Shown here: piece by piece, positions 1 to 37,236 of the stretch
Position numbering within the stretch: the first letter of the stretch is position 1
Layout of the letters: each line of letters starts with the position of its first letter
Source: a virus
Virus record (IMG/VR): IMGVR_UViG_3300037264_002609
Span: 1 to 37,236 of that record
DNA: 37,236 nucleotides
Reading direction: 5' to 3' (one strand)
Notes under the pieces: model-generated
Told to the model about the DNA's origin: nothing
The model's input: only the letters and a program-made list of their open reading frames with translations
Database searches by the model: none
Translations under genes and position numbers: made by a program

Positions 1-1198
1 GCGTCGGCCCCTTGGGCCTCGCCCGGCGCTTGATCTCCTGGTGAAGCGCCGAAGCGTCGTCGTAGTGCTCCGGCTGCTTGGGATCGCTGTTCGGCGTGTT
101 CCGCGCCTTGATCTGCGCGGCCTCGTGCGCGGCACGAAGATCATCGTCACTGAGCTTGCCGTGGCGCTCCGCCGCCGCATCGAAATCGTAGCCGATGGCA
201 GCCTCGCCCATACTCTCCTCGGTACCCAGCAGTCCGCGCTCGCGAGCGATGGCGAAGAGTTCGTCCCGTGTGAGGTTGTGGACGGCGTCGCCCATCGTCT
301 CCTTGAGCTTGGCGATGATCTCCTTTGGCAGGAGATCGTGCCGCTCGTAGCTCTGTGGCTTAGTCAGCGCCATACCGCCGTCAGACATACGACCAGGCGA
401 GAGTGACGACGAGTGCGGTGCGCCACCGGACTGGTATGGACCACCCTCTTCGGCCATGAAGCGCGAAGGGTCGATGCTGACGTCGGACATCTGGTCTTGA
501 CGACGCTGCTCCAGCCCCTCCTCGCCTTGCGCCTTGCCCTCGCGGCGACTCTTGGTCTTGCTGATCTTCAGGTCGACCTTGTCGAGTCGGCTGCTGCCGG
601 GGCGCCCACCCTGCGGACGCCCGTATTCGCCAGTGTTCGCCTGCATGCTCTTGCGCATGCCCTCCTGGGCGCCCTCGGCCATGATCTGGTCGGCGACGCT
701 ATTGATGTCGCTCAACTGGAAGCCGCCCGGGGTCTTGGCGCGATCACGCTTCTGAGCGCGCTCACGCTTCGCCAAGTCCTTGGCGTCTGCCCTGACGTCG
801 GCTTCGATGACCGGATCACCCTTGTAATCCGTCCACTCCAAGCCCTGAATGTTCAGCACGTTCGAGATGAGGAACTGCTTGGCGGCAACCGCGTCGTCAC
901 CGGCCATACCGAACTGCCCGAGGTCGGGGATCTTGCCGGTCCGCATCGCGGCCTCGGCTGCTGCATAGACCGCCGCCGTCGGGATCATCCGGCTCGTGGC
1001 GAACGCGTCGATCTCCTGCATCCGCGCCTCCAGCACCTTGGCACGGGTCTCGGGCGGAGCGAACTTGTCGTAGGGAGAATTGCCACGGGAAGTGACTCCA
1101 CGGTTGGAGTCGACCTGGAGATGCTCCGAAATGAGCGCAGGCGCCTGCTTCACCGAAGCTCGGTAGAGAGCCATCAACTCGTCAAAGCCCTGCGACAT
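1..1198 (-). CDS. Hypothetical phage protein, C-terminus cut by the window edge
   Basis: The minus-strand frame opens with ATG at 1198 (MSQGFDELMALYRASVKQ...) behind a GGGAG Shine-Dalgarno and stays open to base 1, so about 399 residues are visible and the C-terminus is missing. The product is charged and rich in Ala, Arg, Lys, Asp and Glu, with no signal peptide or membrane segment. The middle (about residues 150-240) is very basic and Gln/Gly-rich and looks disordered; the rest looks helical. I recognise no family. It follows another unknown gene after an 85-bp gap. A structural or DNA-associated role is possible but not shown. The two plus-strand ORFs over this region are shadows. Confidence 0.8.
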   Translation of the reverse strand, partial: MSQGFDELMALYRASVKQAPALISEHLQVDSNRGVTSRGNSPYDKFAPPETRAKVLEARMQEIDAFATSRMIPTAAVYAAAEAAMRTGKIPDLGQFGMAGDDAVAAKQFLISNVLNIQGLEWTDYKGDPVIEADVRADAKDLAKRERAQKRDRAKTPGGFQLSDINSVADQIMAEGAQEGMRKSMQANTGEYGRPQGGRPGSSRLDKVDLKISKTKSRREGKAQGEEGLEQRRQDQMSDVSIDPSRFMAEEGGPYQSGGAPHSSSLSPGRMSDGGMALTKPQSYERHDLLPKEIIAKLKETMGDAVHNLTRDELFAIARERGLLGTEESMGEAAIGYDFDAAAERHGKLSDDDLRAAHEAAQIKARNTPNSDPKQPEHYDDASALHQEIKRRARPKGPT

Positions 1199-1230
1199 GA
1201 TTAGCTCCCAAGGGTAGAACCCAAGTGGTT

Positions 1231-1255
1231 TGTCAACAGCTAGTTTACGCTAGCT
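1231..1255 (-). promoter_or_regulatory. Possible promoter -35 box with adjacent hairpin upstream of the partial gene
   Basis: On the minus strand a perfect TTGACA (1231-1236) lies 33 bases before the ATG at 1198. Directly upstream is a 6-bp hairpin, AGCTAG/CTAGCT, with a 6-base loop (1238-1255). No good -10 hexamer is found at 16-18 bases spacing, so this is only a weak candidate. The hairpin could instead end the transcript of the gene at 1284-1658. Confidence 0.25.
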
Positions 1256-1283
1256 ACCCCAAAGATCACAATGAAGGTCGGGG

Positions 1284-1658
1284 CTAGGGCGCTCCTGGCT
1301 CGTTGTAGACTTCGTACTTGATGCGTTCCTGGTCGAAGCGTGCCATGACCTGAGCGCGCTGCGATGGTGTGTGAAACGCGTAGTGAACCACCTCGGAGAA
1401 GGGCCGCATCATGCGCGAGTTCTGCGCGTAAGTAGCCGGGTGGACTTGGCGTCGCACAACTCTGCCCTGACTGATCACTGGTCTGCGACGCCGTCCCGAA
1501 TACTGCCACTCCTCGACGTCCGGAAGCTCATCCTTGATGATCGCACCAAGTGAGAAATCAGAAAGAAACCCGGGCTGCACGATGAGCCGGTAGAGGTAGA
1601 GATCCGGGCAGAGCACGAAGTTCTGGCCCGGAGGGATATTGTCGAAGAGGTATCCCAT
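1284..1658 (-). CDS. Hypothetical protein, 124 aa
   Basis: ATG at 1658 follows a GAGGGG-type ribosome binding site 5 bases upstream, and the gene starts 18 bases after the stop of the 1177-aa gene, so it probably shares its transcript. The protein begins MGYLFDNIPPGQNFVLC, has a short hydrophobic N-terminal half (LYLYRLIVQPGFLSDFSLG) without a typical signal peptide, and a basic centre (GRRRRPVISQGRVVRRQ). The C-terminal half is soluble and helical. I do not recognise a family. Size and position would suit a small virion or accessory protein, but this is inference. Confidence 0.7.
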   Translation of the reverse strand: MGYLFDNIPPGQNFVLCPDLYLYRLIVQPGFLSDFSLGAIIKDELPDVEEWQYSGRRRRPVISQGRVVRRQVHPATYAQNSRMMRPFSEVVHYAFHTPSQRAQVMARFDQERIKYEVYNEPGAP

Positions 1659-1676
1659 ATCTACCCCTCGCCTTCT

Positions 1677-4600
1677 CTAGACGATCCCAGCCAGACGGCT
1701 GAACAGCGTCGTCTTGGACTCGTCCAGGGCGAGCCCACGACGGACGAGGAGGCCCTCGTTCTTTTGCTGACCGGACAGGAGGTGTCCAGCCTCGGATGAG
1801 AACTGGTGTAGCCCGGCGCGATGGGTGCGCATCGCGGCGTCATGCACTCTCGGGTCGTCGTGGTCGTGGTGAGAGGCACTCCACACACCCCCCACCGTGC
1901 GACGGCCTGTTGGGTGCGGCAAAAGCTGCCCGGTCTCACCGTGGACGTAAGCATGCGATACATCAGCGCCGTCCACGGCAGTGCTGAACAGATGCCCATT
2001 CGGCAGCTTCGTCGCGACTCGGTAAGCAGCCCCAGGTGTACCCGGCTTCACATTCTCACCACGATGATGTGCTCGCACAGTCGTCTCACCGTGAGTCACC
2101 TTGGGTGCGTCGATGCTCTGCGCTGCGTCTCCCTCTCCGCGAGTTCCACCAGCGAGATCAAACCACTTGCGCGTCTTCTCCTGCGGTGCCTTGGGCTCCT
2201 CAGGCTTCGACGCCTCCTCTGGCTTGACCTTGGCGCGCATTGCTGCCCTCCAGTCATTGGTCATCGCAGCCTTCTGCTCTGGCTTCTTGGGCTTCTTGGG
2301 CGCAGGCGACGGCTTGGTTGGAGAGCTAAGCGCCAGCTTCCGCGCAGACACCGGAGTCTCCTTCGGCGCCTCTGGTTCCTGCACAGGCTCGCCACGGAGC
2401 CTCTTCATCCCAGGACTGCTGTAGCCGGCCTCCCACGGAGCGGGCTTCGGCTTCGGCTGAGGCCGCTTCGGTGGCTCGGGCTTCTCGGTCCGGAGCTTCG
2501 GGATCGGGGCCGGGCGAAGCCGCCCTGGTGCTGAGCGACCAGAGGCGGCGCGCTGCACAAGCTCCTTTCCAGGACCAGCCGGTCGGACGCGTTGCAACGT
2601 ATCAAAGTCCGCTCCGCGGGGGCGCACACCACCGGCCTTACCCGGTTCGAGATTGCGCTCACGGGCATAATCCGCCTTCTTGATATCGGCCTTGGACTGC
2701 GCCTCCTTCTCCTGCGCCTCAGGAGAAGCCTTCGGTCCTGCTGGCATCGTGCTCACTGTCTTCGGCACAGCAGCGGCGCGCAGACGGGCACGTCCACGGT
2801 CTGCCGCGGTTGCTGTCTTGATAGTACCCGGGACGTGAGCGCTCCGTTCCTGCTGGCTCCTCGTGTCGAGCACACGCGTTACAAGAGTCGAGGACTTGGG
2901 CGGCTCGATGAACTTCTCTGGCTTGTGGTCCGGTGTGCCGATCTCACCACCAGCACCCGACTCGGGAACACGAACCCGAGCACGCGAGAACGGATCGCCT
3001 GGCCGATCCTTCTTGCGACGCTTCGGATCCGTCTCCGGGCTTGGTCGACCCTTCTGCTCGCCAGCGCCTCGTGCGATTGCGACCTTCGCGTAGTGAGTGC
3101 CGTGCGCCTCGACGCGTCCGATGATGTTGCGGAGCGCCTGACTGGTGTGGTTGCGCGCCTTGTCACCCGTGATGCCAAGCGCCTGTTGAACTTCTGGATT
3201 GTCCGCTGCGTGGTTCAGGTGGTGATCCAGCAGATCATCGTGGATCTTCTTCTCCTTGCCTTCCTTCTTCAGTTCATCCACGCGGTTGGTATCACCAGAG
3301 AGTTCGGCGCTCCTGAGTGCGTTGTGGTGTTCACGGTGGCGGACGTTCTCTGGGTGCTTGGGATCCGCGATGTTGGCCAATACCGGTCCGAGCGCCTTGT
3401 GGACGCCTTCGTGCGCAGTCGCGTGGAGTTCGTGGAACTTGTCCAACTTCTCCTGGTGCGCCTTCTTCTTGGCCTCTGACACGTCGGCAGGAACAGGACC
3501 AGGGTGGTCGAGCGCTCCTCGACCACTGATGAACCCGGCGTGCGCGATGGTCGGCTGACCGTGAGTTCCAAGAACCTCTGGCTTGGCATCCTTTCCATCC
3601 TTGCCCTTGCCCTTGTATCGAACGTCAGTACGAACGTCGACCGTCTTGGCGTGCGGCTTGGCTGGTTCGACCTCAGCCCGCGCTGGGTCATCGGTCTTGG
3701 CACCACCGTGATACATCCGGTGGATCTTCTCGGCGAACTCGTCGTGACGCTTCTTCTTCTCTTCCTCGGTCTCGCCCTCCTTGGCAGGAGCGCGGAGTGG
3801 GTAGAGGTCGTGCAGATCGCGCTGGATCGCTGCGCTGGGGTTTCCGGCCTTGTCCTTCTTCTTCTGCTCTTCGGCACCGACGAGCTTCGTTACGACAGGC
3901 GAGGATGGTGATCCACCGCTATTCCTGGCCGCACCAGGACCGGAGCGCTTGCGCTGAATCCGACCCTCGACCGTGGCCAGCGGCGTCTTGAGTACCTTGG
4001 CGATATCCGCGGGATCATCGCCCTTCTTGTAGAGCCTAGAGATCGCCTGATGGACGTTGATTGCAGCGTCCTTCTTCTTGAGCCCCAGTCGTGTGGCAAG
4101 GGTCTCGTGTGCTTCCTTGGAGTCCAGCGTCTCTCCACCCTTCTGGGCTTCCTTCGAGGAAGGGTGGTGAAGGAGCGGACTGGTATTGGTCGGCTTGGCC
4201 ATCTGAAGCGCGGTCCGAGTCTGACCAGGAGTGTCGACCGCCGTATCAAGGGCCGTCGTGCTCTCGCCGTCCTTGCCCTTGATCTCTGCTGCACCCTTCT
4301 CGACTGCGCCCTTGAGTTGCGCCGCCTTGCGGTCACTACCTTCGAGCGCTTTGTTGCGCATCTTGATCAGATTCGCGCCCGACTTCGCGACTTCTTCGTG
4401 GGTGACAAGCTCCCCCTTCGCTGCCTTGGCAAGCATCTGCTTGGCAAGATTGCGGAACGGGGAGAGATGCGTGCCCTTCTGACGTGCGCTGTGAATCGAC
4501 CGAACCTCGTCCTCGGTGGCGCCGGTGTCCCTGGCGATGCCACGGAAGCCGTGCTCAGAATGCGCGTCGACGGTCACGCGCTTCTTGTCCTTGGGGTTGG

Positions 4601-5210
4601 CTGCGTTGTGTGCGGCCACGGCCTGCTTGTGGGCGTCACGAGCGTCCAGCCGCTTGTGAATCTCCTTGAGATTCTCAGGATCCTCTTCGGACTGAGCGTG
4701 CCCGTGGCGCGTCGTGAGGTGAGCCATCACCTCGGCTGCGTTTTCCTCGTGATCTCCCTTGTGCTTCTTGTCCTCACGGCTGTGGCGAGCAGCATTGGCC
4801 AAGATGTGCCCGTGCTTGCTCCCGAGCGTGGTGGTGAGAAGGTGGAACATGGAGCTTGCAGACTTGAGGTCGTGACCACCAGCGCGGACCCGTGTGGCCT
4901 CATCGGGATGGATGCCCTTCTCGTCCTTCGCCCATGCAGCGACTTCCTTCTTGCGCGAGGCCCGCTCCTCTGCCGACATCTGCGAGTGGTCGGTCATGCC
5001 GTCCTTGAAGTGCTTGACGTAGAAGTCGTGTTGCTTCTGCTTCTCCTCGTCCGACTCCTCTTCGTCGTCTGCGGCGGCAGCCTCCATGATGAGTGTGGCG
5101 TTGCGAGAGCGCCACTCCTCGTAGAGTGCCCACATGTCGAACCACTCCCACATCCGCATGGCTGGTGGGGTGAGGTCGGTCTCGGAGTTGATGAGGGTGG
5201 GCGCGCTCAT
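1677..5210 (-). CDS. 1177-aa highly charged Lys/His-rich protein of unknown function
   Basis: The ATG at 5210 overlaps the stop of the ParB-like gene by 4 bp (ATGA), so translation is probably coupled. After an aromatic N-terminus (MWEWFDMWALYEEW, residues 20-33), most of the protein is low-complexity, rich in Lys, His, Ala, Asp and Glu, and probably disordered. Two stretches resemble helix-turn-helix units: about residues 222-246 (FRGIARDTGATEDEVRSIH) and about 384-424, where DDPADIAKVLKTPLATVEGR resembles sigma region 4-type HTHs. The last 150 residues look folded (YRVATKLPNGHLFSTAVDG...) and carry several His residues. It could be a DNA-binding virion or injected protein, or a scaffold working with the ParB-like partner. 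No family is recognised. Confidence 0.85.
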   Translation of the reverse strand: MSAPTLINSETDLTPPAMRMWEWFDMWALYEEWRSRNATLIMEAAAADDEEESDEEKQKQHDFYVKHFKDGMTDHSQMSAEERASRKKEVAAWAKDEKGIHPDEATRVRAGGHDLKSASSMFHLLTTTLGSKHGHILANAARHSREDKKHKGDHEENAAEVMAHLTTRHGHAQSEEDPENLKEIHKRLDARDAHKQAVAAHNAANPKDKKRVTVDAHSEHGFRGIARDTGATEDEVRSIHSARQKGTHLSPFRNLAKQMLAKAAKGELVTHEEVAKSGANLIKMRNKALEGSDRKAAQLKGAVEKGAAEIKGKDGESTTALDTAVDTPGQTRTALQMAKPTNTSPLLHHPSSKEAQKGGETLDSKEAHETLATRLGLKKKDAAINVHQAISRLYKKGDDPADIAKVLKTPLATVEGRIQRKRSGPGAARNSGGSPSSPVVTKLVGAEEQKKKDKAGNPSAAIQRDLHDLYPLRAPAKEGETEEEKKKRHDEFAEKIHRMYHGGAKTDDPARAEVEPAKPHAKTVDVRTDVRYKGKGKDGKDAKPEVLGTHGQPTIAHAGFISGRGALDHPGPVPADVSEAKKKAHQEKLDKFHELHATAHEGVHKALGPVLANIADPKHPENVRHREHHNALRSAELSGDTNRVDELKKEGKEKKIHDDLLDHHLNHAADNPEVQQALGITGDKARNHTSQALRNIIGRVEAHGTHYAKVAIARGAGEQKGRPSPETDPKRRKKDRPGDPFSRARVRVPESGAGGEIGTPDHKPEKFIEPPKSSTLVTRVLDTRSQQERSAHVPGTIKTATAADRGRARLRAAAVPKTVSTMPAGPKASPEAQEKEAQSKADIKKADYARERNLEPGKAGGVRPRGADFDTLQRVRPAGPGKELVQRAASGRSAPGRLRPAPIPKLRTEKPEPPKRPQPKPKPAPWEAGYSSPGMKRLRGEPVQEPEAPKETPVSARKLALSSPTKPSPAPKKPKKPEQKAAMTNDWRAAMRAKVKPEEASKPEEPKAPQEKTRKWFDLAGGTRGEGDAAQSIDAPKVTHGETTVRAHHRGENVKPGTPGAAYRVATKLPNGHLFSTAVDGADVSHAYVHGETGQLLPHPTGRRTVGGVWSASHHDHDDPRVHDAAMRTHRAGLHQFSSEAGHLLSGQQKNEGLLVRRGLALDESKTTLFSRLAGIV

Positions 5211-6058
5211 GCCTTCTTCTCCCAGTGGCTCTCAAGTGCCTTGCTGATGGCCTGACGAAGGAAGTCGTCAACCTTCGCCTCATTGCCCTTGCAGGCAGCA
5301 ACCATGTCGTCGATCAGATCGTGGAGATCTTCCGACTCATCCACGACGAGGTGCATCTGCCCCTTCGACCCTTGGGCGAAGAACAGATACCCGTGCTTCA
5401 CAGTGTCCGCTGAATCGAGGAGCACGTCCTGCTCGGCGATCTTCAGGGCGCGAAGAAGCTCTTCCTTGGCCAGTGCTGCTTCACGAGCCTCGTTGACGCT
5501 GTCGGAAAGGGGACGGCTCTCGTCCTCTTCCTCGCTCTCGTCCTTCTTCTCGTTGCTGCGAACGGCCAGGCTGGCGCGAAGCGCCTTGGCCAGATCACCG
5601 TCGATGAGCATCGACCGGCGGGCGGCCTCGGTCGTCATGCCATGATCGTTGACCAGTTCGGCTTCCAACTCGGCATACTTCTGTGCGTTAAGTCGTCCAC
5701 GAAGGTGATTGCGACGGACCGACCAGAGCATGAGTTCAGAGCGCTCCAGCTTGGCCAGGTCGTGTCGGATCACGCACGGAACGGTCTTCATTTCCAGCGT
5801 GCGAGCGATCTTCGTCCGGTGCTCGCCACCGAGGACGAGGTACTTGCCCTCGGCGTCCTTGATGGGGATGACCTGGAGCGGCTCGTCGAAGTGTGGGTCG
5901 CTCGGATCATCGTTGTTCTGGATCTCTGCCTGGAGATGTGCCAGCTTGTCTGGGCTCATCTCGTTGCAGTTCCAGTCAGTGTAGACCAGCCGGTCGGTCG
6001 GGATCTCGACCGCCTTCGTCCACGTCTCGAACTCTGTTGCCTGTGTCACGCCGTTCAC
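5207..6058 (-). CDS. ParB-like nuclease-domain (ParB/sulfiredoxin fold) protein
   Basis: The N-terminal 120 residues match the ParB/Srx fold: an opening IPTDRLVYTDWN strand, a helix after MSPDKLAHLQAEI, the strand pair LQVIPIKD..GKYLVLGG and the signature GGEHRTKIARTL (residues 77-88), followed by VPCVIRHD. In ParB this GxxR element binds nucleotide; phage relatives have been reported as nucleases or DNA-binding proteins. The C-terminal half is helical and acidic (KKDESEEEDES). At 283 aa it lacks the long centromere-binding region of chromosomal ParB, and no parA is nearby. The start is GTG at 6058; an in-frame GTG three codons later with AGGTG upstream is also possible. Its stop overlaps the start of the 1177-aa gene. 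Confidence 0.8.
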   Translation of the reverse strand: MNGVTQATEFETWTKAVEIPTDRLVYTDWNCNEMSPDKLAHLQAEIQNNDDPSDPHFDEPLQVIPIKDAEGKYLVLGGEHRTKIARTLEMKTVPCVIRHDLAKLERSELMLWSVRRNHLRGRLNAQKYAELEAELVNDHGMTTEAARRSMLIDGDLAKALRASLAVRSNEKKDESEEEDESRPLSDSVNEAREAALAKEELLRALKIAEQDVLLDSADTVKHGYLFFAQGSKGQMHLVVDESEDLHDLIDDMVAACKGNEAKVDDFLRQAISKALESHWEKKA

Positions 6059-6065
6059 CTAGACC

Positions 6066-6764
6066 TTACGGACTGATTGGCCAACCACCCGGGTGCCCTG
6101 TGGTCTGCCGCAGGGTGACAGGCTGGCGGAAGTAGCTGCGGAACTCGACCGGAGACCTGACGTCCACGGACACCCGACCAGAGAACATCCGGATGAACAT
6201 GACCGTCTTGAGCGTGTCTGCCGTGCCGGCTGGAAGCTGGAACGATGTGACCTGGCTGTTCGTCAGCGTGTTGACGCTTCCGATGAAGGCCAGAGGCTCT
6301 GGCGTCCACGCGGTCAGATCGCCCGACGCGATCGTGAAGGTCTTGACCTGAACGCCTGCGGGAGTCGTTCCGGCTGCTACGTAGACGAACGCCCTGGTCT
6401 CGTCGTAGGTGGCCACCAGTCCGAGCGCGGCTGTGTTGATCGCGGCTGCGATCGAGATAGCGGTCGCAGCGTTCGAGACGGCGGCGGTGAACTGAATACC
6501 AGCGGTGAGGACGGTCGGCGCGCCACCGTTGACGGTGAGCGTGATCGTGTCGCCAGCACCAGCCGCGAAGCTCACGACGAAGAGCCCGGCGCGCTCATCC
6601 AGCGTCCGGCTGGCGTCGATGCGGAACTCCGCGTCTCCGATCGCCTTCACATAGAGCGTGGGAGCAAGCTCAGCCGGGATGTGGTGACGAAACACCAGCA
6701 CCAACTCGTCATCGGTATTGACGAGTGGATACGAAGCACGCTGTGGGTGAAGGTGGTCCGTCAT
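6066..6764 (-). CDS. Putative virion structural protein, 232 aa, paralogous at its C-terminus to the next gene upstream
   Basis: MTDHLHPQRASYPLVNTDDELVLVF opens a beta-rich, Thr/Ala/Val-rich protein with no signal peptide. A central segment (about residues 75-150: GDTITLTVNGGAPTVLTAG, then alternating Ala/Ile stretches) resembles Ig-like inserts common in phage virion proteins. The C-terminus contains FIRMFSGRVSVDVRSPVEF, which matches VLRCLSGRLAVSIVSPHEV in the gene at 6768-7130, so the two share a domain by duplication. It sits 3 bp after that gene and 7 bp before the ParB-like gene. A decoration, neck or tail role is plausible but unproven. Confidence 0.75.
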   Translation of the reverse strand: MTDHLHPQRASYPLVNTDDELVLVFRHHIPAELAPTLYVKAIGDAEFRIDASRTLDERAGLFVVSFAAGAGDTITLTVNGGAPTVLTAGIQFTAAVSNAATAISIAAAINTAALGLVATYDETRAFVYVAAGTTPAGVQVKTFTIASGDLTAWTPEPLAFIGSVNTLTNSQVTSFQLPAGTADTLKTVMFIRMFSGRVSVDVRSPVEFRSYFRQPVTLRQTTGHPGGWPISP

Positions 6765-6767
6765 GCG

Positions 6768-7130
6768 CTACCTGGACCTCAGGCTACGGAACTGCATCTG
6801 GACCTCATGCGGGGAGACGATGCTCACCGCAAGCCGACCAGAGAGGCAGCGCAGCACGTAGATGTTGTGATCTGCTGTGACAGCGGCGGCGAGATCGACG
6901 GACACCCGTCGGCCACGGTCCAGCACCGCCGAGGTGGACGTGACCGGGAAGTTGGCGACATCGTGGCCCTGGCCGGTCCGAAGTTCGAACTGAGTGTTCG
7001 GCTCCAGCGCCACGACGAAGAACCTGGGCGGAGCGCCGGGTGTTCCCCTGACGCGTGAATGGACCATGACCTCTTCGCCTCGGATGAGGGAAGGGCAGGT
7101 CTCGCGCTCGACATAGAGAGCAGTGCCCAT
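6768..7130 (-). CDS. Small putative virion structural protein, 120 aa
   Basis: ATG at 7130 is 2 bp after the stop of the upstream gene, indicating one transcript. The sequence is beta-rich (FFVVALEPNTQFELRTGQG, RVSVDLAAAVTADHNIYVL) and soluble. Its C-terminal module, with the SGR..V...SP.E pattern and a terminal FRSLRSR, is shared with the 232-aa product downstream. I cannot assign a family. Compactness, beta content and company suggest a head or tail decoration protein. Confidence 0.7.
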   Translation of the reverse strand: MGTALYVERETCPSLIRGEEVMVHSRVRGTPGAPPRFFVVALEPNTQFELRTGQGHDVANFPVTSTSAVLDRGRRVSVDLAAAVTADHNIYVLRCLSGRLAVSIVSPHEVQMQFRSLRSR

Positions 7131-7132
7131 GG

Positions 7133-7501
7133 CTAGTCTCCCGCGACCACGATCTCGACGTTGGTCAGGTTAGGACCGGTGCTGAGCCAGATCGCGGTGA
7201 TTCCCGACGCGGAAGGGACAACACCCTCACCACGCCACGGAAACCCGACGTCGCCGATCTGGTTGAACTTGATCGTGACCTCCTGGTCGGTCTTGATGTA
7301 GACCCGCTTCGCGGAGGTAATCGCCCCGAACGGGATCGGGAAGTTCAGGGTGCTCGCCGCGACACACATTGGGTCGCTGGACTGGACCTGGCCAACGACC
7401 AGGGTCAAGTCCTTGATGGGCTTGTTTGGAGAGGCAGTGTTCGCCGCATCGTGAACAGCGAAGGTGCCCTGAAACTTGACTGTCTTGCTGCCTGCTGCCA
7501 T
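7133..7501 (-). CDS. Small putative virion structural protein, 122 aa
   Basis: Starting MAAGSKTVKFQGTFAVHDA, this compact beta-rich protein ends in ISLxV-type strands (IWLSTGPNLTNVEIVVAGD) like those of many small phage structural proteins. There is no membrane segment. The GGAG ribosome site (gcggagaaggcac before the ATG) supports the start at 7501. It is the first gene of a run of three small structural genes (7501 to 6066) with gaps of 2-3 bp, preceded by a 130-bp non-coding gap that may hold a promoter. No family is recognised. Confidence 0.7.
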   Translation of the reverse strand: MAAGSKTVKFQGTFAVHDAANTASPNKPIKDLTLVVGQVQSSDPMCVAASTLNFPIPFGAITSAKRVYIKTDQEVTIKFNQIGDVGFPWRGEGVVPSASGITAIWLSTGPNLTNVEIVVAGD

Positions 7502-7532
7502 GTGCCTTCTCCGCTCTGTTGGACGCTAACAC

Positions 7533-7561
7533 ATTCTACATGGAGGGAAAGAAGTTACGAA
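7533..7561 (-). promoter_or_regulatory. Candidate sigma70-like promoter for the three small structural genes
   Basis: On the minus strand TTCGTA (7556-7561, 3 of 6 matches to -35) and TAGAAT (7533-7538, 5 of 6 matches to -10) are 17 bases apart, and the -10 box ends 32 bases before the ATG at 7501. It lies in the only gap upstream of this gene run. The match is modest and could be chance. Confidence 0.3.
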
Positions 7562-7631
7562 CCTGAAGATACCCGAGACTTCATCGAGGCAAAGATGTAT
7601 GGATGGAAAGTTTGAACCACCACTCAAGGTT

Positions 7632-8063
7632 TTACCTGATTGGGGTTTCCATACCTGGAACTCTGCTGCGGTTCCGTGTGGGCCTACGAGACTGTGTTCC
7701 AGGCTGGGCACGGCCCATCGCCCGTAGTGTCGCGCCCTCACGGGAGGCTCTCGCCCTTGCCTTGCCGACGCCCCTCACATCTCGCTTCAACGCGCGGAGT
7801 GTCTGTCGCGAGGACATCGTGCTGCCGCTGCTACTGCGGCCAGGCGACGGCTTACGAACCGCGGTCAGCTTGATGCTGCTGGACCTGGTGGAAGCCTTCC
7901 TACTGGATCCCTTCAAGGCGCGGCCAAGGTCTCCGATCTTCGAGAAGATACGGTGCCACGGGTGGGTTGGGTCAGAGATGTCCGCAGCCTTGACGAATCC
8001 ATGGACGCTGTCCAGGAAGGCGCCTTCGGTGAAGACTCGATCGAACAATGAAGGGGTATTCAT
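7632..8063 (-). CDS. Small basic protein, 143 aa, hypothetical
   Basis: The N-terminal 50 residues (MNTPSLFDRVFTEGAFLDSV...) look folded. From residue 50 to the end the protein is extremely basic and rich in Ser, Arg and Lys (GSSRKASTRSSSIKLTAVRK and repeated RAR/SRR runs), with few acidic residues. Such tails usually bind nucleic acid or are disordered. A GGGAG ribosome site lies just before the ATG. It is preceded by a hairpin that may end the upstream CCA-enzyme transcript. A DNA-condensing virion protein is one possibility. Codon frame and the ribosome site support a real gene, but the low-complexity tail keeps confidence moderate. Confidence 0.6.
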   Translation of the reverse strand: MNTPSLFDRVFTEGAFLDSVHGFVKAADISDPTHPWHRIFSKIGDLGRALKGSSRKASTRSSSIKLTAVRKPSPGRSSSGSTMSSRQTLRALKRDVRGVGKARARASREGATLRAMGRAQPGTQSRRPTRNRSRVPGMETPIR

Positions 8064-8084
8064 CGCGCTCCCTAGAACGAGAAA

Positions 8085-8109
8085 GACGACGGCATCCGTA
8101 GCCGTCGTC
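8085..8109 (-). terminator. Hairpin, likely rho-independent terminator
   Basis: A perfect 9-bp stem (GACGACGGC with GCCGTCGTC) and a 7-base loop are followed on the minus strand by TTTCTCGTT. It lies between the CCA-enzyme gene and the small basic-protein gene, so it probably ends the CCA-enzyme transcript. Confidence 0.55.
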
Positions 8110-8220
8110 CCTCCCGCACCTCCCTTCGTGCAGGAACTAAGAACAAGTGCTACGCGAGCCGCATCATAGCGCGATTCCCCGCTGTTTCCTCCAGTTTACC
8201 ACGGCGATGGCAGGTCGTCC

Positions 8221-8245
8221 CGCGACGGCTGAACAAGCCGTCGTG
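8221..8245 (-). terminator. GC-rich hairpin just after the CCA-enzyme stop codon
   Basis: A 10-bp stem with one G-T pair (core CGACGGCT/AGCCGTCG, loop of 5) starts 20 bases after the stop codon of the CCA-adding enzyme gene. No T-run follows on the minus strand, so it is either a weak terminator or an mRNA 3'-end stabilising structure, backed up by the hairpin at 8085-8109. Confidence 0.4.
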
Positions 8246-8264
8246 AAGGCAGTTGGAAAGAAAA

Positions 8265-9578
8265 CTACTCGCCAGCGAGGGCCTGGCGAGCAGCTTCCTT
8301 TGCCTCGTCAACAGTCCGAACACGCCCATCAAGCTGGAGTTCGAGCACCTGCTTGATGAGCGCACCAACACGCGGACCCTGGACAACACCCATCTCGGAC
8401 AGGTGCTTGCCAGTGAGCAGCGGCTTGGTGGGTCCGTTGTGGACGTCATGCCGCTGCGCGAAGTCGACGAGCCACTCATGCACCGAGTCGAGACTCATGA
8501 CAACGAGCGCAAGCTCCTCGACCGTCGCCGGACGCAGCCGACCAGCCAGACGACGGATGTCGCCCTCTCCAAGCGGCTTGCCTGTAAGCCATTCGGACCT
8601 GGTCACCGTGTCTGCTTCCTGCACGAGCGCGACCACCTTCGCGGCGACCTCCTTGACAGCGCCAAGCTGGTCAATAGCAACGCGCCTCACCGTCTCGGCG
8701 TTGCCGAGGTGGCGAAGGAGCATTGCAATCTGCACGGCTTCACGGGAAACAGGCGTGAGCCCCTTCTCCCGCTTGACGAGCAGATCCAGGTAATGCAGGG
8801 CATCCTGGAGGTGGTAAGACCCAAGCGCGTGAAGCTCTGGGTGCAGAGCCTCCAGTGCTCCGGTCTTGATGAGCACGTTCACGCCACGCGACGGCTCAAC
8901 GCCCTTCGTCAGGAGCTTCTTCCACTCGACGTGGACGCGCTCCTTCGGAAGATCCTTGAGTTCGTGCGTAGCCGCTCGCATGAGCGCGAGCGTCTCTTCG
9001 TGAACGGTCAGCAGGTGCCGTGCGGCGAATTGTGCTCCTCGAAGGATCCGAAGAGGATCCTCGGAGAAGGCGCGCTCGTCGACGGCACGCAGCAGCTTTG
9101 CATCCAGGTCGGCCACGCCGTTGTGCGGGTCGTAGATGTGCCCCGTTAGAGGGTCCATCGCGATGGCGTTGATCGTGAAGTCGCGACGGCGACCAGCGTC
9201 GGCGAGGGTCATCGTCGGGTCGGGAGAGGCGATGAAGCCCTTGTAGCCCTTGCCGGTCTTCTGCTCACGACGCGGGATCGAGACGTCGAACTCCTGGCCC
9301 TTGTAGCGGAGCTTCAGGACGCCGAACGACTTGCCGACCTTGTCCACCTTGCCGAGTTGTGCAAGGGTGGACTCCAGATGGTCCGGCTGAAGTCCGTAGA
9401 CCTCGATGTCTACGTCCTTCGGCGCCTTGTACATCAGCAGGTCGCGGACGCACCCGCCGACGAGGAACGCCTTGCCGCCGGCCTGATTGACCAGGCTGAC
9501 GACTTCGCTCGCCTCCTGGAGGTGGCCGTTGTAGGGCATCCTTCGGACAGGTTCGAGATCGCCTTCGGGACGCGTCAT
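8265..9578 (-). CDS. cca: CCA-adding enzyme / tRNA nucleotidyltransferase (class II)
   Basis: This enzyme would add or repair the CCA 3' end of tRNAs using CTP and ATP. Class II nucleotidyltransferase motifs are all visible: motif A FLVGGCVRDLL...KDVDIEVYG (residues 38-62, catalytic D55 and D57, third carboxylate D98 in EFDVSIPRRE), motif B RRDFTINAIA (131-140), motif C SEDPLRILRGAQFAAR (172-187) and an E-R pair in KERVHVEWKKLLT (212-224) fitting motif D. At 437 aa it has the usual length, and I see no degraded catalytic residue and no HD phosphohydrolase motif. A strong TTAGGAGGT ribosome site supports the ATG at 9578. Poly(A) polymerases share the fold, so CCA versus poly(A) specificity is inferred. 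No tRNA gene is visible in this window. Confidence 0.9.
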   Translation of the reverse strand: MTRPEGDLEPVRRMPYNGHLQEASEVVSLVNQAGGKAFLVGGCVRDLLMYKAPKDVDIEVYGLQPDHLESTLAQLGKVDKVGKSFGVLKLRYKGQEFDVSIPRREQKTGKGYKGFIASPDPTMTLADAGRRRDFTINAIAMDPLTGHIYDPHNGVADLDAKLLRAVDERAFSEDPLRILRGAQFAARHLLTVHEETLALMRAATHELKDLPKERVHVEWKKLLTKGVEPSRGVNVLIKTGALEALHPELHALGSYHLQDALHYLDLLVKREKGLTPVSREAVQIAMLLRHLGNAETVRRVAIDQLGAVKEVAAKVVALVQEADTVTRSEWLTGKPLGEGDIRRLAGRLRPATVEELALVVMSLDSVHEWLVDFAQRHDVHNGPTKPLLTGKHLSEMGVVQGPRVGALIKQVLELQLDGRVRTVDEAKEAARQALAGE

Positions 9579-9637
9579 GCTGACCTCCTAAGAGGTTGAC
9601 CGTTCCAACCCGAAGTCCTGTTGCTGGGATTGCAGAA

Positions 9638-10132
9638 TCAGGCCGTCTCGCGGAACGAGGAGTGATAGGACTCCTGCTTGACCGCTGCGGCGTTGGCGAG
9701 TTCGTCCGCGCGCTCGTTCAGTGGGATCCCAGCATGGCCCTTGACCCAAACCCATGTGACGTGGTGCTTTGCCTCTGCTCTTGCGAGGCGTTCCCAGAGA
9801 TCTCGGTTTTTGACCGTGCCCTGCTTCCAGCCGGTCCTGCGCCAGTTGATGATCCACTTCGTGATTCCGTCCACGACGTATTTCGAGTCGCTGTAAACCG
9901 TTACCGCGTGAGGTCCGGTCAACGACTCCAACGCTTGGATTGGGCCCATCAACTCCATGCGATTGTTCGTGGTGTGATCTTCGTGTCCTGCGATCTCCCT
10001 ACGCCATCCGTTCTGCCGGATCAGTGCGCCCCATCCGCCTGGTCCTGGATTCGTAGGAATGCAGGCCCCGTCTGTCCAGACCTCTACCGCCGGGCGATTG
10101 ATGTCTCTGGATGCCTTGTTCGGCTTTGTCAT
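9638..10132 (-). CDS. rnhA: Ribonuclease HI
   Basis: RNase HI cuts the RNA strand of RNA-DNA hybrids, for example replication primers. Counting from the ATG at 10132, the acidic active-site residues are all present: D21 (VWTDGAC), E60 (NRMELMGPIQAL), D82 (VYSDSKYVVDGI) and D143 (NERADELAN), plus the flexible-loop histidine H133 (WVKGHAG). The product is 164 aa, close to the E. coli enzyme. An upstream in-frame TTG at 10195 would add 21 residues not typical of the family, so I prefer the ATG, which has AGGAG about 13 bases upstream. It lies directly downstream of the hairpin-dense region and 59 bp upstream of the CCA-enzyme gene, so the two RNA-processing genes are probably co-transcribed. Confidence 0.93.
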   Translation of the reverse strand: MTKPNKASRDINRPAVEVWTDGACIPTNPGPGGWGALIRQNGWRREIAGHEDHTTNNRMELMGPIQALESLTGPHAVTVYSDSKYVVDGITKWIINWRRTGWKQGTVKNRDLWERLARAEAKHHVTWVWVKGHAGIPLNERADELANAAAVKQESYHSSFRETA

Positions 10133-10171
10133 GGATGGCGATGCTCTCCTGAGAGCCCAGATATACCTCGA

Positions 10172-10867
10172 CTCTGGTTGATCCAGAGGAGGCAATCTAT
10201 CTGTCGGGTCTGGGTGAAACCCAGTGACGGTGGAGAGATTAGGAATCCCGTAGTGGGTAGACCCTCCCTACTGCACCTACTCATAAGATCATAAGATCTA
10301 TGAACTTAGGTGTTCAGGCAGGGTAGGCTCTGTCTGGATTCGGCGGCGAGGCTGGCTGCTTCTAGTGGCCGTCCAGGTGTCATGCTGGGCAACGCTCGAA
10401 GCAACGAACCTAGGGTGGGTAGACCCACACATCGCTGCGTGGGTCATCTGCGTGCCGTATGGAGCCTCATGAGGCCCGTAGGCGCCTTGCGGCGCCCGGA
10501 GCAGACCCAGGTTGCCCTGGTGACAGGTAAGACTCGATATTGTCGAGTCACGTCGCTCGGCTTGGTATACGACGTGTCGAGCCGTGTCCGTGAGCTATGC
10601 GGAAAGACGACCTGACGTAGGGTAGCCCCTGCGGACGCCCGGCTACGAGCGTATCGCTCCGGTACTGCCCACAGGGCCTACGCCTGAGACTACCTGCCCC
10701 CTCCCTCCCTCATCGTTAGATGAGGAACACCAGGCGGGAGTCGCTTACGCGTTGATCGAGTTATGCCGCCTATTCAGACAGATATGACGGTCCACTGGAC
10801 GCGACACCATGAGCTATTCGCGATCACGAGATCACGAAGGAGCGTCTCCGCTCCATCAATCGCGGTG
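10172..10867 (-). ncRNA. Candidate large structured non-coding RNA (about 700 nt)
   Basis: Between the HNH gene and RNase HI lie about 735 bases without a convincing gene. The stretch is packed with hairpins, and tetraloop identity points to the minus strand: GGAGCG-GAGA-CGCTCC (10839-10854), CCAGG-GCAA-CCTGG (10507-10520) and GGCGCC-GCAA-GGCGCC (10481-10496) are GNRA loops only on that strand, and CCTCATC-TAAC-GATGAGG (10708-10725) has a UMAC loop. Further stems: GAGCG-ATA-CGCTC (10647-10659), GTAGCC/GGCTAC (10622-10646), a 7-bp stem with loop CAATA (10531-10549), GTGGG-TCTA-CCCAC (10415-10428), TGAAC/GTTCA (10301-10316), CTGGGT-TTC-ACCCAG (10210-10224) and CTCTGG/CCAGAG (10172-10188). A 12-mer, GGGTCTACCCAC, occurs twice (10253-10264, 10415-10426). 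I found no tRNA cloverleaf. Candidates are an ornate phage RNA of the GOLLD/ROOL kind, a ribozyme or intron remnant, or a new class. The ends are approximate. Confidence 0.5.
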
Positions 10868-11293
10868 TTACTGCCCAGCAGAACGCGTTGCCGTTGAAAC
10901 GGGATTTGGATCGCTGCGAAGCGACCGATACTCGCTGCACCAGGCCAGGAAACGTTCGCGGCCTTTCTTCCGTAGGCGCCGCGCTACGGTCCACAGATGC
11001 AGGTCCGCGTAGGTGCGGAGCGCGAAATGGACCGCGCTGTGGCACTCGGCGCAGAGTTCGATCAGGTCGTGAAGCTTCTCGCTCCACATCCTGTTGTAGC
11101 TCTTGTGGTGGATCTCAAGCGGAAGACCCCTCGCCTCACAGGCATAGCAGGCACGCTTGCACAGGCGGCTCGCACGGAACCTCCGCTTGAGGTCACGCCA
11201 ATGGTCGGACTGGAGATAGTCCCTATAGGAGATGCCGCGGTAGTTCAGAGACGTCGTAAGACGCCGCATTCCGTTTCCGCTCGGCCCGCCCAT
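10868..11293 (-). CDS. HNH endonuclease-like protein, 141 aa
   Basis: The HNH/zinc module is clear: C49-x2-C52, then LEIHHKSYNRMW (H62, H63), then LIELCAECHSAVH (C81, C84, H85, H89). The two CxxC pairs would bind structural zinc and the His residues form the active site of a DNA nicking or cutting nuclease. Upstream is a basic SDHWRDLKRRFRASRLCKRAC segment typical of this small phage HNH type; the C-terminal 45 residues are basic. I start at ATG 11293, with GGAGG 8 bases upstream; the longer ORF begins at a TTG without support. It ends next to the hairpin-rich region, which fits a homing endonuclease beside an RNA element, though small stand-alone phage HNH proteins may also act in packaging. 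Confidence 0.8.
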   Translation of the reverse strand: MGGPSGNGMRRLTTSLNYRGISYRDYLQSDHWRDLKRRFRASRLCKRACYACEARGLPLEIHHKSYNRMWSEKLHDLIELCAECHSAVHFALRTYADLHLWTVARRLRKKGRERFLAWCSEYRSLRSDPNPVSTATRSAGQ

Positions 11294-11488
11294 TGAGATG
11301 CCTCCGGTGCGAAGCAGTTCCCGCTCGACAGCGGTGACCGAGTCTATACCAGGCGTGCGACGATGCGAGCTTCTTCTCAAGCCGCGTCAACTGATGACGC
11401 CAGATGGACTTAGAGCGGACAGGGGTTATACCGGACGGCGCCCGCGGGCTAGATCCGGCCTGAGAGGAGGTCTGAGATCCCGTAAACG

Positions 11489-11522
11489 CCAAGAGGCGGT
11501 GGCTGTTGCCACCGCCTCTTGG
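11489..11522 (-). terminator. Strong hairpin terminator after the 58-aa gene
   Basis: A perfect 15-bp stem (11489-11503 with 11508-11522) closes a 4-base loop, AACA on the minus strand. It starts 20 bases after the stop codon of the 58-aa gene. Only CGTTTACG follows on the minus strand, so the T-run is weak, but stem length and position make this the end of the transcript from the genes upstream. The 195 bases between it and the HNH start (11294-11488) show no gene I can support. Confidence 0.7.
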
Positions 11523-11542
11523 TTGAAGGGCTGCGCCGGGCT

Positions 11543-11719
11543 TCAGTAGCCCAGGCCCAACTCCTTGATCTTCTTGTCGACGAGGCACTTCGCGTAATAG
11601 GAGGCAATGCCAGCGCGCTTGCTGACCCGCTTGATCGCCTCGATCGGCTTCCTCGAAACAAGAAGACCGACCTCGTCCTCGGTCAGGAGGACGCTCTTCC
11701 AGCCTACTGAATCACTCAC
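11543..11719 (-). CDS. Small protein, 58 aa, hypothetical
   Basis: A GTG at 11719, 6 bases after a strong AAGGAAGG ribosome site, opens a 58-codon frame reading (M)SDSVGWKSVLLTEDEVGLL... and ending ...DKKIKELGLGY. The ATG-free start and small size make it easy to miss. The product is a soluble, helical, slightly basic protein without membrane segment or zinc motif. It follows the 240-aa gene after 33 bp and is followed by a strong terminator, so it is the last gene of that transcript. No family is recognised. Confidence 0.65.
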   Translation of the reverse strand: MSDSVGWKSVLLTEDEVGLLVSRKPIEAIKRVSKRAGIASYYAKCLVDKKIKELGLGY

Positions 11720-11752
11720 GCAGCACCTTCCTTTGGGTCACACGGACCCGAC

Positions 11753-12475
11753 CTACACGATCGCCTTGGCGATCTCCACGGTCTTGGGATCGAGGTAGCT
11801 GGCCAGACCAGGGTCGGACAGGAGTGCCCGCCTCAGATCCGCCAGCGCGGCCTTCATCGCGGCTTGCGACACCTTCTTGTTCCGGTCCTTGTTGCAGGCG
11901 TTCGCCTGGGCAGCCACCGGCGCACCCAGCTTCGTGAGCGTGTCCTTGACGAAGCAAGGGGAAACAGCAGGCGACCCGTCACGGATGGCCGCATTCGCCA
12001 CGCTCATCTTGCGAACAGCAGCGACAGCGTCGTCCAGGATCTTCCGGTCTTCGCAGGCGGCGAGCATCTTCACACCCTGCACGCCCACACTCTCCCAGAC
12101 GTCCTTCTCCGGCAGCTTCAGGAAGAGGTTGGCCCACGAGACATACTTCCTGGCGTTCTGAGCCTTGATCCGAAGGCCCTTCTCCAGCGCGATGGCCGCA
12201 CCGTCTGCGCCGAAGCCTGAGACCAGCGGCGCGATGGCCTTGGCGAAGTGGACTTCGATCCGCTGCTTCTCCAGGAGGAACTCACGGTAGACGCGTCGCA
12301 CGACCTCGAAGGAGGGGTGCGCGACGATGACCTCCCAGTTCGACTGCTGGGACGCAGCGCCCGATGTTGTCGTGGACTGCACGACCTGGCCTTTCACCTT
12401 CAGGCGGGACTTGCGCTTGCTCCTGATGTTGGAGACACGACCGCGCGACTTCTTGACACTACTCGTTGCTGACAC
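11753..12475 (-). CDS. Hypothetical protein, 240 aa, with basic N-terminus
   Basis: The GTG start at 12475 has a GAGGTG ribosome site 5 bases upstream and overlaps the end of the 266-aa repeat-protein gene by 17 bp, implying coupled translation. Residues 1-30 are very basic (KKSRGRVSNIRSKRKSRLK). Residues 46-240 look like a helical bundle rich in Ala, Lys and Val, with four Cys residues scattered (ACEDRK, SPCFVKD, ANACNKD) that do not form an obvious zinc site. I recognise no family. Position inside the HNH/repeat-protein island hints at a nucleic-acid-related role, but that rests only on context and the basic N-terminus. Confidence 0.75.
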   Translation of the reverse strand: MSATSSVKKSRGRVSNIRSKRKSRLKVKGQVVQSTTTSGAASQQSNWEVIVAHPSFEVVRRVYREFLLEKQRIEVHFAKAIAPLVSGFGADGAAIALEKGLRIKAQNARKYVSWANLFLKLPEKDVWESVGVQGVKMLAACEDRKILDDAVAAVRKMSVANAAIRDGSPAVSPCFVKDTLTKLGAPVAAQANACNKDRNKKVSQAAMKAALADLRRALLSDPGLASYLDPKTVEIAKAIV

Positions 12476-13259
12476 CGTTCACCTCACCGTTGATGTTGTC
12501 GAGTGCTTGAAGCAGGAGCACACGCTCCTTCTTCGAGAGAGAAGCAAAGAACTCCCGTTCCGACTGCTCCCGCGCCCGCGCCGTCGCCCGGCGACGGCAA
12601 GCCTCGTGCCTGGCTCGCCTGCGCTCGTGCTGCTCTGGAGTCTTCTCGGGACGCTGTCTACCGAAGACCGCGTCTTCCGCGGTCCATCCACGCTTTAGGC
12701 GGCACTTGATGGTGCCGCGTGGGACCCCTGTCAACTGTTCCCATTCAGCAAGTGTGCGCGTCTGACCGCGAGTCGTGATCTGCCACGCTGGGTTCTGCTC
12801 GGGAGGACACGTCAACGCCTTCTCGACAGACCATGTCAGAAGCCGCGTGCTGAGTGCATGGCCACTCATACCAAGACGCTTTGCCCAATCGCTGATGCAG
12901 AGAGTCTCACCGCGGAACGTGAGCATCTTCGCGCTGGCGTAAACAGTGGCGTGCGGTGCGAAGCCGAGCGCTTGAGCGACCGACCAGTTGAACCTGAGAC
13001 GTCCGTTGATGGTCGGCTCGGACAAACCGACCTCTCGTGACCACTCCGCAAGTGACTGCGTTCGATCCTCGTAGGTGATGAGGTGCGGCGCTCGTGTAGG
13101 AGTAGCCAGCGCCTTTTCAGCACTCCACCCACGCCACAATCGCGACCGCAGGCAGCGGAACGAGATACCGCGCTCTGCTGCCCACTTGTGCAATGGCTTT
13201 GTTACACCGTCGATGGTGAACGGCGAGGAGGGCATCAACTTAGGTTGAGGTCTTCGCAT
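12459..13259 (-). CDS. Protein of four tandem GWS-type HTH-like repeats, 266 aa
   Basis: The protein is four copies of a repeat of about 40 residues, at roughly 14-53, 61-100, 112-151 and 160-200. Each has a short beta strand (IDGVTKP, ITYEDRTQ, LTFRGET, ITTRGQT), a conserved L.EWA...G.S helix pair and an RL..GWS.E.AL ending (SRLWRGWSAEKAL, GRLRFNWSVAQAL, TRLLTWSVEKAL, CRLKRGWTAEDAV). This layout resembles DNA-recognition repeats attached to phage homing endonucleases, but no nuclease domain is present. After a basic linker comes a tail, EFFASLSKKERVLLLQALDN, shared with the gene just upstream. It is therefore probably a sequence-specific DNA-binding protein and paralogue of that gene. The ATG at 13259 has no strong ribosome site; it starts 6 bp after the upstream stop, so coupling is likely. 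Confidence 0.8.
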   Translation of the reverse strand: MRRPQPKLMPSSPFTIDGVTKPLHKWAAERGISFRCLRSRLWRGWSAEKALATPTRAPHLITYEDRTQSLAEWSREVGLSEPTINGRLRFNWSVAQALGFAPHATVYASAKMLTFRGETLCISDWAKRLGMSGHALSTRLLTWSVEKALTCPPEQNPAWQITTRGQTRTLAEWEQLTGVPRGTIKCRLKRGWTAEDAVFGRQRPEKTPEQHERRRARHEACRRRATARAREQSEREFFASLSKKERVLLLQALDNINGEVNGVSNE

Positions 13260-13265
13260 GCTGCA

Positions 13266-14009
13266 CTACATACCGCTTGCAATTGCGGTCATGTCGTCGA
13301 GTGTTTCGAGTAAGACCTTTTTTTGTTCAATGGAGAGCGAGGCCAAATACGCTTCGTGAGTTTGTTCTTTCTTCCGGCGGCGGTTCGCACGGTCCAGCGC
13401 CCGCACATGCTCGACGTAAGCAGGATCGGCCTTACGTCGCTCGCGGGCACGAATGATCTTCCGCACCTTCCTGTCGAGCGCTCGCTGGTCTCCTGAATGT
13501 GCAAGCCGATATGCCCGGTCGGCTGCCGCTTTCTTAGCGCGCCAGATCGGGTCTGTTTTGAGATTACGTCTAGCAGTGCGCTTTGCTGCGCAAGAAGGAC
13601 AGTAACAGCCACGCCTACTGTGGATTCCAGACGGTGCCCGAGGCCCAGGAAGCCTGCCCTTGAGCTTACGCTCGCGTCCCAGATTGGGCGTGGTCAGTGC
13701 CTCCTCCACTGTCCACTTCAAGCGCTTCAATCTACCGATCACAATGCATGTCGTGAGACGGAGGTGTGGTGACCGTGCGATCCATTCTGGAATGGTCAAA
13801 GTCAGACCATCCATCGTCAACTTCTGTGCATTCGAGCGCTCACACCGCCTAAGCGGTGGATCCTCGTAGCCGAGCGCCTGACCTATGGACCATCCCTGTT
13901 TCAGCCGCCATCGCAGCAAACAACGCGAGATACCACACTCTCTCGCCCATGCCGCTTTCGACTGCCTGCGCCCGTCGTATTCGATCACTCTCCTACATAC
14001 CCGGAGCAC
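13266..14009 (-). CDS. Paralogous GWS-repeat protein with Cys cluster, 247 aa
   Basis: Two repeats of the same kind as in the next gene are present at about residues 8-47 (IEYDGRRQSKAAWARECGIS...GWSIGQAL) and 63-107 (TMDGLTLTIPEW...KWTVEEAL). Then comes a Cys cluster (GCYCPSCAAKR, C135/C137/C140) that looks like half of a zinc finger, a long Arg/Lys/Ala helix with repeated DP..R units, and the tail AYLASLSIEQKKVLLETLDD, matching the tail of the downstream paralogue. The Cys cluster may be a relic of an HNH-type zinc module whose second half is lost. The start is a GTG at 14009 with GGAGG about 15 bases upstream; a stop just upstream excludes a longer form. A DNA-binding role is inferred. Confidence 0.78.
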   Translation of the reverse strand: MLRVCRRVIEYDGRRQSKAAWARECGISRCLLRWRLKQGWSIGQALGYEDPPLRRCERSNAQKLTMDGLTLTIPEWIARSPHLRLTTCIVIGRLKRLKWTVEEALTTPNLGRERKLKGRLPGPRAPSGIHSRRGCYCPSCAAKRTARRNLKTDPIWRAKKAAADRAYRLAHSGDQRALDRKVRKIIRARERRKADPAYVEHVRALDRANRRRKKEQTHEAYLASLSIEQKKVLLETLDDMTAIASGM

Positions 14010-14081
14010 AGAGCGGGCTGTCGACCTCCACTAGATGCCTCCACGACTGCCTAAGCCCAATGGCGCATACGTCCGGCTCCA

Positions 14082-15338
14082 TCAGGAAGTCGACACAAGT
14101 CCTGATGGGAGTTCTTCTCCAAGGTGAGTCCAGGTCCGTCCGGCCACGATGTCATCGACGTTACGCCTGGAGACCTTGAACTCACCGGCAAGGGCTGGTG
14201 AGGGCTCTCCCGCTGTTCCACGACGCCTGATCTCAAGCACCTGCTCTTCTGAGAGCTTCGACCGGCTATTACGGCGCCCGCGGGCTGCCGATCCATGCCT
14301 GACGCTCGGCTCAAAGCCTTCGACATGGACATGGACGCCTGACTGCCCCTTGCGGATCTTGGCCAGTGCAGCCGGGCCGACAGGAAGGCTGAACCGATCC
14401 ACGATCTCCTGGTCTGTCAGCGCAGGCTCGTCTCGGTAGGTCTCCTTGATCCGGCGAACCTGGTCATCGGTGAGCCGCTGATTGCCACGACTGGCGCAGT
14501 TGGCTGAGAGGCGCTCACGCGTCTTCCGGTTCTTCATGTTGTCGCTGCGCGTCTCCAGCTTCAGATGGAGTGGATTGACGCATGTCGCGATGGCGCATGT
14601 GTGGGCGACATCCATCCCACGCTGGAGAGCGATTCCTCCTGCTAGCAGCGCCATGCGATGCGCACTACGGACCTTGCCCTGGATCCTGAGATAGCCGTAG
14701 CCCTCGGCGTCGTGTCCACCGACCCATGTCTTGCACCCGTCGGCCTGGTCGATGGTGTTCGCCCAGAGCTTTGCCTTGTCCTCCTCAGTTAGGACAAGCT
14801 CGTAGTCGGTCGGGTAGATCTTGTCTGGCTTCTTCTGCTTCTTTGGTGTCTCTGTCCATGTGATGCCAGAGCCGATGTTGAACACAGATCGCTGCGTAAT
14901 CTCAAAGCGCTCAGCAATCTGGTCGCGCGGCTCTCCGGAGGCAAATGCGCTCCTGATCTGCATGACCTGGTCTGCTGTGAGCTTGGCGTTGCCGTTCTTC
15001 TCTCCTGAGTAGTGGCCACGTCCAGCCCATAGCTTTGACTTGTCCTCACCGTTTTCCTTAGCGGTGCCGATCTCTAGGTGAGAAGGATTGACACAGTTGC
15101 GGTGGTGGTCATTGCCAGGACAAAGATGACGGATCTGGGCGCCAGGCGGAATCACACCCCGCGCCACCTCGTATGCGACTCGGTGGGCCAACAACACGAC
15201 CTCGTCTACACGGAAGGCACCATAGCCCTTCTTATTGAGGGCACCTTGCCATAGCCAGCATCCACCCACTGGCTGGTCTGGTACCAGGCGATCCCACCGC
15301 CGCCAATCGTTCTGATCGAACTCAATACGCTCGTTCAC
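14082..15338 (-). CDS. Tandem HNH endonuclease (HNH-HTH-HNH-HTH-HTH), 418 aa
   Basis: Two complete HNH_3-type modules are visible. Module 1 (residues 27-97): CWLWQGALNKKGYGAF...AHRVAYEVARG...IRHLC...CVNPSHLEIGT, with H71, C73, C82, N84 and H87. Module 2 (202-268): CKTWVGGHDAEGYGYL...AHRMALL...AHTCAIATCVNPLHLKLET, with H246, C248, C253, N255 and H258. Each is followed by a helix-turn-helix of the form KL(T/S).(D/E)QV..IR, found near 119-161, 288-330 and 363-405. Most phage HNH_3 proteins have one module and are homing endonucleases cutting intronless alleles. The GTG start has a strong AAGGAGG 6 bases upstream and a candidate promoter. It sits right after the capsid gene terminator as first gene of the accessory island. 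Whether both active sites work is unknown. Confidence 0.88.
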   Translation of the reverse strand: MNERIEFDQNDWRRWDRLVPDQPVGGCWLWQGALNKKGYGAFRVDEVVLLAHRVAYEVARGVIPPGAQIRHLCPGNDHHRNCVNPSHLEIGTAKENGEDKSKLWAGRGHYSGEKNGNAKLTADQVMQIRSAFASGEPRDQIAERFEITQRSVFNIGSGITWTETPKKQKKPDKIYPTDYELVLTEEDKAKLWANTIDQADGCKTWVGGHDAEGYGYLRIQGKVRSAHRMALLAGGIALQRGMDVAHTCAIATCVNPLHLKLETRSDNMKNRKTRERLSANCASRGNQRLTDDQVRRIKETYRDEPALTDQEIVDRFSLPVGPAALAKIRKGQSGVHVHVEGFEPSVRHGSAARGRRNSRSKLSEEQVLEIRRRGTAGEPSPALAGEFKVSRRNVDDIVAGRTWTHLGEELPSGLVSTS

Positions 15339-15359
15339 GCTGGCCTCCTTACTGGAGGC

Positions 15360-15388
15360 AACCTAGCCGGCATGAAATCACGCGTCAA
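15360..15388 (-). promoter_or_regulatory. Candidate promoter for the HNH island
   Basis: On the minus strand TTGACG (15383-15388, 5 of 6 to the -35 consensus) and TAGGTT (15360-15365, 3 of 6 to -10) are 17 bases apart. The site lies between the capsid-gene terminator and the GTG of the HNH gene, where a new transcript would need to start. Confidence 0.4.
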
Positions 15389-15421
15389 GAGCAAATCACA
15401 ACCGCGAGTTGTCTAGAAACG

Positions 15422-15455
15422 AAGAAAGGCACCTGGTTGTCCAGGTGCCTTTCTT
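15422..15455 (-). terminator. Strong terminator after the major capsid gene
   Basis: A perfect 15-bp stem (15422-15436 with 15441-15455) closes a 4-base loop. The stem ends in TTTCTT and is followed by CGTTTC on the minus strand. It lies 25 bases after the capsid-protein stop and probably ends the head-gene transcript. The A/T-rich stem base means it could also work on the plus strand. Confidence 0.85.
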
Positions 15456-15480
15456 GTCTCTTCGATCCTAACCCGTTGGG

Positions 15481-16926
15481 CTAGTTGAGATTACTGACCT
15501 TGACCTTGGCGAAGAACTCTGGCCGGATCAGCGTGATCTTGTGGCGAGTGCGGATCGCCCGGCGCAGAGAAAAGTCGTTGGGGTCTACGAAGTTGGGCGT
15601 GATCTCCATCGGCACGTAGGGCGAGTAGATCATGCCCGTGTCCAGGATCGAGGGACCCTGGTAGCCCATCAGGATCTCGTCCTGTGGGAAGAGCGGATCG
15701 ACGTAGATCACCCACTTGCGGTTGAGCACGCCACCCTTCATGATGCCACCCTGGTAGACGTGGCCCTCGTCCACCGAGGCGAAGCCAGGCATCGTCTCCA
15801 GGAGCGCCGCCACCTCGGACGAGGTGATGCACCAGTTCGTCGGCGCACGCTGGGTGCGACGGTGAACGAGGTGCGACGCCTCGGACATGCGGATCACGAG
15901 CGACTGGAGGTGCTCAGGATCCGAGACGCCCGACGGAGTCGCGCGGTCCCAGTCGAGGATCGCGCCTGGCTCGACAGCGTTGAGCGCCGTGCCGGCGATC
16001 TCGCGGTCGATCTCAGCCGTCATCTCATCGCTCATGTGGGCGACGAGGTCGGCGTCGATGTCACGACCCCAGAGAGCGCGAAGGTCGTCCGCAGCCTCGA
16101 CGGAGGCCAGCGACTTGAGCTTGCGGCTCTCGGCGCGGATCTCCTGGATCGCGATGTCAAGCTGAACCTCGGGGATCCGGGGGTTCAGTTCGTTGTCGTA
16201 CTTGTACTCGATCAGGACTTCCTGGCCGCTCGCAGGAGCGGTGCCGAAGTTGACCTGAAGCTGACCGGCCTGGTAGTTGATCGAACCACCAGCGAGCGGA
16301 CCACCGGCCACAGGCGTGAGAGCGCCAGCGCCGTTGTCCGTGCCGACCAGCGTGCCCGTTGCGTGAGAGCCCGACGCACGGGTCAGGACGCGCAGCGTGC
16401 CACCGAGCACACGTGGGAACCGGAGGTTCGCCGAGAAGACGAGGTTGACACCGTTACCGGCGCCGACCGGCTCCCCGTCGATGAAGTTCGACGAGTACCA
16501 CTTGTTGAACGACTTGTTCATCTCCGTGCCGGCCACGACCTGACCCTTGTCAGTCGCGTAGCGCGGACGGTAGAACGCGATACCACCGATCGGACCGGTC
16601 ATTGGCTGAACCGATGCGATCTGCGTGGCGACGAGGCGAACCGCTGCACGGCGGATCACCGGGAAGACGAACTTCAGGAAGGGGCCGACGCTCAGCGCGC
16701 GGGTCTCCTCCGTCAGCCGCTTCAGGTGACGTGCCTGGTTCTCCAGCATGAAAGCCGCGATCGACTTCACATACTGCGCCTGCCCACGAGGCGTGAACTT
16801 GTCCAGTTCACCCTCGATGCCTTCCAGAAGTGGAGCCCACTTCTGAACATACTGCCGAACCATGCCGTGGTCAGCGAGGGCACACCCCTCCGCGCTCTCG
16901 GCGATCATCTGCCTAGCCTGGAACAT
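15481..16926 (-). CDS. Major capsid protein, T4 gp23-like
   Basis: This is the shell subunit of the head (HK97 fold). The best marker is ATQIASVQPMTGPIGGIAFY (residues 100-119), closely matching the VQPMTGP-type signature of T4-like gp23 proteins. It is followed by a region on Lys/Asn-rich loops, two beta-rich inserted stretches, and a C-terminal part with WVIYVDPLFPQDEILMGYQG and YSPYVPMEI, also typical of gp23. The length of 481 aa is close to gp23 (521). AAGGAGGGA lies just before the ATG. It follows the protease-scaffold gene by 15 bp, the same order as genes 21-22-23 in T4, and is followed by a strong terminator. N-terminal processing by the prohead protease is expected from the family but not visible here. 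Confidence 0.9.
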   Translation of the reverse strand: MFQARQMIAESAEGCALADHGMVRQYVQKWAPLLEGIEGELDKFTPRGQAQYVKSIAAFMLENQARHLKRLTEETRALSVGPFLKFVFPVIRRAAVRLVATQIASVQPMTGPIGGIAFYRPRYATDKGQVVAGTEMNKSFNKWYSSNFIDGEPVGAGNGVNLVFSANLRFPRVLGGTLRVLTRASGSHATGTLVGTDNGAGALTPVAGGPLAGGSINYQAGQLQVNFGTAPASGQEVLIEYKYDNELNPRIPEVQLDIAIQEIRAESRKLKSLASVEAADDLRALWGRDIDADLVAHMSDEMTAEIDREIAGTALNAVEPGAILDWDRATPSGVSDPEHLQSLVIRMSEASHLVHRRTQRAPTNWCITSSEVAALLETMPGFASVDEGHVYQGGIMKGGVLNRKWVIYVDPLFPQDEILMGYQGPSILDTGMIYSPYVPMEITPNFVDPNDFSLRRAIRTRHKITLIRPEFFAKVKVSNLN

Positions 16927-16941
16927 GGGAGTCCCTCCTTG

Positions 16942-18822
16942 TTAGCGCCGCCTACCGTTGAAGTCGTCCTGGTCGATCCCCGACAGCGCGCGGAGTTCGC
17001 CCATTGTTGTGTCAAAACCGCAGCCTTCCAACCCTGGAATAGGCCGGTGGTCTTCCGTCAGTTGGCCGAAGCGCCGCTGATCATCCTCAGTCGGTGCCTC
17101 ACGCCCACGCCCAAGTGAGCGGCGAACACGTTCGCTCGCACCACCGGGCTCTGTTGCCTGCTGATCCCACTGCTCGGCGAGCGCGTGGACCTGCTCCTTC
17201 GTGGAGACGCGTCCGCTCTCGACGAGCGCGAGGATGTCCTCACCGCGTGGATGGCCTACGGTCCGCTTGGCGGTGTAGGCGTGCAGATCAGCTTCCTGCA
17301 CCTGGCGGCGAGACTTCTTGACCTCGCCCGTCAGCTTGTTGATGTGTTCCTGAGCCTCGGCAAGCGCAGCTTCCTTCTGACGGATCTGCGAGCCGGTGCG
17401 CTGCGAAAGGGCCTCGAACTTACGCTCCATCTCGGCGCGGAAGTTGTCGAACTCTTCCGAAGCGACCTCGGCCTTCTTCTGGGCAAGCTCAGCCTTGTGT
17501 TCCTTGACCTTGAGACGACCGTTCGCCTCGTCGCGAGCCGTCTCCTCTGCCTCTGCGACCTTCTCGATCACAGCAGAGACCTTGTCGCGGATCTCGTCGG
17601 GAGTCTCGGTGCCGGTTGGCGTGCCGATCATCTCGCGCAGCGCGCCCGCGTTCTCCTTACCGGAGATCGCGCGCTCGATGTAGAGCTTGTAGCCCAGACC
17701 ACGAGCGGCCTGCTCTGCCTGCTGCACGCGCTCTGTGAGTTCGTTGATGACCGAGTCCTTGGCGGACACAGAGGCTTCGGCCTGATCCGACTGCTCACGC
17801 AGCGCAGCAAGCTTGGTCTCGTAGCTGTCCATGACGACTCGCTGATCCGGTGCTGGCTGGTAAGGCACCAGCTTCAGCGCCAGATCCTCCATGAACTTCT
17901 TCGCGCCAGCGACCTTCGGATCCGAGAGAAGCTCGGACCGGACGACCGACTCGACCTCGCGACGCTGCTCCTGAAGTGCCTTCAGAAGCTTGACTGCGAA
18001 GTCCTCGCGAAGCCGCTCGCGGATCTCGCGCTCGACCTGAACCTTGATGTCTTCACGGAGAGTCGTGCTGGCCTCACCAATGGCCTGCTTGAACTCCTCC
18101 TCGACGCGCTTGCGGACTTCTTCCTCAGCGATCTCAGCGCCGACCTGACGAGCGCGATCTTCGATCTGCTCGACGATCTTGCCGAAGGTCGCACGGAGCC
18201 GGTTCTCATCCACGTCGGACAGGTTGGTGTCCTCAGAGACGAGACCGGGATACGCCGTCTCACAGGCCGGATCAGCCACGAAGTCGAAGCCGTGGAGCTT
18301 GAAGTCCTCGCCTACGACGTGGACGCCCTCCATGTTGACCGACGTTGAGCCGAGACCACGCGACGACATGCCGACGCGAGCGCCAGCACGCAGGAAGGCC
18401 GCGAGATCCTTGCCACCCGTCGAGTCTTCGACGATCTCGTACTTGCCGATGATCCGTCCGTCGGACTCGACGCGGAGACCGGTGCAGATCGCACCAGCCT
18501 CGCGGATACGAGACTTGCCGTCGTTCGGATGATCGACAGCCGCCAGAAGTGACCGCTGCTCGATGCGCTCCTGAAGACGCTTGATCTCGCGACGCATGAC
18601 CGACTCGGTGTAGAGTCGGCCATTCTTCGTCGCCCTGCCGCAGATGCCGACCAGCCCCTCGACGATGAGCGCACCACGTGTCTTGGTCTCTTCCGCCAAG
18701 ATCTTCATTTCGGTGAAGCCGCTAGACTCCACCAGAAGATTGTCGACCAGAGGACGCCTGGATGCAGCGGCGCTTGCTCGGAAGCGCTGCTCCATCGTCG
18801 GGCTCATTGTGTTGGTCGTCAT
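16942..18822 (-). CDS. Prohead protease fused to coiled-coil scaffold (gp21/gp22-like)
   Basis: The N-terminal 200 residues resemble the T4 gp21 / herpes-type prohead serine protease: a short strand region GALIVEGLVGICGRATKNGRLY, the catalytic His in AAVDHPNDGKSR (H98), and the catalytic Ser in VGMSSRGLGS (S153 or S154), followed by HGFDFVADPACETA. The rest (about 200-540) is a long charged coiled coil rich in Glu, Lys, Ala and Gln, as expected for a prohead core scaffold. In T4 these are separate proteins (212 and 269 aa); here 626 aa carry both. It is possible that the protease releases and degrades its own scaffold during head maturation. A GGAG ribosome site lies 7 bases before the ATG. 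The capsid gene follows directly. Confidence 0.85.
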   Translation of the reverse strand: MTTNTMSPTMEQRFRASAAASRRPLVDNLLVESSGFTEMKILAEETKTRGALIVEGLVGICGRATKNGRLYTESVMRREIKRLQERIEQRSLLAAVDHPNDGKSRIREAGAICTGLRVESDGRIIGKYEIVEDSTGGKDLAAFLRAGARVGMSSRGLGSTSVNMEGVHVVGEDFKLHGFDFVADPACETAYPGLVSEDTNLSDVDENRLRATFGKIVEQIEDRARQVGAEIAEEEVRKRVEEEFKQAIGEASTTLREDIKVQVEREIRERLREDFAVKLLKALQEQRREVESVVRSELLSDPKVAGAKKFMEDLALKLVPYQPAPDQRVVMDSYETKLAALREQSDQAEASVSAKDSVINELTERVQQAEQAARGLGYKLYIERAISGKENAGALREMIGTPTGTETPDEIRDKVSAVIEKVAEAEETARDEANGRLKVKEHKAELAQKKAEVASEEFDNFRAEMERKFEALSQRTGSQIRQKEAALAEAQEHINKLTGEVKKSRRQVQEADLHAYTAKRTVGHPRGEDILALVESGRVSTKEQVHALAEQWDQQATEPGGASERVRRSLGRGREAPTEDDQRRFGQLTEDHRPIPGLEGCGFDTTMGELRALSGIDQDDFNGRRR

Positions 18823-18872
18823 GGTTTCTCCAGACTAAGTCGTGGTTTACCTATTACCAGTCCGCGACTTGT

Positions 18873-20081
18873 CTACGCAGGGATCGAGTGCATGGCGTCA
18901 ACACCCTTCTGGATGTCGGCGCGAAGGCGGTTGAGGTCTTCCTCGGCCACGCGGAAGGCAACGTCGCCATCCGCCAGGCGGGTGAGGTAGTTCTGGGCGT
19001 CCTCGGCAATGCCGTAGAAGAACTGAGCGACCTTGAGGCGCTGATCGTCCTCAGGGAGGTCGATCTCGGCGTCCTCGGCCAGGCCCTCGTCCTCACGGAT
19101 CACGCCGACGACGCGGTCGGTGATCGTCGATGCTGACTCCAGGACTGCCTCGAAGCCCTCGACGAGCTTCGACTGGGCCGCGACGGCCTGCTTCTTGGGG
19201 CTGCCACCGATCGAGGCGACTTCAGCGAGGATCGAGTTCAGGCTGGCGTCCTCCTGGAGGTTCGCGCCCTTCTTCGACTCTTCGGCCTTCTTGCCAGCCT
19301 GCTTGCCACCGAAGGGGAGCTTCTTGCCCTCGTCTTCGTCCTCGTCTTCGTCCTCGTCTTCGTCCTCGTCGTCCTTAGCCTCGGGCTTCTCGCCCTTCAT
19401 CTTGGCCAGAACCTCAGGCGGCATCTTGCCCTCCTCCTCCTCCTCCTTGAGGAGACGGTTGAGATCGTTCACGGCCTCGGTGAGCCGCACGTTCTCGCCG
19501 CTCAGCATGGTGATGTCCTCGACAGCCACGTTGAGTGCGTGACCCATGGCGTTGATCACGCCGCGGAGGCCCTCTTCGTTGAGGCCGTCCTCGTCCTCGC
19601 TGAAGTAGGCGTTGATGACTTCCCAGGCGCGGTTCAGTTGGCTGGTCGAAGCCTCGGCGGCCTTCTTCTCCTCGGCCTCGGCGATCTCGGCGTCAGACGG
19701 CTGCTTCGGGACGAGGAAGCTGGGGACCATCTTCCCGCTCGCGCGCTCCTCGTCCTCGTTCTTGGCGCCACCGCGCGACTTGCCGTACTTGCCGGTGGGG
19801 CCGACGTCCTCGTCGCCACGAACTGGCACGTAGGTGTAGTGACCGGCAGCCTCGTCACCCTGGAGGTCGCAGTCGCCGCCCGGGTCCTTGGGGTCCTTGT
19901 CTCCGGGAGGACCGGCGTAGTCGCCGCCCTTGCTGTCGTCCTGCTTGACCTGCTTGACCGACTTGTCGGGCTCAGCCTTGCCCTCGGTCACAGTCTTCGA
20001 CGCCGCCGGCTTCTCGGTCATACCGAGTTCGGCGAGGTCTTCCATGAGAGAGGTGGTCGGTCCCTGCACTGGGATCATCAT
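18873..20081 (-). CDS. Acidic head-region protein, possible prohead core component, 402 aa
   Basis: I start at ATG 20081 (MMIPVQGPTTSLMEDL), with CAGGAG 7 bases upstream, rather than at the longer frame whose extension would overlap the neighbour. Residues 20-130 are disordered and Lys/Asp/Gly-rich. A helical centre includes AWEVINAYFSEDEDGL and LNRLLKEEEEEGKM. A run of alternating Asp and Glu (about residues 237-251) follows, then a basic stretch and a folded, helical C-terminal 130 residues. There are no membrane segments. It lies between the portal and protease genes, where T4 has small prohead-core genes (67, 68), so an internal core or scaffold role is plausible. No family is recognised. 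Confidence 0.7.
   Translation of the reverse strand: MMIPVQGPTTSLMEDLAELGMTEKPAASKTVTEGKAEPDKSVKQVKQDDSKGGDYAGPPGDKDPKDPGGDCDLQGDEAAGHYTYVPVRGDEDVGPTGKYGKSRGGAKNEDEERASGKMVPSFLVPKQPSDAEIAEAEEKKAAEASTSQLNRAWEVINAYFSEDEDGLNEEGLRGVINAMGHALNVAVEDITMLSGENVRLTEAVNDLNRLLKEEEEEGKMPPEVLAKMKGEKPEAKDDEDEDEDEDEDEDEGKKLPFGGKQAGKKAEESKKGANLQEDASLNSILAEVASIGGSPKKQAVAAQSKLVEGFEAVLESASTITDRVVGVIREDEGLAEDAEIDLPEDDQRLKVAQFFYGIAEDAQNYLTRLADGDVAFRVAEEDLNRLRADIQKGVDAMHSIPA
19329..19373. repeat. Short tandem repeat encoding an Asp-Glu run
   Basis: A 12-base unit (CTTCGTCCTCGT) repeats about three and a half times and codes alternating Asp and Glu in the acidic head-region protein. Such tracts change length by replication slippage. 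Confidence 0.8.
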
Positions 20082-20085
20082 GTGA

Positions 20086-20952
20086 CTACTCCTGTGGCCT
20101 TGCGACCAGGCTGTCCGTCCGGACCGAGTCCTCACCAGAGTTCTCGGAGAGCTTCTTCAAATAGGCGATGCCACTGAGTAGCTGCGGCGCAGCCGTCATG
20201 ACAGCCTCATAGATCTTCTGGACCTCACCAACCTGGCGCCGATCGAGATTCAAAAGAGCCGTGATTGCACGCTGAACGTCCTCGGCGATGTCAGAGGCGA
20301 GCGTCTCGACCTCCGGCTTGAGGGACTTGGTCCCAAGCTGACGCGCTGAGGTCGAGAGTGCAGACGCCTGCTCCTTGAGGAATGCGAGCAGATCGGTGGC
20401 AGCACGCTGCACATCGTCCGTGCTCAGCGTAGGCAGCTTCTCAGCCGCGTCCTCCTGAAGACCGACGACGTCGTGCCACCAGGCGTGACGCGTGAGGGAC
20501 TGGACCAGAACTTCGTTGACGATCTGGCGCTGAAGGTCTCCACGGACGTCGAGCGCCTCAGCGAGGCTCGTGATCATTGGCGTTGCGCCGGCAAAGTCCT
20601 CGTCGAGGATCTTGTCGACAGCCGACCGGGCCGTCTCCATGACCTCGTAGCCGAGATCAGCCACAGGCGTAGCCGACTCGTGAACCGAGGCGCGGCCCAG
20701 GTGGATCTTGCCGTCCGCCGCGGACCACTCGACTTGAACGATGTTTCCGTTGGACGTCTTGGCCAGGACGTGGTGGTCAAACGTGGCGAGAAGTTCGGCT
20801 GGACCAAACTTCCACTCCGTCGACTCAACCATCCGAACCAGCGCCGTGCGGTGCGTCTCCCACGAGTTCTCGCGCAGGCGAGAAAGTACGTCGTCCGCGG
20901 ACCTTGCGGCGCGGAGTTGGTCGACGACTGTAGACTTGAGCACGACAGGCAT
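20086..20952 (-). CDS. Hypothetical head-region protein, 288 aa
   Basis: The ATG at 20952 (MPVVLKSTVVDQLRAARSADD) has AGGAAA 6 bases upstream, so I prefer it over an upstream start at 20994. The first 110 residues mix helix and strand (FDHHVLAKTSNGNIVQVEW), and the remainder is a long helical region (AEALDVRGDLQRQIVNEVL...; ATDLLAFLKEQASALSTSA) ending in a charged tail. No transmembrane segment or catalytic motif is seen. It lies between the portal and the acidic head protein, separated from the former by a terminator and from the latter by 4 bp. A head assembly role is suggested only by position. Confidence 0.7.
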   Translation of the reverse strand: MPVVLKSTVVDQLRAARSADDVLSRLRENSWETHRTALVRMVESTEWKFGPAELLATFDHHVLAKTSNGNIVQVEWSAADGKIHLGRASVHESATPVADLGYEVMETARSAVDKILDEDFAGATPMITSLAEALDVRGDLQRQIVNEVLVQSLTRHAWWHDVVGLQEDAAEKLPTLSTDDVQRAATDLLAFLKEQASALSTSARQLGTKSLKPEVETLASDIAEDVQRAITALLNLDRRQVGEVQKIYEAVMTAAPQLLSGIAYLKKLSENSGEDSVRTDSLVARPQE

Positions 20953-20981
20953 GTGGTTTCCTGTGATCTCCAACAGTCTTA

Positions 20982-21010
20982 GGTTTAAGCCCAAACCTGT
21001 GCTGCGTCAA
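20982..21010 (-). promoter_or_regulatory. Candidate promoter after the portal gene
   Basis: On the minus strand TTGACG (21005-21010) and TAAACC (20982-20987) are 17 bases apart, 30 bases upstream of the ATG at 20952 and just after the hairpin that may end the portal transcript. The -10 overlaps a 6-bp inverted repeat (AGGTTT/AAACCT, 20981-20998) that could be an operator or a 5' leader hairpin. Confidence 0.4.
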
Positions 21011-21049
21011 CCAAGTCGGAGAGAAACTGGGTAGTTTCCTACGATTTTC

Positions 21050-21080
21050 CTACCGGCATACCTTCAAAGTATGCCGGTAG
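21050..21080 (-). terminator. Hairpin after the portal gene
   Basis: A perfect 12-bp stem (CTACCGGCATAC with GTATGCCGGTAG) and a 7-base loop begin 13 bases after the portal stop codon. It is followed by GAAAATCG rather than a T-run on the minus strand, so it may be an attenuator or RNA-stabilising hairpin rather than a full terminator. Confidence 0.55.
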
Positions 21081-21092
21081 CCATAGTTTGCC

Positions 21093-23474
21093 TTAGAAAG
21101 ACCCAGCGCGTGGCCTGGTTCCACCGGCAGAAGGCACTGAACTGATTCGACCGTTCGAGTTCTTCAGCGCTGCGTCCTTGAACTCACGCAGGAAGGAGGT
21201 CGTCTCGACCAGCTTGCGAGAGAAGTTCGCGTCGTTGTTCTGAAGGTCGCCGATCATGTCGATCAACTTCTGGTGATTCGCACGAGACTCGTTGTAGCGA
21301 CGCTCTTCGAGCCGGCGGCGGCGGTCGTAAGCACGCCACTCCTGTGCTGGTGCGCCGGGACGTGGTCGGACCTCTTCCAGACCGCTCCCTGGCACTTCTT
21401 CCAGACCAGAGCCAGGAACCTCTTCCAGACCGCTACCGGGGACTTCGTGGAGTGCCGGATGCCCGCCGCCGGGAACCTCTTCCAGACCCGGACTGGCGTC
21501 AGCGCCAGCAGCCGCGGGGTCTGGCTGTGCCGGCGGACGTCCTCCAGTGAACGGCGAGAAGGATGGGTCCATGCCCATCGCGTCGGCGATGTCTGCCTCG
21601 CGCTGCCGCTGCTTCTCGATCTCGCGGATCTCGGCGTCGGAGAGCTTGAAGATGTTCTCCAGAATCCAGCGCGACGAGACGTAGGGCTGGATGCGCGAAG
21701 CGAAGTCGGCGCGAGCGTTCTTGACCTCCATCGCTGCCAACTCGTAGATGTTGGACGGGACGGTCATCTTGACGTCCAACTCGACGGCCCATGGATTGGG
21801 GTGACCACGCGCAGCCAGGTCGGTGCGGATCAGGCGCTCGATTCCGTTGCGGAGTTCCTTCTGGATCTGAAGGCTTACTCTTGCCGCCCTGATATCCTCA
21901 TTTGACAAGATTGCACGGCCTTGGATTGGCGCATCCTGGCCCATATAGGCCCTGGGCACCATGAGCGCGCCATGCAGCTTCCTCTGGAAGTACTGAACAT
22001 CATCGACGTTCTGGTAGTCCGGACCTGACAAGACCTCGACTCTACTCAAGGCCCTGCCGTCCCTTACGGCAATGAAAAAATCTTCATCATTGCTCAAAGG
22101 GTTGTATCGCATGTCGAGGAAGTTGTTGTTTGGATTGACCATCTTCTTCTTCTTGAGGTCGCGCTTGGCGCGCTTCAAGAAGGTCTCGACACGGTTCGCT
22201 GGTACGTCGGTGACGTCGACGTAAAAGGCGTAGCGGGCAGGACTTCTAGTTAGCTTGTAGATCATGACCGCGTCTTCGAGCATGACGAGGCGCTTCCAGA
22301 TCCAGCGAGCGCCTTCGCCGACTGATACACCATAGGGCGAGCGGCGGGTCGTGGAGCGGAGCCTGAAATGACAGGTCTGCCAGTCCTCGAAGAGCGCGAC
22401 GTGCTTCGGAATCGTCAGCGCACCTGCCAACATGCGGCGGAGTTCGTCCTGGTTTGCCGTGAATCGACCTGTCACGTCCTGGACGTAGCCAATCAGGCTT
22501 CCGTTGAGCTTCTCGACGCGTCGCATGGTGGGCGCGGAGAGGTTGTTCAGACCAACGACGCCGTTCTCGGTGACCAGCACCTCTTCATAGTCATTTCCAT
22601 ACTGACACAAAGTGTAGGCGATCGAGAAGAGGTCGTCCTCCAGGCGGAGCCTACGCTTGATGAGCGTGTCGGCCATATCCACCACGGCCTGGTCTGGGCT
22701 CTCTACCCAACAGACGCGACCATTGTCCATGTTCGGCTGCGTCGCATCGTTGGCGAAGTAGTGGAAGGCGCTGTTGTGGCAGACGACCCCATTCACCAGC
22801 AGATTGTGGGTCGTAGTCGTGATGTCGTAGACGACCGGCTCGAAACACTCCGGAGTCGGATCAGCAGCCAGCCACACGCCTCCGGCGTTCTTGACCGTCA
22901 TGACGCTCTTTGAGTTCAGTTCGAACCCAGGCCGTGCGCCGACGATAAAGGCACCCTTGCGAAGCTCCTTGGCCTCGACGTAGCCAGGACGAGGTTCGAC
23001 GCAGTAGATCTTGTGCGTCGGTGTCACACGAAGAACTTCACCGTTGCTGAGTTGCAGGCGCAGGATTGGCGCGTTGCGCCCCGAGATGCGCGGGTGTTCG
23101 GCGAGGACAGGAACAAGCGTCTTGGTCTTGTCGTCGAAGCCGAGGATCTTGTAGGACTCCTGGCTTGACGCGAGTTCCTTGATCGGCATCGGCGTGATCA
23201 CGTTGTTCTCGCCGACGATGTAGACCTTCATGTCTCCGGTGAAGCAGCGAATGTCGGGGTAGTCGTTCATCGCCTCATAGTCGGCGTAGCGATCCATGAG
23301 GTTCTGAGAGACAGAGAGCATTCCACCGATGTCTTCGCGACCCCAGATCGCGTAGGTAGACGACGGCGCGTGCATGAGCGCATCAGCGCTTGGGCTTTCC
23401 GCCTGCTCTCGCGCGTCACGATCATCGCCAAAGACGCGACGAAGGGCGCCGAGCGCCCGGTCGGTGATGCTCAT
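21093..23474 (-). CDS. Portal protein (T4 gp20-like) interrupted by an in-frame mini-intein
   Basis: The extein parts join as MNDYPDIR/SAFHYFANDATQPN, the conserved N-terminal portal motif. Further gp20-like features are DLFSIAYTLCQYGNDYEEV, RMLAGALTIPKHVALFEDWQ, PARYAFYVDVTDVP, NPNNNFLDMRYNPLSNDEDFF and the QYFQRKLHGALMVPRAY stretch. The dodecameric portal would form the DNA channel and head-tail vertex. Of 793 aa, residues 77-234 are the intein, leaving a 635-aa portal after splicing, longer than T4 gp20 (524) because of a Pro/Gly-rich repeat tail. The ATG overlaps the stop of the Hint-like gene upstream (4 bp). If splicing failed, the N-terminal motif would be broken and the portal presumably inactive. 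Confidence 0.92.
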   Translation of the reverse strand: MSITDRALGALRRVFGDDRDAREQAESPSADALMHAPSSTYAIWGREDIGGMLSVSQNLMDRYADYEAMNDYPDIRCFTGDMKVYIVGENNVITPMPIKELASSQESYKILGFDDKTKTLVPVLAEHPRISGRNAPILRLQLSNGEVLRVTPTHKIYCVEPRPGYVEAKELRKGAFIVGARPGFELNSKSVMTVKNAGGVWLAADPTPECFEPVVYDITTTTHNLLVNGVVCHNSAFHYFANDATQPNMDNGRVCWVESPDQAVVDMADTLIKRRLRLEDDLFSIAYTLCQYGNDYEEVLVTENGVVGLNNLSAPTMRRVEKLNGSLIGYVQDVTGRFTANQDELRRMLAGALTIPKHVALFEDWQTCHFRLRSTTRRSPYGVSVGEGARWIWKRLVMLEDAVMIYKLTRSPARYAFYVDVTDVPANRVETFLKRAKRDLKKKKMVNPNNNFLDMRYNPLSNDEDFFIAVRDGRALSRVEVLSGPDYQNVDDVQYFQRKLHGALMVPRAYMGQDAPIQGRAILSNEDIRAARVSLQIQKELRNGIERLIRTDLAARGHPNPWAVELDVKMTVPSNIYELAAMEVKNARADFASRIQPYVSSRWILENIFKLSDAEIREIEKQRQREADIADAMGMDPSFSPFTGGRPPAQPDPAAAGADASPGLEEVPGGGHPALHEVPGSGLEEVPGSGLEEVPGSGLEEVRPRPGAPAQEWRAYDRRRRLEERRYNESRANHQKLIDMIGDLQNNDANFSRKLVETTSFLREFKDAALKNSNGRISSVPSAGGTRPRAGSF
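21370..21490. repeat. 24-base tandem repeats in the portal C-terminus (EVPGSGLE units)
   Basis: The coding strand repeats a unit of 24 bases four times, with one 33-base divergent unit (HPALHEVPGGG region). It codes EVPGSGLE copies at about residues 662-702 of the precursor. Identical copies coded by nearly identical DNA suggest recent expansion. This is a Pro/Gly/Glu linker between the portal core and a C-terminal helical region. Confidence 0.8.
22773..23246 (-). other. Mini-intein in the portal protein (158 aa, no endonuclease domain)
   Basis: The coding segment starts with Cys (block A, CFTGDMKVYIV) and ends with VVCHN before Ser (C-extein +1 nucleophile). Block B is present as RVTPTHKIYC with the TxxH motif, and block F as FEPVVYDITTTTHNLLVNG. 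All residues needed for splicing are visible: Cys1, the block B His, the block F Asp region, penultimate His, terminal Asn and Ser +1. The Hint fold is complete but there is no LAGLIDADG or HNH domain between blocks B and F, so homing, if any, needs another protein. The insertion point is inside the most conserved N-terminal portal motif, typical of intein sites. Confidence 0.9.
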
Positions 23475-24184
23475 GGGTCTCTCCGGTCAACGGAGGCAAA
23501 AACTCCGCCAACTGCCATATTACCTGTTCCCAAACCTCTAATCGAGAGCAAACAGCGACTTGTGTCAAGCGAGACGCGCGCAACTCTGTGGTTGTTTGCG
23601 TCGATGAACTTCTTCGCCTGAATCAACGGCTCGACGAAATCGACCCGTTTTTCAGTCTTCTTCCGCGGTTTCTTCTCGAACTTCAAGTTGTCTGGATGAC
23701 AGTTCAAACGGTCTGAGGAAAGATACGAGACGTTGTCGCCGGGCTCGCATCTCCTCTTGAGTTGCCATTCGGCAACGAGCCGTCCTAGGCGTCGCCAGCG
23801 GTTCTTGTCGCTTGGTGTGAGCGCCTTCTTGTGCCACTCACCGGGCTCCTGGTAGACGGGATAGCCCGCAGAGTCGAGCTTCGTATAGAGCGGCAGCAGC
23901 GAGGTGTCCGCTGTGATCTGCTCGGGATACCGCGGCGCTCCCGTTCGAAGCAGAAGCATGGTCTCAGGGCAGCAGCGAAGCGCCGTACCGTCGTCCAGTT
24001 CAATCTTGTAAGGGATGACGAGGCTTGGACTTGTCTCGACCTGAATCTGCCCAACTGTGGCGCGGGTGCCGTCCCAAGAGACGACGTAGGTCGGACCCTC
24101 AGAGATCAGATCATTGAGGATCCGAGGACCAGCCAAAGTCAGAACTACAGACTCAGTTCCGAGCATCGTGGGGCGATTGTACAT
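23471..24184 (-). CDS. Free-standing decayed intein-like (Hint with HNH remnant) protein
   Basis: The 237-aa product reads like a whole intein standing alone. Block A is TMLGTESVVLTLAGPRILND (residues 6-25), block B is IELDDGTALRCCPETMLLLR (61-80) with the TPxH histidine lost, and LLPLYTKLDSAGYPVY is typical of HNH-containing inteins. An HNH remnant follows (RRLGRLVAEW...VSYLSSDRLNCHPDNLKF, 131-169) lacking the catalytic His residues, and a block F-like end (NHRVARVSL...GNMAVGGVFASVD, 198-233) has SVD where His-Asn would be. The catalytic Cys1 position is Met7, a possible real start (24166). It cannot self-splice as read. The stop overlaps the portal start by 4 bp. Neither start has a clear ribosome site, and a hairpin abuts the first ATG. 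Confidence 0.75.
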   Translation of the reverse strand: MYNRPTMLGTESVVLTLAGPRILNDLISEGPTYVVSWDGTRATVGQIQVETSPSLVIPYKIELDDGTALRCCPETMLLLRTGAPRYPEQITADTSLLPLYTKLDSAGYPVYQEPGEWHKKALTPSDKNRWRRLGRLVAEWQLKRRCEPGDNVSYLSSDRLNCHPDNLKFEKKPRKKTEKRVDFVEPLIQAKKFIDANNHRVARVSLDTSRCLLSIRGLGTGNMAVGGVFASVDRRDP

Positions 24185-24216
24185 GAAGAAAGCGCCAGTA
24201 GCCTGGCGCCTTCTTC
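24185..24216 (-). terminator. Terminator before the Hint-like/portal genes
   Basis: A 14-bp stem with one mismatch (24185-24198 with 24203-24216) and a 4-base loop ends in TTTCTTC on the minus strand. It comes 24 bases after the stop of the 102-aa gene and touches the first possible ATG of the Hint-like gene. It should end the transcript of the fibre/hydroxylase genes, or act as an attenuator for the portal genes. Confidence 0.65.
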
Positions 24217-24240
24217 AAACCTAGCCGCGTGTTGTGAGGC

Positions 24241-24549
24241 TTAGTCGATCTTCAGCTTGCCCTTCGCCGCTTCGATCAGCTTCGGGATCATGTAGCGGGC
24301 GCCCTTCTTCAGCAGAGGGTCTGTCAGGTTGTCGGGAAGCCAAGGCGTATCCGTGTTGTCGATCACGTAGTCGATGATCGCCAGGGCCGACTCCTCCTTC
24401 TCCGGACCGGTCATGCCACCGACCGTCTGAACGATCTCCATGGCCTGCGGAACGATGTTGAAAACGTCCTGCCATTGAAAGCCATCAGCGAAGGCTTCCA
24501 TGATCTTCTTGCCGTGTTCCTCGATCTGTGCCGCCGTGAACTTACCCAT
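24241..24549 (-). CDS. Small helical protein, 102 aa, hypothetical
   Basis: AAGGAG lies 7 bases before ATG 24549 (MGKFTAAQIEEHGKKIMEAF), so I use this start instead of the longer frame, whose extra 50 residues overlap the neighbouring gene. The protein is amphipathic and helical: DVFNIVPQAMEIVQTVGG, ALAIIDYVIDNTD, TDPLLKKGARYMIPKLIEAA. There is no membrane span. It follows the 161-aa gene by 28 bp and is followed by a terminator. I do not recognise the family; repeated short hydrophobic helices suggest assembly of oligomers or peripheral membrane contact. Confidence 0.7.
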   Translation of the reverse strand: MGKFTAAQIEEHGKKIMEAFADGFQWQDVFNIVPQAMEIVQTVGGMTGPEKEESALAIIDYVIDNTDTPWLPDNLTDPLLKKGARYMIPKLIEAAKGKLKID

Positions 24550-24577
24550 GATGCGCTCCTTGTGTCCCTTGATTGGA

Positions 24578-25063
24578 TCAGGAACCGGCGGGTTTGTCAC
24601 CTTGGACAACGTCTCCGAGAAAGGTCCCGGCCATGTCGGCAATAGCACCTCCAGCCGGGCCCAAGAGCCCTGCCATGGCGCCCTTGATGGCGACACCAAG
24701 CATGGAGGTCGCCACCGACTTGAAGCCTTCCCAGAGTGAGAGCGCAGCCGCTTGGATCATGGCAGCGGTCCGCTTCTCGGCTACGACCTTCTCGGTGACG
24801 AGGATCACGGAGACCTGTCGGAGGACGTCTTCGGCTGCTGTGGCGTACTGGCGAGCGGTGTTCTGATCATTCGCTGTGACCGCCTCGACCTCATACTTGG
24901 CCGCCTTGGCCATGAGATCGTCCAGCACCTTGATCCTGGACGCGTCGACGAACTCGGTCACGTTCTTGAGGAACTGCTCTCGAAGCTCCTGCGCACGCTT
25001 CTCAAGCTCCGGCTTCGCCGCAGCCTTGAGGTCTGAGAGGATCTTGTCTGCGTCTAGGGCCAT
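24578..25063 (-). CDS. Helical protein with hydrophobic Gly-rich C-terminus, 161 aa
   Basis: The first 110 residues are a charged helical region (LEKRAQELREQFLKNVTEF; AKAAKYEVEAVTANDQNTA). Residues about 111-152 are hydrophobic and Gly/Ala-rich (SVATSMLGVAIKGAMAGLLG, then PAGGAIADMAGTFLG), long enough for one or two short membrane helices or a membrane-active helix. It starts 2 bp after the stop of the lipoprotein gene. Together they could be a lysis or membrane-penetration set (holin-like plus lipoprotein), but no holin, endolysin or spanin signature is clear, so this is only a guess from topology and context. Confidence 0.7.
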   Translation of the reverse strand: MALDADKILSDLKAAAKPELEKRAQELREQFLKNVTEFVDASRIKVLDDLMAKAAKYEVEAVTANDQNTARQYATAAEDVLRQVSVILVTEKVVAEKRTAAMIQAAALSLWEGFKSVATSMLGVAIKGAMAGLLGPAGGAIADMAGTFLGDVVQGDKPAGS

Positions 25064-25065
25064 GG

Positions 25066-25377
25066 CTAGTGCGCCTTCCAGGGCAGAGGCTCAGGGGTGT
25101 AGGCACCCTTGTCTTCCTCTGTCGGGGCCACGAGTGCCGAGGAGCGGATGACCTCATCGAGGAGGTTCACCTTCTCGTCGCGGTACGGGTCGATGTAGAG
25201 AGGCTCGCCGTCTGGTCCCTTGGCCCGATCGAGCGCATCAACCAACGCAGGCCGGATGCTCTCGATCAGATGACGACGGTGCTCCCTCAGAAGATCCGCC
25301 TCCGGCGGGTTCGTGCAGCAGCCGACCATCAGCAGCGTCGCTGCCGCCAGCATGAACTTCTGACTCACCTTCACCAT
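25066..25377 (-). CDS. Small lipoprotein, 103 aa, overlapping the hydroxylase gene
   Basis: From ATG 25377, with a GGAAGGA ribosome site directly upstream, the protein has a textbook lipoprotein signal: basic MVKVSQK, hydrophobic FMLAAATLLM, and lipobox MVGC followed by a second Cys, with cleavage expected before Cys at about residue 18. The mature part is about 85 residues, charged and helical (EADLLREHRRHLIESI). The first 140 bases overlap the end of the hydroxylase gene in another frame. Outer-membrane spanins (Rz1-like) are small lipoproteins and often overlap a neighbour, but this one is not Pro-rich and its partner is not an inner spanin, so I leave it as unknown lipoprotein. Confidence 0.75.
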   Translation of the reverse strand: MVKVSQKFMLAAATLLMVGCCTNPPEADLLREHRRHLIESIRPALVDALDRAKGPDGEPLYIDPYRDEKVNLLDEVIRSSALVAPTEEDKGAYTPEPLPWKAH

Positions 25378-26035
25378 GTGTTCCTTCCTGTTCCTTGTCA
25401 TCGGTCTTCTTCGGGTACGCGACAAACCAAGTGACCACGGCGTACTTAGTACCCTTCGTGACCGGTAGAGCTTCATGAGGGTAGCAGAAATTCGAAGGAA
25501 AGAGCAGCAGATCTCCTGCCCTTGCCTTGAACTTGATGTTCTGTCGCGGGAAGTATGTCTCCCCGCCGGTGTAGTCGTCGTTGAGATAGATCAGCGCCGA
25601 AAGCTGCCGAAAGCCTTCGCTGCGTCCAAGGATGGCGTCGGTGTGCAGCCCGAAGCGCTCGCCCTCTTGATATCTGAGCAGTTCGTATCCCGTGTCGTCT
25701 GTGATGTCGAGAAAGCTGTTGTAGCGCTTGAAGGCGACCGCCCCTGAGTGGAATGCCCGAACAAGAGCCTGCTCGAAGCGCCAAAGGTGCCGCCCGTGAA
25801 GCGGATCACGCCCCGTGATCATCAGGCTTCGACTTGTCCTGAACGCGCCCGTGTAAGCACGATCGCCTTTGGGCGTTATCTGACCAGACTGTTTCCAGCG
25901 CTGAGTCTGTTCGGCTACCTGGATGAGTTCATTGCGCCAATCTGGAACGATCTGGCGCAATACCAGGACGTCCGGACACAGCAGATGGATCTGGACCTCA
26001 TCTGGCATCGGCAAAACGTCATTGATGTTACTCAC
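25238..26035 (-). CDS. 2-oxoglutarate/Fe(II)-dependent dioxygenase, prolyl 4-hydroxylase-like
   Basis: The iron and co-substrate residues are visible: H131-x-D133 in RFGLHTDAILG, distal H187 in CYPHEALPVTKGTKYAVVTW with K197 to bind 2-oxoglutarate, as in prolyl 4-hydroxylases (H..PV..G.K pattern). The middle LSALIYLNDDYTGGETYFP is the typical strand pair. Such enzymes hydroxylate protein side chains, usually Pro. The catalytic core ends near residue 208; the last 57 residues are low-complexity Gly/Glu/Ser-rich and are the shadow of the overlapping lipoprotein gene, so they may have no function. The start is GTG 26035, sharing one base with the preceding stop. It follows the collagen-like fibre genes, which makes virion collagen-type proline a candidate substrate. 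Confidence 0.87.
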   Translation of the reverse strand: MSNINDVLPMPDEVQIHLLCPDVLVLRQIVPDWRNELIQVAEQTQRWKQSGQITPKGDRAYTGAFRTSRSLMITGRDPLHGRHLWRFEQALVRAFHSGAVAFKRYNSFLDITDDTGYELLRYQEGERFGLHTDAILGRSEGFRQLSALIYLNDDYTGGETYFPRQNIKFKARAGDLLLFPSNFCYPHEALPVTKGTKYAVVTWFVAYPKKTDDKEQEGTHGEGESEVHAGGSDAADGRLLHEPAGGGSSEGAPSSSDREHPACVG

Positions 26036-26634
26036 TAGGCTCCTGCAAACCCGCGGAGATAGAAGCGGAACGGCCTGATCCTTGATCCGGCCATCACGAC
26101 CAATCCCCTTGTTCCCTGTGCTGGAGTAGTCAAGATCTTCTCTTCAGTTGTGCCTGCCAGGAAGGTCATCTCCCATGACGGCTCTGGTGCGATCTCGACT
26201 GCGGCACCTTGGGCACACTGAACCCTGCTCCCGTTCAGCGCCCCCTCCGACGCAACCCTGAGGCGAACCTGGACACCCGGATCGCGTGTAATGACGGCAC
26301 CGTCTGCGGTCACGACGTCGTCAACGTAGACCGTCCTGAGGGGCTTGTTCACCAGAAGCTTCGTTGATGTGTCGACATAGCTTTCGGCATACTTCGTAGT
26401 GACGCAGCCACAGTCCTTGAGGAGCGCACCGTCTGCCACGCTACAGGGGCAGTCGAATAGGGCCCAGCCGACGATCTCTGGGTCGTTAGCCGCTCGTGAC
26501 TCTCTCAGCGAAGTGACTGAAGCAGCCTGACATGCCGCGTCTGCGAGGCATTGTCCGGGTGGCCAGCCAGCCGGCCCGTATGCTTCAAGGGACCGAAGAT
26601 CGCCGTTGATGTCGTAGCCAAAGTAGTGTCTCAC
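26035..26634 (-). CDS. Cys-containing fibre-associated protein, about 199 aa, hypothetical
   Basis: The best start is GTG 26634, overlapping the previous stop by 4 bp (GTGA) with GGGGG 7 bases upstream; in-frame GTG codons at 26640 and 26655 are alternatives. The N-terminus reads (M)RHYFGYDINGDLRSLEAYGP. Seven or more Cys residues occur (CLADAAC, FDCPCSVAD, KDCGCVTTK, VQCAQG), with two C-x-C pairs that could bind metal or form disulphides. The C-terminal part is beta-rich (VQVRLRVASEG, WEMTFLAGTTEEK, RPFRFYLRGFAGA). It comes between a collagen-like gene and the hydroxylase, so a fibre tip or chaperone is possible. No family is recognised. Confidence 0.72.
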   Translation of the reverse strand: MRHYFGYDINGDLRSLEAYGPAGWPPGQCLADAACQAASVTSLRESRAANDPEIVGWALFDCPCSVADGALLKDCGCVTTKYAESYVDTSTKLLVNKPLRTVYVDDVVTADGAVITRDPGVQVRLRVASEGALNGSRVQCAQGAAVEIAPEPSWEMTFLAGTTEEKILTTPAQGTRGLVVMAGSRIRPFRFYLRGFAGA

Positions 26635-28553
26635 TGACACGCCCCCATGAAGCACGCAAGTGTTGTAAAGCTTAGGTTGCCGTCAGGCTGGATACGATAC
26701 GTGATCCGCGTTGTGTTCGCGTCGACGGTGGTGAGGGTGTCGATGTGGACGCGCTCGAAACCGAACGGCGAGAACCCATCAATGATGCCCCAGCCGCCCG
26801 CGACGTGCGCGTAGGACCGAGGTACCAGAGGGTTAAAGTTGGGCGGGGTGGTCGTCCAGTTGACGGTAAACGATACAGTTACCGGGCCAACAGCCACGGC
26901 GGTTGTGCCAGACTCCGGCCCTTGCTCGTATGTATTGTTCAAGTTATAGCCGAACCCGGCGGCGCCCGTAGGACCAGTTGGTCCTTGATTGGACGGTGGC
27001 CCGGGTATTCCTGTAGCGCCGGGCACCGAGACGTTGATGACGCCAAGACCAGCATTGGTCGCGCCGCCGAATGCGAAGTTGAGTGTATGGATGTCGGTCC
27101 CAATGGTCGTAGGACCGCTCTTGATCGTCCTGATTGAGCCAACGAGCCCATCGGAGATTGAGAGTAGCGCCTTCCCTGGGACGGACGACGTCGCGACGGT
27201 CTCCTGTGGGCGCTCACCGTCACGCTTGATGTAGAGCAGGCCATCGAAGATGGCGCGGTCGACCCGGAAGAAGCACGGGAAGAGGAACTGAATCGGTGTG
27301 GCGCCAGACAACGCGAACGGCCCGCCAGTGATCGTGAAGAGGAAGAGCGTCCACCGCCGATATGGTGTGTCGAACACGCTTCCGTCGGTACCTTGAAAAG
27401 CACTACCGAGGACGGCGTTGTCTGGGTCTACGATGGTCTCAAGCTCATAGAAGAGACCATCGGGCCCGAGAACCAGATCGCCTTGCTGGAGTGGCGCGAC
27501 GAAGGGATTGGAGCCGTTGCCGTTCACGTCGACCGACGCGTTGACGAACTGAATCTCCTTACCCACGCCGTTTGTGCCGCTTGAGAAGCCGACGCGGCCA
27601 AAGACAGGGTCTTGTGATGTTGCATCGACGATACGCTGACCGGTGGTGCCGTTGATGACGAAGCAGTGGTTCCTCGTTCCGTCGGTCAACGCGCCCTCGA
27701 CGCTCTCGGTACCATTCGGCGCGATTGTGAGATTCGGACCAAGATCTCTGCGGGTCTCAGAGAATGAGCCAGAGACGTTGAACGATGATCCGGTCCTGTT
27801 TGGATGAACGTTGGAGAGGACGTGGACGAACCGAAGACCGAGACGATCGGCCATTGCCGACGTCCCCATGTCCGCTGCAATGCGCGCGGACAGCGTGGAC
27901 TGCGCACCAGTGTAAGAAGAGTTCCGCGCTGCGATGACTTCGGCCACGGTGGCGTTGGTGTTCGTCAGATCGTCGATCGAGCCATCGGGCATGTAGCCAT
28001 ACGGCTGGCCCGAGAAGGCGACCGGTGGCTGCCTAGCGCCCGGCACCGTCGTAATGACGACGAGGTTGTTCCCGACCTTGTCGACCGCGCAGATCGTGAC
28101 CTCGTCGAACGCGTTGGCCGGAGTGGCGCGCGTGAAGATTTTGCCCTGCGTCGGCAGCGTCCGCCGATAAGAGGCTGTTGCCAGCACGTAGACGGGCCAG
28201 GCGTTGTGGGCTGTGAAGTCCAGTTGGATGGCCGTCGGTGAAAAAAGATCGACCATCACGCGGACATCTCGTGACGGCACACGCAAGAGCGAGAAGTTCT
28301 GCGTTGGGTCCGTGTTGAGCATGAGGACCCTAGACGCAGGCGCGACGGTTGGCGTGAACCCAAGATAGACGCCGCGTGGCATGCCGATCCACCGCTGGTT
28401 GACCGCGAATGGAACGTCCTGTTCGATGAACCTTACCTTCACGAACTCATTGCTGAGCGTAACGAACGGAAAGTTTCCACTGCCCGACATGGGCGGCGGA
28501 AGCGCCGTTGTCGACGCCGATGGGCTAGAGGCTGTAGGGAAGACTCCAGCCAT
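26631..28553 (-). CDS. Collagen-like virion fibre/adhesin protein, 640 aa (paralogue 1)
   Basis: After an N-terminal Ser/Pro-rich leader (about 25 residues) comes a conserved module shared with two other large genes here: VNQRWIGMPRGVYLGFTPTV, then SLLRVPSRDVRVMVDLFSP, and GYMPDGSIDDL before a VAEVIAARNSSYTGA-type helix. A beta-rich core follows, then a Gly-X-Y stretch (about residues 510-533, GIPGPPSNQGPTGPTGAAG), and a 100-residue C-terminal beta domain ending FTTLACFMGACQ. A GGGAGG ribosome site precedes the ATG. Trimeric tail fibres often have such a collagen-like joint before a tip domain. Receptor binding is inferred from layout, not shown. Confidence 0.8.
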   Translation of the reverse strand: MAGVFPTASSPSASTTALPPPMSGSGNFPFVTLSNEFVKVRFIEQDVPFAVNQRWIGMPRGVYLGFTPTVAPASRVLMLNTDPTQNFSLLRVPSRDVRVMVDLFSPTAIQLDFTAHNAWPVYVLATASYRRTLPTQGKIFTRATPANAFDEVTICAVDKVGNNLVVITTVPGARQPPVAFSGQPYGYMPDGSIDDLTNTNATVAEVIAARNSSYTGAQSTLSARIAADMGTSAMADRLGLRFVHVLSNVHPNRTGSSFNVSGSFSETRRDLGPNLTIAPNGTESVEGALTDGTRNHCFVINGTTGQRIVDATSQDPVFGRVGFSSGTNGVGKEIQFVNASVDVNGNGSNPFVAPLQQGDLVLGPDGLFYELETIVDPDNAVLGSAFQGTDGSVFDTPYRRWTLFLFTITGGPFALSGATPIQFLFPCFFRVDRAIFDGLLYIKRDGERPQETVATSSVPGKALLSISDGLVGSIRTIKSGPTTIGTDIHTLNFAFGGATNAGLGVINVSVPGATGIPGPPSNQGPTGPTGAAGFGYNLNNTYEQGPESGTTAVAVGPVTVSFTVNWTTTPPNFNPLVPRSYAHVAGGWGIIDGFSPFGFERVHIDTLTTVDANTTRITYRIQPDGNLSFTTLACFMGACQ

Positions 28554-28556
28554 GGA

Positions 28557-29600
28557 TTAGCCTCCCAGCACGATCACGAACCCGGTCCAGGCCGTGACGC
28601 CCAAGGTCTGTGTTGCCTCGACCTGTGTCGTGTTGAAGGTCGTTACCGCATGTCTCTCGTCGACTGCGCCTGCCCCGCCGTTGTCAGCCGCAACGGCACC
28701 GGACTGACCCTCCAGCGTTCCGGCGATGACGCAACCCTGATTACCGGCCCCCGTGTTGACCGCGTAGCCGATGGTAGGAGAGAAGGTAAGGCCCACATAC
28801 TTGCCAACGAAGATGGCGAGCTTTGGTTGGAATCCGGTGGGGATCGTGATCGTGGTCACAGCCGTGAAGAACTGCGTGATGACCTGGAGGCCGGTCTGCG
28901 CATCAATGGCCTGTGCTACACGAAGCGCAGTCCAGAGGCGCGCAATGGTTGCCGTACCTGTCTCTGCCTCGACCTGAGAGGGGGGCTGGATGGCTGTGAC
29001 CGTGGAGTGGTTGTCCGCGGTGTGCGCGGCCATGTCGTAGGTCTCACTACCGCCGACGCCTGGGATGCCCGTGTGATTGACGAGGGCGTGCGCGACCGTG
29101 TCCAGGAGGTTGAAGGGAGCGCCGGTGTGATTTACTGCCTGGTGTGCTGCTGATGTGAATGACTCGGCGGGCGGAATACCCGGCAATCCAGTATGGTTCG
29201 TGGTCGCATGGACGACGCCCGTGAACGCCTCGGCTGCTGGTACGCCAGGAAGACCAATGTGGTTGATCGCGGCGTGGTCCGTTGTGTCGAGCACGCTGTT
29301 GAAGTGCTGCGCGGCCTCTGTAGCGAAGATCTGCTTGGTCCCCGCAGCGAAGTTCACCGGTGGTCCGCCGCTCGACGAACTGAGCACCGAGTCTCGGGAC
29401 AGGGAAGCACCAGAGACCGTACCGATCCCCACCTCCCATGTGGAGTCTGTCGTGTTCTCGACGGTGTAGTAGCACTGGTTGCCGTTACCGATGCCGACCA
29501 CGAATGAGCGGAAGCCGGCCACGGCACCGTCGAGCGCGAAGCTGCTGAGTCCGACGGAGGTGGAGGTCTCCTTCACGCGGTCGCCGAATACGAATGCCAT
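28557..29600 (-). CDS. NHTG-repeat fibre protein, 347 aa (paralogue of 33445-34755)
   Basis: The N-terminal ~95 residues (FGDRVKETSTSVGLSSFALD, WEVGIGTVSGASLSRDSVL) form the DRV-ETT domain shared by many phage tail and virion proteins. Then four to five repeats of H-x(3)-NH-x-G-(L/I)-PG-V (INHIGLPGVPAAEAF, TNHTGLPGIPPAESF, VNHTGAPFNLL, VNHTGIPGVGG) span about residues 107-195, and a beta-rich C-terminal domain of about 120 residues ends with FVIVLGG. His-rich repeats in phage fibres can bind metal ions in trimeric tips, which is a possible role here. It lies 3 bp upstream of a collagen-like gene, the same pairing as the other copy. Confidence 0.8.
   Translation of the reverse strand: MAFVFGDRVKETSTSVGLSSFALDGAVAGFRSFVVGIGNGNQCYYTVENTTDSTWEVGIGTVSGASLSRDSVLSSSSGGPPVNFAAGTKQIFATEAAQHFNSVLDTTDHAAINHIGLPGVPAAEAFTGVVHATTNHTGLPGIPPAESFTSAAHQAVNHTGAPFNLLDTVAHALVNHTGIPGVGGSETYDMAAHTADNHSTVTAIQPPSQVEAETGTATIARLWTALRVAQAIDAQTGLQVITQFFTAVTTITIPTGFQPKLAIFVGKYVGLTFSPTIGYAVNTGAGNQGCVIAGTLEGQSGAVAADNGGAGAVDERHAVTTFNTTQVEATQTLGVTAWTGFVIVLGG
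29000..29282. repeat. NHTGLPGV-type repeats in the 347-aa fibre protein
   Basis: Coding repeats of about 24-26 residues with a conserved H...NHtG(l/i)PGv core; four to five copies. The DNA differs among copies, so these are old repeats, not recent slippage. Confidence 0.7.
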
Positions 29601-29609
29601 GGTGCTCTC

Positions 29610-31463
29610 CTAGTCTCCAGCAGAACTCAGGAAGACGTCTAGTTCTACGCCACCCTCGATTGTGCCCTGGATACGGCCTTCCGTGGCGCTCACGATACTT
29701 ACGTTCGTGATGACGGTCCGTGAAATAGTAGCGACGAAGCCAAATCCTAGATGACGAAGTCTGGCGATGTTGCCGTGCAAGACGCGGACGTTGTGGCCCA
29801 TGTCCTGAGTGAACGAAAATGGAACGAGAGCGGCTGGCGCAGAAAATGGCCCGCCAATCTCGAACGGGTTCAACGCACTGAAGCCTGGGCCTGGTCCTCC
29901 TGTGGGACCAGGACCACCACTCGCGCCGTCTGGACCTTGTGTTCCTGTCGGCCCGATCTGCGCCACCTCTACTTCACCGGGTGTCAGTGTTGGAATCACA
30001 GACGCATTCGCTGCGTTGAAGTTGATGGTATGGAAGGGTCCGCCGAGAACCGGCATTCCACCATTCTGGACGGCGATCGAGCCAAGCAGCGAACCCGTAT
30101 TCGCAAGCCTGACGCGTCCTGGGACGCCCGTAGACGCAAGCGGCAGCGGCGGACGCTCTGCCGCCGTATGCATCGCATGCTTCCAGTCAGCATTGCCTTG
30201 CGCCATGGAAAGGAAGACGGGGAAGAAGAAACGAATGGTCGTATTCGCTGTGACTGTAGCGTCCTGTTCGACGCCGCCAACCAGCTTCCTGAGAGTAAGT
30301 TGCCAGTGCCGCCGGGCGACGGTCGAGGAGGTCGCTGAGCTTCCCTGGTAGGCCGTCCGGAGCACGATATTGTTGTCGTTGGTGATCGTCTCCACCTCGT
30401 AGTGTTTTCCGTCTGGCCCCTTGACTGTGTCACCCAACTCAAGCTCGACGGTTGCCTGTCCGTCACCGTCGATCGCAGATAGGTTCGTGGAGGCGTTGAG
30501 AAAAGACCACTCGCCTGAGATCGCCTCTTGGTTTGGCCCGGTGACTCGACCAAAGACGACACGACGGTCTGTTGCGTTATCGATCAGGCGATAGCCGGTG
30601 GTGGCATCCACCACTACAGCAACGTTTCTGACTGTGTCTTCCGGTGCAGCGACGGCACCAGCGACCGTCTCAGAGCCTTCGCCGTCGAGGGTGATCTCTG
30701 GAAGGTAGTCTCGTTCGATTTCTGTGAAGGAGCCGGAGACGATAGCAGTCGTGTCTCCGGTCAACATGTCGTGATCATTGCTGCGCAGCGCCCTGAACGC
30801 CAGCGCAAGACGAGAGGCCATGGCCTCCGCGCCGTAATCGTCGGCCAGTCGAGCCGAGAGGCTTGCGTTGACTGTAGCGTCGAGACTCGTTCTGGCGGCG
30901 ATCACCTCCGCGACGATGTCAGCCGCAGCCTGGAGACTCTCGATCGATCCGCCCGGCATGAAACCGAAGTTCACCCCGTCGAGTGCAAGCGGGACGTCCT
31001 GCTGATCGATCATTGGGTCGTTATCGACTGAGATCGTGGCGGCAGGACCGTTCACGATACAGATGAGCACCTCATCATCGGCGACCGTAATCGATGGTCC
31101 GCTCCTTGTGATCAGCGAGGCTTCTGTGGGCTGCGCCGGATTGTCGTAGTAGGAGGCACGAGCGATGACCAGGAGCGGGAAGTCCGGCAGCGGTTGACCG
31201 ACGAAGTCGATGGTCACCGGATCAGTGAGGAAGATATCCATCCCCCCTGGATCGTCCTGCGATGGAACCTTGACCAACGAGTATCCGTGCGCCGGATCCG
31301 GCGAGAGTGTAAGCACCGAACCGAGCACAGAGGGAATGAACCCGACGTAGACACCTTTGGGTTGCCCGGCGAACGCGATGCCAAGCGGCGAGGTGGCGTA
31401 GCGCTCGTTGAACGCTACCTGTGAGCCGGGCTTCGTGAGGATTTGAACCGGGAAGACAGACAT
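29610..31463 (-). CDS. Collagen-like virion fibre/adhesin protein, 617 aa (paralogue 2)
   Basis: The same architecture as its neighbours: VAFNERYATSPLGIAFAGQP with KGVYVGFIPSVLGS, SLVKVPSQDDPGGMDIF, GFMPGGSIESLQAA, and VAEVIAARTSLDATVNASLSARL near residues 190-214. The collagen-like part is at about 500-527 (GPTGTQGPDGASGGPGPTGG plus GPGPG), followed by an about 85-residue C-terminal domain that differs from the other copies. It follows paralogue 3 by 4 bp and precedes the 347-aa NHTG protein by 9 bp. The unlike C-termini with a shared body suggest paralogues that target different receptors or sit at different places on the virion. No enzyme motif is seen. Confidence 0.8.
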   Translation of the reverse strand: MSVFPVQILTKPGSQVAFNERYATSPLGIAFAGQPKGVYVGFIPSVLGSVLTLSPDPAHGYSLVKVPSQDDPGGMDIFLTDPVTIDFVGQPLPDFPLLVIARASYYDNPAQPTEASLITRSGPSITVADDEVLICIVNGPAATISVDNDPMIDQQDVPLALDGVNFGFMPGGSIESLQAAADIVAEVIAARTSLDATVNASLSARLADDYGAEAMASRLALAFRALRSNDHDMLTGDTTAIVSGSFTEIERDYLPEITLDGEGSETVAGAVAAPEDTVRNVAVVVDATTGYRLIDNATDRRVVFGRVTGPNQEAISGEWSFLNASTNLSAIDGDGQATVELELGDTVKGPDGKHYEVETITNDNNIVLRTAYQGSSATSSTVARRHWQLTLRKLVGGVEQDATVTANTTIRFFFPVFLSMAQGNADWKHAMHTAAERPPLPLASTGVPGRVRLANTGSLLGSIAVQNGGMPVLGGPFHTINFNAANASVIPTLTPGEVEVAQIGPTGTQGPDGASGGPGPTGGPGPGFSALNPFEIGGPFSAPAALVPFSFTQDMGHNVRVLHGNIARLRHLGFGFVATISRTVITNVSIVSATEGRIQGTIEGGVELDVFLSSAGD

Positions 31464-31467
31464 GGTC

Positions 31468-33438
31468 TTACCTTGTTGCCGCGTTCAAGAAGAACCGAAC
31501 CTGGGCGAAAGGCGTGGCACCAACTGGAACACGAGCGTTGAGTCGCACGGTTGTTCCGCTCACAACTGAGATGTCCGTGATCTCCCAGTGGTCGTCGCCG
31601 TCGAAGATGAACGGCGAATACCACTCGGAATTGCCGCCGGTTAGAAACAGGATCTCTGAGCCAGACATCACAGTAGTGAATGAGTAGAGCGCGCCGCTTC
31701 CTAGCACGTTGTGAGTGAAGAGACCGCTCTCGTTGAAGAGATTACCCGTCGCGAAGTTGGTGAAACCCCGGCCTTGCGGTCCCTGTAGGCCGGGTGGCCC
31801 CGGCATTCCGCCCATACCAGGATTACCAGGCACGCCGGTCGGGCCCCGCTGGTTGATGTTGGCTACACCCGATGGTCCAGGAGTAGCGGAGGTGAACTCG
31901 ATCGAGTTGACGTGCGGCGGCCCGACCTGCATGTTGATCTGCTGGACTGCGAAGATAGCGCCTGCCTTGCCTTCGGCGATATTAGACGTTACCTGCGCCT
32001 TACCGTAGATCGAGGTCGTCGCGGTGGGCAGCGGCGCCTCTTCGTAGTTCTTCAGCAGTTCCGTGAAGTAGTCGTACTGAGCAGTATCAACCGCCGCCCA
32101 CGAGTTGAAGTAGACACGGACGGTCGACGCGGGCATCGAGAAGGCTGTCTCGGTCGCCGGGCCGGTCCTAGTCCTCGCGTTGAGAGTGAACCGACGGCGC
32201 ACACCAGGAGGTGTCAGCGCTGGCGTCGTCGCATTCGGGAACAGGACCGAGAGGTTCAGCAGGATGTTCGACGGCACAGAGGCAACCTCAAACAGGTCGC
32301 CGCTCACGGGGTCTTCGATGATGTCGCCCGGCTCTACCTGGGACAGGAAGGTGGTTGCTGTGCCGTTTACCGCCGCGGAACCGTTGTTGAAGACGATCGC
32401 GGTACCACTCAAGTCCACTTCATCAAAGACCAGGCGACCGTAGGCCACCTGGCGCGACGAGTCGGTGAGACGCGACTCGGTCGTTGCGTCGATGATCGAG
32501 CAGGCGTTGCGCTCTGGGTCCGTAAGCGCGCCGACTGGCGGCGGGTCAGGAACCGTGCCCGATGTGATCGCGCCCACCCGTGTCTCTGACGCGAAGCCGT
32601 CAAAATCGATCGTGGGAGCGAGCGAGATCAGCGTGCGGTGGTAGGCGGAAAAGGCCCGACTGATGTTGATCGTGTCGGTAGGGGCGGCGACCACGAAGTC
32701 ACCCGCCTTGATCGTCCGAATCTCCTTACCGAGCCGCCCGGCCATCGCTGCTGCGCTGGCGTCCTCCTCAAGACGGGCGTCGAGTGATGGGTGAACGAAG
32801 CCCGACAGATCGACCCGCGCAGCGACCACCTCGGCACTGATAGCGACGGCGGCAAGCAGTTCTTCGACTGCACCAGACTTCATGAACCCGTAGCCGAGCG
32901 GTGTTCCGGTGTAGGCGTAGGGCGTGGTGCGGTTGAACGGCTCTGCGACGTCGATCAGGTTCGGCGCAGTGACCACACAGATCAGGATCTCAGTGGGATA
33001 GACGGGTGCAGGCGTCTGGGTAAGGATCTGCGCCGAGTGCGGGAAGCCGAGCCTGCCGTTCACCTTCAGGACTACGTTCACCGGAAAGGAGTTGTGGCTT
33101 GAGAAGTCGATCGTGATGTTGTCCTGGACGATGACGTCTACGACGTAGAGCGGATCGTCCTGCGAGGTAACGCGTGCGAGGCTGAGGCCGCTTGTCGGAT
33201 CAACCGCAAGCGTCAGCACCGAGTTGTTGAAGCTCGGTGTGAAACCGAGATAGACGCCAAGCGGGATTCCCAGGAACTTCCTGTTCGTGGCCTCCGACGT
33301 GTAGCGCTCGCCGTAGCGGTACTTGACCAACTCAGGATTGATCGTGACAGTCTGGAAGATCGTAGGGGCGAGAGAGGGCCCGCCTCCCCCGAAGAGGCTG
33401 CTGATCGGTCCACCCGAGATTGGAACAATGCTTGGCAC
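31468..33438 (-). CDS. Collagen-like virion fibre/adhesin protein, 656 aa (paralogue 3)
   Basis: Starts at GTG 33438 with only a weak ribosome site, 6 bp after the 436-aa gene. Shared motifs: FLGIPLGVYLGFTPSFNNS, SLARVTSQDDPLYVVDV, GYGFMKSGAVEELL and SAEVVAARVDLSG (about residues 55-230). A Gly-X-Y segment lies at about 529-556 (RGPTGVPGNPGMGGMPGPPG then LQGPQGRG), the longest and most Pro-rich of the three, and is followed by a 100-residue beta C-terminal domain (FTHNVLGSGALYSFTTVMSG...). It is the best candidate substrate for the hydroxylase gene downstream, by Pro content in the Y position of Gly-X-Y triplets. Function as a fibre is inferred. Confidence 0.8.
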   Translation of the reverse strand: MPSIVPISGGPISSLFGGGGPSLAPTIFQTVTINPELVKYRYGERYTSEATNRKFLGIPLGVYLGFTPSFNNSVLTLAVDPTSGLSLARVTSQDDPLYVVDVIVQDNITIDFSSHNSFPVNVVLKVNGRLGFPHSAQILTQTPAPVYPTEILICVVTAPNLIDVAEPFNRTTPYAYTGTPLGYGFMKSGAVEELLAAVAISAEVVAARVDLSGFVHPSLDARLEEDASAAAMAGRLGKEIRTIKAGDFVVAAPTDTINISRAFSAYHRTLISLAPTIDFDGFASETRVGAITSGTVPDPPPVGALTDPERNACSIIDATTESRLTDSSRQVAYGRLVFDEVDLSGTAIVFNNGSAAVNGTATTFLSQVEPGDIIEDPVSGDLFEVASVPSNILLNLSVLFPNATTPALTPPGVRRRFTLNARTRTGPATETAFSMPASTVRVYFNSWAAVDTAQYDYFTELLKNYEEAPLPTATTSIYGKAQVTSNIAEGKAGAIFAVQQINMQVGPPHVNSIEFTSATPGPSGVANINQRGPTGVPGNPGMGGMPGPPGLQGPQGRGFTNFATGNLFNESGLFTHNVLGSGALYSFTTVMSGSEILFLTGGNSEWYSPFIFDGDDHWEITDISVVSGTTVRLNARVPVGATPFAQVRFFLNAATR

Positions 33439-33444
33439 AGCAGC

Positions 33445-34755
33445 TTACTCGTTGTAGCTCAGAAGAATCGACCCAAGCTGCACAATGTTGCTCGAAGCGC
33501 CGTCGACGTATACACGTACGAGAGCGAGCGAGCCCACAGTAGGGACCTCAGAGGCTCCGGAGAAGGTCGTCGTGAACAACACGGCGAACGTGGTCGCGTC
33601 GTAGAAGGCCACCGTTACCGAGGTAGTACTGGTGTAGTTGAACAAGACGTAGATCGCCGTGGTTCCGGCGATACCAGTCGGCGTGCTCGTCTTGGTAACA
33701 GCACCGACCCTGCGCTCGATCGTCCACGCGCCGGTACCGGACTGCCGGGCGAAGATCGCGTTGTTCTGGCCGAAGAAGGTACCGGCGCTTGTTGTGCCGA
33801 TTCCGAAGGTGGTCTCAGAAGAGACGTTGATTGACGGCAACCGTAGCTTGAAGACCAGCCGAGCAAGCGCGGTCGAGATAATTGGGGGGGACTCCATGCG
33901 GAGTACATCACCGCCGCTTGGAAAGGTGTACTGCCTAGCAGGACCAAATCCAGCAACGGTGGTGAAAATATGCGCCGGTGTACTCCCGGCGCTGTCATCG
34001 ATAGTCATGTCGCCGAACTCTGTGTCTCCTCCGGTGCTACTCGGGAGGAAAGACTCACTGAGGTTGACGGCGCTGGGGCTCGGTGCCCAATACTGATGCA
34101 ACATGCTCACAGGGAAGATCAACGACTGCCTCGTCGTCAGACCAACACCCGGAATGCTGCTGTGGTTGAGGGCCGCGTGCGCAGCAGTTGTGAGATCGCC
34201 TACGCCTGGAAGACCGGTATGGCTCAGCGTCGTGTGATCCACGACCCCAGTACCGGGTGCTGTCGCCAGGTTCCCGACGCCCGTGATGCCGGAGTGGTTC
34301 GTGGTCGCGTGCGCGGCAGTCGTGAGATCGCCTACTCCAGCGATGCCGATGTGGTTCGTTGCGCCGTGGACAGTCGAGGTGAAGGCTTCGGCTGCTGGCA
34401 CGCCAGGAAGACCTGTGTGATTTACTGTGTTATGCACAGCGGTTGTCAGCAGCGACGTGATGACAGACGCCGGCAGGCTCGTGAAGACGCTCTTGGAGCC
34501 GGCGGCGAAGTTCACGAGCGTATTTGCGTTCGTCGAGGCGAGCACGGTGGTCCGCGCGAGCGTGCTCGGCCCAACTGTTCCCAGCCCGACCTCCCACTCG
34601 TTGGTGGTCGTGTCGAAGATGACGTAGTAGGTCGTGTTTCCTACACCGACGACCGAGAAGCTCTGGAACCCGGCGACTGGCCCAGCGAGCGTAAGAGTCC
34701 CGGTGCCTAGCGTTACCGTGGTCTCTTGAACGCGGTCCGCATAGATCAGCGCCAT
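33445..34755 (-). CDS. NHTG-repeat fibre protein, 436 aa (paralogue of 28557-29600)
   Basis: The N-terminal domain (YADRVQETTVTLGTGTLTLA, WEVGLGTVGPSTLARTTVLA) is the DRV-ETT domain of phage virion proteins and aligns with the 347-aa paralogue. Residues about 107-205 hold six repeats around NH(T/I/S)GxxGVG, some fused with DLTTAAHATTNHSGI. The C-terminal ~210 residues differ from the other copy and look like a jelly-roll domain (FPSSTGGDTEFGDMTIDDS...; TAIYVLFNYTSTTSVTVAFY), a lectin-like layout of strands. It could bind a cell-surface glycan, but this is inferred from beta pattern alone. The repeat count differs between the copies, so repeat expansion or recombination is likely. Confidence 0.8.
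   Translation of the reverse strand: MALIYADRVQETTVTLGTGTLTLAGPVAGFQSFSVVGVGNTTYYVIFDTTTNEWEVGLGTVGPSTLARTTVLASTNANTLVNFAAGSKSVFTSLPASVITSLLTTAVHNTVNHTGLPGVPAAEAFTSTVHGATNHIGIAGVGDLTTAAHATTNHSGITGVGNLATAPGTGVVDHTTLSHTGLPGVGDLTTAAHAALNHSSIPGVGLTTRQSLIFPVSMLHQYWAPSPSAVNLSESFLPSSTGGDTEFGDMTIDDSAGSTPAHIFTTVAGFGPARQYTFPSGGDVLRMESPPIISTALARLVFKLRLPSINVSSETTFGIGTTSAGTFFGQNNAIFARQSGTGAWTIERRVGAVTKTSTPTGIAGTTAIYVLFNYTSTTSVTVAFYDATTFAVLFTTTFSGASEVPTVGSLALVRVYVDGASSNIVQLGSILLSYNE
34140..34437. repeat. NHTG/NHSG-type repeats in the 436-aa fibre protein
   Basis: About six coding repeats; four keep GDLTTAAH or GNLATAP between NH-x-G units. The stretch GVGDLTTAAHA occurs twice and GVGDLTTA more, with similar DNA, pointing to duplication within the gene. 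Confidence 0.7.
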
Positions 34756-34819
34756 ACTGCACCTTCGCTTAGGCTGTGAAAACGAGAGGCCGAACTGGGT
34801 GAGTAGTTCTCCTCACGCA

Positions 34820-35662
34820 TTAGATCTTACTTCCTCCGATGTTTCCATCGAGACCGCGTTCCAATCCGTAGACACCCGGACTTAGGAACTCCAGGATACG
34901 GGGTGCTGGCGGGGGCGATGACCCAGGTGGCGCTAGCGGCGGCGCTTCCGGTGCTTGCGTATAGGCGGAGGCAATGTTCGAAGGAACCGATTCGTCGACC
35001 GGGTTGAAGCCGATGACCCGATAGTCGAAGACAACGAGCGGGGTGGCGTTGTAGTCGACGAACCCTGTGGTATTGGCCGGCACAGTGCCGATCACCGTCC
35101 AGATTCCCTGACCGTTCAGCGAGCGCTCGATCCTGAAGCCACTCTCTTGGTTGCTGACGTCGGTCCATGTCAGAGAGATGATGCCTACGTTCACGGGAGT
35201 GGCGATGAGATTGATCGGCGGGGGGATTCCGATGAAGAAGACTGTTCCTCCTGTATGACCACTGTAGTTCCGGAGCGGCTCAAGATTAGTCACACCGCTC
35301 GTAGGATGTGAGTAATGCCGCAATGGTTGAAAGAGGGCATTCGCCCCTGTGGGCATGCCGTAGGTTTGAGCGGGCGTGAGCGGGCTGACATGTGCGCCGG
35401 TGACCGGACTGAAGTTAAGTCCAGAGAGATAGTTAACCTGTGTGTCGCTCCCGCCTCCCAGCGAGTTCGGAATGTAGCTCAGGGACTCGTCCGACGAACC
35501 GCCGAGCACAGCCCCCGGAATGAACGAGGTCGGCTCGTCCGAAGCGCCACCGAGGACGGAGAGCGGCACGTAATCAACAAGATCGTCGGAAGCGCCTCCG
35601 AGGACCGCAGTGGGAAGGAAGTCGAGCGGCTCGTTTGATTCGCCGCCCAGTTCTGAGGGCAT
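34820..35662 (-). CDS. FN3-domain protein with LGG-SDE repeats, 280 aa
   Basis: The first 80 residues are five repeats of about 16 residues built on LGGxSDE (LGGESNEPLDFLPTAV, LGGASDDLVDYVPLSV, LGGASDEPTSFIPGAV, LGGSSDESLSYIPNS, LGGGSDTQVNYLSG). A Gly/Pro/His-rich linker includes two LRHYSHPTSG / LRNYSGHTGG copies. Residues about 149-235 are a fibronectin type III domain (PINLIATPVNVGIISLTWTD...GFRIERSLNG...FDYRVIGFN), common in phage tail and adhesion proteins where it binds carbohydrates or spaces domains. The tail is Pro-rich. The GGAGGG ribosome site before ATG 35662 is good. The repeats may bind calcium or pack against another fibre protein; I do not know them from elsewhere. Confidence 0.82.
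   Translation of the reverse strand: MPSELGGESNEPLDFLPTAVLGGASDDLVDYVPLSVLGGASDEPTSFIPGAVLGGSSDESLSYIPNSLGGGSDTQVNYLSGLNFSPVTGAHVSPLTPAQTYGMPTGANALFQPLRHYSHPTSGVTNLEPLRNYSGHTGGTVFFIGIPPPINLIATPVNVGIISLTWTDVSNQESGFRIERSLNGQGIWTVIGTVPANTTGFVDYNATPLVVFDYRVIGFNPVDESVPSNIASAYTQAPEAPPLAPPGSSPPPAPRILEFLSPGVYGLERGLDGNIGGSKI
35420..35653. repeat. Five LGG-SDE tandem repeats in the FN3 protein
   Basis: Coding repeats of 45-51 bases on the minus strand. Each starts with Leu-Gly-Gly and an acidic Ser-Asp-Glu type triplet. The DNA is similar but not identical between units. Confidence 0.75.
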
Positions 35663-35676
35663 TGGCTAGCCCTCCG

Positions 35677-37107
35677 CTAGGAGAAGATCTGCGGCGTCGT
35701 CTTAGCGAAGGCGCCGATCGAGAAGCCGTCGGTTTGTGCCAGCCACGTCACGAAGAATGTCGTGACTCCGTTGTCCGCCGCGTCCAGGCCGTCGATCTGA
35801 GTATTACCGGCACCCAGGGTGCCGACGGACGGATTCGAGAGGGTGGCATAGGGCGTGGCCGGGTACTCGCCTACTGCGTTGGTCCTGATCCATCGCACGC
35901 TGACTGCGTCCACAGTCGGGTTTGGCGAATAGATCTTGAAGCCGTAACGAACACCACCGATCACCGGCGTCGCACTGATTCGCTCGATGTGGCGCTGCCC
36001 AGAGGTCCAAAACGCAGACCCACCGTTGTGGACGCCGAGCGGAAGGGCGTGCCGCGTGTTTCCGCCCGACCCGAGCGAGGTGAAGGCGGAGGCGATCCCG
36101 TTCCACTGATACAGCGAGTTCGGGGTGCCCGTTGCGCCGTCAACCGCGACGTACAGGTAGATCGTCGGCTCAGTCGTTGGCAGGTTGTCTTGTCTGTCCA
36201 CGATCTCCGCGATTCGCGAGGAGGTGGTGGCCGACCCAAGCACCGACTGGATGCTGATCGCGCTCGTGATCTCGGTGCGCGTGAGGGCGCTGTTCCACGA
36301 GTAGGCTCGCCACCCCCCGACCCCACTAGCCCCGAGGATGATCCCGACCAGCAGGTCGCTCGCCGGGTCCACGAACAGGGCGAACCTGCTCCCCAGGCTG
36401 CTACCGATGCCGGTGGCACCAGACAGGAAGGCGATGTCCACCTCGACCCACGCCCCGGCAAGGAACTCGTACAACGACCGACCGGTGTTGACGCTGTTCT
36501 GGACCCCCACGGCAAACAGGCGATCTTGGTAGACGGCCATCGCGTGGCTGGAGCCCTGGTCGAGGCATGGCCCCACCACGAACGACATATTCGTGGTGTT
36601 CCAGATGAGCGTGTTGGGCGCGCTGCCAGAGTTGACGAACGCGTACAGGCTGCCGCGCCACTCCGTGACCGACCAGGGCGGGAAGTTAGCAGGATCGTAC
36701 AGCGCGAACGACCCCGACTTGGCCCAGGAGGAGCCGTCGGTCGAGGTGAAGAGTCTCCAGACGTTGGTCCCGCTACGGGCGGCGATCACCAGCGTCGCTA
36801 CTCCACCGGGGTAGAGCAGGTAGGGGCCAGCCTTGGCGGTGTTAGCCCCGAGATCACCGTCAGTGACCACGCTCGAATAGGTCGCTCCCCCATCGTTAGT
36901 GCGGTAGACGACATCTCTAACCACGGCGATCCAGCGGTCGTCCCCGAGAAATCTGATGACCCGCTGGCCAGTCTGCTCCGCGACGCCGCCGGCAGTTTCC
37001 AGCACGCCGAACGCCACGCCTACCGTGCTCGCCACACCAGTCACGTAACGACGGACCTGAGGGGTGGTCCCGTCAACTACGTTCAACGCCAGAAATGGAG
37101 TAGGCAT
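35677..37107 (-). CDS. Beta-propeller (Asp-box) virion protein, 476 aa
   Basis: Several blades with Asp-box-like motifs (S/T-x-D-G-x-x-W/Y) can be seen: RTNDGGATY (about 69-77), STDGSSW (about 117-123), and weaker copies later; between them are repeated beta strand pairs (IAVVRDVVY, LVIAARSGTNVWRLF, SLYAFVNSG, HAMAVYQDRLFAVGV, YLYVAVDG). These are typical of sialidase-type or BNR propellers used by phage fibres and baseplates as glycan-binding modules. I see no intact set of sialidase Arg residues, so enzyme activity is unlikely. The C-terminal 100 residues are another beta domain. The ATG at 37107 starts 3 bp after the gene upstream ends. Confidence 0.75.
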   Translation of the reverse strand: MPTPFLALNVVDGTTPQVRRYVTGVASTVGVAFGVLETAGGVAEQTGQRVIRFLGDDRWIAVVRDVVYRTNDGGATYSSVVTDGDLGANTAKAGPYLLYPGGVATLVIAARSGTNVWRLFTSTDGSSWAKSGSFALYDPANFPPWSVTEWRGSLYAFVNSGSAPNTLIWNTTNMSFVVGPCLDQGSSHAMAVYQDRLFAVGVQNSVNTGRSLYEFLAGAWVEVDIAFLSGATGIGSSLGSRFALFVDPASDLLVGIILGASGVGGWRAYSWNSALTRTEITSAISIQSVLGSATTSSRIAEIVDRQDNLPTTEPTIYLYVAVDGATGTPNSLYQWNGIASAFTSLGSGGNTRHALPLGVHNGGSAFWTSGQRHIERISATPVIGGVRYGFKIYSPNPTVDAVSVRWIRTNAVGEYPATPYATLSNPSVGTLGAGNTQIDGLDAADNGVTTFFVTWLAQTDGFSIGAFAKTTPQIFS

Positions 37108-37110
37108 AGG

Positions 37111-37236
37111 TTAGTCAGCTTCCACGGCGTCGACACGACGCCACGAACCGTCCGGGAGGCGAACTACGTCGCCAACTTCAACGTCGCTCGCAGACTTGAA
37201 GTCTCCGCTGCACAGGTGCACCAGCGACGAAGTCTC
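37111..37236 (-). CDS. C-terminal end of a gene cut by the window edge (41 aa visible)
   Basis: A frame open from the window edge ends at TAA 37111. The visible part includes LCSGDFKSASDVEVGDVVRL and then PDGSWRRVDAVEAD. The pattern (V.VGD.VRLPDGSW..V..VE) resembles a small SH3-like beta barrel or the start of a Hint fold. Too short to name. It probably shares a transcript with the propeller gene, 3 bp away. Confidence 0.6.
   Translation of the reverse strand, partial: ETSSLVHLCSGDFKSASDVEVGDVVRLPDGSWRRVDAVEAD

Follow-up and report, generated by a model that had tools for sequence, protein, structure and literature searches.

Between an HNH endonuclease gene and an RNase HI gene of an uncultured phage with T4-like markers, about 735 bases hold no gene; they probably encode a large structured RNA that belongs to none of the known families. 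We estimate a probability of about 0.55 that the predicted RNA, roughly 740 nt from the minus strand (10143..10879), represents a new class of structured non-coding RNAs and probably acts in trans. That the stretch is a genuine feature of the sequence is strongly supported, and it is very probably a structured RNA: as computed directly, it lacks coding capacity, folds strongly and in a strand-specific manner, and has neither an Rfam match nor a detectable relative. A sequence-only reading of this DNA had proposed that the minus strand encodes a large, ornate non-coding RNA, and that central claim is well supported by the folding statistics (the energy z-score, the difference between strands and the number of high-probability pairs), by the loop types and by the lack of a period-3 coding signal.

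Genomic setting

The analysed stretch of DNA, hereafter the window, is a linear IMG/VR virus record of 37,236 bases with a GC content of 61%, and is probably a fragment. Its T4-like markers are a gp23-type capsid, a T4-type portal and a prohead protease. The capsid is only about 33% identical to those of the nearest named phages and 77-92% identical to the gp23 of ten uncultured sister contigs. Nearly all genes in the window are coded on the minus strand.

The HNH endonuclease gene (10868..11293, minus strand) was recognised by PHROG HNH matches and placed by its start site and period-3 signal. Its likely start is the ATG at 11293, behind GGAGG; the alternative TTG at 11380 has neither such a site nor a coding signal, and the period-3 signal is absent over the last ~50 codons of the gene. 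Directly 3' of the candidate RNA is a complete RNase HI gene (9638..10132, minus strand; PF00075, E = 3.9e-41; above the NCBIfam ribonuclease HI cut-off), followed by a tRNA nucleotidyltransferase gene of the CCA-adding type (8265..9578, minus strand; Pfam PolyA_pol and PHROG tRNA nucleotidyltransferase). Positions 9579-15480 of the window, from gp23 to the tRNA nucleotidyltransferase, are an exchange hotspot in which the ORFs differ in each sister phage.

Non-coding status and extent

The period-3 signal (GC) of the region at about 10133-10880, taken over 10133-10867, is 0.1, compared to 9.1 for RNase HI, 6.1 for the HNH ORF as listed and 38.8 for a 240-aa gene. No convincing ORF was found within the gap, and a PHROG search with four of its longest reading frames yielded no significant match, in agreement with the earlier claim that the stretch is free of genes. 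The limits are slightly wider (10143-10879) than those given in that reading (10172-10867): the predicted 5' end is near 10879, in the last HNH codons, and the 3' end is near 10143.

Folding statistics and strand preference

Minimum free energies (MFE) were compared with those of 300 dinucleotide shuffles, and ensemble measures with those of 120 shuffles. The MFE of the minus strand is -345.7 kcal/mol, versus -274.0 ± 8.1 in the shuffles (z = -8.9), and the plus strand has a z-score of -5.2. The difference between strands, minus less plus, is -16.6 kcal/mol; the shuffles favour the plus strand (+11.3 ± 7.5), and 0 of 300 were as low. The predicted ensemble is well defined: 192 minus-strand pairs have a probability (P) above 0.9, versus 69 ± 32 in the shuffles (maximum 153), and the mean base-pair distance is 64, versus 185 ± 42 (minimum 91). 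Among twelve further stretches of this length in the window, mostly coding, the highest count was 164 pairs with P > 0.9. The number of long-range pairs, taken by itself, is not above that of the shuffles.

Loop types show the same strand specificity. The minus-strand fold contains four GNRA tetraloops (GAGA, GCAA, GCAA and GCGA) where 0.07 would be expected, as well as a UAAC loop. With four GNRA loops among nine tetraloop hairpins, the chance probability is about 1e-4 at 1/32 per loop. The strand-biased hairpins with special loops that had been described from the letters are thus real features of the computed fold; the three GNRA loops and the UAAC loop reappear, and GCGA is added to them.

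Because the shuffles do not model palindromic DNA, it is the strand-specific measures that carry the argument for an RNA. Palindrome-rich DNA that does not function as RNA, such as debris left by recombination in the gp23-nucleotidyltransferase hotspot, would fold well on both strands, and the plus-strand score is of this kind and counts against a trans-acting RNA; the variability of the site among the sister phages and the lack of relatives fit the same explanation. We nonetheless consider it decidedly unlikely, since the folding preference and the GNRA loops belong to one strand only, and since the helices form a single nested, well-defined fold rather than copies of one element.

Predicted secondary structure

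Most helices of the predicted minus-strand fold have P > 0.9. Domain 1 (10794..10879; helix probabilities 0.94-1.00) is closed by the helices GCUGGGC/GUCCAGU (10879-10873/10800-10794) and ACACCG/UGGUGU. It contains a 6-bp hairpin capped by GAGA and a 9-bp hairpin, and the HNH stop codon falls within its 5' strand. Domain 2 (10329..10782) is a closed multibranch structure of ~454 nt. Its outer closing helix has 8 bp, UCUGUCUG/CAGACAGA (10782-10775/10336-10329), and its inner closing helix has 6 bp, GGCGGC/GCCGCC (10770-10765/10347-10342), with probabilities of 0.95 and 1.00 for the closing helices. More than 400 nt separate the closing strands, and the inverted repeat that they form was also found independently. 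Within domain 2 the predicted fold has two sub-domains: R1 (10522..10698), with four arms, is closed by GGCAGGUAG/UUACCUGUC, and R2 (10349..10520) carries the GCAA, GCAA and GCGA hairpins and a three-way junction.

Domain 3 (10261..10328) is a long imperfect hairpin built of the helices CCCUGC/GUAGGG, CACCUA/UAGGUG, UUCAU/AUGAG and AGAUC/GAUCU; its main helices have probabilities of 0.85-0.97, and the outermost 4 bp have 0.44. Further 3', at 10158..10203, the helix CAGAUA/UAUCUG is predicted together with UGCCUC/GAGGUA and the hairpin CUCUGG-AUCAA-CCAGAG (P = 0.84-0.99). The last element is a small, weak hairpin, GCUCU-CAGG-AGAGC (10143..10156; P = 0.52), which covers part of AGGAG, the Shine-Dalgarno-like sequence of RNase HI. 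All of these elements are on the minus strand.

Loop-loop (kissing) pairing was no better than in shuffled loops and lends no support to the formation of homo-oligomers; the lack of an excess is a point against a trans-acting RNA of the kind that we favour. A 12-mer, GGGTCTACCCAC, had also been pointed out, and the repeat search confirmed two minus-strand copies 162 bases apart (10253..10264 and 10415..10426). It did not prove to be a useful motif: comparable 12-mer repeats occur in 2.2% of shuffles, the two copies are in different structural settings, the second being partly within the GCGA hairpin, and pattern scans returned only unrelated matches. We give little weight as evidence to either the repeat or the HNH neighbour.

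Known families and the HNH neighbour

Rfam searches at the gathering threshold and at E values up to 10 returned chance matches only. GOLLD, ROOL, group I and II introns and HEARO were included, so the named classes to which the sequence-only reading had thought the RNA might belong find no match even at the relaxed threshold. ARAGORN and Rfam gave no tRNA or tmRNA match. A group I or II intron is not supported either, there being no catalytic core detected with Rfam, a complete RNase HI gene downstream and an upstream ORF with its own stop.

The HNH gene raises the alternative that the RNA is the remnant of a ribozyme or intron on a mobile HNH element. That gene is directly upstream, its stop codon is inside the first helix, several more HNH genes lie within the same variable stretch of the window according to PHROG, and the sister phages appear to be rich in inteins. 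Against these observations, no group I, group II or small ribozyme was found in Rfam at E values up to 10, and no host gene is split, because RNase HI is complete. Relatives of the HNH protein in Streptomyces, Rhodobacteraceae, Pseudomonas and Mycobacterium phages are found, where annotated, among ordinary protein genes. We therefore regard a remnant of this kind as improbable. The same distribution of relatives, with the additional HNH genes in the variable stretch, indicates that the HNH neighbour is probably incidental to the RNA, and the suggestion that it accompanies an RNA element is correspondingly weak.

A likeness to HEARO and the omega RNA of IscB lies in the adjacency of an RNA to an HNH protein, whose HNH part weakly resembles that of IscB. 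However, the protein is ~141 aa long with only ~46 residues matching IscB, the RNA sits downstream of the HNH gene, and HEARO gave no match. The gene is not itself IscB (RuvC plus HNH): it has a short HNH only and scores 23.9 bits with the NCBIfam IscB model, against a cut-off of 175.

Search for relatives

Blastn against phage and plasmid records found nothing beyond a chance 27-nt match, and blastn against the whole records of the ten sister contigs and nine RNase HI contigs found chance matches of 11-32 nt only. In the sister phages, which were found via gp23, other ORFs occupy the interval between gp23 and the nucleotidyltransferase, and four sister records scanned whole contain no non-coding gap comparably long and stable. 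Protein scans of viral contigs with HNH and the nucleotidyltransferase identified no relatives, and a scan via a neighbouring conserved gene returned the known sister contigs only. DNA patterns made from the 12-mer repeat and the loops had only unrelated matches in IMG/VR and no match in GTDB genome contigs. Single-sequence covariance models of R1 and R2 recovered the window itself and chance matches. The lack of a homologue in the collections searched, and the absence of the RNA from the closest sister phages, weigh against the trans-acting reading. The pattern scans were exact-match searches that would miss diverged relatives, and absence from the searched collections is therefore not absence in nature.

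Comparison with large phage RNAs

GOLLD RNAs are large (often >800 nt), ornate RNAs of phages whose function is unknown, and two large ornate phage RNA classes, GOLLD and ROOL, form RNA-only cages (PMC12286853). As a yardstick we measured a 750-nt region around one GOLLD RNA from the record of an uncultured phage, G020 (L172 1501-1910; RF02032, E = 8.8e-88). This region has a z-score of -3.2, 107 pairs with P > 0.9 versus 57 ± 26 in shuffles, a base-pair distance of 117 and three GNRA loops versus 0.33 expected. The two RNAs thus share a kind of folding profile and GNRA content, both weaker in GOLLD; the orphan RNA exceeds the yardstick on all four measures, in a single comparison in which it is also the GC-richer of the two (59% versus 41%). 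It differs in having no match to RF02032, though the model works on another phage record. GOLLD is often near tRNA islands, whereas there is no tRNA gene in the window, which is probably a fragment; a tRNA array is present elsewhere in one sister phage.

The likeness to ROOL (RF03087, a model of 574 positions) lies in size, complex fold and a phage genome; the differences are that the orphan RNA has no RF03087 match and no tRNAs nearby in the window. A separate search for the ROOL family on other records was run without a positive control. As a kind, the predicted orphan RNA resembles GOLLD and ROOL in being large, strand-specific, elaborately folded and devoid of coding capacity.

An orphan of this size has precedent, because phage ICP1 makes a transcript of ~800 nt, of no named family, from a stretch without ORFs; it was shown by RNA-seq, lies beside the lysis cluster, and was likened by its authors to GOLLD and ROOL by length only (PMC7567579). 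The ICP1 transcript is set beside the orphan RNA here by description, not sequence: both are large, belong to phages and come from ORF-less stretches, and they differ in that the orphan RNA, which has RNase HI rather than a lysis cluster next to it, is a prediction from sequence.

Transcription and possible function

A perfect 15-bp hairpin upstream of the HNH gene (11489..11522, minus strand) is the probable terminator of an upstream unit, and where the nucleotidyltransferase gene ends, a long imperfect hairpin (8257..8301, minus strand) probably marks the end of the transcription unit. The hairpin search also found a perfect or near-perfect 15-bp terminator-like hairpin 3' of gp23 (15422-15455). 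If these hairpins are terminators, the RNA is inside one unit with the order HNH, RNA, RNase HI, tRNA nucleotidyltransferase. We recognised no promoter or terminator belonging to the RNA itself and no terminator between it and the RNase HI gene; the T4-type late promoter motif is absent from the window.

This arrangement suits the main rival explanation, a cis-acting leader. The RNA would then remain part of the mRNA and control how RNase HI and the nucleotidyltransferase are translated, or how their message is processed or kept stable; masking of the ribosome-binding site of RNase HI would be one such mechanism. The 3' end of the RNA and the RNase HI start are at most about 10 nt apart, part of AGGAG is paired in the final hairpin, and no terminator intervenes. 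However, 740 nt in several closed domains far exceeds what known leaders need, the masking hairpin is weak, and no known riboswitch or leader was matched. We judge a leader unlikely.

The preferred reading, a trans-acting RNA, draws on the minus-strand energy z-score, the lack of a period-3 signal, the well-defined ensemble, the strand difference, the excess of GNRA loops, folding measures stronger than those of the GOLLD yardstick, the closed multibranch domain, and a position on the strand of the neighbouring genes inside a unit bounded by terminator-like hairpins. The RNA would probably arise from a transcript shared with HNH, RNase HI and tRNA nucleotidyltransferase. The lack of a recognised promoter or terminator of its own counts against this reading and is the reason for suggesting release by processing; a start of its own would be another route. 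Once freed, it may act as a folded scaffold, complex or binding partner; it would resemble GOLLD and ROOL in this but form a class of its own. A more specific version, which we offer tentatively, is that the new class is unrelated to GOLLD and ROOL, is produced alongside RNase HI and tRNA nucleotidyltransferase, and forms an RNA machine or particle during infection. A replication primer processed by the adjoining RNase HI, like ColE1 RNA II, would be consistent with the size of the RNA and with that gene, but is very improbable: cumulative GC skew has no turning point at the locus and its minimum is near 20-25 kb.

The known large ornate phage RNA classes are few and their functions are open, and one more class, distinct in fold and gene neighbourhood, would enlarge this group. 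If the new class is real, its partners RNase HI and tRNA nucleotidyltransferase could hint at its function. Its orphan status in the collections searched suggests that discovery by homology can miss such RNAs, and fold statistics on single sequences might find others.

Several other features were observed in these and other phages. In this phage group the portal is encoded by a single open frame that in-frame insertions, most likely inteins, have made longer (L083, L088, L090 and L091); the portal of one sister phage (G002, L083 68-5941) is an open frame of 1957 aa with about four insertions. In the portal of the window (21093-23474), residues 92-234 resemble an intein with a score slightly below the Pfam cut-off, and a terminator-like 15-bp hairpin at 21050-21080 lies just outside the 3' end of the gene. 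A similar insertion of about 1 kb is present in the prohead protease genes of two sister contigs, L085 (591-3491) and L090 (6108-9005); the former was checked and is one open frame of 966 aa. On the 74 kb contig of another sister phage, a tmRNA gene occurs with a tRNA array of more than 20 genes (L103 3634-13234; G001, 63.6-73.2 kb). An unrelated phage that has an RNase HI gene contains a strongly folded stretch with no Rfam match (L024 6901-7350), with z-scores of about -9 to -10 over 300 nt.
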